Source: a virus
Strand: one strand, 5' to 3'
IMG/VR virus record: IMGVR_UViG_3300044568_005513
Coordinates: 1-32,582 of that record
DNA length: 32,582 bases
How positions within the stretch are numbered: the stretch's first letter is position 1; each line of letters starts with the position of its first letter. Below, one piece after another: positions 1 through 32,582 of this stretch. Position numbers and translations under genes: made by a program. Below the pieces are notes generated by a model. That model saw only the letters and a program-made list of their open reading frames with translations. It was not told the DNA's origin and did no database searches.

Positions 1-643
1 TGCAAAAAACAATGCGATTGTTTGCAATTTTTACATACAATTCTTCATTGGTTGTTTTGATTGTATCACTTGCTGCATAATCAAATGCTTGAATATCTTC
101 ATTGTAAGCATATTGATAAAATTGACTGTACTTTTTTAAATGAGCATACTTGTCAGCATTATATTCTTGCTGAACTATGAATGGTGCATTGTTGCCGCTA
201 ACTGCCAATGCAATGGTGTATCCATTGGCACTCAATGCATTGTATGTCTGCCAAGAATTGAATCTATAAATTACAAACTTGTTGTTGATGCTGGATGTTT
301 CAAAATTTAAATCTGCAGCAGACAACACAATGCTGTCTTGCAGAAAATTATAGACAGTAACTTTTTGTGTGAAGATGTCATAATATGATTCACCCTGGCC
401 ATCATACAAATACAGTGAAACAGTGTATTCACCCGGCAGATCATAAACATGTGTTGCAGTTATGCTCTTGGATGTAGTTCCATCACCAAAATCCCACAAA
501 ACTCTTTTGTTGGAAAACAATGATTCATCATATTGTGGCTTAAAAGTAAATGGAGCTATGCTCAAAGCATAGCCAGATGTTGCAAATTCATTGGTAAAAT
601 TTACAACATCAAAGTATGCATAGCTGTATTTAACTTGACTCAT
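1..643 (-). CDS. PKD-domain structural protein, partial (continues past the left edge)
   Basis: The frame is open from an ATG at 643 to the window edge, giving 214 residues of the N-terminal part. The ATG overlaps the gp6 stop as ATGA, so the gene is the next member of the gp25-gp6 operon. Residues 50-56 read WDFGDGT and are followed by HVYDLPGEYTVSLYLYDGQG (65-84), the classic core of a PKD (immunoglobulin-like) domain. Such domains are common in surface-exposed virion proteins that bind other proteins or glycans. In T4, gene 7 (a baseplate wedge protein) follows gene 6, so a peripheral wedge or tail-decorating protein is plausible by position. No gp7 similarity can be claimed from sequence. 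The C-terminus lies outside the window. Confidence 0.8.
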   Translation of the reverse strand, partial: MSQVKYSYAYFDVVNFTNEFATSGYALSIAPFTFKPQYDESLFSNKRVLWDFGDGTTSKSITATHVYDLPGEYTVSLYLYDGQGESYYDIFTQKVTVYNFLQDSIVLSAADLNFETSSINNKFVIYRFNSWQTYNALSANGYTIALAVSGNNAPFIVQQEYNADKYAHLKKYSQFYQYAYNEDIQAFDYAASDTIKTTNEELYVKIANNRIVFC

Positions 644-2451
644 ATAACCATTATTTTGCTGGATAGTTTGTTGCTATCAATTAAGAAAGGATACTTGAAA
701 GAAGGTAAAGCTATGTTTTGTGATGTGATGGACACATCCTCAACACTGTACAATGGATTCCATAGCACAAAGCTCACACCAGGTGTTTCAATATTCTTGT
801 CAATGCGCTTTGTAAAGATTTTTTCCACACCAGCAATGGCTAATAAATCTTTGGTGAGTGCAAAAAAGTCTAATGTCATTCCCAATTTCATTTTGTTGAT
901 GTCAAAGAAATTGAGCAGTGCATCAAGAGCATTGGCTTTGATTTGACTTGATGTGATCTTGCTGTTTTGTGCGCGCTGTATCACAAGCACGCTCTTTTCT
1001 CTCAAGTCAACACTGGCAGGCTCATCAAAAGCTGCAACGGCAACATCTACAGCAATGTAAACTGGATCACTTGGCACTAATTCTGTGCTTTGCATTTGCA
1101 AGCTCTGCATTTGATTGACAATCAACTGCTTGAGATTTGTTGAAAGTGTTTGAGGTATGCTGTTTTGCACCACAAAATTGCGAGGCACAACAAACATATA
1201 CACATTGTTAAAATCACATGCATCTGCAAAAGAAACTTGATTCAACAGCACTCTGGTATCATCATTGGGCTGATTCAATCCAAGATCATAAAAGTATTTC
1301 ATGTATGCATTGATGTAGTCTGAATTGCTGATGGTCTTAACATCACGAATTAAATTTGCAAAGTTGCGTTTTGCAAAGGCATCAAAGTCACCTGTTGTAA
1401 CTGCACGATTTTGAGCAGAAAAAATGCGCGGAGCATTTTCTCTTATTTCTTGCACTGTTTCTAGTGATTTGGGGTCAGTTGATTTGTTGGTGTTGGTGAT
1501 GAAAACAGCATTGAGCTGATCTTGCGTAGCAATGGGATCAGTTGCTTCATAAATATTGGAAGAAATTTCTCTAAATCGAGGTGTAGTAAATCTTACCAAG
1601 GCTGCATCATTGATGGCTTGTGCAGCAATGACACCTTGTGAGCCATTGCTTTGCAAATAATACACTGCAACAAGATCATTAGCATTGAGCTTTTTGCCAT
1701 TGATATCATCACCAAACTTGAGCTCATATCTTCCTGCATCATTCAAACGCTTTTCAAAAGACTTGGGATTGGTTTGCTCATTAAAAAGAGATTCAACCAA
1801 ATTCCACTCACTCCACAATTGTGTTGTTGCATCTTTGACAAACACAAAAATATTGCTGTAATCTACAAACGAATCAGCATTTGTTACAATGCTTTCAATG
1901 GCCATTGTAATGATTTCAAATGGAGCACCTGCTGCTGTTTGTGTTGGGTATTCACGAAATTGTCCTTGATACAACAAATTTTGACTGTCAATTGATTGCA
2001 AATCTTCTGCACCATTGGTTGTTTTTTCAAAGTAAATGTCATTTGATACAGAATAAAATACTCCATTGGCTGTAACAAAAGAAAATCTTGGAATTATGTA
2101 GTTGCCAGCTGCCAAACCAGCACCAGCAGCAGCATCAAAGGATGCAATTGAAGTTTGTGAACCAAGAGGATTGTATCCAATGAGGTTAACAAGTTTATTC
2201 ATGTTTTCAAGCAAAGCAGATTGTGAAAAATAAGATTCTGCAGCCTGATTGTTCAAATAAAACAATGAAACGTGGTAGGAATACGCAATGATGTCAATGA
2301 TTGCAGAAAGATTGCTGCCTTCAAATGCTTGATCAGTAAACACATTGGATGTTTTGAGTCTTTGAATTATGAGACTCTTGAGACTAGTTGCATCAAATGC
2401 AGCATATGCATCTTTTGGTAAGTTGAACTCTGTAAAATTTTGTGCAGACAT
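640..2451 (-). CDS. gp6: Baseplate wedge protein gp6-like
   Basis: A protein of 603 residues, close to T4 gp6 (about 660). The N-terminus (about 10-100) has the family signature: AYAAFDATSLKSLIIQRL, then GSNLSAIIDIIAYSYHVSLF, then ENMNKLVNLIGYNPLGSQTS. T4 gp6 dimers form the inner ring of the baseplate and link the wedges around the hub, and the family is related to gpJ-type baseplate proteins. The ATG lies two bases after the gp25 stop (TAATTATG) with no late box of its own, so it is expected to be co-transcribed and translationally coupled with gp25. Its stop overlaps the start of the PKD-protein gene. The adjacent gp25-gp6 order matches many contractile-tail systems. Identification is firm. 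Confidence 0.93.
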   Translation of the reverse strand: MSAQNFTEFNLPKDAYAAFDATSLKSLIIQRLKTSNVFTDQAFEGSNLSAIIDIIAYSYHVSLFYLNNQAAESYFSQSALLENMNKLVNLIGYNPLGSQTSIASFDAAAGAGLAAGNYIIPRFSFVTANGVFYSVSNDIYFEKTTNGAEDLQSIDSQNLLYQGQFREYPTQTAAGAPFEIITMAIESIVTNADSFVDYSNIFVFVKDATTQLWSEWNLVESLFNEQTNPKSFEKRLNDAGRYELKFGDDINGKKLNANDLVAVYYLQSNGSQGVIAAQAINDAALVRFTTPRFREISSNIYEATDPIATQDQLNAVFITNTNKSTDPKSLETVQEIRENAPRIFSAQNRAVTTGDFDAFAKRNFANLIRDVKTISNSDYINAYMKYFYDLGLNQPNDDTRVLLNQVSFADACDFNNVYMFVVPRNFVVQNSIPQTLSTNLKQLIVNQMQSLQMQSTELVPSDPVYIAVDVAVAAFDEPASVDLREKSVLVIQRAQNSKITSSQIKANALDALLNFFDINKMKLGMTLDFFALTKDLLAIAGVEKIFTKRIDKNIETPGVSFVLWNPLYSVEDVSITSQNIALPSFKYPFLIDSNKLSSKIMVI

Positions 2452-2453
2452 AA

Positions 2454-2933
2454 TTATGTAAAGGTGGCATAGCCTTGGCTGTTGAGATTAATGCTAAGAT
2501 TTAATTTAGCATCATTTTGCAGAAAAGGTACACCAACAGTCATATTTATCGTATACTGCTGATTATCATAATCAGGTATTACTTGTATAGAAATGATGCT
2601 GACTCTGGGTTCAAACACAGAAATATTGCGCTCTATGGTTGTTCTAATCAAGGATGCAACAGAATCAGATGCTGGCATGAACAAATAATCCCTCAAATCC
2701 ATGCCAAATTCTGGATTTAAAATTTTATCTCCTGGGCTTGTCAAGAATAAATTGACGATGCTGTTGCGAATAGCACCTAAATCATAATCTGCAGCTATGT
2801 CTTGCTGCTGAGCTTGTTTTGCAGCTTCATTGGTTATGAGTTGCTGCAATTTCAAATCTAAATGCAAATCAGAATAGGTGTATCCACTATCTGATTTGTT
2901 TGTTTTTGGAAATACTATGTTTACATTGCCCAC
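2454..2933 (-). CDS. gp25: Baseplate wedge protein gp25-like (GPW/gp25 family)
   Basis: A protein of 159 residues with the gp25/GPW core: GAIRNSIVNLFLTSPGDKIL, then NPEFGMDLRDYLF, then an FEPRV motif near residue 110. In T4, gp25 sits at the sheath-baseplate junction and nucleates sheath assembly by donating its handshake strands. The start is GTG at 2933. There is no in-frame ATG, and an in-frame TGA lies a few codons upstream. The late box TTAAATA (2939-2945) lies exactly five bases before this GTG, which supports the choice. The gene is divergent from the plus-strand gene at 2971, with 37 bases between the two starts. gp6 follows after two bases. Confidence 0.92.
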   Translation of the reverse strand: MGNVNIVFPKTNKSDSGYTYSDLHLDLKLQQLITNEAAKQAQQQDIAADYDLGAIRNSIVNLFLTSPGDKILNPEFGMDLRDYLFMPASDSVASLIRTTIERNISVFEPRVSIISIQVIPDYDNQQYTINMTVGVPFLQNDAKLNLSINLNSQGYATFT

Positions 2934-2938
2934 ATCAT

Positions 2939-2945
2939 TATTTAA
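2939..2945 (-). promoter_or_regulatory. Late promoter box of gp25
   Basis: TTAAATA on the minus strand, five bases (ATGAT) before the GTG start at 2933. In T4 the box occupies -13 to -6, which puts +1 on the G of GTG. It is paired back-to-back with the plus-strand box at 2958. Confidence 0.7.
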
Positions 2946-2957
2946 TCACCTGTTAGC

Positions 2958-2964
2958 ATAAATA
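2958..2964 (+). promoter_or_regulatory. Late promoter box of the 191-residue protein
   Basis: ATAAATA, six bases before the ATG at 2971. It fires away from the gp25 promoter in the same 37-base gap. Confidence 0.72.
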
Positions 2965-2970
2965 ATTGCA

Positions 2971-3546
2971 ATGAAAAGTAAATACCTTAGCTTACTAGAA
3001 AACACTCTTACACGCTACCAAAGAGGTGGGTTTCTTGTGGGAGACTACATCAAATTTGCTGATGATTATAAGTCTAAGCCATGCTACAAAGATTTAGCTG
3101 CACAAATCAAAGATGCAGTTGCAGAAGTTGTAGAGCTGTCCAAAAACATGAACTTGCGTGTCATTTCCATTAAAAATGAATATCCATCCAGTGCACCTGG
3201 CAATGAATTCAACACCAATGGCAATGTTGTGATTGATGTTGGTTTGGATTATGGTGGTGGTCGCTTCTACAATGTTGTTACTGTTCCATGTGATGTGCTT
3301 ACAAGATTAGATTATGGTGTGAATTATGCACCACTTCCACAAGCAATTGTTCGTCCTAATCAAATTACACTCAAACCAGAATTGGTTAAAATTGATGGTG
3401 ACACTGAAACATATCGCCAAACACGCACAGCAGATCAAGATGGCAAAGACAAGGATGTTGAGACTGAGCTTGATGATGAGCATGTCAAGATTCCTGCAAG
3501 CTCAGCAAAAAGCTCAGTTGGTGCATACTTGAAATATCTCAAGTAA
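2971..3546 (+). CDS. Conserved-looking protein of unknown function
   Basis: A soluble 191-residue protein that I do not recognise. The N-terminal half (1-75) looks helical and includes RYQRGGFLVGDYIKFADDY. A middle segment rich in Gly and Val (NVVIDVGLDYGGGRFYNVVTV, split around residue 95) looks like beta structure. The tail from about 140 is polar and charged (many D, E, K) and probably flexible. A late box six bases before the ATG groups it with virion or assembly genes rather than with the early genes beside it. It sits divergently next to gp25 and converges on the clamp-loader gene, with an 8-base overlap of their 3' ends and no terminator. No signal peptide or membrane segment is visible. 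Confidence 0.75.
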   Translation: MKSKYLSLLENTLTRYQRGGFLVGDYIKFADDYKSKPCYKDLAAQIKDAVAEVVELSKNMNLRVISIKNEYPSSAPGNEFNTNGNVVIDVGLDYGGGRFYNVVTVPCDVLTRLDYGVNYAPLPQAIVRPNQITLKPELVKIDGDTETYRQTRTADQDGKDKDVETELDDEHVKIPASSAKSSVGAYLKYLK

Positions 3547-4468
3547 CATTCAAGAGATTCAAGCAGCAGTGAAATGCATTGATTTCTTGATCCATTACAA
3601 AGCTTGATCTATACATGTGTTCAGCAATGATGCAAATCATCATTTGTTTTTTCTGTTCTTCAACTGAAGATGAATACAATGCATTGAGCAGGCTTTTCAT
3701 GAGTGCAGCATAATCATTGCAAAAATCCTCTTCATTGTTGATGAGAAACTGACGAATTAGTTTGCAGTCCTGCTTGCTTATAATCATTTGAAGCAATTCA
3801 TTGCTTGTTTCATCAATGCAATTGGCAAAATAGATGAACTTGCCTGTTGCACACATGCGCTGCAAGTGACCAATGATGCGTCTCACATCTGGATACGTGC
3901 TTTTGATTGCTTGCAACAAGCCCTGCTTGTCATCTTCTGCAATGGTTATGTTTTCTTGCTTGAGAACTTGGGTGCAACGCTTTACAACATCAAGCATTGA
4001 ACTTTCTATTTGAATGCTTTGACAACGGCTCTGCAGCGCAGGAATAATGCGATGCAATTGATTGGCTGTGATGATGAAACGAGTATATCTAGCATACTCC
4101 TCCATGATGTTGCGCAGAGCACGCTGACCAGCTTCTGAAAAGCCATCAGCTTCATCAAGTACAATGATCTTGATGCCGCCATCCAAACTTTTTGTTTGGG
4201 CGAAGTTGGTGATTTTGCTTCGCACTGTATCAATGCCATTTTCATCTGAAGCATTGATGTAGAGAAACTGACACTTGAGCAAATCATTGATGATGACTCG
4301 TGCAAGTGTTGTTTTACCAATGCCTGGACGACCAGCCAGCAGCAAATTGGGAATTTCACCCTTGCTGGTGTATGTCTTGATGAGACTTTTGATACTCTCA
4401 TCAAGACACATTTCATCCAATGTTTTGGGTCTGTATTTTTCGATCCAAAGACCTTGTAAATTGAGCAT
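3539..4468 (-). CDS. gp44: Sliding-clamp loader ATPase, gp44-like
   Basis: A protein of 309 residues, close to T4 gp44 (319). It has an N-terminal EKYRPKTLDEM box, Walker A GRPGIGKTT (46-54), Walker B IIVLDEAD (101-108), a sensor-1 region FIITAN (131-136) and the SRC motif at 147-149. These define an RFC small-subunit/gp44 AAA+ protein. It loads the ring-shaped clamp (gp45 in T4) onto primer-template DNA as a complex with gp62. No gp62 or gp45 gene lies in the window. The ATG directly follows AATAAAT, which sits too close for the late spacing seen elsewhere. The gene follows the 30-residue basic ORF, whose stop lies three bases upstream. It belongs to an early-type island inside late genes and is confidently assigned. 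Confidence 0.94.
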   Translation of the reverse strand: MLNLQGLWIEKYRPKTLDEMCLDESIKSLIKTYTSKGEIPNLLLAGRPGIGKTTLARVIINDLLKCQFLYINASDENGIDTVRSKITNFAQTKSLDGGIKIIVLDEADGFSEAGQRALRNIMEEYARYTRFIITANQLHRIIPALQSRCQSIQIESSMLDVVKRCTQVLKQENITIAEDDKQGLLQAIKSTYPDVRRIIGHLQRMCATGKFIYFANCIDETSNELLQMIISKQDCKLIRQFLINNEEDFCNDYAALMKSLLNALYSSSVEEQKKQMMICIIAEHMYRSSFVMDQEINAFHCCLNLLNVT

Positions 4469-4470
4469 AT

Positions 4471-4563
4471 TTATTTTTTTACACGCTTGGTGGTGACTGT
4501 AACCGTTTTGCGGATGCGCACACCTTTGCGAATTATTTCTTTAACTTTTTGAATTTTAGCCAT
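4471..4563 (-). CDS. Small basic peptide (30 residues), hypothetical
   Basis: An ATG at 4563 opens a 30-residue frame ending at the TAA at 4471. The peptide is very basic (MAKIQKVKEIIRKGVRIRKT, followed by TVTVTTKRVKK). It starts 22 bases after the dUTPase stop and ends two bases before the clamp-loader ATG (TAAATATG), so it fills the gap between the two and could couple their translation. The dense Lys/Arg pattern suggests nucleic-acid binding, but that is inference. No Shine-Dalgarno or late box precedes it. It could be a chance frame; its exact fit between the two genes is the main argument for it. Confidence 0.42.
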   Translation of the reverse strand: MAKIQKVKEIIRKGVRIRKTVTVTTKRVKK

Positions 4564-4585
4564 GTGTTGATTTGTGTTGTTAAAA

Positions 4586-5107
4586 TTACTTGCCAGAAGA
4601 ACCAAAACCATTTTCACCGCGATCAGATTCTGCAGTTTGTTCTGCAAATTTAACTTTGTTGGCACTAATCAGATGATACAGCACAAATTGTGCAATGCGA
4701 TCACCTTTCTTGACTTGATAATCTTTGTCTGTGAGATTGTAAAGCTTGATGCCAGCATCACCACGATATCCACAATCAATGATGCCAGGATGCGGTAAAA
4801 TACCATGCTTAAAGCCCAGTCCGCTGCGACCTTCAACTTTGATCCAGTAAAGCTTGGGAATATATGCAAATTTTAAACCAACATCAACAACTGCAGAGCC
4901 ACGAGCCGGAATGAGTTTATCCTCCACACAAAATACATCATATCCAGTATCAGATGCATTGTTCTTTGCAGGCAATTGAGCATCTTCATGAGTCTTGACG
5001 AAGCTCAAGCTGTAATAATCATCAAGAATATTGGAAAGATTGTTAACTTCATTGGATGCAATTGTAATATTAGAATCAGTTTCGTTCATATGCATAAGAT
5101 AATGCAT
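4586..5107 (-). CDS. dut: dUTPase (deoxyuridine 5'-triphosphate nucleotidohydrolase)
   Basis: A protein of 173 residues of the trimeric dUTPase family, which converts dUTP to dUMP and pyrophosphate, keeping uracil out of DNA and feeding dTMP synthesis. All five motifs are visible: I (SDTGYDVF, 52-59), II (GRSGLGFKHGI, 93-103), III (PGIIDCGYRGD, 107-117), IV (KKGDRIAQFVL, 133-143) and V (RGENGFGSSGK, 163-173). About 35 extra residues precede the usual start. The frame has in-frame ATGs at residues 1, 5 and 7, so the exact start is uncertain. No late box precedes it. The only purine-rich patch near the ATG is AAGGGC. It is divergent from the plus-strand gene at 5145. Confidence 0.95.
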   Translation of the reverse strand: MHYLMHMNETDSNITIASNEVNNLSNILDDYYSLSFVKTHEDAQLPAKNNASDTGYDVFCVEDKLIPARGSAVVDVGLKFAYIPKLYWIKVEGRSGLGFKHGILPHPGIIDCGYRGDAGIKLYNLTDKDYQVKKGDRIAQFVLYHLISANKVKFAEQTAESDRGENGFGSSGK

Positions 5108-5131
5108 GCCCTTGTTTTCTCAACTATTCTC

Positions 5132-5138
5132 CTAAATA
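5132..5138 (+). promoter_or_regulatory. Late promoter box of the possible small terminase
   Basis: CTAAATA, six bases before the ATG at 5145, in the 37-base gap between the divergent dUTPase and small-terminase-like genes. Confidence 0.68.
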
Positions 5139-5144
5139 AAAATA

Positions 5145-5603
5145 ATGCAACAAGATGATACGCAAGAAGCAGTCAACAATATTTTGAACCAGCTCAAAAC
5201 TTTTGATGCTCCCAAGCAGGTAATTCAGCATCAGCCACCAGCACCAGAAGAGCTGGAGCAATTCATCATTGACAAATCTAGTGAACTCATCAACAAAAGC
5301 TTGCAAGTGTTGGATGAATACAGAGATTTTTTAACTGCAACACCATCAGAAGAATCAGCAGAAGCAATGTCAAATTTAATCAATGCTTCATCATCTGCCA
5401 TTGAATCACTCAACAAAGTACTGGCTGCTAACAAGCGCGCAGCAACCTCCATCAAAGTAAAAGAGATGGAAATTAAAGCTCGCATTGACAACAACAAGCG
5501 TGACAATGCTACAAAGCTCATGATGACTCGCGGTGAATTGATGCAAATGCTCATGGATGCACCAGAAGCAATTGAGGTAGAAACTCAAAAAGTTGACAAT
5601 TAA
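5145..5603 (+). CDS. Possible terminase small subunit (gp16-like)
   Basis: A protein of 152 residues, close to T4 gp16 (164). The N-terminus is polar with a Pro-rich patch (HQPPAPEELE). Residues about 58-120 look like one long helical region with a coiled-coil pattern (NLINASSSAIESLNKVL, then KVKEMEIKARIDNNKRD), and a short ELMQMLMD helix follows. T4 gp16 has the same order: a central coiled coil that builds the recognition ring, and a late helix near the C-terminus. The resemblance is in architecture and local pattern, not in diagnostic residues, so the call is moderate. Another helical virion or scaffold protein is possible. It is late-promoted and converges on the gene at 5600-7141 with a 4-base overlap. 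Confidence 0.5.
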   Translation: MQQDDTQEAVNNILNQLKTFDAPKQVIQHQPPAPEELEQFIIDKSSELINKSLQVLDEYRDFLTATPSEESAEAMSNLINASSSAIESLNKVLAANKRAATSIKVKEMEIKARIDNNKRDNATKLMMTRGELMQMLMDAPEAIEVETQKVDN

Positions 5604-5609
5604 TCAACT
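5591..5609. terminator. Weak inverted repeat between convergent genes
   Basis: AGTTGA and TCAACT (6 bp, 7-base loop) span the overlapping stop codons of the two convergent genes. There is no U-run, so any termination would be inefficient. Noted as a possible transcript end only. Confidence 0.25.
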
Positions 5610-7141
5610 GCTACACCACTAACGTATCGTTGCGGTTGAACATAACCTGCAGGTGGTCCATTGGCTTTGGTGATGGTTGTTACAGCACTATCTAATCCAG
5701 GTGCTCTTCCCACAGGAGAATAAAAATCAACTCTGCCAGTGAGATAATTTGCTGTTCTATCATCAAAGCGTTTTGCAAATATTCTGCCATCAGATGTTTG
5801 AACATTCACCCAATCGCCTAATTTTATGCCACTTGCTCTCATTTGCGCTTCAACATCTGGTGATGCAGCCATGGAATAATCTTTCAACAAATAATTGCCG
5901 CCCTTTAATCCAGCAGGTCCTTTGCCAGCCTCTCCAATGCCACCAGCACCAATGCCATTCAAGGAGTTGCTATCTTTGTTTGGATCATTGGCTTGCCCAT
6001 AATCTGTAATTCTTGATCCATCAACATTAGCTTTGCCATTGGCTGGTTGATTTTGTTCATTGTTGGTATTAATGTTTTGTGATTGAGCTTCAGTTTCTTT
6101 TTTGCCAGTTTTTGGATATCTATTCCAGTTTTGGTCATCATCCCAATCATATCTGCTTTCAGTGTAATCAAGAAAGTCTTTGATGGAGAGATAAAACGGC
6201 TTGACAGGTGGTGTTTTCAACTTGCCAAAGACGTTGAGCTCATAATTAGATCCTTCTGATGTTACATTGATGGTGGCATTGGTAGCAACAGCCATGTTCA
6301 TGTTTGCATCCAATGGATTGTATCTGTATTTGAATTCATGCAATCTAAAGCAATCATTCAAAGAGCTTTTGGCACGAGCAAGCAAATTGCTTGCATTGTT
6401 TTGCGTTTGAAAGTATGGAAAAGGATCTGTAGCAAAATAGCCACCATGAGGAATAAAGCTCATGCTCTTGCCTTGTTGCAGCAAGGATGTTTCTGTCTGC
6501 ACCCGATTGCTATTAAAAAGCGGCTCAGTGGCTTTTGCAACAATGTTTTTTGTGGCAGTAGCAACACTGGCAAGCAATTGCTGTGCAACAACTGATATTT
6601 TATTGAATGTAGCTCCAGCAATGTTGAGAGGTGCATGCAATAAACTTGATGCTCCATCCCATGCAGGTGCAACATTGCCGGTGTTTTGTTGCATAGCATT
6701 GGCAAGCAGTGCAACAACATCACCAATGGGCTTGAAATAATTGCATGGACCACCACATTGATTCAAAAGGTTTGCAAGTTTGCTTGGAAAGCTATCATCA
6801 TTTGGTGATCTGCGTTGATTAGCTGCAACAAATGCATCATCTATTTCTCTAATGAGTGGATCAACCATCTGTGGAGGCAAACTCAACACTCTATCCACGT
6901 GCATTTGCAGTGTTTGTGCATCCAATTGATTGCCAAGCAAAATTATATCTTGCATGTATGTTCTCAATGCATTGATGGGTGCAGCAGATTGTTCAAAATT
7001 CTTGTTATCAAATGATAGTCTATAATCTGCACTCAAAGCATTTGTAAAAGCACACAAGTTTGTATTCCTTTGTACAAATGTTGGACTATACAATGCTGTT
7101 GCATCAACAAGTTGAGGGGCTGTTGTTTTAATTAAAATCAT
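5600..7141 (-). CDS. Baseplate/hub-region structural protein, unrecognised
   Basis: A protein of 513 residues. The first 300 residues are mixed helical segments with Ala/Asn-rich stretches. Residues about 345-400 are a low-complexity linker rich in Asn, Gln, Asp and Gly, followed by a Gly-rich patch (GIGAGGIGEAGKGPAGLKGG). The last 90 residues look like a compact beta domain containing KLGDWVNVQTSDGRIFAKRF and then LTGRVDFYSPVGRAPG. The start ATG overlaps the hub-gene stop as ATGA, so the two are translationally coupled and probably work together. By position it may be a hub-associated or needle-like protein (the place of gp5 in T4), but I see no lysozyme or spike repeat. Function is not assigned. 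Confidence 0.6.
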   Translation of the reverse strand: MILIKTTAPQLVDATALYSPTFVQRNTNLCAFTNALSADYRLSFDNKNFEQSAAPINALRTYMQDIILLGNQLDAQTLQMHVDRVLSLPPQMVDPLIREIDDAFVAANQRRSPNDDSFPSKLANLLNQCGGPCNYFKPIGDVVALLANAMQQNTGNVAPAWDGASSLLHAPLNIAGATFNKISVVAQQLLASVATATKNIVAKATEPLFNSNRVQTETSLLQQGKSMSFIPHGGYFATDPFPYFQTQNNASNLLARAKSSLNDCFRLHEFKYRYNPLDANMNMAVATNATINVTSEGSNYELNVFGKLKTPPVKPFYLSIKDFLDYTESRYDWDDDQNWNRYPKTGKKETEAQSQNINTNNEQNQPANGKANVDGSRITDYGQANDPNKDSNSLNGIGAGGIGEAGKGPAGLKGGNYLLKDYSMAASPDVEAQMRASGIKLGDWVNVQTSDGRIFAKRFDDRTANYLTGRVDFYSPVGRAPGLDSAVTTITKANGPPAGYVQPQRYVSGVAVD

Positions 7142-8574
7142 TTTGTTTGTTCAAATTTATATGTTTTAACTGCTTCAATGATGTTGTAATAACTGTTGCC
7201 CATGAACACATGAGATACGCTGATGATGAACCATCTGCCTATCAAATTATTATCCACACCTGAACCAGCTACATCAGATTCAGTGGCAATGTCTATAAAA
7301 TGCCCGCTGCGTCTGTGTGTACTGCCTACAGTTCTAAACACAATGTTGTTACCACCGCTAATTATTAAATCCATGAGCATATTGTTGCGAACATTGTAGT
7401 TATAATCAAGCGGCAATGCATTGGTTATAATTTTAGGCTTTAAAAAACTATAATTCTCAATGTCAGCCAACTCAACTGATGGTTTAATGTTGGGTGATTT
7501 ATTCTTGAATGGATCCACATACAGTTTACTGTAATCTTTCAACACATTCTTAATGCTACCATCTTCACAATTGAAATAAAAATTTCTATCACCAGGAAAC
7601 ACTGTGGCAAGCACATTGTTGGTAATGCTGCGAGTAAATTCATTGCCGTTGAGTGGTGAAAGTTTATGTTCAAGAATATTACTCATTGTTCGCAGCCTTG
7701 TGCCAAGAGTATTGTCTGGTGTATTTTCTTTTGCACCAGCACCACTGCCTACAATGAATGTTTCAAGAACATATTCCTCAGGATTTGTCTTTTGCAATTC
7801 AAACAATTTTGCAAACGAAATGTTCTTAAACTTATTGATGGAATAATCATAATAGAACAGGCACGGGTCTCTATCTTTTTCTGATTGATGCAAAGAGTTT
7901 ACATACATCATGCTTTGAAATGCATTGGATGTGCTTCTGCTGTACCACATGATTTTTGTAGCACCCAAATCAAAATTAGCTACATCAATTATTTTTTCTT
8001 GTTCACTTTCATCTATGCCATAAGTTCGCAAAATAATATCCTTGAGCAATTCACCTGTTAAAATGGAGCGCTCTGAGTTGTTCATATCACGCAAAGCTAC
8101 ATCAGGATTTTTCTTTTGTGCAACTTGTGCAGATGAAAAGAGATCTGAATTTTCAATTGCCATTTGATGCTTGATGTCCCTAAAGTTCATTATGTTGATA
8201 TTAGAAGCATTATCATCACTATCTTGCAGCTCATTGATGCAAAAAACATAAGTCAGCCCAAAAGCTTTTCTCAATTCATCATTATTATAATCATTTTTTA
8301 AATTGCCAGATACATTGGGCATGATATCTACAGCCAAATAATCTCTATTGTTGCCAGCAAAATTTAATGCTCTTTGTTTATCAACATCAGCTTGCAATAT
8401 GTCTCTTGTGTTGTTGATGATGATGGAGCCAGATATAAAAGGAATAAATACATTGTCTGTTATGGTGAGGTTGCTGATGGTATCAGCAGTAAGCAATCTT
8501 TTGTTCTTTGTTGTTGCATCTCCAATGAAAACATTGTAAGAAAAGAATCTGTTGTCAAATTTTTCAATGTTCAT
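7138..8574 (-). CDS. gp27: Baseplate hub protein, gp27-like
   Basis: A protein of 478 residues; T4 gp27 has 391. The N-terminus (FFSYNVFIGDATTKN through NLTITDNVFIPFISGSIIIN) reads as a tube-like beta domain. The C-terminus (about 420-475) has GHFIDIATE, then LIGRWFIISVSHVFMGN and YYNIIEAVKTYKF. This pattern is typical of gp27/gpD-type hub proteins, which form the trimeric ring between tail tube and spike. It lies between gp53 and the unrecognised hub-region protein, with ATGA overlaps on both sides, so it is the middle of a tightly coupled baseplate operon. The extra length falls in central insertions. The family call is from pattern and context. Confidence 0.75.
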   Translation of the reverse strand: MNIEKFDNRFFSYNVFIGDATTKNKRLLTADTISNLTITDNVFIPFISGSIIINNTRDILQADVDKQRALNFAGNNRDYLAVDIMPNVSGNLKNDYNNDELRKAFGLTYVFCINELQDSDDNASNINIMNFRDIKHQMAIENSDLFSSAQVAQKKNPDVALRDMNNSERSILTGELLKDIILRTYGIDESEQEKIIDVANFDLGATKIMWYSRSTSNAFQSMMYVNSLHQSEKDRDPCLFYYDYSINKFKNISFAKLFELQKTNPEEYVLETFIVGSGAGAKENTPDNTLGTRLRTMSNILEHKLSPLNGNEFTRSITNNVLATVFPGDRNFYFNCEDGSIKNVLKDYSKLYVDPFKNKSPNIKPSVELADIENYSFLKPKIITNALPLDYNYNVRNNMLMDLIISGGNNIVFRTVGSTHRRSGHFIDIATESDVAGSGVDNNLIGRWFIISVSHVFMGNSYYNIIEAVKTYKFEQTK

Positions 8575-8936
8575 ACTTGTTTGATTGCTTGCAGAATTGT
8601 TTGCAGATATTCACGACGAGGCACTACAAACACTGAGCCTGCTGCTGGAATATTTATTGGATCGAGATTGTTCATGATGGCAATCAACCACCACAAGTGC
8701 ATAGTATTGTATAACCTGTAACTGATTGCTGTCAGTGGCATGTTGCTGTCAATAAAAACATACTCAACATATTGTTCATCTATGTTGGTTAAATCAACAA
8801 CGACTTTGTTGCTGATGTTGTAATAGTAATAGTTGCTTGCATCCTGCGTTTGGTATACATTCAAGATATTTTCGTAATACTCACCTGCAATTGGCGGTAT
8901 ATCATTTATATTTATTGGTTTTTGTGGAACTTGCAT
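8571..8936 (-). CDS. gp53: Baseplate wedge protein gp53-like (LysM-like fold)
   Basis: A protein of 121 residues from the ATG at 8936. Residues about 65-105 match the gp53 core: DSNMPLTAISYRLYNTMHLW, then WLIAIMNN, then a PINIPAAG segment. The LysM-like arrangement (Leu-xx-Ile-Ser, WW, NN, P-x-x-G) is visible. In T4, gp53 bridges wedges during closure of the baseplate around the hub. An in-frame GTG at 8954 would add six residues overlapping gp48. I prefer the ATG because it sits one base after the gp48 stop (TAATATG), as gp6 does after gp25. Its stop overlaps the hub start as ATGA. T4 gp53 is longer (196). Confidence 0.82.
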   Translation of the reverse strand: MQVPQKPININDIPPIAGEYYENILNVYQTQDASNYYYYNISNKVVVDLTNIDEQYVEYVFIDSNMPLTAISYRLYNTMHLWWLIAIMNNLDPINIPAAGSVFVVPRREYLQTILQAIKQV

Positions 8937-8937
8937 A

Positions 8938-10080
8938 TTAAAAGGATATACCACCTGTATTTGATTGTTTCCACATCTCTAGCAGCATATTGCTGTTATT
9001 AACATTGAGTGATCCAAATTTAATTGATACATCATAAGCATCTGGCATGATTGCTGGTATAGAAGCATTGAGACCTTGAATAGAAGTTTGTGGCATGTTT
9101 ATATTTACATGCCTTCTATTGCCTATGAATTTAATATTTAATGATTCAAGATATCCATACTGTATGTAGCAAACACCCGGCACATTAACAGTGTACATTT
9201 TTGGCATCTCAAGCAAGGACTTAGTTACTCGCTGTGGAGTGTTTTGAAAAATTAACAGCCAAAGAAATTGATAATTTGCACATGCCTGCTCAAATGTTTG
9301 AGTGTTAAACAATGGAAAATTAAATGTTATAGATGGGTTGTTGGACTGTGCTGGATCAAACATTCTAGGTTTTTCAATGTACTGACCTGGTGCAGAAATT
9401 TTAGCAAAACCTGCAATTGTGTTTTGCATTTCATTTATGCCATTTGAAAGAGGATATGAAAGATCAGGCCAAGCATTTGTAATGCTGCTGAAAGCTTGAT
9501 CATCTAAATACGGAAGCAAATATTTAAAATTAGTAGGCGCGAGGGAATATAAATTTTTATAAGGCAGCATCCATGACGAGGTTGGGAAAGGATATTTAGC
9601 ATTAATATCTGCTGCTTCTCGTGCAAAACTGTTGAGCGAGTTTTGAGTATCTTTTGCTAATTGAGTAGCTCCAGCTAAGCCATCTGATATAGCTCCAAGT
9701 CCTGCTTTTTTAGCTATGGTGGTGAGAAGATTAGCAGAAGAGTCACCTACAGCCAATGTAGCTTCAGATGCATATAGTAGTGCTGCAATAACAGATGTAT
9801 CCTCAACTCTATATTCTGAAATATCTCCGCGGGGAACTAATTTTTTGTTGAACCCAGCATATGCTACTGGTGTAGTAGTCCAGTCAAAATCATCGCAAAC
9901 ATTTATATAACTACTTGCACCACTATTTCTAGCCAATGGTCTTGCAGCAACTGTATTGCCATTTGATAATGTTTGAGTGCGCAAAGCAGAAGAACCACCT
10001 GCGGGCATAGCCTTTACATAAGGATATGGAGTGTTTCCAAATTTTTCCTGATCAGTAAGGTTGAATAATGATTGCGCCAT
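8938..10080 (-). CDS. gp48: Baseplate-tail tube junction protein, gp48-like
   Basis: A protein of 380 residues (T4 gp48 has 364). The middle third (about 125-215) is helical. The C-terminal half (about 240-370) shows the beta pattern of the tube-fold family: SITFNFPLFNTQTFEQA, then FQNTPQR, then YTVNVPGVCYIQYGYLESLN and DAYDVSIKFGSLN. T4 gp48 caps the hub and starts tube polymerisation. Length, position directly before gp53 and the hub, and the tube-like C-terminus support the call. Another tube-initiator or hub protein is possible. A late box lies five bases before the ATG. Confidence 0.65.
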   Translation of the reverse strand: MAQSLFNLTDQEKFGNTPYPYVKAMPAGGSSALRTQTLSNGNTVAARPLARNSGASSYINVCDDFDWTTTPVAYAGFNKKLVPRGDISEYRVEDTSVIAALLYASEATLAVGDSSANLLTTIAKKAGLGAISDGLAGATQLAKDTQNSLNSFAREAADINAKYPFPTSSWMLPYKNLYSLAPTNFKYLLPYLDDQAFSSITNAWPDLSYPLSNGINEMQNTIAGFAKISAPGQYIEKPRMFDPAQSNNPSITFNFPLFNTQTFEQACANYQFLWLLIFQNTPQRVTKSLLEMPKMYTVNVPGVCYIQYGYLESLNIKFIGNRRHVNINMPQTSIQGLNASIPAIMPDAYDVSIKFGSLNVNNSNMLLEMWKQSNTGGISF

Positions 10081-10085
10081 GCATA

Positions 10086-10092
10086 TATTTAT
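10086..10092 (-). promoter_or_regulatory. Late promoter box of gp48-like gene
   Basis: ATAAATA on the minus strand with a 5-base spacer (TATGC) before the ATG at 10080. It lies in the 32-base gap after the tape-measure stop. Confidence 0.75.
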
Positions 10093-10112
10093 GTATGTAA
10101 TGCAAAATCATC

Positions 10113-12011
10113 TCATGCATAACCAGCTGCTAACATCTGCTGTCTTACCTGCGTAGCAGTGTATTGCAATGGAAATACATTATAATCTGTTGCTTGCATG
10201 TCTTTGGTTTGTTTTTGTGCAGCAGAAGAACTAAAACCAATTGAATTTACTGTTTTTTCTATTCTCAGCAATATGTCGTTTGTAATGGTTATGGCTCTAA
10301 TTTGTGCATCTGCTTTAGAATCTTGTGTCTTTTTTAAAGCTTCAAACAGACCTTTTAAGCCTTCATTATTTAATTGTGTAGCAGCTGCAACATTTGTTTT
10401 ATCGTTAACCTTTAAATTAGGTGCTGTTTCAGCATCAGCAGCATTTGATGCTTGGGTTTCCTCTGTTGTTGAAAAGTAGCTTTCAACTGAGTTCCACATT
10501 GATTTGGCCCATTCAACTGGTTTGGATACAATTTTCTTAACAAAAGATTTCATTGCTTCAATTTTAGTTGCAAGTGCGTTTTTGATGGTGCCGATAAAGT
10601 CAAACTTCTCAATTTCAAATTTCTCTGCTGTAATTGGTGTTGCAGCTTCTTGTTCTCCAGAGGTTATTAATGATGTTGCCCATTCATACACAGATGCAGC
10701 AGCATCAAATACAGCCCCTGCAGGTGATAATATACCTTTGCCAATTAATTTGAGACCATCAACATAGTTTCCATTCTTGATCATTCCAATGCCATCAATG
10801 ATGTCATGCACACCTTTGAACAAAGGCATTTTTTTAATTTTCTCCCAAATGCTTGAAAATTTTTCGCCAATATTATCAAAGAAATTAGCAAGCCCCAAAC
10901 TTTTATTTTGAGCAGCTTTGTCTTTTTCTGTGTATGTAAAATCTCTGTACAGACTATAGAAGTCAGCAATTATGCCAAACCCTGGTATTGCACCAGCTAA
11001 TTCCAACAAAGTGCCAAGGTAATCGCCCTCTTTAAATTTTTCATATGCAAAATATAAATTTATTATGTCACCCAATCCAGGTACAAGTTTAAAAAGCTTT
11101 AGACCTTTTTTGAGTATATCACCAAACATGCCTCCTAGACTTTTCAAAAAAGTCTTTATGGCATCTGTTCCTGGTACGCTTTTAATTAGATCTTTGCCCA
11201 TATCAAAAACACCAGATAGACTTTTGAAAATTTTATCCTTTGCCTCCACCAATCCTTTTTTAATTGAATCAGGAAGAAGATCAAAAAGCGTTTCTGGCAA
11301 TTTAAGAACTGCATCACCCATTGATTTAAGAGCTTTAAAACCTTTGTCAAAAACAAACGATATTAATGATGTTATTTTGCCCAATGTCTTTTTAACCATT
11401 TTTTCACCAAGCTTAACAGCTAATTTTCCTATTTGAGACATTCCACTTCCTATGTCACTGCCAAAAGCCAGCAAACCACCACCAAGCAACAGACCAAGCC
11501 CACTTAGCAGAGACATCCAATCAAATGATTGCTTGTTATCTGCTTTTTTGTTGGAAAAGACATCAACCAAGTCTTTGATAACATCTTTGTCAATGCCTGC
11601 AATGTAAACCTTCTTAGCATCATCCCTCTGAGTTAGCCTGTTGATATCTTCTTGTTCTGCTTGTTGTTTTTGTGCTTCTGCAGTCTCGTCTGAAGATTTT
11701 GTCAATACATCAAGCTTATCAAACATTTTAGTGCTTGCATCTTTTTGCTCTTTGCGTTCTTTTTCTTTATCAGATTTAAAAGCATCATTGAATTTCTTGA
11801 TTAAGTTGTCAATGCTCTTGTTGTCTAGTGAAACAATTTCACCTTGTCCCTTGGATTTGTTGTCATTGTCTCGTTGATCATCCCTGCTTATGATGCTTGG
11901 TGCAGCTTCGTTAACAGCATTTTTTGACTGCTTGACATTGCTAATGTTACGCAGCTCATCTACAACTTCTTTTAGTTGCTTGATAAAATTATCCAAAAAT
12001 ACTTGTTCCAC
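10113..12011 (-). CDS. Probable tail tape-measure protein (role of T4 gp29)
   Basis: A protein of 632 residues; T4 gp29 has 590. Residues 1-135 are highly charged and look like a coiled coil (KEKERKEQKDASTKMFDKL). A strongly hydrophobic, Gly-rich segment lies at 163-185 (WMSLLSGLGLLLGGGLLAFG). Further amphipathic helices follow, with an apolar patch near 340 (GTLLELAGAIPGFGIIADFY). This layout is typical of tape-measure proteins, which fill the tube and set its length. At about 1.5 angstrom per residue it would fit a tail near 95 nm, similar to T4. It lies directly after the two gp26-like genes, where tape measures and their chaperones normally sit together. The start is GTG at 12011, supported by a late box five bases upstream. 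Confidence 0.72.
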   Translation of the reverse strand: MEQVFLDNFIKQLKEVVDELRNISNVKQSKNAVNEAAPSIISRDDQRDNDNKSKGQGEIVSLDNKSIDNLIKKFNDAFKSDKEKERKEQKDASTKMFDKLDVLTKSSDETAEAQKQQAEQEDINRLTQRDDAKKVYIAGIDKDVIKDLVDVFSNKKADNKQSFDWMSLLSGLGLLLGGGLLAFGSDIGSGMSQIGKLAVKLGEKMVKKTLGKITSLISFVFDKGFKALKSMGDAVLKLPETLFDLLPDSIKKGLVEAKDKIFKSLSGVFDMGKDLIKSVPGTDAIKTFLKSLGGMFGDILKKGLKLFKLVPGLGDIINLYFAYEKFKEGDYLGTLLELAGAIPGFGIIADFYSLYRDFTYTEKDKAAQNKSLGLANFFDNIGEKFSSIWEKIKKMPLFKGVHDIIDGIGMIKNGNYVDGLKLIGKGILSPAGAVFDAAASVYEWATSLITSGEQEAATPITAEKFEIEKFDFIGTIKNALATKIEAMKSFVKKIVSKPVEWAKSMWNSVESYFSTTEETQASNAADAETAPNLKVNDKTNVAAATQLNNEGLKGLFEALKKTQDSKADAQIRAITITNDILLRIEKTVNSIGFSSSAAQKQTKDMQATDYNVFPLQYTATQVRQQMLAAGYA

Positions 12012-12016
12012 TCATG

Positions 12017-12023
12017 TATTTAT
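12017..12023 (-). promoter_or_regulatory. Late promoter box of the tape-measure gene
   Basis: ATAAATA with spacer CATGA before the GTG at 12011. An ATG inside the spacer is out of frame, so the box favours the GTG. Confidence 0.74.
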
Positions 12024-12036
12024 GGTTTATAAACTG

Positions 12037-12747
12037 TTAGAATAGTGGAGTCTGTATATCAAGATTTTTGCCGTTGAATGCTTGTTCAATTACATCTTTT
12101 GCTTTTGTAATAAACTTTGCAACAGCATTATTGACTGATGCAGGCATTTGTTCTGCAATCTTTACATAAGAGCCAATGTCAGCAACATCATCAAAACACA
12201 CACTTTCATTTCGGATAGTTAATTTTTTAATGTGTTTAACAATCTCCAATACAAAGTAATCAGATGCAAGCTCTGAAGCACTGCGTGATGCATTTTTGTT
12301 GCTGTTGATGAACCAATTGTTTATATCAGAATCGCGTTGCAGATCAGGCAGCTGCATCTCTACCATTATAGCTTCACCAAATGTTGCTGTAGCTTGTTGC
12401 AACTTTTCAACATCAATTGTTTTAGCGAAAGCATTTATTTCTTGAATTTGCTCTTTTGTTTCTTCTTCCTCTGCTTTAAGATTCAACAATATAAACTCCC
12501 GATCAAATGTTGATACATCATTGCTGCTATCATCACAGCAGTTGTCTGTGATGATGCTATTGAGTGCATTTATAATGCGAATATTATCCAATGGATTGTT
12601 GCCAATGTTGCCAATAATTTTTTTCTGTTGGAGCACACTAATGGGTCTGAATTTTTTTGTTTTCTTGGCCATTGGAACGTAGATATCAACAATGGATTCA
12701 TTGTTGATTGCTTCAAGATCTTTAAAAATTGCATCAAACTTATTCAT
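12037..12747 (-). CDS. T4 gp26-like baseplate/tail assembly protein
   Basis: A protein of 236 residues. The N-terminal third has IYVPMAKKTKKFRPISVLQQ, then KKII, a Cys pair (DNCCDD), and FDREFILLNLKAEEEE. This order resembles the T4 baseplate (gp26-type) family: IxxP, FRPI, a conserved Cys, then a hydrophobic helix before an acidic turn. In T4, gp26 is needed for hub assembly. The upstream neighbour shows the same order of elements, so the two may be diverged copies. The start overlaps the neighbour's stop by 8 bases (ATGAATAA), and the tape-measure gene follows 25 bases later. A tape-measure chaperone role fits the position but is inferred. Confidence 0.55.
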   Translation of the reverse strand: MNKFDAIFKDLEAINNESIVDIYVPMAKKTKKFRPISVLQQKKIIGNIGNNPLDNIRIINALNSIITDNCCDDSSNDVSTFDREFILLNLKAEEEETKEQIQEINAFAKTIDVEKLQQATATFGEAIMVEMQLPDLQRDSDINNWFINSNKNASRSASELASDYFVLEIVKHIKKLTIRNESVCFDDVADIGSYVKIAEQMPASVNNAVAKFITKAKDVIEQAFNGKNLDIQTPLF

Positions 12748-13594
12748 GTGTATTAAGCATACTTAGTGCATTGTTGCTGTTTTTCAATGCTTCGTTTTGT
12801 TGTGCTTGCTCCTCATTATAAAATGACATGAAGAGTTTAGCATCTGCTGGAGTTAAATTATTATAATCACTGCATGATAAATGCAGCTTTGTTAAGCAGA
12901 AGTATTTTTGTCTGAAGTAATTGAACAAATCTTCTCTAAAAATAATTTTTAATATTTCAAATATGCTTGAGTTGAAGGGGTTTATGCTGATGGCATCAAA
13001 TCCTAATGAAGTTACCTGTGGTATGAAATTTATTTTAGCATATTTTTGTTGCTCTCTACCAATATAATCAGCAAGTTTACGCAAAATATTGGCATTCACA
13101 ATGTTTAACAATTTATCCTTTTGTTGAGCATTGAGATCATTGAGTAACAGCCCATTTATGCCATACAGTGAATTAATGAGTGCATTATCTGCATTTAAAT
13201 GCAGCTTTGTTGGTGCATTGAACTCAAAACAAATGTTGTCAATTGTTATTGTTTGTTTTTCCACATCAACTTGATTGAGTTGATCAATTATGCTTTCCAA
13301 ATCAATGTTTATAGCAGAATTTTCTGCATTTACTAGTTTTAGTGTGCTGCTGTAACTTATGCTCTTTATTTTGCACAGTATTGCAAACTTATCTATAATT
13401 GTCAAGTGGTTGCTTGCTAAATTTTCATTAAAGATGCAGCATTTTTGTATAATGTAATCAAAATACTTTTCTATCTCTTCATTGTTATCTTCCAACAGGA
13501 ATTTTTGCAAGTTTTCATGCAATTCATTGGTGATGCTCTTTACAGAAATGATTGTTTTGCAACTTGGCAATGTTATTTTTGATGTAAATGTCAT
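12740..13594 (-). CDS. T4 gp26-like baseplate/tail assembly protein
   Basis: A protein of 284 residues. It opens with ITLPSCKTIISVKSITNELH, then a helix pair ending in IIQKCC, then HLTIIDKFAILCKIKSISYS. This fits the gp26-type baseplate family more clearly than its downstream neighbour does. The C-terminus includes NNLTPADAKLFMSFYNEEQA (about 247-266), a helical segment. No signal peptide or membrane helix is visible. The ATG overlaps the preceding tube-fold gene's stop as ATGA, and the stop overlaps the next gene by 8 bases, so three genes form one coupled unit. The likely role is in building the hub or protecting the tape measure before tail assembly. Confidence 0.58.
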   Translation of the reverse strand: MTFTSKITLPSCKTIISVKSITNELHENLQKFLLEDNNEEIEKYFDYIIQKCCIFNENLASNHLTIIDKFAILCKIKSISYSSTLKLVNAENSAINIDLESIIDQLNQVDVEKQTITIDNICFEFNAPTKLHLNADNALINSLYGINGLLLNDLNAQQKDKLLNIVNANILRKLADYIGREQQKYAKINFIPQVTSLGFDAISINPFNSSIFEILKIIFREDLFNYFRQKYFCLTKLHLSCSDYNNLTPADAKLFMSFYNEEQAQQNEALKNSNNALSMLNTHE

Positions 13595-14286
13595 GTATTA
13601 TTAACATTTACACTATAATTATCAAAACACCACGTGACAGATCGTAGTTTTGGTGTTCCTTGATCTTCATTATATGAATATTCTTTGCCATCCACACCAA
13701 ATGGTGCGCAGTTGTAGAAGTTATACACCTTTCTTATGGGCCTAAAAGCATTGTTGTCATAAGGTGCAACAGGAGTGTGCTTTTGTCGACCAAAAGATAT
13801 CAATTGTATTCTAGGAACTCGTACACGCTCATTTGCATTTTGATAAGCAAAATATCCATTGTAGCTGCTAACAATTACCCAAGGACGAATTACAAAATCA
13901 ACAAAATCAGAATTTGTTTCACGAAAAGTTGTGGCAATGCTCTTGCCTGCAAATGCATCACGTGCTCCAGCAACACCAGGCTTTGTAAAGCCACCAAAAT
14001 TATAGTTTCCAGCTGGAGATATATTGTATCTATCATCTGGAAGTGTTACTGAATCTACGAAAAAGCATCCAACCTCTGAGGTACTCTGCACCTGCTGCTT
14101 GGTTAAATCATCATAAGCATCAGAAACCAACCAATCATTTGTTCTTATAGCTTCAAGCTGAGCTATTTGCTGCTTTACAGTTTGAGGAAAGCCATGTATA
14201 ATTAATACCCACTGTGAATTGAGTGCTAAATTATACTCGTAACGCTCGAGTAAAGTAAGATAAGATTCTCTAGGTGATTGTGCCAC
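13591..14286 (-). CDS. Tube-fold protein, possibly baseplate-tube initiator (gp54-like)
   Basis: A protein of 231 residues. Beta-rich segments stand out: QWVLIIHGFPQTV, VGCFFVDSVTLPDDRYNISP, DFVDFVIRPWVIVSSYNGYF, then RKVYNFYNCAPFGVDGKEYS and LRSVTWCFDNYSV. The motif with RPW, then NCAPF, then a final strand with Trp and Phe fits a tube/gp54-type fold, in which a widened tube protein links baseplate and tube. The start is GTG at 14286, since no in-frame ATG is close and a late box lies five bases before it. It is one of three tube-fold proteins in this block. T4 gp54 is longer (320), so the exact equivalence is uncertain. Confidence 0.52.
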   Translation of the reverse strand: MAQSPRESYLTLLERYEYNLALNSQWVLIIHGFPQTVKQQIAQLEAIRTNDWLVSDAYDDLTKQQVQSTSEVGCFFVDSVTLPDDRYNISPAGNYNFGGFTKPGVAGARDAFAGKSIATTFRETNSDFVDFVIRPWVIVSSYNGYFAYQNANERVRVPRIQLISFGRQKHTPVAPYDNNAFRPIRKVYNFYNCAPFGVDGKEYSYNEDQGTPKLRSVTWCFDNYSVNVNNT

Positions 14287-14291
14287 CTAAT

Positions 14292-14298
14292 TATTTAT
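14292..14298 (-). promoter_or_regulatory. Late promoter box of the 231-residue tube-fold gene
   Basis: ATAAATA with spacer ATTAG before the GTG at 14286. Its first base is also the last base of the upstream gene's TAA stop. Confidence 0.72.
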
Positions 14299-14846
14299 TA
14301 TACTGGTGCGTTCTCTTCAAAGAAGTGATAAGATATAGTCGCATCAAAGAATACTGGCTGACCTGTACCATCTGCCATGTTGTATTGAATTTGACCCACT
14401 TGGCGAATACCTGTACCAACTAATTTAAATGTTGATATTGGCTCAAGAGCTTTGTTGAGCTGCACCAATGTAATGGTGTTGGCACGAGAAGCAATGTTGT
14501 AATCACCTGTGCTTGTTGCATCATCAAAAACGCGACGAGATTCAGCTAAAAACTTATTTCTAAGTTGGGAATCTGCATCACAATAAAAATTGAGCGTATA
14601 ACCTTCAGCACCAGGGTATGTTGCTACACCTGCAATGTTGAACGGCAAACCCATGAATTTAGTCTGCACATTGGTAATGCCACGTGCAGGTAGTGTTGCT
14701 GTTCTTGCGTAAATTAATTCACTTTCATCAAAAATAGCGCCACCAGCAAATGTAATGTTGATCACACGAAAGAGGAAGTCGCGTGAAAATTCTCTTGCAA
14801 GTGCGCGATCATAAAAATTACCAATGGTTTGATTAGTCTGTGCCAT
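14298..14846 (-). CDS. Tail tube-family protein (gp19-like)
   Basis: A protein of 182 residues (T4 gp19 has 163). The order of elements fits gp19: an N-terminal helix, a first strand FLFRVINITF, then ARTATLPARGITNVQTKFMG, then PFNIAGVATYPGAEGYTLNF, then a helix LRNKFLAESRRVF, and a final beta hairpin. The ATLP-then-FMG pattern matches ATALP and FMN in T4 gp19. Tube proteins stack as hexameric rings inside the sheath. The copy next to the sheath gene (18714-19298) is the other candidate for the major tube protein, and which of them builds the bulk of the tube cannot be settled here. A late box lies five bases before the ATG. Confidence 0.7.
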   Translation of the reverse strand: MAQTNQTIGNFYDRALAREFSRDFLFRVINITFAGGAIFDESELIYARTATLPARGITNVQTKFMGLPFNIAGVATYPGAEGYTLNFYCDADSQLRNKFLAESRRVFDDATSTGDYNIASRANTITLVQLNKALEPISTFKLVGTGIRQVGQIQYNMADGTGQPVFFDATISYHFFEENAPV

Positions 14847-14851
14847 GCATT

Positions 14852-14858
14852 TATTTAT
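14852..14858 (-). promoter_or_regulatory. Late promoter box of the 182-residue tube-family gene
   Basis: ATAAATA (within AATAAATAAATGC) with spacer AATGC before the ATG at 14846. Confidence 0.75.
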
Positions 14859-14882
14859 TCATCACCGATGCAAATAGTTGAT

Positions 14883-15737
14883 TTATTTTGTTGCTTGCTT
14901 AGCAATATTTTGGGCATTGCGATACATTCTTATGGCAACGCCCTTGTCATGTGCTTTGGGTTTGCTGTCTGCAATGTAATCATCATTGTCAAGATATTCC
15001 TTTGCTGCTTGCTTGTAAAGACCTTTGTTAATCAATTCAATTGTTCTTGGTGAGCCAGACAAATCACCTCTAAAAATACCATTGAGAATAGTAATTTTAA
15101 AATCATCACTGTATTCTTTAAACTTAGGAAATAAACGCTGAGCTATTTGCACTTTGCTGTTGATATCTACATCAAGCAAGTCATTTATTTCTTTGTCTGA
15201 CAATGTTTTGCCTTTATACTTTTTTAATTCGCTTTTTGATTTAATCAAATGCCCATATCCAATGGTCCATTTGCCTTTGGTATCTTTGTATAGTCGTGAT
15301 TTTTTTCCTTCATCTTGTTTGAGCATTTGTTTTGCTTTGTTGTAAAACTCTTGACTCAATTGTTTGTTGGCTGCATTAGGAACCTGTTGTTTTTTTGCAG
15401 CTGCATCAGCATAGGATTGTTTTTCTTTTGCTGTAGGTGGCTTCTGCCTATAGTTTTTCCAAGCAGCATTAATTTTAGATGCAATGTTTTGCACCTTTGG
15501 AGCATTTTGTTGCTGCACAGCACTGTTCTCAATTTGCTCCACCTGTTCAGGCGTTTTTTGCTGTAGGATCTGCTCAACTTTTTGTTTAATTTCATTCAAT
15601 TTGGGTACAATGTAACCTACATCAACGATGCCAAGCATTAATGCAGTAGCAATCAAAGCTTTTGGCGAATTAATGATGTTTTTTATTGATTCACTTACAA
15701 GTTGTTGTGAGTATGCTTCATTGAATGGGGATTTCAT
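14883..15737 (-). CDS. T4-type lysozyme (GH24) with long N-terminal extension
   Basis: A protein of 284 residues. The lysozyme domain starts near 135: MLKQDEGKKSRLYKDT, then GKWTIGYGHL. Glu143, Asp152 and Thr158 keep exactly the spacing of the T4 lysozyme catalytic triad (Glu11, Asp20, Thr26). It cleaves the peptidoglycan glycan chain. The C-terminal lobe is more diverged. The 130-residue extension has an apolar stretch at 27-44 (ALIATALMLGIVDVGYIV), then a Gln/Lys/Ala-rich helical linker. In T4 the tail lysozyme is fused into hub protein gp5. Here it lies between gp4 and a tube gene under its own late box. It could be the tail lysozyme, or an endolysin with an anchor; context favours a virion role. 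Confidence 0.85.
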   Translation of the reverse strand: MKSPFNEAYSQQLVSESIKNIINSPKALIATALMLGIVDVGYIVPKLNEIKQKVEQILQQKTPEQVEQIENSAVQQQNAPKVQNIASKINAAWKNYRQKPPTAKEKQSYADAAAKKQQVPNAANKQLSQEFYNKAKQMLKQDEGKKSRLYKDTKGKWTIGYGHLIKSKSELKKYKGKTLSDKEINDLLDVDINSKVQIAQRLFPKFKEYSDDFKITILNGIFRGDLSGSPRTIELINKGLYKQAAKEYLDNDDYIADSKPKAHDKGVAIRMYRNAQNIAKQATK

Positions 15738-15742
15738 CTTGT

Positions 15743-15749
15743 TATTTAT
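15743..15749 (-). promoter_or_regulatory. Late promoter box of the lysozyme gene
   Basis: ATAAATA with spacer ACAAG before the ATG at 15737. The TAA stop of gp4 (15746-15748) lies inside the box. Confidence 0.77.
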
Positions 15750-16189
15750 GGCAAATGCTTTTCTGTGATGATGAGAAACTCATAACCAATGCTTTGTGCA
15801 TACTTTTTTGCAGCTTCCCACTTGCTATTGTTGATGAGCCACGTTGCATTCTCATACAAAATGGTTGATTCCTTTTTGTTGCCATGCTTTGAAGGTGGTT
15901 TTGTTTGACATTCTGGCTTTATTTCAACCAAATATTTTTTTATTGCATCACCTTCTTTAATTACAACAACATTGTCAATGAAATACCTGTGCATTTTGCG
16001 ATCAATGGGGCTCATGTATGGAACAACAACAGACTCACTACTCCATTTGAGTACATTGGGATTTTTATCACACCACCTCATGAATCGCAACTCCATGCCT
16101 GATCTATAAAAAGGCATGCCATTGCCAATGTACTTTTGTGCATTAACAGGTTTGTAGAAATTTTGCTTGTATTGTTGCTTGGCTTTCAC
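15746..16189 (-). CDS. gp4: Head completion protein gp4-like (nuclease-like fold)
   Basis: A protein of 147 residues from the GTG at 16189 (T4 gp4 has 150). It carries the family signature: FYRSGMELRFMRWCDKNPNV, then KWSSESVVVPYMSP, DRKMHRYFIDNVV and KKYLVEIKPECQTKPP. The Glu (SGME), Asp (FID) and Glu-x-Lys (EIK) are the layout of a PD-(D/E)XK nuclease core as in TnsA-type proteins. T4 gp4 acts on packaged heads before tail joining. An upstream in-frame TTG at 16234 lies in the terminator's T-run. The late box five bases before the GTG shows that the shorter form is right. Confidence 0.88.
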   Translation of the reverse strand: MKAKQQYKQNFYKPVNAQKYIGNGMPFYRSGMELRFMRWCDKNPNVLKWSSESVVVPYMSPIDRKMHRYFIDNVVVIKEGDAIKKYLVEIKPECQTKPPSKHGNKKESTILYENATWLINNSKWEAAKKYAQSIGYEFLIITEKHLP

Positions 16190-16194
16190 GCGCT

Positions 16195-16201
16195 TATTTA
16201 A
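16195..16201 (-). promoter_or_regulatory. Late promoter box of gp4; decides the start
   Basis: TTAAATA with spacer AGCGC before the GTG at 16189. It lies just after the terminator that ends sheath transcription, so gp4 starts a new unit. Confidence 0.72.
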
Positions 16202-16232
16202 ATTGTAAAAGCATAATATCTGCAAAATAAAC

Positions 16233-16265
16233 AAAAAAAAGCGGGGCTGTTGAGCCCCGCTTTTT
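16233..16265. terminator. Bidirectional intrinsic terminator after the sheath gene
   Basis: A perfect 8-bp GC-rich stem (GCGGGGCT / AGCCCCGC, 4-base loop) is flanked by an A-run on the left and a T-run on the right, so it has a U-tract in both directions. It lies nine bases after the sheath stop and is the strongest terminator in the window, as expected after the most heavily expressed tail gene. Confidence 0.92.
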
Positions 16266-16273
16266 CATTATAT

Positions 16274-18682
16274 TTATCTCAAGATTTCTTGGAAGTTGGC
16301 GCTGGTGCGTGTTGCATGGAAGTTTACCAAGATAAACTCAGCTGTGCGCACTGGCTTGATGTAGATATCAACAACCAACTCATTTGCATCAATGACACTA
16401 GGTGGATTATTGCGATCATCGCAAATCAACAAGTAATCATAAATGCCTTGATTGACTGTATTGGCTTTTGCAGCTTCAAATATTGGTGTTAAATCATCCA
16501 CAACACGGGTGCGTGTGTACAATGAATTTGGCTCAAACACATAATAGCGTGCAATTGCTTTGGTTTGCTTCTCAAGCAAGATGAACAATCTACGAACATT
16601 CACTCGATCAAAAGCACTTGGAGTGCGCTGCATGGTTTTTTGACCATAAATTACAATGCCTTCTCTTACAAATTGCGCAATTGGATTGAGATTAAACTTA
16701 TACAAGTCATCACGCTGCTTTTGATTAGGCGCAATTGCAATGTCGTCAACGCCTTGCACCAAACCACGAGTGAAACCAGCAGGTGCAGACCAATAAGCAA
16801 AGTTTCTATCAGAACGTGCATAATCTGCTGCTACAATGCCAGAGAATGGCACCCACACATTGGTTTGTGAATAAGCATCATTAACACGAGCCCAGTTTGC
16901 ATATGCTGCAGCATAGCTTGTGTTAGCAAGCTCAAATTGATGGCGCAGTGGTGAGAACACGTGCTCAGACCAGCTCTTGGTTGAATCGCTGAGTGTTTTG
17001 GTGTTGTTGCCTGTTACAAGAATATGACGAATTGGATCAGCAATGAAGATGTGGTCCATTCTATCTTTTGCAAATTCAGCAAACAAGCTAAACACTGTGT
17101 TGTAGTTGCTTCTCAAGTCTTTGGCAGAATCGCTTGGTGCAGTATAATTGAGAGTAGTTTGGAGATATCCAAGAGCAGTACTCAAATTGCTGTTCATGAG
17201 TGTATCATCATAATATGCAACTCCTGCTGCGCACAATGTAGCGTGAATTGTACCCAATCCCGCTTCAACAGTAACATCAAGATCATACAACTCATCATTT
17301 TCAACCAATTCAAGTGCACGTGTTATTTTGCCAGGAATGCTGCCAATGGTTTTGGTAGTTGGTGTGGGATCAATGTATGCACCAGCAGCCATGAGTACGT
17401 CAGCTGTACCGCTGAAGTTTGCATTGAGGGCTGTTTGGGCAGCAGCATATGCACCATTGTTGAGACCAATTGTACCAGAAATTTGCTGGAACGTAGCAAG
17501 TGTGCTCAATTGTGTGGAAAGCTCATTTGTAAGCAATCTGATGCTCTTGGAAGGAATACCATTTGCATTGAGCCATGTTGAAGATGTACGGTTGGAGATG
17601 TAATCATTCACCATCACTTTGATGTTGCGTGATGAATTTTCTACTTCTGTACCAATGAATGCAGAAACAATTGGACCACCATTCTCTGGAGTGCGCTGAC
17701 GGTAGAAATCTACGCTGCTTGCATATTTTTCTTCAAGAACATAATCAAGCATTGTTGTTTCTGGTGAGTAAATGCTTTGACGAAGCTTGAATACACCAAG
17801 TGTAAGATAATCATTGAACTGATTTGTACCAATGTTAAATGATGCAGCATTTTCAAGCACTTGAGAAAGTGTTCCATTGGATGCTGCAGTTCCAGACAGT
17901 GCAAAGTTGAGTCTTGCAAGAGGGATTGTGGTGAGTACATCTGCACTTCCAGCTGTTCCTGCTGTGTTGACTGTAGCAGCAGTGATGATGCCATCAAAAT
18001 CAGTGGCTGGATTTGCATTGGAGTTGTCAATGACGCCAACATAATAGCCTTCATATCTATCATTGATGGTGGTTTGAGCATCATTGAAAATAATGATGCC
18101 GGCTTTGCCGAAATCGCTAATGCTTGTAATGCTAGCAGCTGCACTACCAGTCATTGATGTTGTTGACCAGTTGAATGCCTCACCATTGATGCAAGAAAGA
18201 TATTGTGCTTTGGTGAGTGTAAAATGCTTTGGTTTGCCAAGAACATATGCATCAACGCCAGATGCAGCAAGTGAATTTACAATGCCGCCTGTGCCAGAAA
18301 TTGCAGAGGATGAAGATCCTGCAGCAGCAATGGTTACAGGATTGCCAGATACAGCAACCACAGGATAAACAACTGCGCTGTATTGAGAACCAAATCCATC
18401 ACCATTGCCAGCACCATATGGCAAGCGGTTTACTAAAATGCTTGCACCTGTTCCAATGAGTGGTTTTACAGAATAGTAAAAATAACGCTCTGCAGCATTG
18501 GTTGGTGTGCCGTAAATTTGTTCAAATTCGGAAAGTGAAGAGATGGAGATTACTTCATCAGTTGGACCTTTGCTGGCAAAGCCAGTGATGAATACATCAG
18601 TTCCAAAAACATTTGCCTGAATTGCTGATTCATCGATTTCATTGATTTGTACCCCAGGGGAGTTGATAATTCTTGATGCCAT
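16274..18682 (-). CDS. gp18: Tail sheath protein gp18-like
   Basis: A protein of 802 residues; T4 gp18 has 659, so it is larger, with the additions in the exposed middle domains. The N-terminus ASRIINSPGVQINEIDES is the standard sheath opening (PGV, then E-x-D), followed by the early FITGFASKGP motif. The C-terminus has the conserved core: IAPNQKQRDDLYKFNLNPIA, then GIVIYGQKTM, then RRLFILLEKQ, YVFEPNSLYTR and a final strand AEFILVNFHATR. Sheath subunits form the contracting cylinder that drives the tube through the envelope. A full TATAAATA box lies five bases upstream, and a strong terminator follows. Ala, Ser and Thr are rich in the variable domains. Confidence 0.95.
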   Translation of the reverse strand: MASRIINSPGVQINEIDESAIQANVFGTDVFITGFASKGPTDEVISISSLSEFEQIYGTPTNAAERYFYYSVKPLIGTGASILVNRLPYGAGNGDGFGSQYSAVVYPVVAVSGNPVTIAAAGSSSSAISGTGGIVNSLAASGVDAYVLGKPKHFTLTKAQYLSCINGEAFNWSTTSMTGSAAASITSISDFGKAGIIIFNDAQTTINDRYEGYYVGVIDNSNANPATDFDGIITAATVNTAGTAGSADVLTTIPLARLNFALSGTAASNGTLSQVLENAASFNIGTNQFNDYLTLGVFKLRQSIYSPETTMLDYVLEEKYASSVDFYRQRTPENGGPIVSAFIGTEVENSSRNIKVMVNDYISNRTSSTWLNANGIPSKSIRLLTNELSTQLSTLATFQQISGTIGLNNGAYAAAQTALNANFSGTADVLMAAGAYIDPTPTTKTIGSIPGKITRALELVENDELYDLDVTVEAGLGTIHATLCAAGVAYYDDTLMNSNLSTALGYLQTTLNYTAPSDSAKDLRSNYNTVFSLFAEFAKDRMDHIFIADPIRHILVTGNNTKTLSDSTKSWSEHVFSPLRHQFELANTSYAAAYANWARVNDAYSQTNVWVPFSGIVAADYARSDRNFAYWSAPAGFTRGLVQGVDDIAIAPNQKQRDDLYKFNLNPIAQFVREGIVIYGQKTMQRTPSAFDRVNVRRLFILLEKQTKAIARYYVFEPNSLYTRTRVVDDLTPIFEAAKANTVNQGIYDYLLICDDRNNPPSVIDANELVVDIYIKPVRTAEFILVNFHATRTSANFQEILR

Positions 18683-18687
18683 GCTAG

Positions 18688-18694
18688 TATTTAT
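18688..18694 (-). promoter_or_regulatory. Late promoter box of the sheath gene
   Basis: ATAAATA, and with the preceding T the full T4 consensus TATAAATA; spacer CTAGC before the ATG at 18682. Confidence 0.8.
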
Positions 18695-18713
18695 AGAAAA
18701 TCCAGCACCATTT

Positions 18714-19298
18714 TTATACTAGCGTGCATGTTATATTGGAAAAAACGAATTCAAAAGAGCTAGTTATTTCTTTGCTGTCTTGATAATTCCAATTTATGCT
18801 GCCTAGTTTTGTTGGAAATGCATTGTAATAATTAAATTTTACAATGTTGTTGTTGAATTCATCTCTTGCATACAATGTGAAAATTGTTGCATATTCATCC
18901 AGCACAGCACCATCTTTGGCCAGATTTCTTGCATTGATAATTTCGCCGGTGGCACCTTCTTTTTCATCTCTCATGGCATTAAGCCATTGATAAATCACCC
19001 AATAATTTGAAAATTGATTATCAATGGTGAAATTTAATGTTGATGCTGGAAAAGAAGATCTGTTGTGTGAAGATACATAAATTGTGCTGCCTGCATAGCG
19101 CGTTTCAATGGCCGGCACTGTAATTTCAGGCACAACAACACCAAAAACAGAAAACTGCATGGATTCCAGGTTGATGGTGCGATTGTTGCGATTAAACTTA
19201 TCATTGATGCTTTTTAGAGCAGGTGGCAAATTCAACACCATGGTGAATTTGTCAATGCGTGATTTGTTGAGAGGGGCTTGTTTGTTATCAATGCTCAT
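18714..19298 (-). CDS. gp19: Tail tube protein (gp19-like), next to the sheath
   Basis: A protein of 194 residues from the ATG at 19298. The C-terminal segment NAFPTKLGSINWNYQDSKEI, followed by TSSFEFVFS, matches the end of T4 gp19, where LWPTNVGELQLDWDSNNEI precedes the last strand. The central FSVFGVVVPEITVPAI and the STLNFTIDNQF strand also fit. In T4, gene 19 likewise adjoins gene 18, though here the order is terminase-tube-sheath rather than 17-18-19. An in-frame TTG at 19322 would extend it by eight residues into the terminase gene. The TATAAATA box five bases before the ATG rules that out. Confidence 0.75.
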   Translation of the reverse strand: MSIDNKQAPLNKSRIDKFTMVLNLPPALKSINDKFNRNNRTINLESMQFSVFGVVVPEITVPAIETRYAGSTIYVSSHNRSSFPASTLNFTIDNQFSNYWVIYQWLNAMRDEKEGATGEIINARNLAKDGAVLDEYATIFTLYARDEFNNNIVKFNYYNAFPTKLGSINWNYQDSKEITSSFEFVFSNITCTLV

Positions 19299-19303
19299 GT
19301 TGC

Positions 19304-19310
19304 TATTTAT
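19304..19310 (-). promoter_or_regulatory. Late promoter box of the tube gene; decides the start
   Basis: ATAAATA (TATAAATA with the preceding T), spacer GCAAC before the ATG at 19298. The TAA stop of the terminase nuclease half (19307-19309) lies inside the box. Confidence 0.8.
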
Positions 19311-20560
19311 AAGAACTCCCAACCTTGTAGTTCCATATCAGCCAAATCATCATCTTTGCTTGTTGTGGAACCAAACGCAATGGGCATCGTTGCTGAATCT
19401 TTGTATTGTTCTGCTGTCATCATTTCAAGCCAGGCTCCTGGTGAATTTATGAGGCGATCTTTTTTTGTAAAATAAGTGAGGCCAAAATCCATGGGTTTGA
19501 GCTTGCTGGGCTTGCCATTATCATCTGTTTCCTCCACCTCAAAGTATTGATTGCATATGCCAAATTGCTTGTCATTGTCTAGAATTATCAATGCCCACAC
19601 CAATGCCATGACACAGTCATCTGTACCATTGCCGCGAGCACTCCATGTGCCGTTGGGCTTGCGTACAAAATCTTTGAGTTCTATGAGTGTATTCATGTCA
19701 TTGAATTTAACACATTTGAGCACATTCACCCAATACCTCATGTTGAGTACACCACGTTGCTTGGTGTTGGTGTGTGCAATTACACCCAAGAATTCTTTTT
19801 TGCGGCCAGCCAATTCAGCACCATAACTCACAATGTTTTCGTAATTGTGGTTGGCTCTCAAGTTTTCCACCACAATTTGACCGCAACTGTTGCGCTCAAC
19901 CAACACAAGTGGTTTGCCCCATTGTGTCAATACTTCATTTAACTTGACAGTAAACTGAGCTGGTGCAATTGCATTGTCTCTGTAAATGGCCACTTGTTCA
20001 ATGTTGGTCAAATCAGTTACATCCAAAATTTGTATCACTGAATAGTTTTGTCCTACACCTTCAGCCACATCAACGCCAGCTATGTATATGCGATCTTCTT
20101 CTGGACTTTTCCAAATCTTGTATGATTCACCATCCAGCATAATTTCTGGATCGCTGCAATATTTTTTGAGTTTTTCAAAAGTTTCAATGTCAATGGATGA
20201 TTCGCCTTTGTGATGAAATACGCAGTTGTGAGAGAGCAGATCATTGGTATAATACATATACTCACCTTCAACATCTATTAGATCATACAAATCTACAAAT
20301 CCAATGTCTATTTTTTCTTGCAGCGTAAAAATCTTGTTGCTACTGCCTAGAACTTTATCACCCACATTTAAGTCAGATGCTTTAATAAACGTCTTTGTAA
20401 CGAAATTTGTGCAGAGTGGGTGATTTTTTGAACACTTTAAATCAGTTCCGTTGAATTTTAAATGAACTGAATCTTTATGGATTTTCTGTATTCCATAAAA
20501 GCTTTTATACCCCAGGGGCGTGAGGACTTTTAAGTTTTGTGTATTTAGTTTAAAGCTCAT
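19307..20560 (-). CDS. terL: Terminase large subunit, C-terminal half: intein C-part plus nuclease domain
   Basis: 417 residues. The first 112 are an intein C-part: block B-like CSKNHP near 43-48, block F around FVDLYDLIDVEGEYMYYTND, and block G LLSHN followed by Cys113 as the +1 residue. The remaining 305 residues are the C-terminal nuclease domain of a T4-type large terminase, with acidic motifs IYIAGVDVAEG, LVLVERNSCG and TDDCVMALVWAL in the RNase H-like arrangement (D, E, D) of gp17. It cuts concatemeric DNA during packaging. The start ATG overlaps the endonuclease stop by 11 bases. It is not functional alone; trans-splicing to the ATPase half is expected. A proper late box is missing (only CAAATA, seven bases upstream), so translation is probably coupled. 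Confidence 0.93.
   Translation of the reverse strand: MSFKLNTQNLKVLTPLGYKSFYGIQKIHKDSVHLKFNGTDLKCSKNHPLCTNFVTKTFIKASDLNVGDKVLGSSNKIFTLQEKIDIGFVDLYDLIDVEGEYMYYTNDLLSHNCVFHHKGESSIDIETFEKLKKYCSDPEIMLDGESYKIWKSPEEDRIYIAGVDVAEGVGQNYSVIQILDVTDLTNIEQVAIYRDNAIAPAQFTVKLNEVLTQWGKPLVLVERNSCGQIVVENLRANHNYENIVSYGAELAGRKKEFLGVIAHTNTKQRGVLNMRYWVNVLKCVKFNDMNTLIELKDFVRKPNGTWSARGNGTDDCVMALVWALIILDNDKQFGICNQYFEVEETDDNGKPSKLKPMDFGLTYFTKKDRLINSPGAWLEMMTAEQYKDSATMPIAFGSTTSKDDDLADMELQGWEFL
20225..20560 (-). other. Intein C-part of the split terminase intein (112 residues)
   Basis: Encodes residues 1-112 of the nuclease-half protein. It ends with Ser-His-Asn, the penultimate His and final Asn needed for Asn cyclisation, and the next codon (20224-20222) is Cys, the +1 nucleophile. 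Because it also contains the block B region (SKNH, with Ser in place of the usual Thr), the split lies much earlier than in normal split inteins. No endonuclease domain is inserted. Confidence 0.9.
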
Positions 20561-21362
20561 GAGTTTCTATTTGGAGTGTATCATCCCAAATTACAATGAA
20601 TTTGCATTTTAAATATTTATGCAATATTTTTCTGCGCTTCTCATCCTTTTCCTTGTAATATTTTTTTCTGTGATGTGGTTCATTAACTTCATATACTGTA
20701 TTTGTTTCACTGCAATAACCATCAGGAAAAAAGTTTAAAACCTTAAAATCTCTTTGAATTGATATGTTATTATCCATTTCAATCTTATCTAAAATATCCT
20801 TTTCATTTTTGCCACGAGTTATGCAGCCTTTTATATTATGCTCTCTGAATTTTCTTTCACCATCAGCACCAAATTTATTGATGAAGTGCGGCTTTGTTGT
20901 GCCTACTAATCTACAACCCATGCAGTATAATTTTGTCCAGTCTTGTGTTTGTGGATCAAAAGTAAATTTAGAACCACAAATGCAAAGCATATCCTCATCA
21001 ACAACAAAATTATTTATTGCAATATCCATTCTACATACAAATGGTATGCTGCGGGAGTAAAAATTGCTAAAATCATTAGTATAATGTATTAATGATTTAT
21101 ATACTTGTAAGTTATCTCGTTTAAGTTTGCGATTACCGGCACGACCTCTGTAACTATCGTAATTGTTGGTGATAAAATTGGTTACCTCATGCTTTTCAAC
21201 CAAAGAGCAATTGTTAATTTTTTGCTTTTCTTTTTCATAAAATTCAACCGCGGTATTTTTATGCACAGCAGATATACCGCACTCTCCATACTTTTGCAGT
21301 ATTGTATTTTTTCGTTTTTTTAATGATTTAGCAAGTTTTATAGGATTTTGCATATAGTGCAT
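20550..21362 (-). CDS. Free-standing homing endonuclease, Vsr-like (EDxHD-type), between the terminase halves
   Basis: A protein of 270 residues from the ATG at 21362. The N-terminus (KLAKSLKKRKNTILQKYGEC) resembles DNA-binding segments of phage homing enzymes. C127, C129, C147 and C150 (CICG and CMGC) form a likely zinc ribbon. The C-terminal catalytic region has FPDGY (Asp214), YEVNEPHH (Glu225, Glu228, His230/231) and KEKDEKRR (Asp240), the layout of the Vsr-like EDxHD family described in fractured split-intein genes. It would cut intein-free terminase alleles and promote copying of the cassette. An in-frame ATG at 21434 lies inside the ATPase-half gene. I prefer 21362 because a late box lies exactly five bases before it. 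The stop overlaps the next gene's ATG. Confidence 0.85.
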   Translation of the reverse strand: MHYMQNPIKLAKSLKKRKNTILQKYGECGISAVHKNTAVEFYEKEKQKINNCSLVEKHEVTNFITNNYDSYRGRAGNRKLKRDNLQVYKSLIHYTNDFSNFYSRSIPFVCRMDIAINNFVVDEDMLCICGSKFTFDPQTQDWTKLYCMGCRLVGTTKPHFINKFGADGERKFREHNIKGCITRGKNEKDILDKIEMDNNISIQRDFKVLNFFPDGYCSETNTVYEVNEPHHRKKYYKEKDEKRRKILHKYLKCKFIVIWDDTLQIETHEL

Positions 21363-21367
21363 ATGAG

Positions 21368-21374
21368 TATTTAT
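21368..21374 (-). promoter_or_regulatory. Late promoter box of the homing endonuclease gene
   Basis: ATAAATA with spacer CTCAT before the ATG at 21362. Its first two bases are the end of the 3' arm of the hairpin at 21373-21411, so transcripts from here would lack the hairpin. Confidence 0.72.
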
Positions 21375-21411
21375 CTTTACAAGAGTATTATTTACATACT
21401 CTTGTAAAGAT
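21373..21411. repeat. Perfect 15-bp inverted repeat at the break in the terminase gene
   Basis: Arms ATCTTTACAAGAGTA (21373-21387) and TACTCTTGTAAAGAT (21397-21411) with a 9-base loop. The right arm encodes the last codons of the intein N-part, and the TAA stop (21392-21394) is in the loop. The left arm touches the endonuclease late promoter. There is no U-run after it on either strand, so it is not a standard terminator. Read-through RNA from the terminase gene would carry the hairpin just upstream of the endonuclease start. Confidence 0.9.
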
Positions 21412-22291
21412 CCTCCATATTTATTTGCATGCAACTGCTTCTATCTTTTTGTATATTAAGCAGAGTGTCGCCGTGACATGATTCATATTCTTGCAAAAAG
21501 GCCTCAATGCTGCCAATTTGTTTGATTTGACTTTGTTTCCACTTTTCATCTCGGCCTGGCACAGCATCCCATTTGATGGTCATGGTGCTAAAGTCATTTT
21601 GGCTTTTTATTGCTCCATCATACAGCTGATAGAACAAATTGTCTGTTCCATTGGGAGTAGATGCAATCAATACTTTGGATGTTTTGGAGCGAGAAATTGT
21701 GGGCCACACAGAACGCCAAAAATCTTCCATGATGGATGGAGGATCAATGAAAGCCAACTCATCCAGCAGCAAAACGTTGAGGGATTGACCACGAGCAGCA
21801 GATCCGGTGGTGGTGGAAATGCCAACACGAGATCCATTGTCTAAGGTCATGCTGGTTTTACCATATTCTTGCACACCAGGCTTGAGCCAGTTGGGCAACT
21901 GCTCATATGCAAGTCGCACTCTTCTGAATATTTCAATGGCTGTGCTTTCTTTGTTTGCAACAATGAGAATATTTTGATCTTGATTGAAGCATGCTACCCA
22001 CAGTGCATATATGCAAAGCAATGTTGTTTTGCCCAACTGTCTAGATGTCAGCAGAATATTGTAGCGATTGTCTCGCAGCATTCTTAGTGCATCTTTTTGG
22101 TATTTGTACAACTCAATTATGACACGCCCCTTGTCTGGATCAATGATGTAAAAATAATTTTCAGCAAAAAACAATAAATTCTGTGCGCACTTTTTTAAAT
22201 CACGCACCATTTGCGGTGTATATTCATATTCTGCTGTGCTGGTGGGCAGATTTGGGTTGTTGAGATAAAACTCTCTACTTTTTGATGGCAT
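21392..22291 (-). CDS. terL: Terminase large subunit, N-terminal half: ATPase domain plus short intein N-part
   Basis: 299 residues. The first 271 are the packaging-motor ATPase of a T4-type large terminase: Walker A SRQLGKTT (83-90), Walker B NVLLLDELA (172-180) and coupling motif STPNG (211-215). Instead of continuing into the nuclease domain, the protein switches after QEYES (267-271) to Cys272-HGDTLL, an intein block A, and stops 28 residues later after EDLYKSM. The junction aligns with the FRQEH region of gp17, between its ATPase and nuclease domains. Splicing to the second half would give 271+305=576 residues (T4 gp17 has 610). A GTAAATA box lies seven bases before the ATG. The gene is divergent from the acidic protein at 22327. 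Confidence 0.94.
   Translation of the reverse strand: MPSKSREFYLNNPNLPTSTAEYEYTPQMVRDLKKCAQNLLFFAENYFYIIDPDKGRVIIELYKYQKDALRMLRDNRYNILLTSRQLGKTTLLCIYALWVACFNQDQNILIVANKESTAIEIFRRVRLAYEQLPNWLKPGVQEYGKTSMTLDNGSRVGISTTTGSAARGQSLNVLLLDELAFIDPPSIMEDFWRSVWPTISRSKTSKVLIASTPNGTDNLFYQLYDGAIKSQNDFSTMTIKWDAVPGRDEKWKQSQIKQIGSIEAFLQEYESCHGDTLLNIQKDRSSCMQINMEDLYKSM
21395..21478 (-). other. Intein N-part of the split terminase intein (28 residues)
   Basis: Encodes Cys272 to Met299 of the ATPase-half protein. CHGDTLL matches intein block A (Cys1, then Asp-Thr). The end, INMEDLYKSM, is close to the short N-part of the AceL-TerL intein as I recall it, which also ends around EDLYK. Normal split inteins have an N-part of about 90-120 residues, so this is an atypical, very early split. 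Confidence 0.88.
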
Positions 22292-22298
22292 GCATGTT

Positions 22299-22305
22299 TA
22301 TTTAC
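22299..22305 (-). promoter_or_regulatory. Probable late promoter box of the terminase ATPase half
   Basis: GTAAATA, seven bases before the ATG at 22291. The spacing is longer than the usual five. Back-to-back with the plus-strand box at 22315. Confidence 0.55.
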
Positions 22306-22314
22306 ATGATGCAC

Positions 22315-22321
22315 ATAAATA
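22315..22321 (+). promoter_or_regulatory. Late promoter box of the acidic protein; decides the start
   Basis: ATAAATA with spacer ATCGC before the ATG at 22327. Upstream in-frame ATGs at 22282 and 22285 lie before the box and overlap the terminase start, so they are unlikely. Confidence 0.75.
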
Positions 22322-22326
22322 ATCGC

Positions 22327-23121
22327 ATGCAACACAAAAAAGCTAAAAAGCCTATGATGGGTAACAAGCGCGGCAAAGGTGCACAAAATTTGCCACTCAT
22401 GAAATCAAAAAAACCACTTGCCTCAACAGAAGCAATGGCATTTGACAAGCGCGGAGGGCCTGAACATGTGCAAGGCCTGAACAAAGCAATTGAGCCAACC
22501 AGCAAAAAAAATCTTTATTCTCCTGAAAAATTTTCTTTAGGAGCTGAAAAAGCTAATATCACAGCACTAAATAGAAGTATGACTAACAAATCTGCTTTTA
22601 ATACTCTTTACGAAGAAGTTATGGACAATCCCGCTGATCTCAGCGCCGAACATGAAGATCTTGATGCTCTTGATGTTGATACAGACTCACCTGATGATGA
22701 CATGGGTGGAGACGAAATTACCATCACATTGTCACGCGAACTTGCTCAACAACTTCATGATACCATCATGGGTCAACTTGAGAGTGGCATGGAAGATGAA
22801 ATGTCAGATGAAGAACTTGGTGCAGAAGATCTTGGCGCAGACATGGGCGATGAAGGTGATGATGAAGATACATTCCCTGAAAGTGTAACTGTTGAGCCAG
22901 AACCAAAGCCACTTGGCAACAGAGGCCATAAGCTCATGAGCAAAGGCAGCATGAAGGCTGGTGGTACAGTAACTGGCAAATCTGGTGGCAAGCCTGCTAC
23001 AACTGGAGCCAAAATTACTCTTCAGTCAGAGCCTAAAGAACTCAAGCACACAGTCAATGACGGCAAAGGCGGCAAAATGAAAGTCAGCAATTTGCAGCAA
23101 GGCAAGAGCCTTTTTGATTGA
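22327..23121 (+). CDS. Acidic late protein, possible prohead core/scaffold component
   Basis: A protein of 264 residues from the ATG at 22327. It has three parts: a basic N-terminus (MQHKKAKKPMMGNKRGKG), an acidic middle at about 105-190 with repeated ED and DD clusters interrupted by a helix ITITLSRELAQQLHDTIMGQ, and a Gly/Lys-rich C-terminus (GGTVTGKSGGKPATTGAKIT). No enzyme motif, signal peptide or membrane segment is visible. Small prohead core proteins of T4-like phages (gp67/gp68 type) are similarly charged, and the gene neighbours the terminase, but this is a composition argument only. The low-complexity acidic part suggests an unstructured or Mg-binding segment. It ends at a bidirectional terminator. 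Confidence 0.6.
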   Translation: MQHKKAKKPMMGNKRGKGAQNLPLMKSKKPLASTEAMAFDKRGGPEHVQGLNKAIEPTSKKNLYSPEKFSLGAEKANITALNRSMTNKSAFNTLYEEVMDNPADLSAEHEDLDALDVDTDSPDDDMGGDEITITLSRELAQQLHDTIMGQLESGMEDEMSDEELGAEDLGADMGDEGDDEDTFPESVTVEPEPKPLGNRGHKLMSKGSMKAGGTVTGKSGGKPATTGAKITLQSEPKELKHTVNDGKGGKMKVSNLQQGKSLFD

Positions 23122-23140
23122 TCGATTAAACTATAAACAC

Positions 23141-23174
23141 AAAAAAGCGGAGATTTATCTCCGCTTTTTTTTTT
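23141..23174. terminator. Bidirectional intrinsic terminator between convergent genes
   Basis: An 8-bp stem (GCGGAGAT / ATCTCCGC, minimal 2-base loop as written) has an A-run on the left and a run of ten T on the right. It serves both the plus-strand acidic-protein gene (ends 23121) and the minus-strand gene ending at 23183. Confidence 0.92.
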
Positions 23175-23182
23175 GTGATTTT

Positions 23183-23611
23183 TTAAATTGATAATGTTGA
23201 GCTGCTGTAATAATCATCCTCTGATGGAAGACTGCGCAGAAAATTATTGGCTACATCAACAGCGTTGATTTCGCTGATCAAATACAGAGGAGATTTAAAA
23301 TGCTCTTCGTAATTAATTTTGCCGCCACCAATTACATTGCTAGCAGCACATTCTACATCATACAAATTATATGTTTTGGTATCATCCTGAATATGCTGCC
23401 AATTCTTAAACTCATTTACAAGATTAAGAGCATAAAATGTTGCTATTCGCTTGTTGATATCAGCAGATCTTGGTGACATTTGCATCATGAGATCACTCTT
23501 AACTACTGTTGCATCTTGACGCTCTGGCCAATTGATGCTATCTACTACTCTCCAAAATTCGTTGATCTGATCTTTGGAGAAACGACTTGCGGCGCTACTA
23601 TGTATTTGCAT
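23183..23611 (-). CDS. Hypothetical protein of 142 residues
   Basis: I do not recognise this protein. It is soluble, mostly helical by pattern, with FWRVVDSINWPERQ near the N-terminus, then SADINKRIATFYALNLVNEF and NLYDVECAASNVIGGG. The C-terminus is short, acidic and Ser-rich. The ATG overlaps the end of the PD-(D/E)XK nuclease gene by 14 bases, so it is the last gene of the neck/nuclease operon, before the terminator. Such an overlap suggests translational coupling, and perhaps a partner of the nuclease, but nothing in the sequence shows that. No Shine-Dalgarno or proper late box (only ACAAATA, four bases upstream). Confidence 0.65.
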   Translation of the reverse strand: MQIHSSAASRFSKDQINEFWRVVDSINWPERQDATVVKSDLMMQMSPRSADINKRIATFYALNLVNEFKNWQHIQDDTKTYNLYDVECAASNVIGGGKINYEEHFKSPLYLISEINAVDVANNFLRSLPSEDDYYSSSTLSI

Positions 23612-24308
23612 TTTGTATTTGTGTTTTTCTTAGTTGAAAGAGTTTTTCAATGGTATCTTTGCAGTAAATGATGGGAATTTCTTTCCAATATTTAGTATTG
23701 TTGTAAGTATTTGTTGTCAAATATAGAATCTTCATACCTTTGCAATGCTTGCCTGTTGCTTGCTGCATCATGTATGCATAAGTGGACAATTGCAATGTGT
23801 AGATGTTGTATTCACAATAATCTAGGAAGTTGAGAGGTTCAAGTAATTTTTCACCAAAATCATTGCTAAACTTAAACTTTTTGTTGGTTTTAAAATCCAT
23901 CACAAAAAATTCTGCATCATTTTCAAGAATTAGATCTGCTGTGCCTGCAATGCGAGCACCATCATTCCAGAGCAAACATTCTGCTTTCTTTTGCTTGCTT
24001 TTGAAACCTTCACTTGCTCTATTGAGACTCTTGATGAGGTCATTATATTCCTCAGCCACTTCACCGTATTTGATGTAGTCTTCCATGGCTTTGTGATAAT
24101 TTTTACCTTTTTCTTGTGCTTCAACTGTTATGGTCTTCCACAAGTTTTTGATGGCTTCTGGGGTGGTATTGTTCTTTTCAGCAACTCTTGCTGCATGTGC
24201 ATCAGTATCAAATGGCTTTTTAAATGTGTTTAAAAAAGTCGTTACACTGATGTACTCCACATCAAATGCATTGTAGTATTTGTGATTGACCTCGTCAAAT
24301 TTGATCAT
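23598..24308 (-). CDS. PD-(D/E)XK nuclease (RecB/Cas4-like exonuclease family)
   Basis: A protein of 236 residues from the ATG at 24308. Motifs of the RecB-type nuclease core are in order: GKNYHKAMEDY (Gly68, His72), Glu110 (KKAECLL), Asp125 in AGTADLI, Asp138-x-Lys140 in VMDFKTNKK, and QLSTYAYMM (Gln173, Tyr177). There are too few cysteines for the Fe-S cluster of true Cas4. The family includes lambda-type and RecB exonucleases acting on DNA ends, so a role in recombination, DNA degradation or trimming packaged DNA is possible. The longer TTG start at 24341 overlaps the neck gene and is unlikely. There are 29 bases between the gp14 stop and this ATG, without a late box. Confidence 0.85.
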   Translation of the reverse strand: MIKFDEVNHKYYNAFDVEYISVTTFLNTFKKPFDTDAHAARVAEKNNTTPEAIKNLWKTITVEAQEKGKNYHKAMEDYIKYGEVAEEYNDLIKSLNRASEGFKSKQKKAECLLWNDGARIAGTADLILENDAEFFVMDFKTNKKFKFSNDFGEKLLEPLNFLDYCEYNIYTLQLSTYAYMMQQATGKHCKGMKILYLTTNTYNNTKYWKEIPIIYCKDTIEKLFQLRKTQIQNANT

Positions 24309-24337
24309 TTGTAAATGTAAATGATGATCTTTAAAAA

Positions 24338-25147
24338 TCAAGACTGATCGTAACCATATTCTCCATAAACATTTGTATTGACAGCTCTTTGATCATAAAC
24401 TTTGTTGATGCTGTCTGTGCTTACATCACCTGGATATGATTTTGGTTGAGATTGTTGCTGCATTCCACCTGACAATATGCCATTGAATGCATTGTCAAAC
24501 ACCTGAGCAGATCCTTTTTCACCAGAAAGACCCGGCTCAAAGCTGTAATCAAGGCGACGTGCACGAATTTTCCACAAATAGTGGCCGCCCAACATGTTGA
24601 TGCCTTCACTCACGCTTTGATCCAAACGCTCTGTTATTTCAAAGAACTTGCCATTGCGATCTCCAGGGCGTGTTGATCCATATTGAGTGAGTTGAAACAC
24701 ATCACCAGCTTTGGGTTCAACAGCTTGACTGAGTGCAGGGTATACAGACAAAGGTGAGAACGTTGCATAATAAGAACTAATGTGTATAAATGCAGTGATG
24801 TTGTCATCCCCATCAAAACCAAAACGTTTGAGCACTGTATTGTCCTCAGTCAATTGAATATACATCAAGATGTTGGTTGGACCAAAGAATATGCTGGTTG
24901 GATCTTCACCATAAATGTTGTCTGCATTGGAAACATTGTAGGTGTTTACATAATATGCAACTGTGCTGCCATATCTATTGATGATTTCTTGCACGCCACT
25001 GGAAATCAATTGTTGCTCACCACTGTTGAGAGCACTTTCATTGACATTTACTTGACATTGCAAATTGCCATTGTTGGCACCTGTATAAAAAACATTGCCG
25101 CAGGTGTTTGGAGTGGGATATGTTCTGACTTGGTAATATGAACTCAT
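24338..25147 (-). CDS. gp14: Neck protein gp14-like
   Basis: A protein of 269 residues (T4 gp14 has 256). The centre shows the neck-protein pattern: an NRYGSTVAYYVNTYN strand region, then NIYGEDPTSIFFGPTNI, MYIQLTED, RFGFDGDD, PKAGDVFQL and a KFFEITERL strand. It ends in YLWKIRARRLDYSFEPG. In T4, gp13 and gp14 form the neck to which the tail joins after packaging. The ATG overlaps the upstream gene's stop as ATGA. The C-terminal 50 residues are Gln/Ser/Asn-rich and probably flexible. No gp13 homologue is evident in this window, and the upstream 152-residue protein is too short and too disordered to be one. Confidence 0.8.
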   Translation of the reverse strand: MSSYYQVRTYPTPNTCGNVFYTGANNGNLQCQVNVNESALNSGEQQLISSGVQEIINRYGSTVAYYVNTYNVSNADNIYGEDPTSIFFGPTNILMYIQLTEDNTVLKRFGFDGDDNITAFIHISSYYATFSPLSVYPALSQAVEPKAGDVFQLTQYGSTRPGDRNGKFFEITERLDQSVSEGINMLGGHYLWKIRARRLDYSFEPGLSGEKGSAQVFDNAFNGILSGGMQQQSQPKSYPGDVSTDSINKVYDQRAVNTNVYGEYGYDQS

Positions 25148-25602
25148 TGAATTGGCTTGTAATGCATGATCTTATACACTGGCTTGCCAGTTGCATCCAT
25201 GTTTCTTACTACTGCTGCATTTATTTTTGAGTTGATTTGCAGCGGCTGATTGTCCTGCATGTTGTTCAAGTCAATGCCATGTGTGTTTTGAATCTCTTGC
25301 AAATCTGCATCACCAAGAACTTCTTGCATTGATGGGTTTTGAGTCACCTTGTCAATTTTATTCTTGGTCATTGATTGGGTGTTGATGTTGCTTTGAGCAA
25401 CAGTATTGGTGGCGCCTGGATTATTCTTTGTTCCAGTGCGCAAACCTGTTGCATTTGCACCACCTGCAACGCGATTGTCTCTAATATTTGAAGACTTGTT
25501 GTAGCCAGGTCCATTGGCAAGCTTGATTGCATTTGGATCTGCAGCAGTGTTTTCAAAAAAAGTCTCAAATGTAACAAATGGCATTGAGGTAAGGATATTC
25601 AT
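25144..25602 (-). CDS. Hypothetical low-complexity protein before gp14
   Basis: A protein of 152 residues from the ATG at 25602. It is rich in Asn, Thr, Gln and Ala, with hardly any hydrophobic core between 25 and 120 (KSSNIRDNRVAGGANATGLR), then a short ordered-looking end (NAAVVRNMDATGKPVYKIMH). It is probably extended or disordered on its own. It is coupled to gp14 by an ATGA overlap, so it may be a neck or head-completion accessory protein, but I recognise no family. An in-frame TTG at 25629 would extend it through the late box and is rejected. The box lies seven bases before the ATG. Confidence 0.65.
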   Translation of the reverse strand: MNILTSMPFVTFETFFENTAADPNAIKLANGPGYNKSSNIRDNRVAGGANATGLRTGTKNNPGATNTVAQSNINTQSMTKNKIDKVTQNPSMQEVLGDADLQEIQNTHGIDLNNMQDNQPLQINSKINAAVVRNMDATGKPVYKIMHYKPIQ

Positions 25603-25604
25603 TG

Positions 25605-25616
25605 TTAAATATTTAT
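25605..25616. promoter_or_regulatory. Overlapping divergent late promoter boxes (palindromic core)
   Basis: TAAATATTTA (25606-25615) is a perfect palindrome, so TTAAATA reads rightward (25605-25611) and ATAAATA reads leftward (25610-25616) from the same bases. The leftward box is seven bases from the ATG at 25602. The rightward box leads to the metallopeptidase-like gene, whose best ATG is 23 bases away. Confidence 0.65.
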
Positions 25617-25634
25617 GCGTGTTGTGCAAAAGCT

Positions 25635-26105
25635 ATGAGAATATTTAAATTTTATCCCATTGGTCAGGCTAAAAAAGCATTTGCAGCGTGGAATTTTGAC
25701 TGCAATGCTTTTAGTACAGCATTTACAAGCTTTTATAATCATCATTTTTTTGATGATGTTGAATCAATTAGACATTACAACATTGGATTGCGCATTGATA
25801 ACAAGGATGAAGAGGCGTTTGGGTTGTATGAACTTGGTGGCAGCATATTTTTATGCAATCAAAACATGAGTATTTTGCCAGAGAAGCAATTTGAAATACA
25901 ATTGTTCAAAACACTTTTGCATGAAATCATGCATTGGATACAATACACTTTTTACAAATGGTCTGATGAAGAAATAGTCAAAGGTGAAGAGGATCAAAAA
26001 TGTGCAGCAGAACTCATGTGCAGAAAATTTGAAAAACAGTTCCGACATATATTAAAAATATACAGAGCTTTGCTGCGTGTAAAGAAACATGAGTACAGAT
26101 GTTAA
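25635..26105 (+). CDS. HEXXH zinc-metallopeptidase-like protein
   Basis: A protein of 156 residues from the ATG at 25635. LLHEIMHWIQY carries HEIMH at 96-100, the zinc-binding HEXXH motif, set in a hydrophobic helix as in real metallopeptidases. A Glu-rich helix follows (GEEDQKCAAELMCRKFEKQF); Glu118, Glu119 or Glu126 could be the third ligand, as in gluzincin-like or SprT-like proteins. The preceding strand (AFGLYELGGSIFLCNQN) fits the edge strand of such folds. No signal peptide or membrane segment. The substrate is unknown; processing of a virion or host protein is possible. The in-frame TTG at 25602 lies before the promoter box. It is followed by a 49-residue gene. Confidence 0.7.
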   Translation: MRIFKFYPIGQAKKAFAAWNFDCNAFSTAFTSFYNHHFFDDVESIRHYNIGLRIDNKDEEAFGLYELGGSIFLCNQNMSILPEKQFEIQLFKTLLHEIMHWIQYTFYKWSDEEIVKGEEDQKCAAELMCRKFEKQFRHILKIYRALLRVKKHEYRC

Positions 26106-26108
26106 ATA
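26102..26108 (+). promoter_or_regulatory. Late promoter box of the 49-residue gene
   Basis: TTAAATA with spacer CAGTT before the ATG at 26114. The TAA stop of the HEXXH gene (26103-26105) lies inside it. Confidence 0.72.
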
Positions 26109-26113
26109 CAGTT

Positions 26114-26263
26114 ATGAAATTTAATGAAATTGTGGAGTTCTTTCTTGAAAAGAACAGCAGCAAGCACAAACGCAAAAGAAAAAAGGCGAAAGATGAAAAT
26201 GTTGAGCAATTTGATCATGCTGTAACATTGGAGCATGCACATAAACAAAAGAGAAGCACCTAA
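26114..26263 (+). CDS. Small basic protein, 49 residues
   Basis: An ATG at 26114 with a late box exactly five bases upstream opens a 49-residue frame ending at the TAA at 26261-26263. The N-terminus is a short amphipathic helix (MKFNEIVEFFLEK), then comes a strongly basic patch (KHKRKRKKAK) and a His-rich end (HAVTLEHAHKQKRST). The stop lies inside the promoter box of the next gene. Flanking genes leave 167 bases that this frame nearly fills. The basic patch suggests binding to DNA, RNA or an acidic protein such as scaffold, but no family is recognised. Confidence comes from the promoter and the fit, not from similarity. Confidence 0.62.
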   Translation: MKFNEIVEFFLEKNSSKHKRKRKKAKDENVEQFDHAVTLEHAHKQKRST

Positions 26264-26266
26264 ATA
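26260..26266 (+). promoter_or_regulatory. Late promoter box of the 989-residue gene
   Basis: CTAAATA with spacer ACAACA before the ATG at 26273. It contains the TAA stop of the 49-residue gene. Confidence 0.72.
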
Positions 26267-26272
26267 ACAACA

Positions 26273-29242
26273 ATGGCAAGCAATGTTTTTAGTGTTGGTA
26301 CTACCAATGTACGTTTTTCAATAACAAATTCAAATGTGGATCTGACTGATTCACAAGATAATTTCCAGCCATTTTCATTTTTTGAGTATTTAAAAAATAC
26401 TCAACAGCTCAACACACCAGAGCTGTTTACGCAAGGATACAATGACTATTTGCATGTTTGGTATTCAACCAAGAATGTGGAACAAACAGTGCAGCGTGAT
26501 GAAATTCGTCAACGCTACATCGATTTGCTCAAAGACATTGCTTACAACTACACCACATCAGAAGAAAAGCGATTCTTGGCCAACTTGGATTATGATGATG
26601 CATCAGATTTATCCATAGCAATTCCTTTTTACGCTCAGAAGCTCAAAGAAATTTGCTTGTTTTATGCCAACAAGCGTGAGTCATTCAAGTTCAGAATTGA
26701 AGAAGTAAAAATCAAAGGATCAACACTTTCCATTGAAAAAGCTATTTTTAAAAGCATCATTGATTATCTCTCAACAGATGATGCAATTGCAGCAGCCACT
26801 GTAACTGCTGTAGCAAGTGATTTGCAAATCAACATTACAGAATATGTTGATGCTTACAGTTCTTATTTCGATTTAGATCCAGATGCAACAGCAAGTGATT
26901 TGCAAATCACAAATGAACTGCGCACCAAATATCTAACAAGCAACACCAATGCTATATCTGCAAATTTATTTTTGAATTTGCGTGATACAATAGCAAATGA
27001 AGTTCTCAATACTCCCATTTATTTGAAAGAAATTGGACAGGGGTTGCTGATAAATCCGCGACTTCTTATTCAACAAGCATTGAAGCAGACAGCATGTGAG
27101 CAGACATTGGCGCAATTGCTCAACACTTCTGTTGATGCACTATCAAGTTCATATAATCTCAAACGCAAACTCATAGAAAAGTACATTGGAACAGATTTTT
27201 ATTATTTGTCAACCAATTCACTCACAAATTTTGTTTCTGGTGAACTATTCAAAGCTGCCAATGCAAGTGGAAATTTAATAAACAAGCGCTTTGCCACTAC
27301 TGCTTCTGTTGCTGAAGATGATTTAATATCACTGCAACAACTGGGCTTGTTCTTCAAGCCAGACAAAATGGGTGTTGTGCAGTTTGCAGCTCCAAGCAAG
27401 CGATTCTATGTAGATGCAACCAAGCTTGAAGCAAATAAAATTTATATTTTTCCAGATCCACAAGTGTATGGCAATGTGGATAATTTTCTTTACAGCAATT
27501 TAGATTATCCTTTGCTGTATGTAATTGATAATTCTACACATGTCAAAGGTTTGGATCAAGGAGCTGCTCAAGGCAAAATCAAGAGCAGTGAATACTTGCA
27601 GAACTTTTATGCATACTTCTCTGAACCAGTTTACATCAATTCCAGTAACATAAATGTTTCATCATTTGATGCAAACATGTTGAGAGTGTTCAACCAGGGT
27701 TCGTTTGCATCATATGCACAGGATGTATATGGCAATGAATATGGTGTTATAAAGAAAGTAGACAGATACAATGAGCAGCAGACAGATGAAACAAATGCTT
27801 TGGGTCAATGCATAACAATTGATGGTTATGCATTTTATGATGATGAAGTGGGTTATGCTTTCAATTATGCACTCACTGGCATAAACTTTGATGGATCCAT
27901 ACGCACTGGATTGACAGCACAAACAGTTAATAGATTCCCACCGGCAGGTGGCAGCTTTTCAACAGGCTATACTGCGCCAAGTGCAGGCATGTTCTATTTG
28001 TCAGGCAACAAATACACACTTTATTTTAGAGAATTTTCACCATTCATTGATTGCAATACAACAGACAACATCACTTGTGCAATAAGAGATGGTGGCTTCT
28101 TTGCACCATCAGATGATGAAACGTATCCAGATGTTTCATCAGATTCAATTGCATGGAGCACCAACTCCCGTGTTTACTACTCTACATTGTGTGATGCTGG
28201 CATTAGTGCAACCAACTCAATGACACCGGGTCTAACTTCTGCAACATTGACTGCAACCATCATTGCACCAGCATTATTGAGCCCGCTTTATGAATCTTTT
28301 GATTGCAGATTATTTCCCAATGATGCATGTGAATTAAATCCAGATTACAATTATGCTGGCTTGACCATTTCTTATTTGAATGATGTCAATCCAGAATGCA
28401 GCTCGCGGTTGCAAGCAGTGCAGCAGCTTGGTGATGAGACACTCAATGACGTCAACAGCATGGCTGGTGTGTTGTTGGTAAAAAATATTGCAACAAATCA
28501 AATGTATCCATTGTCATCTGCATTGTCAGCGACATTTTCAAAATACAATGATGTTGTAAAACAAGAATTGTACAACAACAGAGTTCAGCACATAAACATT
28601 TATTATGATTCCATTGCAGTAAGAACAGACAATTATTTGATTTTTGATAAAATCAAAGTTGCCAATGATGGTACTTTTGAAAAACCAGGCACAGCAAACA
28701 ATTACATTGCCATTGGCATGGATGAATATTCATCATTATCAAATACATTTTATCTTGAAAAAACAAATGAAGCTTGGGTGTGCAAAACTACATTATTGAA
28801 TGTTGCATCTGGTGGCAATGAAAAAATCATCTATCCACAAATTTACAAATACTCTGTGGATGATAATAAACTGCAAAGAAAATATCCAGGATTGTTTGTC
28901 ACAAACCAAACATTGAGTGGTTTGTTTGCAAATGCTCTTTCATCAATCAACATTATAAAAGCAATGGATGCAACATTAACATATGCTGCATTCAATGACA
29001 AGTTTAATTTAACATGGACTGTTGTTGATTTAAATGGCTTGAGCTATTTGTTTAGCGCTTGGTTCAACTACAAAGATGATGCAATTATTTTTGACGCAGA
29101 TCAAATAGCAGTTTATAAAACATCTACACAAGCGAATACATTAAATTTCTACTACAATATAAATGAGCTTACCAACGTTGATGTAGCTTCAGCTGCCAAT
29201 GCATCTTTTGCATCACAAAACAACATACTATATTTCAACTAA
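26273..29242 (+). CDS. Large virion structural protein (989 residues), probably baseplate or tail
   Basis: The N-terminal 160 residues are helical and well ordered (FSFFEYLKNTQQLNTPELF, then RYIDLLKDIAYNYTTSEEKR, then IAIPFYAQKLKEICLFYANK and GSTLSIEKAIFKSIIDYL). The remaining 800 residues are Asn/Ser/Tyr/Asp-rich and look like a series of beta domains, without obvious short repeats. The length is near T4 gp7 (1032), a peripheral wedge protein, and a helical start with a long beta part would fit, but I see no decisive gp7 motif. It is the first of a plus-strand set that ends with the tail fibre, so a tail-tip or fibre-attachment role is likely. The next gene's ATG overlaps its stop (TAATG). 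Confidence 0.75.
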   Translation: MASNVFSVGTTNVRFSITNSNVDLTDSQDNFQPFSFFEYLKNTQQLNTPELFTQGYNDYLHVWYSTKNVEQTVQRDEIRQRYIDLLKDIAYNYTTSEEKRFLANLDYDDASDLSIAIPFYAQKLKEICLFYANKRESFKFRIEEVKIKGSTLSIEKAIFKSIIDYLSTDDAIAAATVTAVASDLQINITEYVDAYSSYFDLDPDATASDLQITNELRTKYLTSNTNAISANLFLNLRDTIANEVLNTPIYLKEIGQGLLINPRLLIQQALKQTACEQTLAQLLNTSVDALSSSYNLKRKLIEKYIGTDFYYLSTNSLTNFVSGELFKAANASGNLINKRFATTASVAEDDLISLQQLGLFFKPDKMGVVQFAAPSKRFYVDATKLEANKIYIFPDPQVYGNVDNFLYSNLDYPLLYVIDNSTHVKGLDQGAAQGKIKSSEYLQNFYAYFSEPVYINSSNINVSSFDANMLRVFNQGSFASYAQDVYGNEYGVIKKVDRYNEQQTDETNALGQCITIDGYAFYDDEVGYAFNYALTGINFDGSIRTGLTAQTVNRFPPAGGSFSTGYTAPSAGMFYLSGNKYTLYFREFSPFIDCNTTDNITCAIRDGGFFAPSDDETYPDVSSDSIAWSTNSRVYYSTLCDAGISATNSMTPGLTSATLTATIIAPALLSPLYESFDCRLFPNDACELNPDYNYAGLTISYLNDVNPECSSRLQAVQQLGDETLNDVNSMAGVLLVKNIATNQMYPLSSALSATFSKYNDVVKQELYNNRVQHINIYYDSIAVRTDNYLIFDKIKVANDGTFEKPGTANNYIAIGMDEYSSLSNTFYLEKTNEAWVCKTTLLNVASGGNEKIIYPQIYKYSVDDNKLQRKYPGLFVTNQTLSGLFANALSSINIIKAMDATLTYAAFNDKFNLTWTVVDLNGLSYLFSAWFNYKDDAIIFDADQIAVYKTSTQANTLNFYYNINELTNVDVASAANASFASQNNILYFN
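26382..26404. repeat. Perfect 10-bp inverted repeat inside the 989-residue gene
   Basis: Arms TTGAGTATTT and AAATACTCAA with a 3-base loop, about 110 bases into the coding region. It shares GAGTATT/AATACTC with the terminase hairpin, perhaps by chance. It codes for ordinary residues of the helical N-terminus. Confidence 0.7.
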
Positions 29243-29892
29243 TGAGCACAACTACAGTTTACTTAACAGGCAACGCATTATCTGCAGATTATGTTAATTT
29301 TTATGGTCCCTTTTTGATCAAGGGCACATCAACTGTTGGCTTCAATTTGTATGGCATCAATGAAGAAACAAATCCAGTTGCAAATATTCATGGTTATTTT
29401 GGAGATGGTACTGAATATCAAGATGTTTTAAACTTGCACATTGATTTGTCTTCTTTGGATACCATTGAGATTGCTGAATCTGGAAAAATTCGCTGCATCG
29501 CACAAAATTTTGAGCACACTTATGAAAAAAATCAAAACACATTTGTGGAATATTTGACTGCTTCATTTGTGCTTACATACACATCTCAACGACGCGGCAT
29601 ACACAATGTTGGGCTAATTCATGTAAAAAATTCATATTATGATGATGTTAAGCAGATACATTTAAATGCAACGCAAATGCTGCCTATTTCTTCAAATGAT
29701 TTGGTAGCTGTTGCTTCAGATGATTCTGGCAATGTGTTTCACATGTACATCAGCAGAACACAGCTAGAATCATCTGATGTTACTCTAACTACCCCTGCAA
29801 CAGGCGTATTCTTGGGTCCACGCACCATAAAAAACTGCTATATACTTCAAGCACAGCAAGGTGGTGTTATTGTTCCTTTACTGTCTGCATAA
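29242..29892 (+). CDS. PKD-like structural protein
   Basis: A protein of 216 residues. The segment VANIHGYFGDGTEYQDV (46-62) followed by NFEHTYEKN (89-97) is a PKD-like pattern (FGDGT, then HTY). VEYLTASFVLTYTS supplies further strands. The rest is beta-rich, ending in RTIKNCYILQAQQGGVIVPL. There is no enzyme motif. It starts one base inside the stop of the 989-residue gene (TAATG) and has no late box, so it depends on that transcript. It is followed immediately by the tail-fibre gene. It is likely a connector or decoration of the tail tip or fibre, and shares the PKD theme with the protein at 1-643. Function is inferred from position only. Confidence 0.68.
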   Translation: MSTTTVYLTGNALSADYVNFYGPFLIKGTSTVGFNLYGINEETNPVANIHGYFGDGTEYQDVLNLHIDLSSLDTIEIAESGKIRCIAQNFEHTYEKNQNTFVEYLTASFVLTYTSQRRGIHNVGLIHVKNSYYDDVKQIHLNATQMLPISSNDLVAVASDDSGNVFHMYISRTQLESSDVTLTTPATGVFLGPRTIKNCYILQAQQGGVIVPLLSA

Positions 29893-29895
29893 ATA
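29889..29895 (+). promoter_or_regulatory. Late promoter box of the tail-fibre gene
   Basis: ATAAATA with spacer ACACAT before the ATG at 29902. The TAA stop of the upstream gene (29890-29892) lies inside it. Confidence 0.76.
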
Positions 29896-29901
29896 ACACA
29901 T

Positions 29902-31200
29902 ATGCCTGATATTAAATTATCCATTGATGATCTCCCACCAGCAACAACTGTATACAATGCAGATGTTTTTGTCATTGATCAGTTGGGAAGCGATGGGTAT
30001 TCAAAAAAGCTTACCTATCAAATTCTAAAGAATACTTTGGCAACTGATGCATTTGTATTGCGTGCTGGTGATACAATGACAGGTGCATTAATTTTAAATA
30101 CAAGTACACCAGCTTTGCCACTTCAAGCTGCTCCTAAAGCATATGTTGATACTTTCTTGTCAAAAGCAGGTGGTACGATGACTGGCAATTTGATTCTCAA
30201 CACCAATGCACCTACAAATGCACTTCAAGCAACATCCAGAGCATATGTTCAAAATAATTTCCTGCCCATCAGTGGCATAGGCACTGGTGAGCAAAACACA
30301 GGCATGACAGGATTTTTGACCTTGTGTGCTCACCCTATTAGTGCTTTTCATGCTGCAACAAAATATTATGTAGACAATCGATCTGGTGATGGTTCACCAG
30401 TTGGTAGCGTTGTTTATTTTGCAGCAAGTGCAGCTCCTGTGGGTTGGTTTGAATGCAATGGAGCTATTTTAAATAAAACCATATATGCTGATTTATTCAA
30501 TGCAATAGGTTATAAATTCGGCGGCTCGGGAAATCAATTCTTACTACCAGATTTGCGTGGTGAGTTTATACGCGGCTGGGATGATGGCAGAGGGGTTGAT
30601 TCAGGTCGTGTTTTTGGTAGTAGTCAAAGCGATGCTTTTAAAAGTCATACTCACGCTGCAAGATTAACTAATGGTTGGTTTAATACTAACATTGGTAATG
30701 GTCCAAATTGGTCAGGTGATATATATGGAAACAATCAAATCTGGCCATTTGTACAGGTTGATGCAACAGGGGGTTCAGAAACACGTCCGCGCAACATTGC
30801 GCTTTTGCCTTGCATAAAATATGCAACAAATTCTACGATAAATTATCTTGGATTAAGCGCACAATCACTCTTGAATTATATCAATAGCTTGGATGATGGT
30901 TTTGCTAAAGCCTGGGTAACCTTTAGTGGGCAGACTGGAACAGCAGTAGTATCAGCATCTTACAATGTATCTACTGTTACAAGGATAAGTGCAGGTGATT
31001 ATCAATTTAGATTTGCTACAAACATGACGAATTCTGTTTATGGTATTTTTATCAATGATAATTATGAAGGCGTGGGTGCAGTAAATAGATTTGTTGTCTC
31101 GCAGGCTGTAACTGGTGCACGCATTAAGTTTAAGGACACTGGTGTGGGTGGTAATGTTTATGACCCAGTTCTTGCATATGTAAATATTTTTGGCAATTAA
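29902..31200 (+). CDS. Tail fibre/collar-domain receptor-binding protein
   Basis: A protein of 432 residues. Three repeats of the fibre-shaft type occur near 55-84, 87-117 and 134-158 (AGDTMTGALILNT, then PKAYVD; AGGTMTGNLILNT, then SRAYV; a degenerate third ending KYYVDN). Residues 166-225 are a phage tail-collar domain (PVGSVVYFAASAAPVGWFEC, then DLFNAIGYKFGG, then FLLPDLRGEFIRGWD). HTH and RPRNIALLPCIKY follow as in short-tail-fibre-like proteins. The last 100 residues (KAWVTFSGQTGTAVVSASYN onward) form a separate beta tip domain, likely to contact the host receptor. It is expected to be a trimer that binds the host surface. No chaperone gene is recognised next to it. Confidence 0.88.
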   Translation: MPDIKLSIDDLPPATTVYNADVFVIDQLGSDGYSKKLTYQILKNTLATDAFVLRAGDTMTGALILNTSTPALPLQAAPKAYVDTFLSKAGGTMTGNLILNTNAPTNALQATSRAYVQNNFLPISGIGTGEQNTGMTGFLTLCAHPISAFHAATKYYVDNRSGDGSPVGSVVYFAASAAPVGWFECNGAILNKTIYADLFNAIGYKFGGSGNQFLLPDLRGEFIRGWDDGRGVDSGRVFGSSQSDAFKSHTHAARLTNGWFNTNIGNGPNWSGDIYGNNQIWPFVQVDATGGSETRPRNIALLPCIKYATNSTINYLGLSAQSLLNYINSLDDGFAKAWVTFSGQTGTAVVSASYNVSTVTRISAGDYQFRFATNMTNSVYGIFINDNYEGVGAVNRFVVSQAVTGARIKFKDTGVGGNVYDPVLAYVNIFGN

Positions 31201-31201
31201 C

Positions 31202-31219
31202 CTGCAACTCTTGTTGCAG
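31202..31219. terminator. Possible weak terminator after the tail-fibre gene
   Basis: CTGCAAC / GTTGCAG (7-bp stem, TCTT loop) begins just after the fibre stop. No U-run follows, so it may only stabilise or pause the transcript. Confidence 0.35.
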
Positions 31220-31247
31220 TTGATGATGCAGTTGCATTGAATGATGC

Positions 31248-31254
31248 TTAAATA
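31248..31254 (+). promoter_or_regulatory. Late promoter box of the right-edge gene
   Basis: TTAAATA with spacer TAAGC before the ATG at 31260. Confidence 0.72.
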
Positions 31255-31259
31255 TAAGC

Positions 31260-32582
31260 ATGCAGGTTTATAATTTTGCAACACATACTCGCAGCTTGAG
31301 CTGCACATATCAAACTGATGTAAATTTTTCCCTCAAAGGCAGCAAAAATACAAATCAGCAAGGCATCAACATCTTTCAACATGACGCATTAAAAAACGCA
31401 AGAGACGCTCGCATCAACAATTATAGCTCTCTAGTTTTAAGCAATGATGTGCTTGCATCAGATTCATTTGAATTGCAATCCATTGAAACGCCAGTAAAGC
31501 GCATTTTATCAACATATTTGGCTGTTTCCATCACCAATGAATTGAATGAAAAGACACGCTATTTGTATTTCAACAATGAAAGAGAAACAACTTCTGACAA
31601 TTTTAGTGAATATACTTCTCATCAAATGTTGCCACTGGCAGACATAGTTGAAGAATCACAGCGCTTTTTCAATGTTGAGCTCATTGATGATCAATTTGCT
31701 CGCATCAATTACAAATATGATAACAGAAATTATTATTTAGCAGCAAATGCAAATCATGATTTATTGTTTGCAAGCAATGCAGTGTACAAAGATTTTGCAA
31801 ATTTAAATTTTAACTTTGTTGATGAAACAACATTCTTTTATGTGCTAGATGAGTCTTCAAATACATTGTTTTTGCTCAAGCTATTGCCGAACAATGTAAC
31901 AAATGGCTTGGGATTATCTGCTGCTGATTCAACTAAATTACAGCTTTTGAGTGCAGTAAATTCTGCTAATTATTATGCATTCAATACTTTTAATTTTAAA
32001 ATTAGAGACAACATTGACTTGATTGCAAAGAAACTCAACACATCACAAGCAACATATAATGTTGAAAACATTGATGACTTGGATGTATTGGATATAACAC
32101 AAGACCTAACCAACAATATTCTCTTTGCATCACAATATAATGCTGCATCAACAAGAGACATTCCTACAAAACCGCTGATATTAAAAAATCAACATTCATT
32201 GATGTCTCATGTTGATGAGTGTAGTTACACAAACCTACTCAATGGATTGCCTGGACCACAATTGCGGGATTATACAACCATCATCACCGGCAATGAGCAA
32301 GAAAAAGGCAATGATTCAATTGCCATCAATTATGTAGTATATGCTAATGATTATGTGGCAAAACCAGATGCATATACACTATTCAAGACTTCAAGTGATT
32401 TGTATCCATATCATCAGCTCAACATCAATGATTCTACTCTGGTGCGAGATGGATCTCTAGGCGGCAATAATCCGTATACATCTGATCAACTGTTTATGCA
32501 GAAAAATACTGCGCAAGGAATGGATGGTCAATATCTATGCACGTGGCTTTCTGGCAGCAATTGGGTTGATAGGTACTACAAC
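31260..32582 (+). CDS. Large structural protein, partial (continues past the right edge)
   Basis: The frame is open from the ATG at 31260 to the window end, 441 residues, with no stop. The start is fixed by a late box five bases upstream. The protein is rich in Asn, Asp, Tyr and Leu, mixed alpha/beta, and resembles the 989-residue protein in composition (SANYYAFNTFNFKIRDNIDL, then NVENIDDLDVLDITQDLTNN). Its last visible part (GSLGGNNPYTSDQLFMQKNT, then GQYLCTWLSGSNWVDRYYN) looks like a beta-sheet surface domain. I recognise no family. Position after the tail-fibre gene and the late promoter suggest another tail-tip or baseplate component. The C-terminus and total length are unknown. Confidence 0.75.
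   Translation, partial: MQVYNFATHTRSLSCTYQTDVNFSLKGSKNTNQQGINIFQHDALKNARDARINNYSSLVLSNDVLASDSFELQSIETPVKRILSTYLAVSITNELNEKTRYLYFNNERETTSDNFSEYTSHQMLPLADIVEESQRFFNVELIDDQFARINYKYDNRNYYLAANANHDLLFASNAVYKDFANLNFNFVDETTFFYVLDESSNTLFLLKLLPNNVTNGLGLSAADSTKLQLLSAVNSANYYAFNTFNFKIRDNIDLIAKKLNTSQATYNVENIDDLDVLDITQDLTNNILFASQYNAASTRDIPTKPLILKNQHSLMSHVDECSYTNLLNGLPGPQLRDYTTIITGNEQEKGNDSIAINYVVYANDYVAKPDAYTLFKTSSDLYPYHQLNINDSTLVRDGSLGGNNPYTSDQLFMQKNTAQGMDGQYLCTWLSGSNWVDRYYN

What the first reader, a model, noticed from the sequence alone, without database searches (positions are those of the whole stretch)
20225..21478. Large terminase encoded in two pieces joined by an atypically split intein
The ATPase half ends with a 28-residue intein N-part (Cys, then HGDTLL, ending EDLYKSM). 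The nuclease half starts with a 112-residue C-part ending Ser-His-Asn before Cys. Normal split inteins have N-parts near 100 residues. The few known ones split this early include AceL-TerL, also in a phage terminase. Splicing would give a 576-residue terminase with all ATPase and nuclease motifs. Very short N-parts are prized because few exist, and this sequence looks clearly distinct from AceL-TerL as I recall it.
Basis: partly seen in the sequence, partly recalled or inferred. Interest (0 to 1): 0.92.

Follow-up and report, generated by a model that had tools for sequence, protein, structure and literature searches.

The report
Phage terminase rejoined by split intein
A virus's DNA-packaging motor is encoded in two pieces that a self-splicing protein element most likely rejoins, with a DNA-cutting (homing) gene sitting in the gap; it is a new member of the known AceL/GOS-TerL family, notable for a rare serine-first chemistry and for near-identical viruses that lack the element.

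Summary
The split is real. The intein C-part (112 aa) matches the solved Cat intein, engineered from AceL/GOS-TerL (E 3.6e-20; ~49% identity; best Foldseek hit 6dsl, then VidaL). It is a new member of that family, and the layout is not rare: 70 IMG/VR loci and several cultured phages carry relatives.

The finding's splice site is one residue off. A near-identical phage (L003) has an uninterrupted 575-aa TerL reading EYE|CVF; the window reads EYE-S-C-H-G-D-T. This empty site and an ungapped alignment to CatN both put Ser at position 1. So the N-part is 29 aa, and splicing gives 575 aa, nine substitutions from L003, no indel. Ser1/Cys+1 was reported as first seen in GOS-TerL; all 61 comparable complete relatives are Cys1.

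Near-identical empty alleles differ by 10 substitutions in 28 nt at this site (P<2e-4), as expected of an attacked homing site. The nuclease gene has a late-promoter-like box and a 16-bp hairpin (z -7.2), resembling I-TevI control. Splicing and cleavage are untested.

The parts
21482..22291 (-). TerL N-extein, 270 aa, ATPase domain (Walker A SRQLGKT, Walker B LLLDELAF, STPNG)
   Evidence: PF03237 E 7.7e-16; motifs; identical protein sequence to L003 over residues 1-270
21395..21481 (-). Intein N-part, 29 aa, SCHGDTLLNIQKDRSSCMQINMEDLYKSM, Ser1 then Cys2; stop codon 21394-21392
   Evidence: Empty-site comparison; ungapped alignment to CatN of 6dsl; same start in L006
21373..21411 (-). Perfect 16-bp inverted repeat (arms 21373-21388 and 21396-21411, 7-nt loop) spanning the end of the N-part; predicted RNA fold extends over the nuclease start codon
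   Evidence: (z -7.16, 0 of 200 shuffles)
21368..21374 (-). ATAAATA box (reads GATAAATA), late-promoter-like, 5 nt before the nuclease ATG
   Evidence: same box class (CTATAAATA) at this place in L006
20550..21362 (-). Nuclease-like ORF, 270 aa, in the gap between the halves; probable homing endonuclease of the DUF559/Vsr-like (PD-(D/E)XK/EDxHD) kind with a Cys-rich (zinc-finger-like) segment
   Evidence: Sub-threshold DUF559 match at the same place in window and L006; motif PDGYC..YEVNEPHHRKKYYKEKD conserved; few nonsynonymous relative to synonymous changes against L006 (dN 0.29, dS saturated)
20225..20560 (-). Intein C-part, 112 aa, ending SHN; its ATG overlaps the nuclease stop by 11 nt
   Evidence: CatC of 6dsl E 3.6e-20; AlphaFold pLDDT 90.5, Foldseek best hit 6dsl, then VidaL 6vgv
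19307..20224 (-). TerL C-extein, 305 aa starting Cys+1, nuclease domain (DVAEG, ERNS, DDCVM)
   Evidence: PF17289 E 6.9e-8; motifs

Best explanation
This is a mobile, atypically (S2-type) split class 1 intein of the AceL/GOS-TerL family that has invaded the terminase gene of a T4-like phage. TerL-N with a 29-aa N-part and TerL-C with a 112-aa C-part are made separately. The parts associate into a HINT fold, and Ser1 makes an oxoester. Cys+1 takes over the N-extein, Asn112 cyclises, and the exteins are joined as a 575-aa terminase identical at the junction to the uninterrupted allele. The gene in the gap is a homing endonuclease that cuts intein-less terL alleles at the EYE|C site so that the whole N-part/nuclease/C-part block is copied in. 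Its expression is probably limited to late infection by a late-promoter box and a hairpin. Shown here: anatomy, homology, fold of the C-part, empty sites, local divergence at the site. Inferred: trans-splicing, Ser1 chemistry, nuclease activity and its regulation.
For: Two-ORF TerL with both domains. C-part homologous to CatC and folds as HINT with 6dsl first and VidaL second. N-part aligns ungapped to CatN with Ser at residue 1. A near-identical phage, L003, has the uninterrupted 575-aa TerL, and the predicted spliced protein differs from it by 9 substitutions and no indel, with residues 1-308 identical. A second member, L006, keeps Ser1, the 29-aa N-part, the nuclease and the C-part. Empty alleles L003 and L004 differ by 10 substitutions in 28 nt exactly at the insertion site, with no other difference from -71 to +119, and L002 has a further 12-nt deletion there. 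Relatives in 70 IMG/VR loci have the same layout, 56 with a GIY-YIG nuclease ORF in the gap. PX29 is annotated in GenBank with a putative N-intein and an endonuclease plus C-intein.
Against: No splicing data. The nuclease assignment rests on sub-threshold DUF559 matches, and its AlphaFold model failed (pLDDT 32.7). Ser1/Cys+1 is energetically uphill and is reported to inactivate the homologue AceL-TerL (PMC11766414), so Cys2 acting as the nucleophile cannot be excluded without mutants. All sequences here are metagenomic contigs.
Confidence: 0.85

Rival explanations
1. One reading: Cys is residue 1, the N-part is 28 aa, Ser stays in the product, giving a 576-aa TerL with one extra residue.
For: Cys1 is the commonest intein residue 1, and all 61 comparable complete relatives here have Cys1/Cys+1. 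Cys is present next to Ser.
Against: The empty allele lacks the Ser codon. Every family member keeps two residues between residue 1 and the G(D/E/K)T motif in this subgroup (C-L-S-G-D-T, S-C-H-G-D-T). CatN aligns without a gap to Ser.
Confidence: 0.1
2. The two halves work as a two-subunit terminase without splicing, and the intein parts are decayed leftovers.
For: No splicing data; ATPase and nuclease domains lie in separate polypeptides.
Against: Catalytic positions (residue 1, block B CSxNH, HN, Cys+1) are kept in window and L006 at 68% identity and across the family. Changes between window and L006 in the C-part are 41 synonymous against 36 nonsynonymous codons. The predicted fold is intact.
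Confidence: 0.05
3. An assembly artefact or a frameshifted ordinary maxi-intein rather than a true split intein.
For: Single metagenomic record; three overlapping ORFs in one operon.
Against: L006 has the same three-ORF layout with 63-68% identity. The nuclease sits after the first helix, not at the canonical endonuclease insertion point. The same layout recurs in dozens of contigs and in cultured phages.
Confidence: 0.02
4. The ORF in the gap is not a homing endonuclease but another phage gene (for example a regulator) that happened to land there.
For: No confident family match; no relative but L006 found in IMG/VR or 84,980 genomes.
Against: The same gap holds GIY-YIG, SegE-type, DUF559, TnsA/endonuclease I-like and DUF7487 proteins in relatives. 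The window and L006 proteins share the sub-threshold DUF559 match and a conserved D..E.N..HH..D pattern. The insertion site shows localised divergence.
Confidence: 0.12

Closest known systems
GOS-TerL split intein
   Same: Phage terminase, early split, short N-part (37 aa) and long C-part (115 aa), Ser1/Cys+1 (properties from PMC11766414)
   Different: Its sequence could not be obtained here, so identity is not measured. The window has Cys directly after Ser1, a shorter N-part (29 aa), and DUF559-like nuclease in the gap
AceL-TerL split intein and engineered Cat (PDB 6dsl)
   Same: Same insertion motif (E|C), same split after the first helix, homologous parts: CatC E 3.6e-20 and 49% identity, CatN E 0.0017
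   Different: Ser1 instead of Cys1; C-part 112 instead of 104 aa with an 8-residue longer middle; own branch with L006 (96/98 support)
TerL split inteins of cultured phages (Aeromonas PX29, Providencia PSTRCR_127, Serratia 92A1, Vibrio EniLVp02 and 1.244.A, Va1)
   Same: Same gene, same or nearly the same insertion site, N-part/(nuclease)/C-part order
   Different: Cys1; mostly GIY-YIG nucleases, sometimes fused to one intein part; 24-35% identity in the C-part
Fractured genes (split intein with Vsr-like homing endonuclease in the gap; Dassa et al. 2009, from own knowledge, paper not held)
   Same: Host gene broken by N-part, free nuclease gene, C-part
   Different: Best-known examples there are canonically split; early split here
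VidaL split intein (PDB 6vgv)
   Same: HINT fold, short natural N-part; second Foldseek hit
   Different: 16-aa N-part, split after strand 2 (S1 site; PMC13014065); 21% identity

Membership tests
AceL/GOS-TerL family of atypically split inteins | Sequence homology of both intein parts to Cat/AceL-TerL | tested here: met
   CatC E 3.6e-20; CatN E 0.0017
AceL/GOS-TerL family of atypically split inteins | Natural split after the first helix with an N-part of about 25-37 aa | tested here: met
   29-aa N-part ending in the MEDLYKSM helix, aligned to the end of CatN
AceL/GOS-TerL family of atypically split inteins | Inserted in the phage large terminase | tested here: met
   PF03237 and PF17289 on the two halves
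AceL/GOS-TerL family of atypically split inteins | Trans-splicing activity | not testable with these tools
   Needs co-expression
Class 1 intein | Residue 1 Cys or Ser, block B His, penultimate His and terminal Asn, Cys/Ser/Thr at +1 | tested here: met
   Ser1, CSKNH, SHN, Cys+1
Ser1/Cys+1 inteins (as GOS-TerL) | Ser is the catalytic residue 1 | tested here: met
   By sequence only: empty site and CatN alignment; the chemistry itself is not tested
Fractured-gene arrangement | Free-standing homing endonuclease gene between the two intein-bearing halves | tested here: inconclusive
   A 270-aa ORF is there, DUF559-like below threshold; nuclease activity not tested
Fractured-gene arrangement | Mobile: closely related alleles lack it at the exact site | tested here: met
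   L003, L004, L002 lack it
EDxHD/Vsr-like homing endonucleases | Fold and catalytic residues of that nuclease family | tested here: inconclusive
   Motif resemblance only; AlphaFold model unusable (pLDDT 32.7); no PDB sequence match

The most novel reading that the evidence does not exclude
The split point of TerL inteins is a shared landing pad for unrelated homing nucleases whose cassettes carry I-TevI-like control. In the GIY-YIG group the cassette starts with a copy of the terL homing half-site directly joined to a TATAAATA late promoter, while the window group has a hairpin plus late box. The window intein is a second, independent natural Ser1/Cys+1 intein, and phages escape it by rewriting the homing site.
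Probability: 0.35. Interest if true: 0.72.

Novelty: new member of a known kind. Interest (0 to 1): 0.55.

Why it matters
Short N-parts can be made as peptides, so new early-split inteins are useful for protein labelling, and a natural Ser1/Cys+1 intein is a test case for an energetically unfavourable splicing step reported for GOS-TerL only. The near-identical phages with empty, rewritten and occupied sites make it possible to test directly how a split intein spreads and how phages evade it. The survey shows that such inteins are common in marine T4-like viruses rather than curiosities, which gives a large natural library.

Tried and rejected
AlphaFold of the nuclease failed for lack of relatives, so no fold search was made with it. 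Scans of IMG/VR and of 84,980 genomes for nuclease relatives gave only L006. A DNA pattern for QE(Y/F)ES..GDT in IMG/VR gave only L006 plus two unrelated reading frames, so no further Ser1 members were found that way; this pattern misses AGY serines and non-QE contexts. The window was tested for a copy of its homing site at the nuclease's 5' end as in the GIY-YIG group: the best match (TTTACAAGAGTATG against N-extein TTTGCAAGAATATG) did not exceed the shuffles (score 10, shuffle maximum 11), so I do not claim it. The strong hairpin is not conserved in L006 (z -1.8) nor in the GIY-YIG group, so it is a feature of this phage only. The primary papers on GOS-TerL, Cat and fractured genes are not held; the GOS-TerL sequence could not be compared.

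Full report
What is there. The record is a 32.6-kb virus contig of a T4-like phage (TerL closest to cyanophages, a Pelagibacter phage and Ochrobactrum phage ORM_20 at 41-42%). On the minus strand the terminase gene is broken into three overlapping or abutting ORFs: 22291-21392, 21362-20550 and 20560-19307. The outer two carry the TerL ATPase and nuclease domains (PF03237, PF17289). Its stop overlaps the start of the third ORF by 11 nt.

Intein identity. The joined intein parts match the engineered Cat intein of PDB 6dsl, made from AceL/GOS-TerL: C-part E 3.6e-20, N-part E 0.0017. C-part identity to CatC is 49%, to L006 68%. AlphaFold with 25 window and IMG/VR sequences gave pLDDT 90.5, and Foldseek returned 6dsl first (E 1.7e-8) and VidaL second. 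So it is a member of the AceL/GOS-TerL family. In a tree it forms its own branch with L006, outside the Cat/marine cluster.

Splice site. L003 is a phage 96-98% identical in DNA around terL with an uninterrupted 575-aa TerL. Its sequence reads GAA TGC GTG (E|CV) where the window reads GAA TCA TGT CAC GGC ... CAC AAC TGC GTA. The inserted block therefore begins with TCA, serine. Independently, phmmer aligns EYE-S-CHGDT to EFE-A-LSGDT of CatN without a gap, the Ala being the mutated residue 1, and the subfamily spacing C-x-x-G-D-T becomes S-C-H-G-D-T. Hence Ser1, a 29-aa N-part and a 575-aa product that differs from L003's natural protein by nine substitutions and no indel, with residues 1-308 identical. 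L006 has the same Ser1-Cys2 start. Every other member with both junctions readable is Cys1/Cys+1, 61 of 61. A 2025 review calls GOS-TerL the first Ser1/Cys+1 intein and reports that this pair inactivates AceL-TerL (PMC11766414).

How common. An alignment of C-parts found 70 IMG/VR loci. Those with a readable N-half have N-parts of about 28-37 aa; 56 have a GIY-YIG ORF in a gap of about 550-590 nt, and L059, L070, L079 and L081 have no nuclease. Cultured phages PX29, PSTRCR_127, 92A1, EniLVp02, 1.244.A and Va1 carry split inteins at about the same site. Thanatos-2, kaaroe and JK32 carry one at the Walker B motif instead. PX29 was deposited with notes of a putative N-intein and C-intein. Gap proteins belong to several nuclease families: GIY-YIG, SegE-type GIY-YIG, TnsA/endonuclease I-like, DUF559, DUF7487.

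Mobility. Among nearly identical phages there are at least three states: occupied (window), empty with the same flanks (L003), and empty with a rewritten site (L004, and L002 with 12 more nt missing). L003 and L004 differ at 77 positions of 1725, 10 of them within 28 nt at the insertion site, and none from -71 to -22 or from +7 to +119; random placement never reached 10 in a window of that size in 5000 trials. This is what cutting at, or escape from, a homing nuclease would leave; drift or recombination with a distant allele over that short stretch is an alternative. L002 and L004 also carry a different, contiguous intein at Walker A.

Control of the gap gene. The nuclease ATG (21362) follows GATAAATA by 5 nt. 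ATAAATA occurs 22 times in the window against 9.5 expected, and 13 of the 22 lie 5-7 nt before a start codon, so it is this phage's gene-start or late-promoter signal. Just before it is a perfect 16-bp inverted repeat, and the predicted RNA fold covers the start codon region (-30 kcal/mol, z -7.16). In T4, I-TevI is controlled by a hairpin hiding the start and a late promoter placed so that late transcripts lack the hairpin (PMC2988022). The resemblance is a lead; the hairpin is not shared by L006.

Mechanism and status. Shown: gene order, homology, fold of the C-part, exact empty site, local divergence at the site. Inferred: association, Ser1-initiated class 1 trans-splicing, nuclease activity, late-only expression. 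What it works like and what it is agree here: it is filed as a new member of the AceL/GOS-TerL family, with splicing activity untested.

Noticed in passing
L017-L085 GIY-YIG members, just after the intein N-part stop: The nuclease cassette begins with a copy of the terL insertion half-site (GAATGTGAGTTTTTTGGA, encoding E|CEFFG) joined to TATAAATA; the match lies in the same register in nearly all members, including the divergent L080, and L050 reads it in frame (..DECEFLGL). It is absent in nuclease-free L059, L079, L081. It resembles the I-TevI operator/late promoter.
   Followed up: partly
L078 (327-kb contig), 1-7092: TerL appears broken twice by two split inteins (Walker B site and the E|C site), so three pieces and two trans-splicing events would be needed; read by eye.
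   Followed up: partly
L010 (Campylobacter phage CP21), 606-4913: TerL appears to hold three inteins: contiguous at Walker A, split in the middle with a nuclease-like ORF, and a contiguous one at Walker B only 8 residues later; read by eye.
   Followed up: no
L002 and L004, terL Walker A (GK^T): Near-identical phages carry a contiguous ~347-aa intein starting with Ala at Walker A, absent in L003 and the window.
   Followed up: no
window, 13 sites such as 18694-18688, 15749-15743, 14858-14852, 12023-12017, 10092-10086: ATAAATA sits 5-7 nt (mostly exactly 5) before start codons; if it is a T4-type late promoter the mRNAs would be nearly leaderless.
   Followed up: partly
L059, end of intein N-part to C-part (gap of 6 nt): Bare split intein without nuclease whose parts are otherwise like the GIY-YIG members, suggesting loss of the nuclease with the split kept.
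   Followed up: no
L004, 10032-11867: A 611-aa ORF that looks nuclease-like lies after the tail sheath gene in this near relative.
   Followed up: no

What the first reader, a model, noticed from the sequence alone, without database searches (positions are those of the whole stretch)
21363..21411. Hairpin with the terminase stop codon in its loop, abutting the endonuclease late promoter
A perfect 15-bp inverted repeat spans the break point. One arm is intein coding sequence, the loop holds the stop, and the other arm runs into ATAAATA. Read-through RNA would fold just before the endonuclease start, while RNA begun at the late promoter would lack the hairpin. T4 controls I-TevI and some other genes in a similar way, limiting endonuclease expression to late infection. 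The exact duplication of part of the intein coding sequence also hints at how the gene was broken.
Basis: partly seen in the sequence, partly recalled or inferred. Interest (0 to 1): 0.75.

Follow-up and report, generated by a model that had tools for sequence, protein, structure and literature searches.

The report
Hairpin upstream of leaderless endonuclease promoter
A T4-like phage whose DNA-packaging motor gene is split by a mobile 'split intein' carries a perfect 16-bp hairpin just in front of the mobile element's own late promoter; the promoter is well supported and would make an mRNA that starts exactly at the start codon, but the hairpin is not kept in the only close relative, so its regulatory role is plausible but unproven.

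Summary
The hairpin is real and non-random: a perfect 16-bp (not 15) inverted repeat, 21373-21388 / 21396-21411, 7-nt loop containing the TAA of TerL-N/IntN. The locus is a three-gene split intein (TerL-N+IntN, nuclease-like ORF, IntC+TerL-C) of the atypical AceL/GOS/Cat-TerL class, with Ser1/Cys+1, inserted exactly (1257 nt) into a terL whose empty allele exists in a 96%-identical relative. The late promoter is well supported: in this lineage late genes have an (N)ATAAATA box mostly 5 nt before the start codon and no Shine-Dalgarno, so late mRNAs should be leaderless; GATAAATA-CTCAT-ATG before the endonuclease fits. But the I-TevI scheme fails in its key parts: no ribosome-binding site to sequester, AUG outside the stem, breaking the stem in silico does not free the AUG, terL is itself late, the essential TerL-C half lies downstream on the same RNA, and relative L001 (65% aa; same break and spacer) lacks the hairpin. 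The 'how the gene broke' idea is not supported. Best guess: an insulator between two translation units in read-through RNA; a neutral palindrome is nearly as likely.

The parts
21396..21411 (-). 5' arm of the hairpin (minus strand), codes for intein tail D-L-Y-K-S-M
21389..21395 (-). 7-nt loop GTAAATA with the TAA stop of TerL-N/IntN (21392-21394)
21373..21388 (-). 3' arm of the hairpin; its inner 9 nt ATACTCTTG are identical in relative L001, the base pairing is not
21368..21375 (-). T4-type late promoter box GATAAATA; predicted start of RNA at 21362
   Evidence: 5-nt spacing to ATG matches the lineage-wide module; box at -13 to -6 per PMC2988020
20550..21362 (-). nuclease-like ORF, 270 aa, ATG at 21362-21360, DUF559/Vsr-like C-terminal motif
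   Evidence: (DUF559 E 0.024, below cut-off)
21392..22291 (-). TerL N-terminal ATPase half plus 29-aa N-intein (Ser271 at 21481 to Met299)
   Evidence: IntN tail matches CatN, 6dsl_A
20225..20560 (-). C-intein, 112 aa; its ATG overlaps the end of the nuclease ORF
   Evidence: 6dsl_B CatC, E 1.5e-19
19307..20224 (-). TerL C-terminal nuclease half (C-extein begins with Cys+1)
20225..21481 (-). whole inserted cassette, 1257 nt, absent at the exact site in L003
21412..21416 (-). GGAGG directly 5' of the hairpin, inside codons for the conserved intein motif M-E-D
21418..21425 (-). second late-like box AATAAATA inside IntN; if active, RNA would begin at the base of the hairpin; not present in L001

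Best explanation
The cassette is a mobile, naturally split intein of the atypical TerL class with a nuclease-like gene between its halves. The nuclease (and, through overlapping genes, IntC+TerL-C) is transcribed from the cassette's own T4-type late promoter, GATAAATA, placed 5 nt before the ATG, so that the late mRNA begins at the AUG (leaderless), as for the phage's other late genes. The hairpin lies just upstream of that start, so it exists only in RNA that reads through from terL-N. There it most likely acts as an insulator: it re-forms after the terminating ribosome leaves the loop and stands between the TerL-N stop and the nuclease AUG 29 nt downstream, hindering reinitiation, so that nuclease and TerL-C come mainly from the leaderless RNA. 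Shown: repeat, gene order, box and its lineage-wide 5-nt spacing, absence of Shine-Dalgarno, empty site. Inferred: transcription start, leaderless translation, the hairpin's effect.
For: Hairpin real and unique among 36 box-preceded genes. ATAAATA-N5-ATG: 19 exact instances in a 116-kb sister contig against 0 for the reversed control; box-to-start spacing 5 in 12 of 18 (window) and 25 of 39 (sister) box genes; boxes precede sheath, tube, endolysin and fibre genes, but not at this spacing the clamp loader, dUTPase or exonuclease genes. Shine-Dalgarno matches are no more frequent than at random ATGs. SG1 (T-even), by contrast, has leaders with Shine-Dalgarno sequences after its boxes. L001 keeps the box and nearly the spacer length. 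A stable, non-sequestering hairpin just upstream of a homing endonuclease start is known from seg43 of Aeromonas phage 25 (PMC2988022).
Against: The hairpin is not conserved in the only relative with this nuclease: 11 of 16 pairs remain in register and the region does not fold (z -0.7). No RNA data exist. An insulator would also cut TerL-C output from read-through RNA. Other fractured terL loci manage with overlapping genes and no hairpin.
Confidence: 0.38

Rival explanations
1. Neutral by-product: the spacer was a quasi-palindrome and template switching made it perfect, or drift did; the hairpin has no function.
For: L001 aligns almost without gaps through both arms and the spacer, with a partial palindrome (11 of 16 pairs) and no stable fold; only one of 36 late promoters has such a stem.
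Against: Perfect 16 bp is far beyond chance and sits exactly between stop and promoter; homing endonuclease genes in T4-like phages often carry such hairpins (PMC2988022).
Confidence: 0.27
2. DNA operator: the arms mimic the nuclease's homing site and the nuclease represses its own late promoter, as I-TevI does.
For: Arm TTTACAAGAGTATG against homing flank TTTGCAAGAATATG, 12 of 14; the spacer motif ATACTCTTG is identical in window and L001 and matches the shared target core CAAGAATAT in 8 of 9; the 3' arm overlaps the box; I-TevI autorepression by a homing-site-like operator is known (PMC2988022).
Against: Statistically weak: 0.08 for the window and 0.13 to 0.61 for L001 unrestricted, 0.012 for the restricted post-hoc test; no match when L004 is used as target.
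Confidence: 0.15
3. I-TevI-type translational repression: the stem hides the start of the nuclease in read-through RNA.
For: Late promoter lies so that late RNA lacks the stem; in the read-through fold the AU of the AUG is mostly paired through an outer helix.
Against: No Shine-Dalgarno; AUG outside the stem; scrambling the 3' arm leaves AUG accessibility unchanged; promoter is 3' of the stem and not in its 5' arm; no early or middle read-through expected.
Confidence: 0.1
4. Split ribosome-binding site as in T4 genes 25 and 38: the hairpin brings GGAGG (21416-21412) to 10 nt from the AUG and promotes translation of read-through RNA.
For: GGAGG abuts the stem and 10 nt remain to the AUG; at the same intein codons other phages have the Shine-Dalgarno of the next gene: L008, L140, L144, L137.
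Against: This phage shows no Shine-Dalgarno use; GGAGG follows from the conserved protein motif MEDLY also present in CatN; L001 has GAAGA there and no stem.
Confidence: 0.1

Closest known systems
seg43 hairpin of Aeromonas phage 25 (PMC2988022)
   Same: very stable hairpin just upstream of a homing endonuclease start, not sequestering the initiation site; function untested
   Different: there a ribosome-binding site follows the stem; here there is none and a late promoter box overlaps the stem base
T4 I-TevI, I-TevII, I-TevIII, segB and Aeh1 mobE hairpin control
   Same: endonuclease gene inside another gene's transcript, hairpin only in read-through RNA, late promoter beside it
   Different: no sequestered Shine-Dalgarno, promoter is 3' of the stem, late RNA predicted leaderless, host gene itself late, essential gene half downstream
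GOS-TerL / AceL-TerL / Cat-TerL atypical split inteins
   Same: terminase large subunit, very short IntN (29 aa), IntC 112 aa matching CatC at E 1.5e-19, Ser1/Cys+1 as in GOS-TerL
   Different: nuclease gene of an unnamed DUF559/Vsr-like kind between the halves with its own leaderless late promoter; whether GOS-TerL or AceL-TerL loci have the same was not checked here
Fractured terL of T-even phages such as SG1 and Yersinia phiR1-RT
   Same: three genes: TerL-N+IntN, endonuclease, IntC+TerL-C
   Different: other insertion site, IntN stop and endonuclease start overlap by 14 nt, no hairpin, nuclease not detectably related
T4 gene 25 / gene 38 split ribosome-binding sites
   Same: Shine-Dalgarno-like GGAGG directly 5' of a stem, AUG 10 nt after it
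   Different: phage does not use Shine-Dalgarno elsewhere; relative lacks both

Membership tests
I-TevI-type hairpin control | late promoter placed so that late RNA lacks the hairpin | tested here: met
   box 21375-21368, predicted start 21362, 3' of the stem; start not mapped
I-TevI-type hairpin control | Shine-Dalgarno and/or AUG inside the stem in read-through RNA | tested here: not met
   no Shine-Dalgarno between stem and AUG; AUG 10 nt outside stem; accessibility unchanged when arm is scrambled
I-TevI-type hairpin control | late RNA exposes a functional ribosome-binding site | tested here: not met
   predicted RNA begins at AUG; phage lacks Shine-Dalgarno
I-TevI-type hairpin control | hairpin kept in related endonuclease loci | tested here: not met
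   L001, z -0.7; only one relative available
T4-type late promoter | (T)ATAAATA box at -13 to -6, upstream of late genes | tested here: met
   PMC2988020; by sequence only, no RNA ends
Atypical TerL split intein (AceL/GOS/Cat) | short IntN and long homologous IntC in terL | tested here: met
   29 and 112 aa; CatC E 1.5e-19, CatN E 0.026
Atypical TerL split intein (AceL/GOS/Cat) | Ser1/Cys+1 nucleophiles as in GOS-TerL | tested here: met
   empty allele L003 LQEYE^CVFHHK sets residue 1 = Ser271
Atypical TerL split intein (AceL/GOS/Cat) | trans-splicing activity | not testable with these tools
   needs expression of both halves
Split ribosome-binding site (T4 gene 25/38) | Shine-Dalgarno 5' of stem, AUG at working distance 3' of it | tested here: met
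   GGAGG 21416-21412, 10 nt after stem to AUG
Split ribosome-binding site (T4 gene 25/38) | Shine-Dalgarno used by this phage | tested here: not met
   no enrichment over random ATGs in window or sister contig
Homing-site-mimic operator | significant similarity of promoter-proximal DNA to the homing site | tested here: inconclusive
Intrinsic terminator | G+C-rich stem followed by U run | tested here: not met
   AU-rich stem followed by AAATACTC; terminator-like hairpins are at 16236 and 23141
DUF559/Vsr-like nuclease | profile match above curated cut-off | tested here: not met
   14.9 bits, cut-off 20.6; structure prediction failed, pLDDT 33

The most novel reading that the evidence does not exclude
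A lineage of T4-like phages has fused its late promoter to the start codon (box, 5 nt, ATG), so late mRNAs are leaderless and need no Shine-Dalgarno; a mobile split-intein cassette adapted to this by carrying the same module plus a hairpin that insulates it from read-through translation, so homing-nuclease and half-terminase output depends on the leaderless RNA only.
Probability: 0.25. Interest if true: 0.65.

Novelty: new variant of a known kind. Interest (0 to 1): 0.42.

Why it matters
If the leaderless reading holds, a whole late regulon of a T4-like phage is started on mRNAs without leaders, unlike T4, and the familiar hairpin control of phage homing endonucleases would have to work by something other than hiding a ribosome-binding site. 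It also adds natural split inteins with the Ser1/Cys+1 pair, of which GOS-TerL was the first example, here with a sequenced empty allele.

Tried and rejected
Intrinsic terminator: no U run. Programmed -1 frameshift joining IntN to the nuclease: the nuclease frame is open through the hairpin, but there is no slippery heptamer and the frame relation differs in L001. Hairpin as a general feature of late promoters: no, 1 of 36. Rfam: nothing. Same hairpin elsewhere: no exact copy in IMG/VR. More relatives of the nuclease: only L001 in IMG/VR, none in the genome collection; phages gave only weak DUF559 matches. Structure prediction of the nuclease failed. Homology to the T-even fractured-terL endonuclease not found.

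Full report
Observation. The window holds, on the minus strand, a terminase large subunit split in two with a third gene between the halves. TerL-N runs 22291-21392 and ends in an intein tail; a 270-aa ORF runs from ATG 21362 to 20550; IntC plus TerL-C run 20560-19307, the ATG overlapping the end of the middle ORF. The RNA folds 5 standard deviations below shuffles.

The intein. IntC matches the solved consensus atypical intein CatC (6dsl) at E 1.5e-19 and IntN matches CatN at E 0.026 with the shared motif MEDLY. A relative that is 96% identical in terL, L003, has no insert: its protein reads LQEYE-CVFHHK where the window has LQEYE-[intein]-CVFHHK. The insert is therefore 21481-20225, 1257 nt, residue 1 of the intein is serine and residue +1 cysteine. 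This is the combination described for GOS-TerL (PMC11766414); L001 shares it.

The promoter. In the window 18 of 33 called genes have an (N)TAAATA box 5 to 7 nt before the start codon, 12 of them at exactly 5. In the 116-kb sister contig G003 the exact word ATAAATA-N5-ATG occurs 19 times, its reversed control never. The T4 late box lies at -13 to -6 (PMC2988020, with the 8-bp box starting at -13), so RNA should begin at the A of the ATG. Shine-Dalgarno matches before starts are no more common than before random ATGs. Genes with the box include sheath, tube, endolysin and fibre genes; clamp loader, dUTPase and exonuclease lack it at that spacing. In eight other phages with such inteins the word is essentially absent, and in SG1 (T-even) late boxes are followed by leaders, many with Shine-Dalgarno sequences. 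The endonuclease start, GATAAATA-CTCAT-ATG, fits the module.

The hairpin's role. The T4 mechanism cited needs a stem that hides a Shine-Dalgarno or AUG, and a late RNA that frees it (PMC3014915, PMC2988022). Here no Shine-Dalgarno lies between stem and AUG, the AUG is outside the stem, and scrambling the 3' arm changes its predicted accessibility from 0.33 to 0.35 only. A bidirectional terminator-like hairpin at 23141-23170 and a gene on the other strand separate terL from genes further up, and terL has its own late-like box (TGTAAATA), so early or middle read-through is not expected. The start of IntC+TerL-C has no box and overlaps the endonuclease, so any block on the endonuclease is likely to affect half of an essential protein too.

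Comparison. L001, the only other locus found with this nuclease (65% identity), has the same break, a spacer that aligns almost without gaps, the ATACTCTTG of the 3' arm and a perfect TATAAATA, but only 11 of the 16 pairs and no stable fold. Other phages, at the same or other terL sites, use overlapping genes; at the intein codons equivalent to MED several carry the Shine-Dalgarno of the next gene. That makes a split ribosome-binding site (T4 genes 25 and 38, PMC3014915) a natural thought, since GGAGG sits against the stem and 10 nt remain to the AUG, but this phage shows no use of Shine-Dalgarno sequences. The closest published case is the seg43 hairpin of Aeromonas phage 25, which also does not cover the initiation site and is untested (PMC2988022).

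An operator reading was tested because I-TevI represses itself at a homing-site-like sequence. The arm resembles the homing flank (12 of 14) and the conserved ATACTCTTG resembles the target core shared by both phages (8 of 9), but chance levels are 0.08 (window) and 0.13 to 0.61 (L001) unrestricted, 0.012 in the restricted post-hoc form. It stays open.

Verdict. Observation confirmed; promoter confirmed by sequence and sharpened; the I-TevI analogy is not met in its defining step; the origin-of-break idea is not supported. The insulator model is my best guess at 0.38; a neutral palindrome is next at 0.27. The nuclease call itself is moderate: a sub-threshold DUF559 match and a Vsr-like motif by eye, with no usable model.

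Noticed in passing
window, e.g. 18682, 19298, 15737, 14846, 10080, 22327, 29902; sister contig L148-L153: Late promoter box and start codon are fused at a fixed distance (mostly 5 nt) genome-wide, without Shine-Dalgarno, implying leaderless late mRNAs in this T4-like lineage.
   Followed up: partly
window 4373-4408; L150 (G003 49596-49631): A 13-bp perfect hairpin with 10-nt loop inside the clamp-loader gene, arms identical in the sister phage.
   Followed up: no
L004 around 3430-4460, L002 around 2280-3308: These relatives carry a different insert, intein-like, at the Walker A region of terL, while L003 has neither insert.
   Followed up: partly
L008 1401-5113: Jumbo-phage contig in which the endonuclease is fused to IntC+TerL-C and starts inside the IntN codons; a second, truncated TerL-N-like ORF lies directly upstream.
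   Followed up: no
L140 2790-2810, L144 2985-3000, L137 1300-1312, L008 3000-3013: In fractured terL genes the conserved E-E-L / K-E-L / G-E-L codons of the N-intein double as a Shine-Dalgarno-like sequence of the overlapping next gene.
   Followed up: partly
window 16236-16265 and 23141-23170: Two strong, apparently bidirectional intrinsic terminators with A-run and T-run flanks.
   Followed up: no
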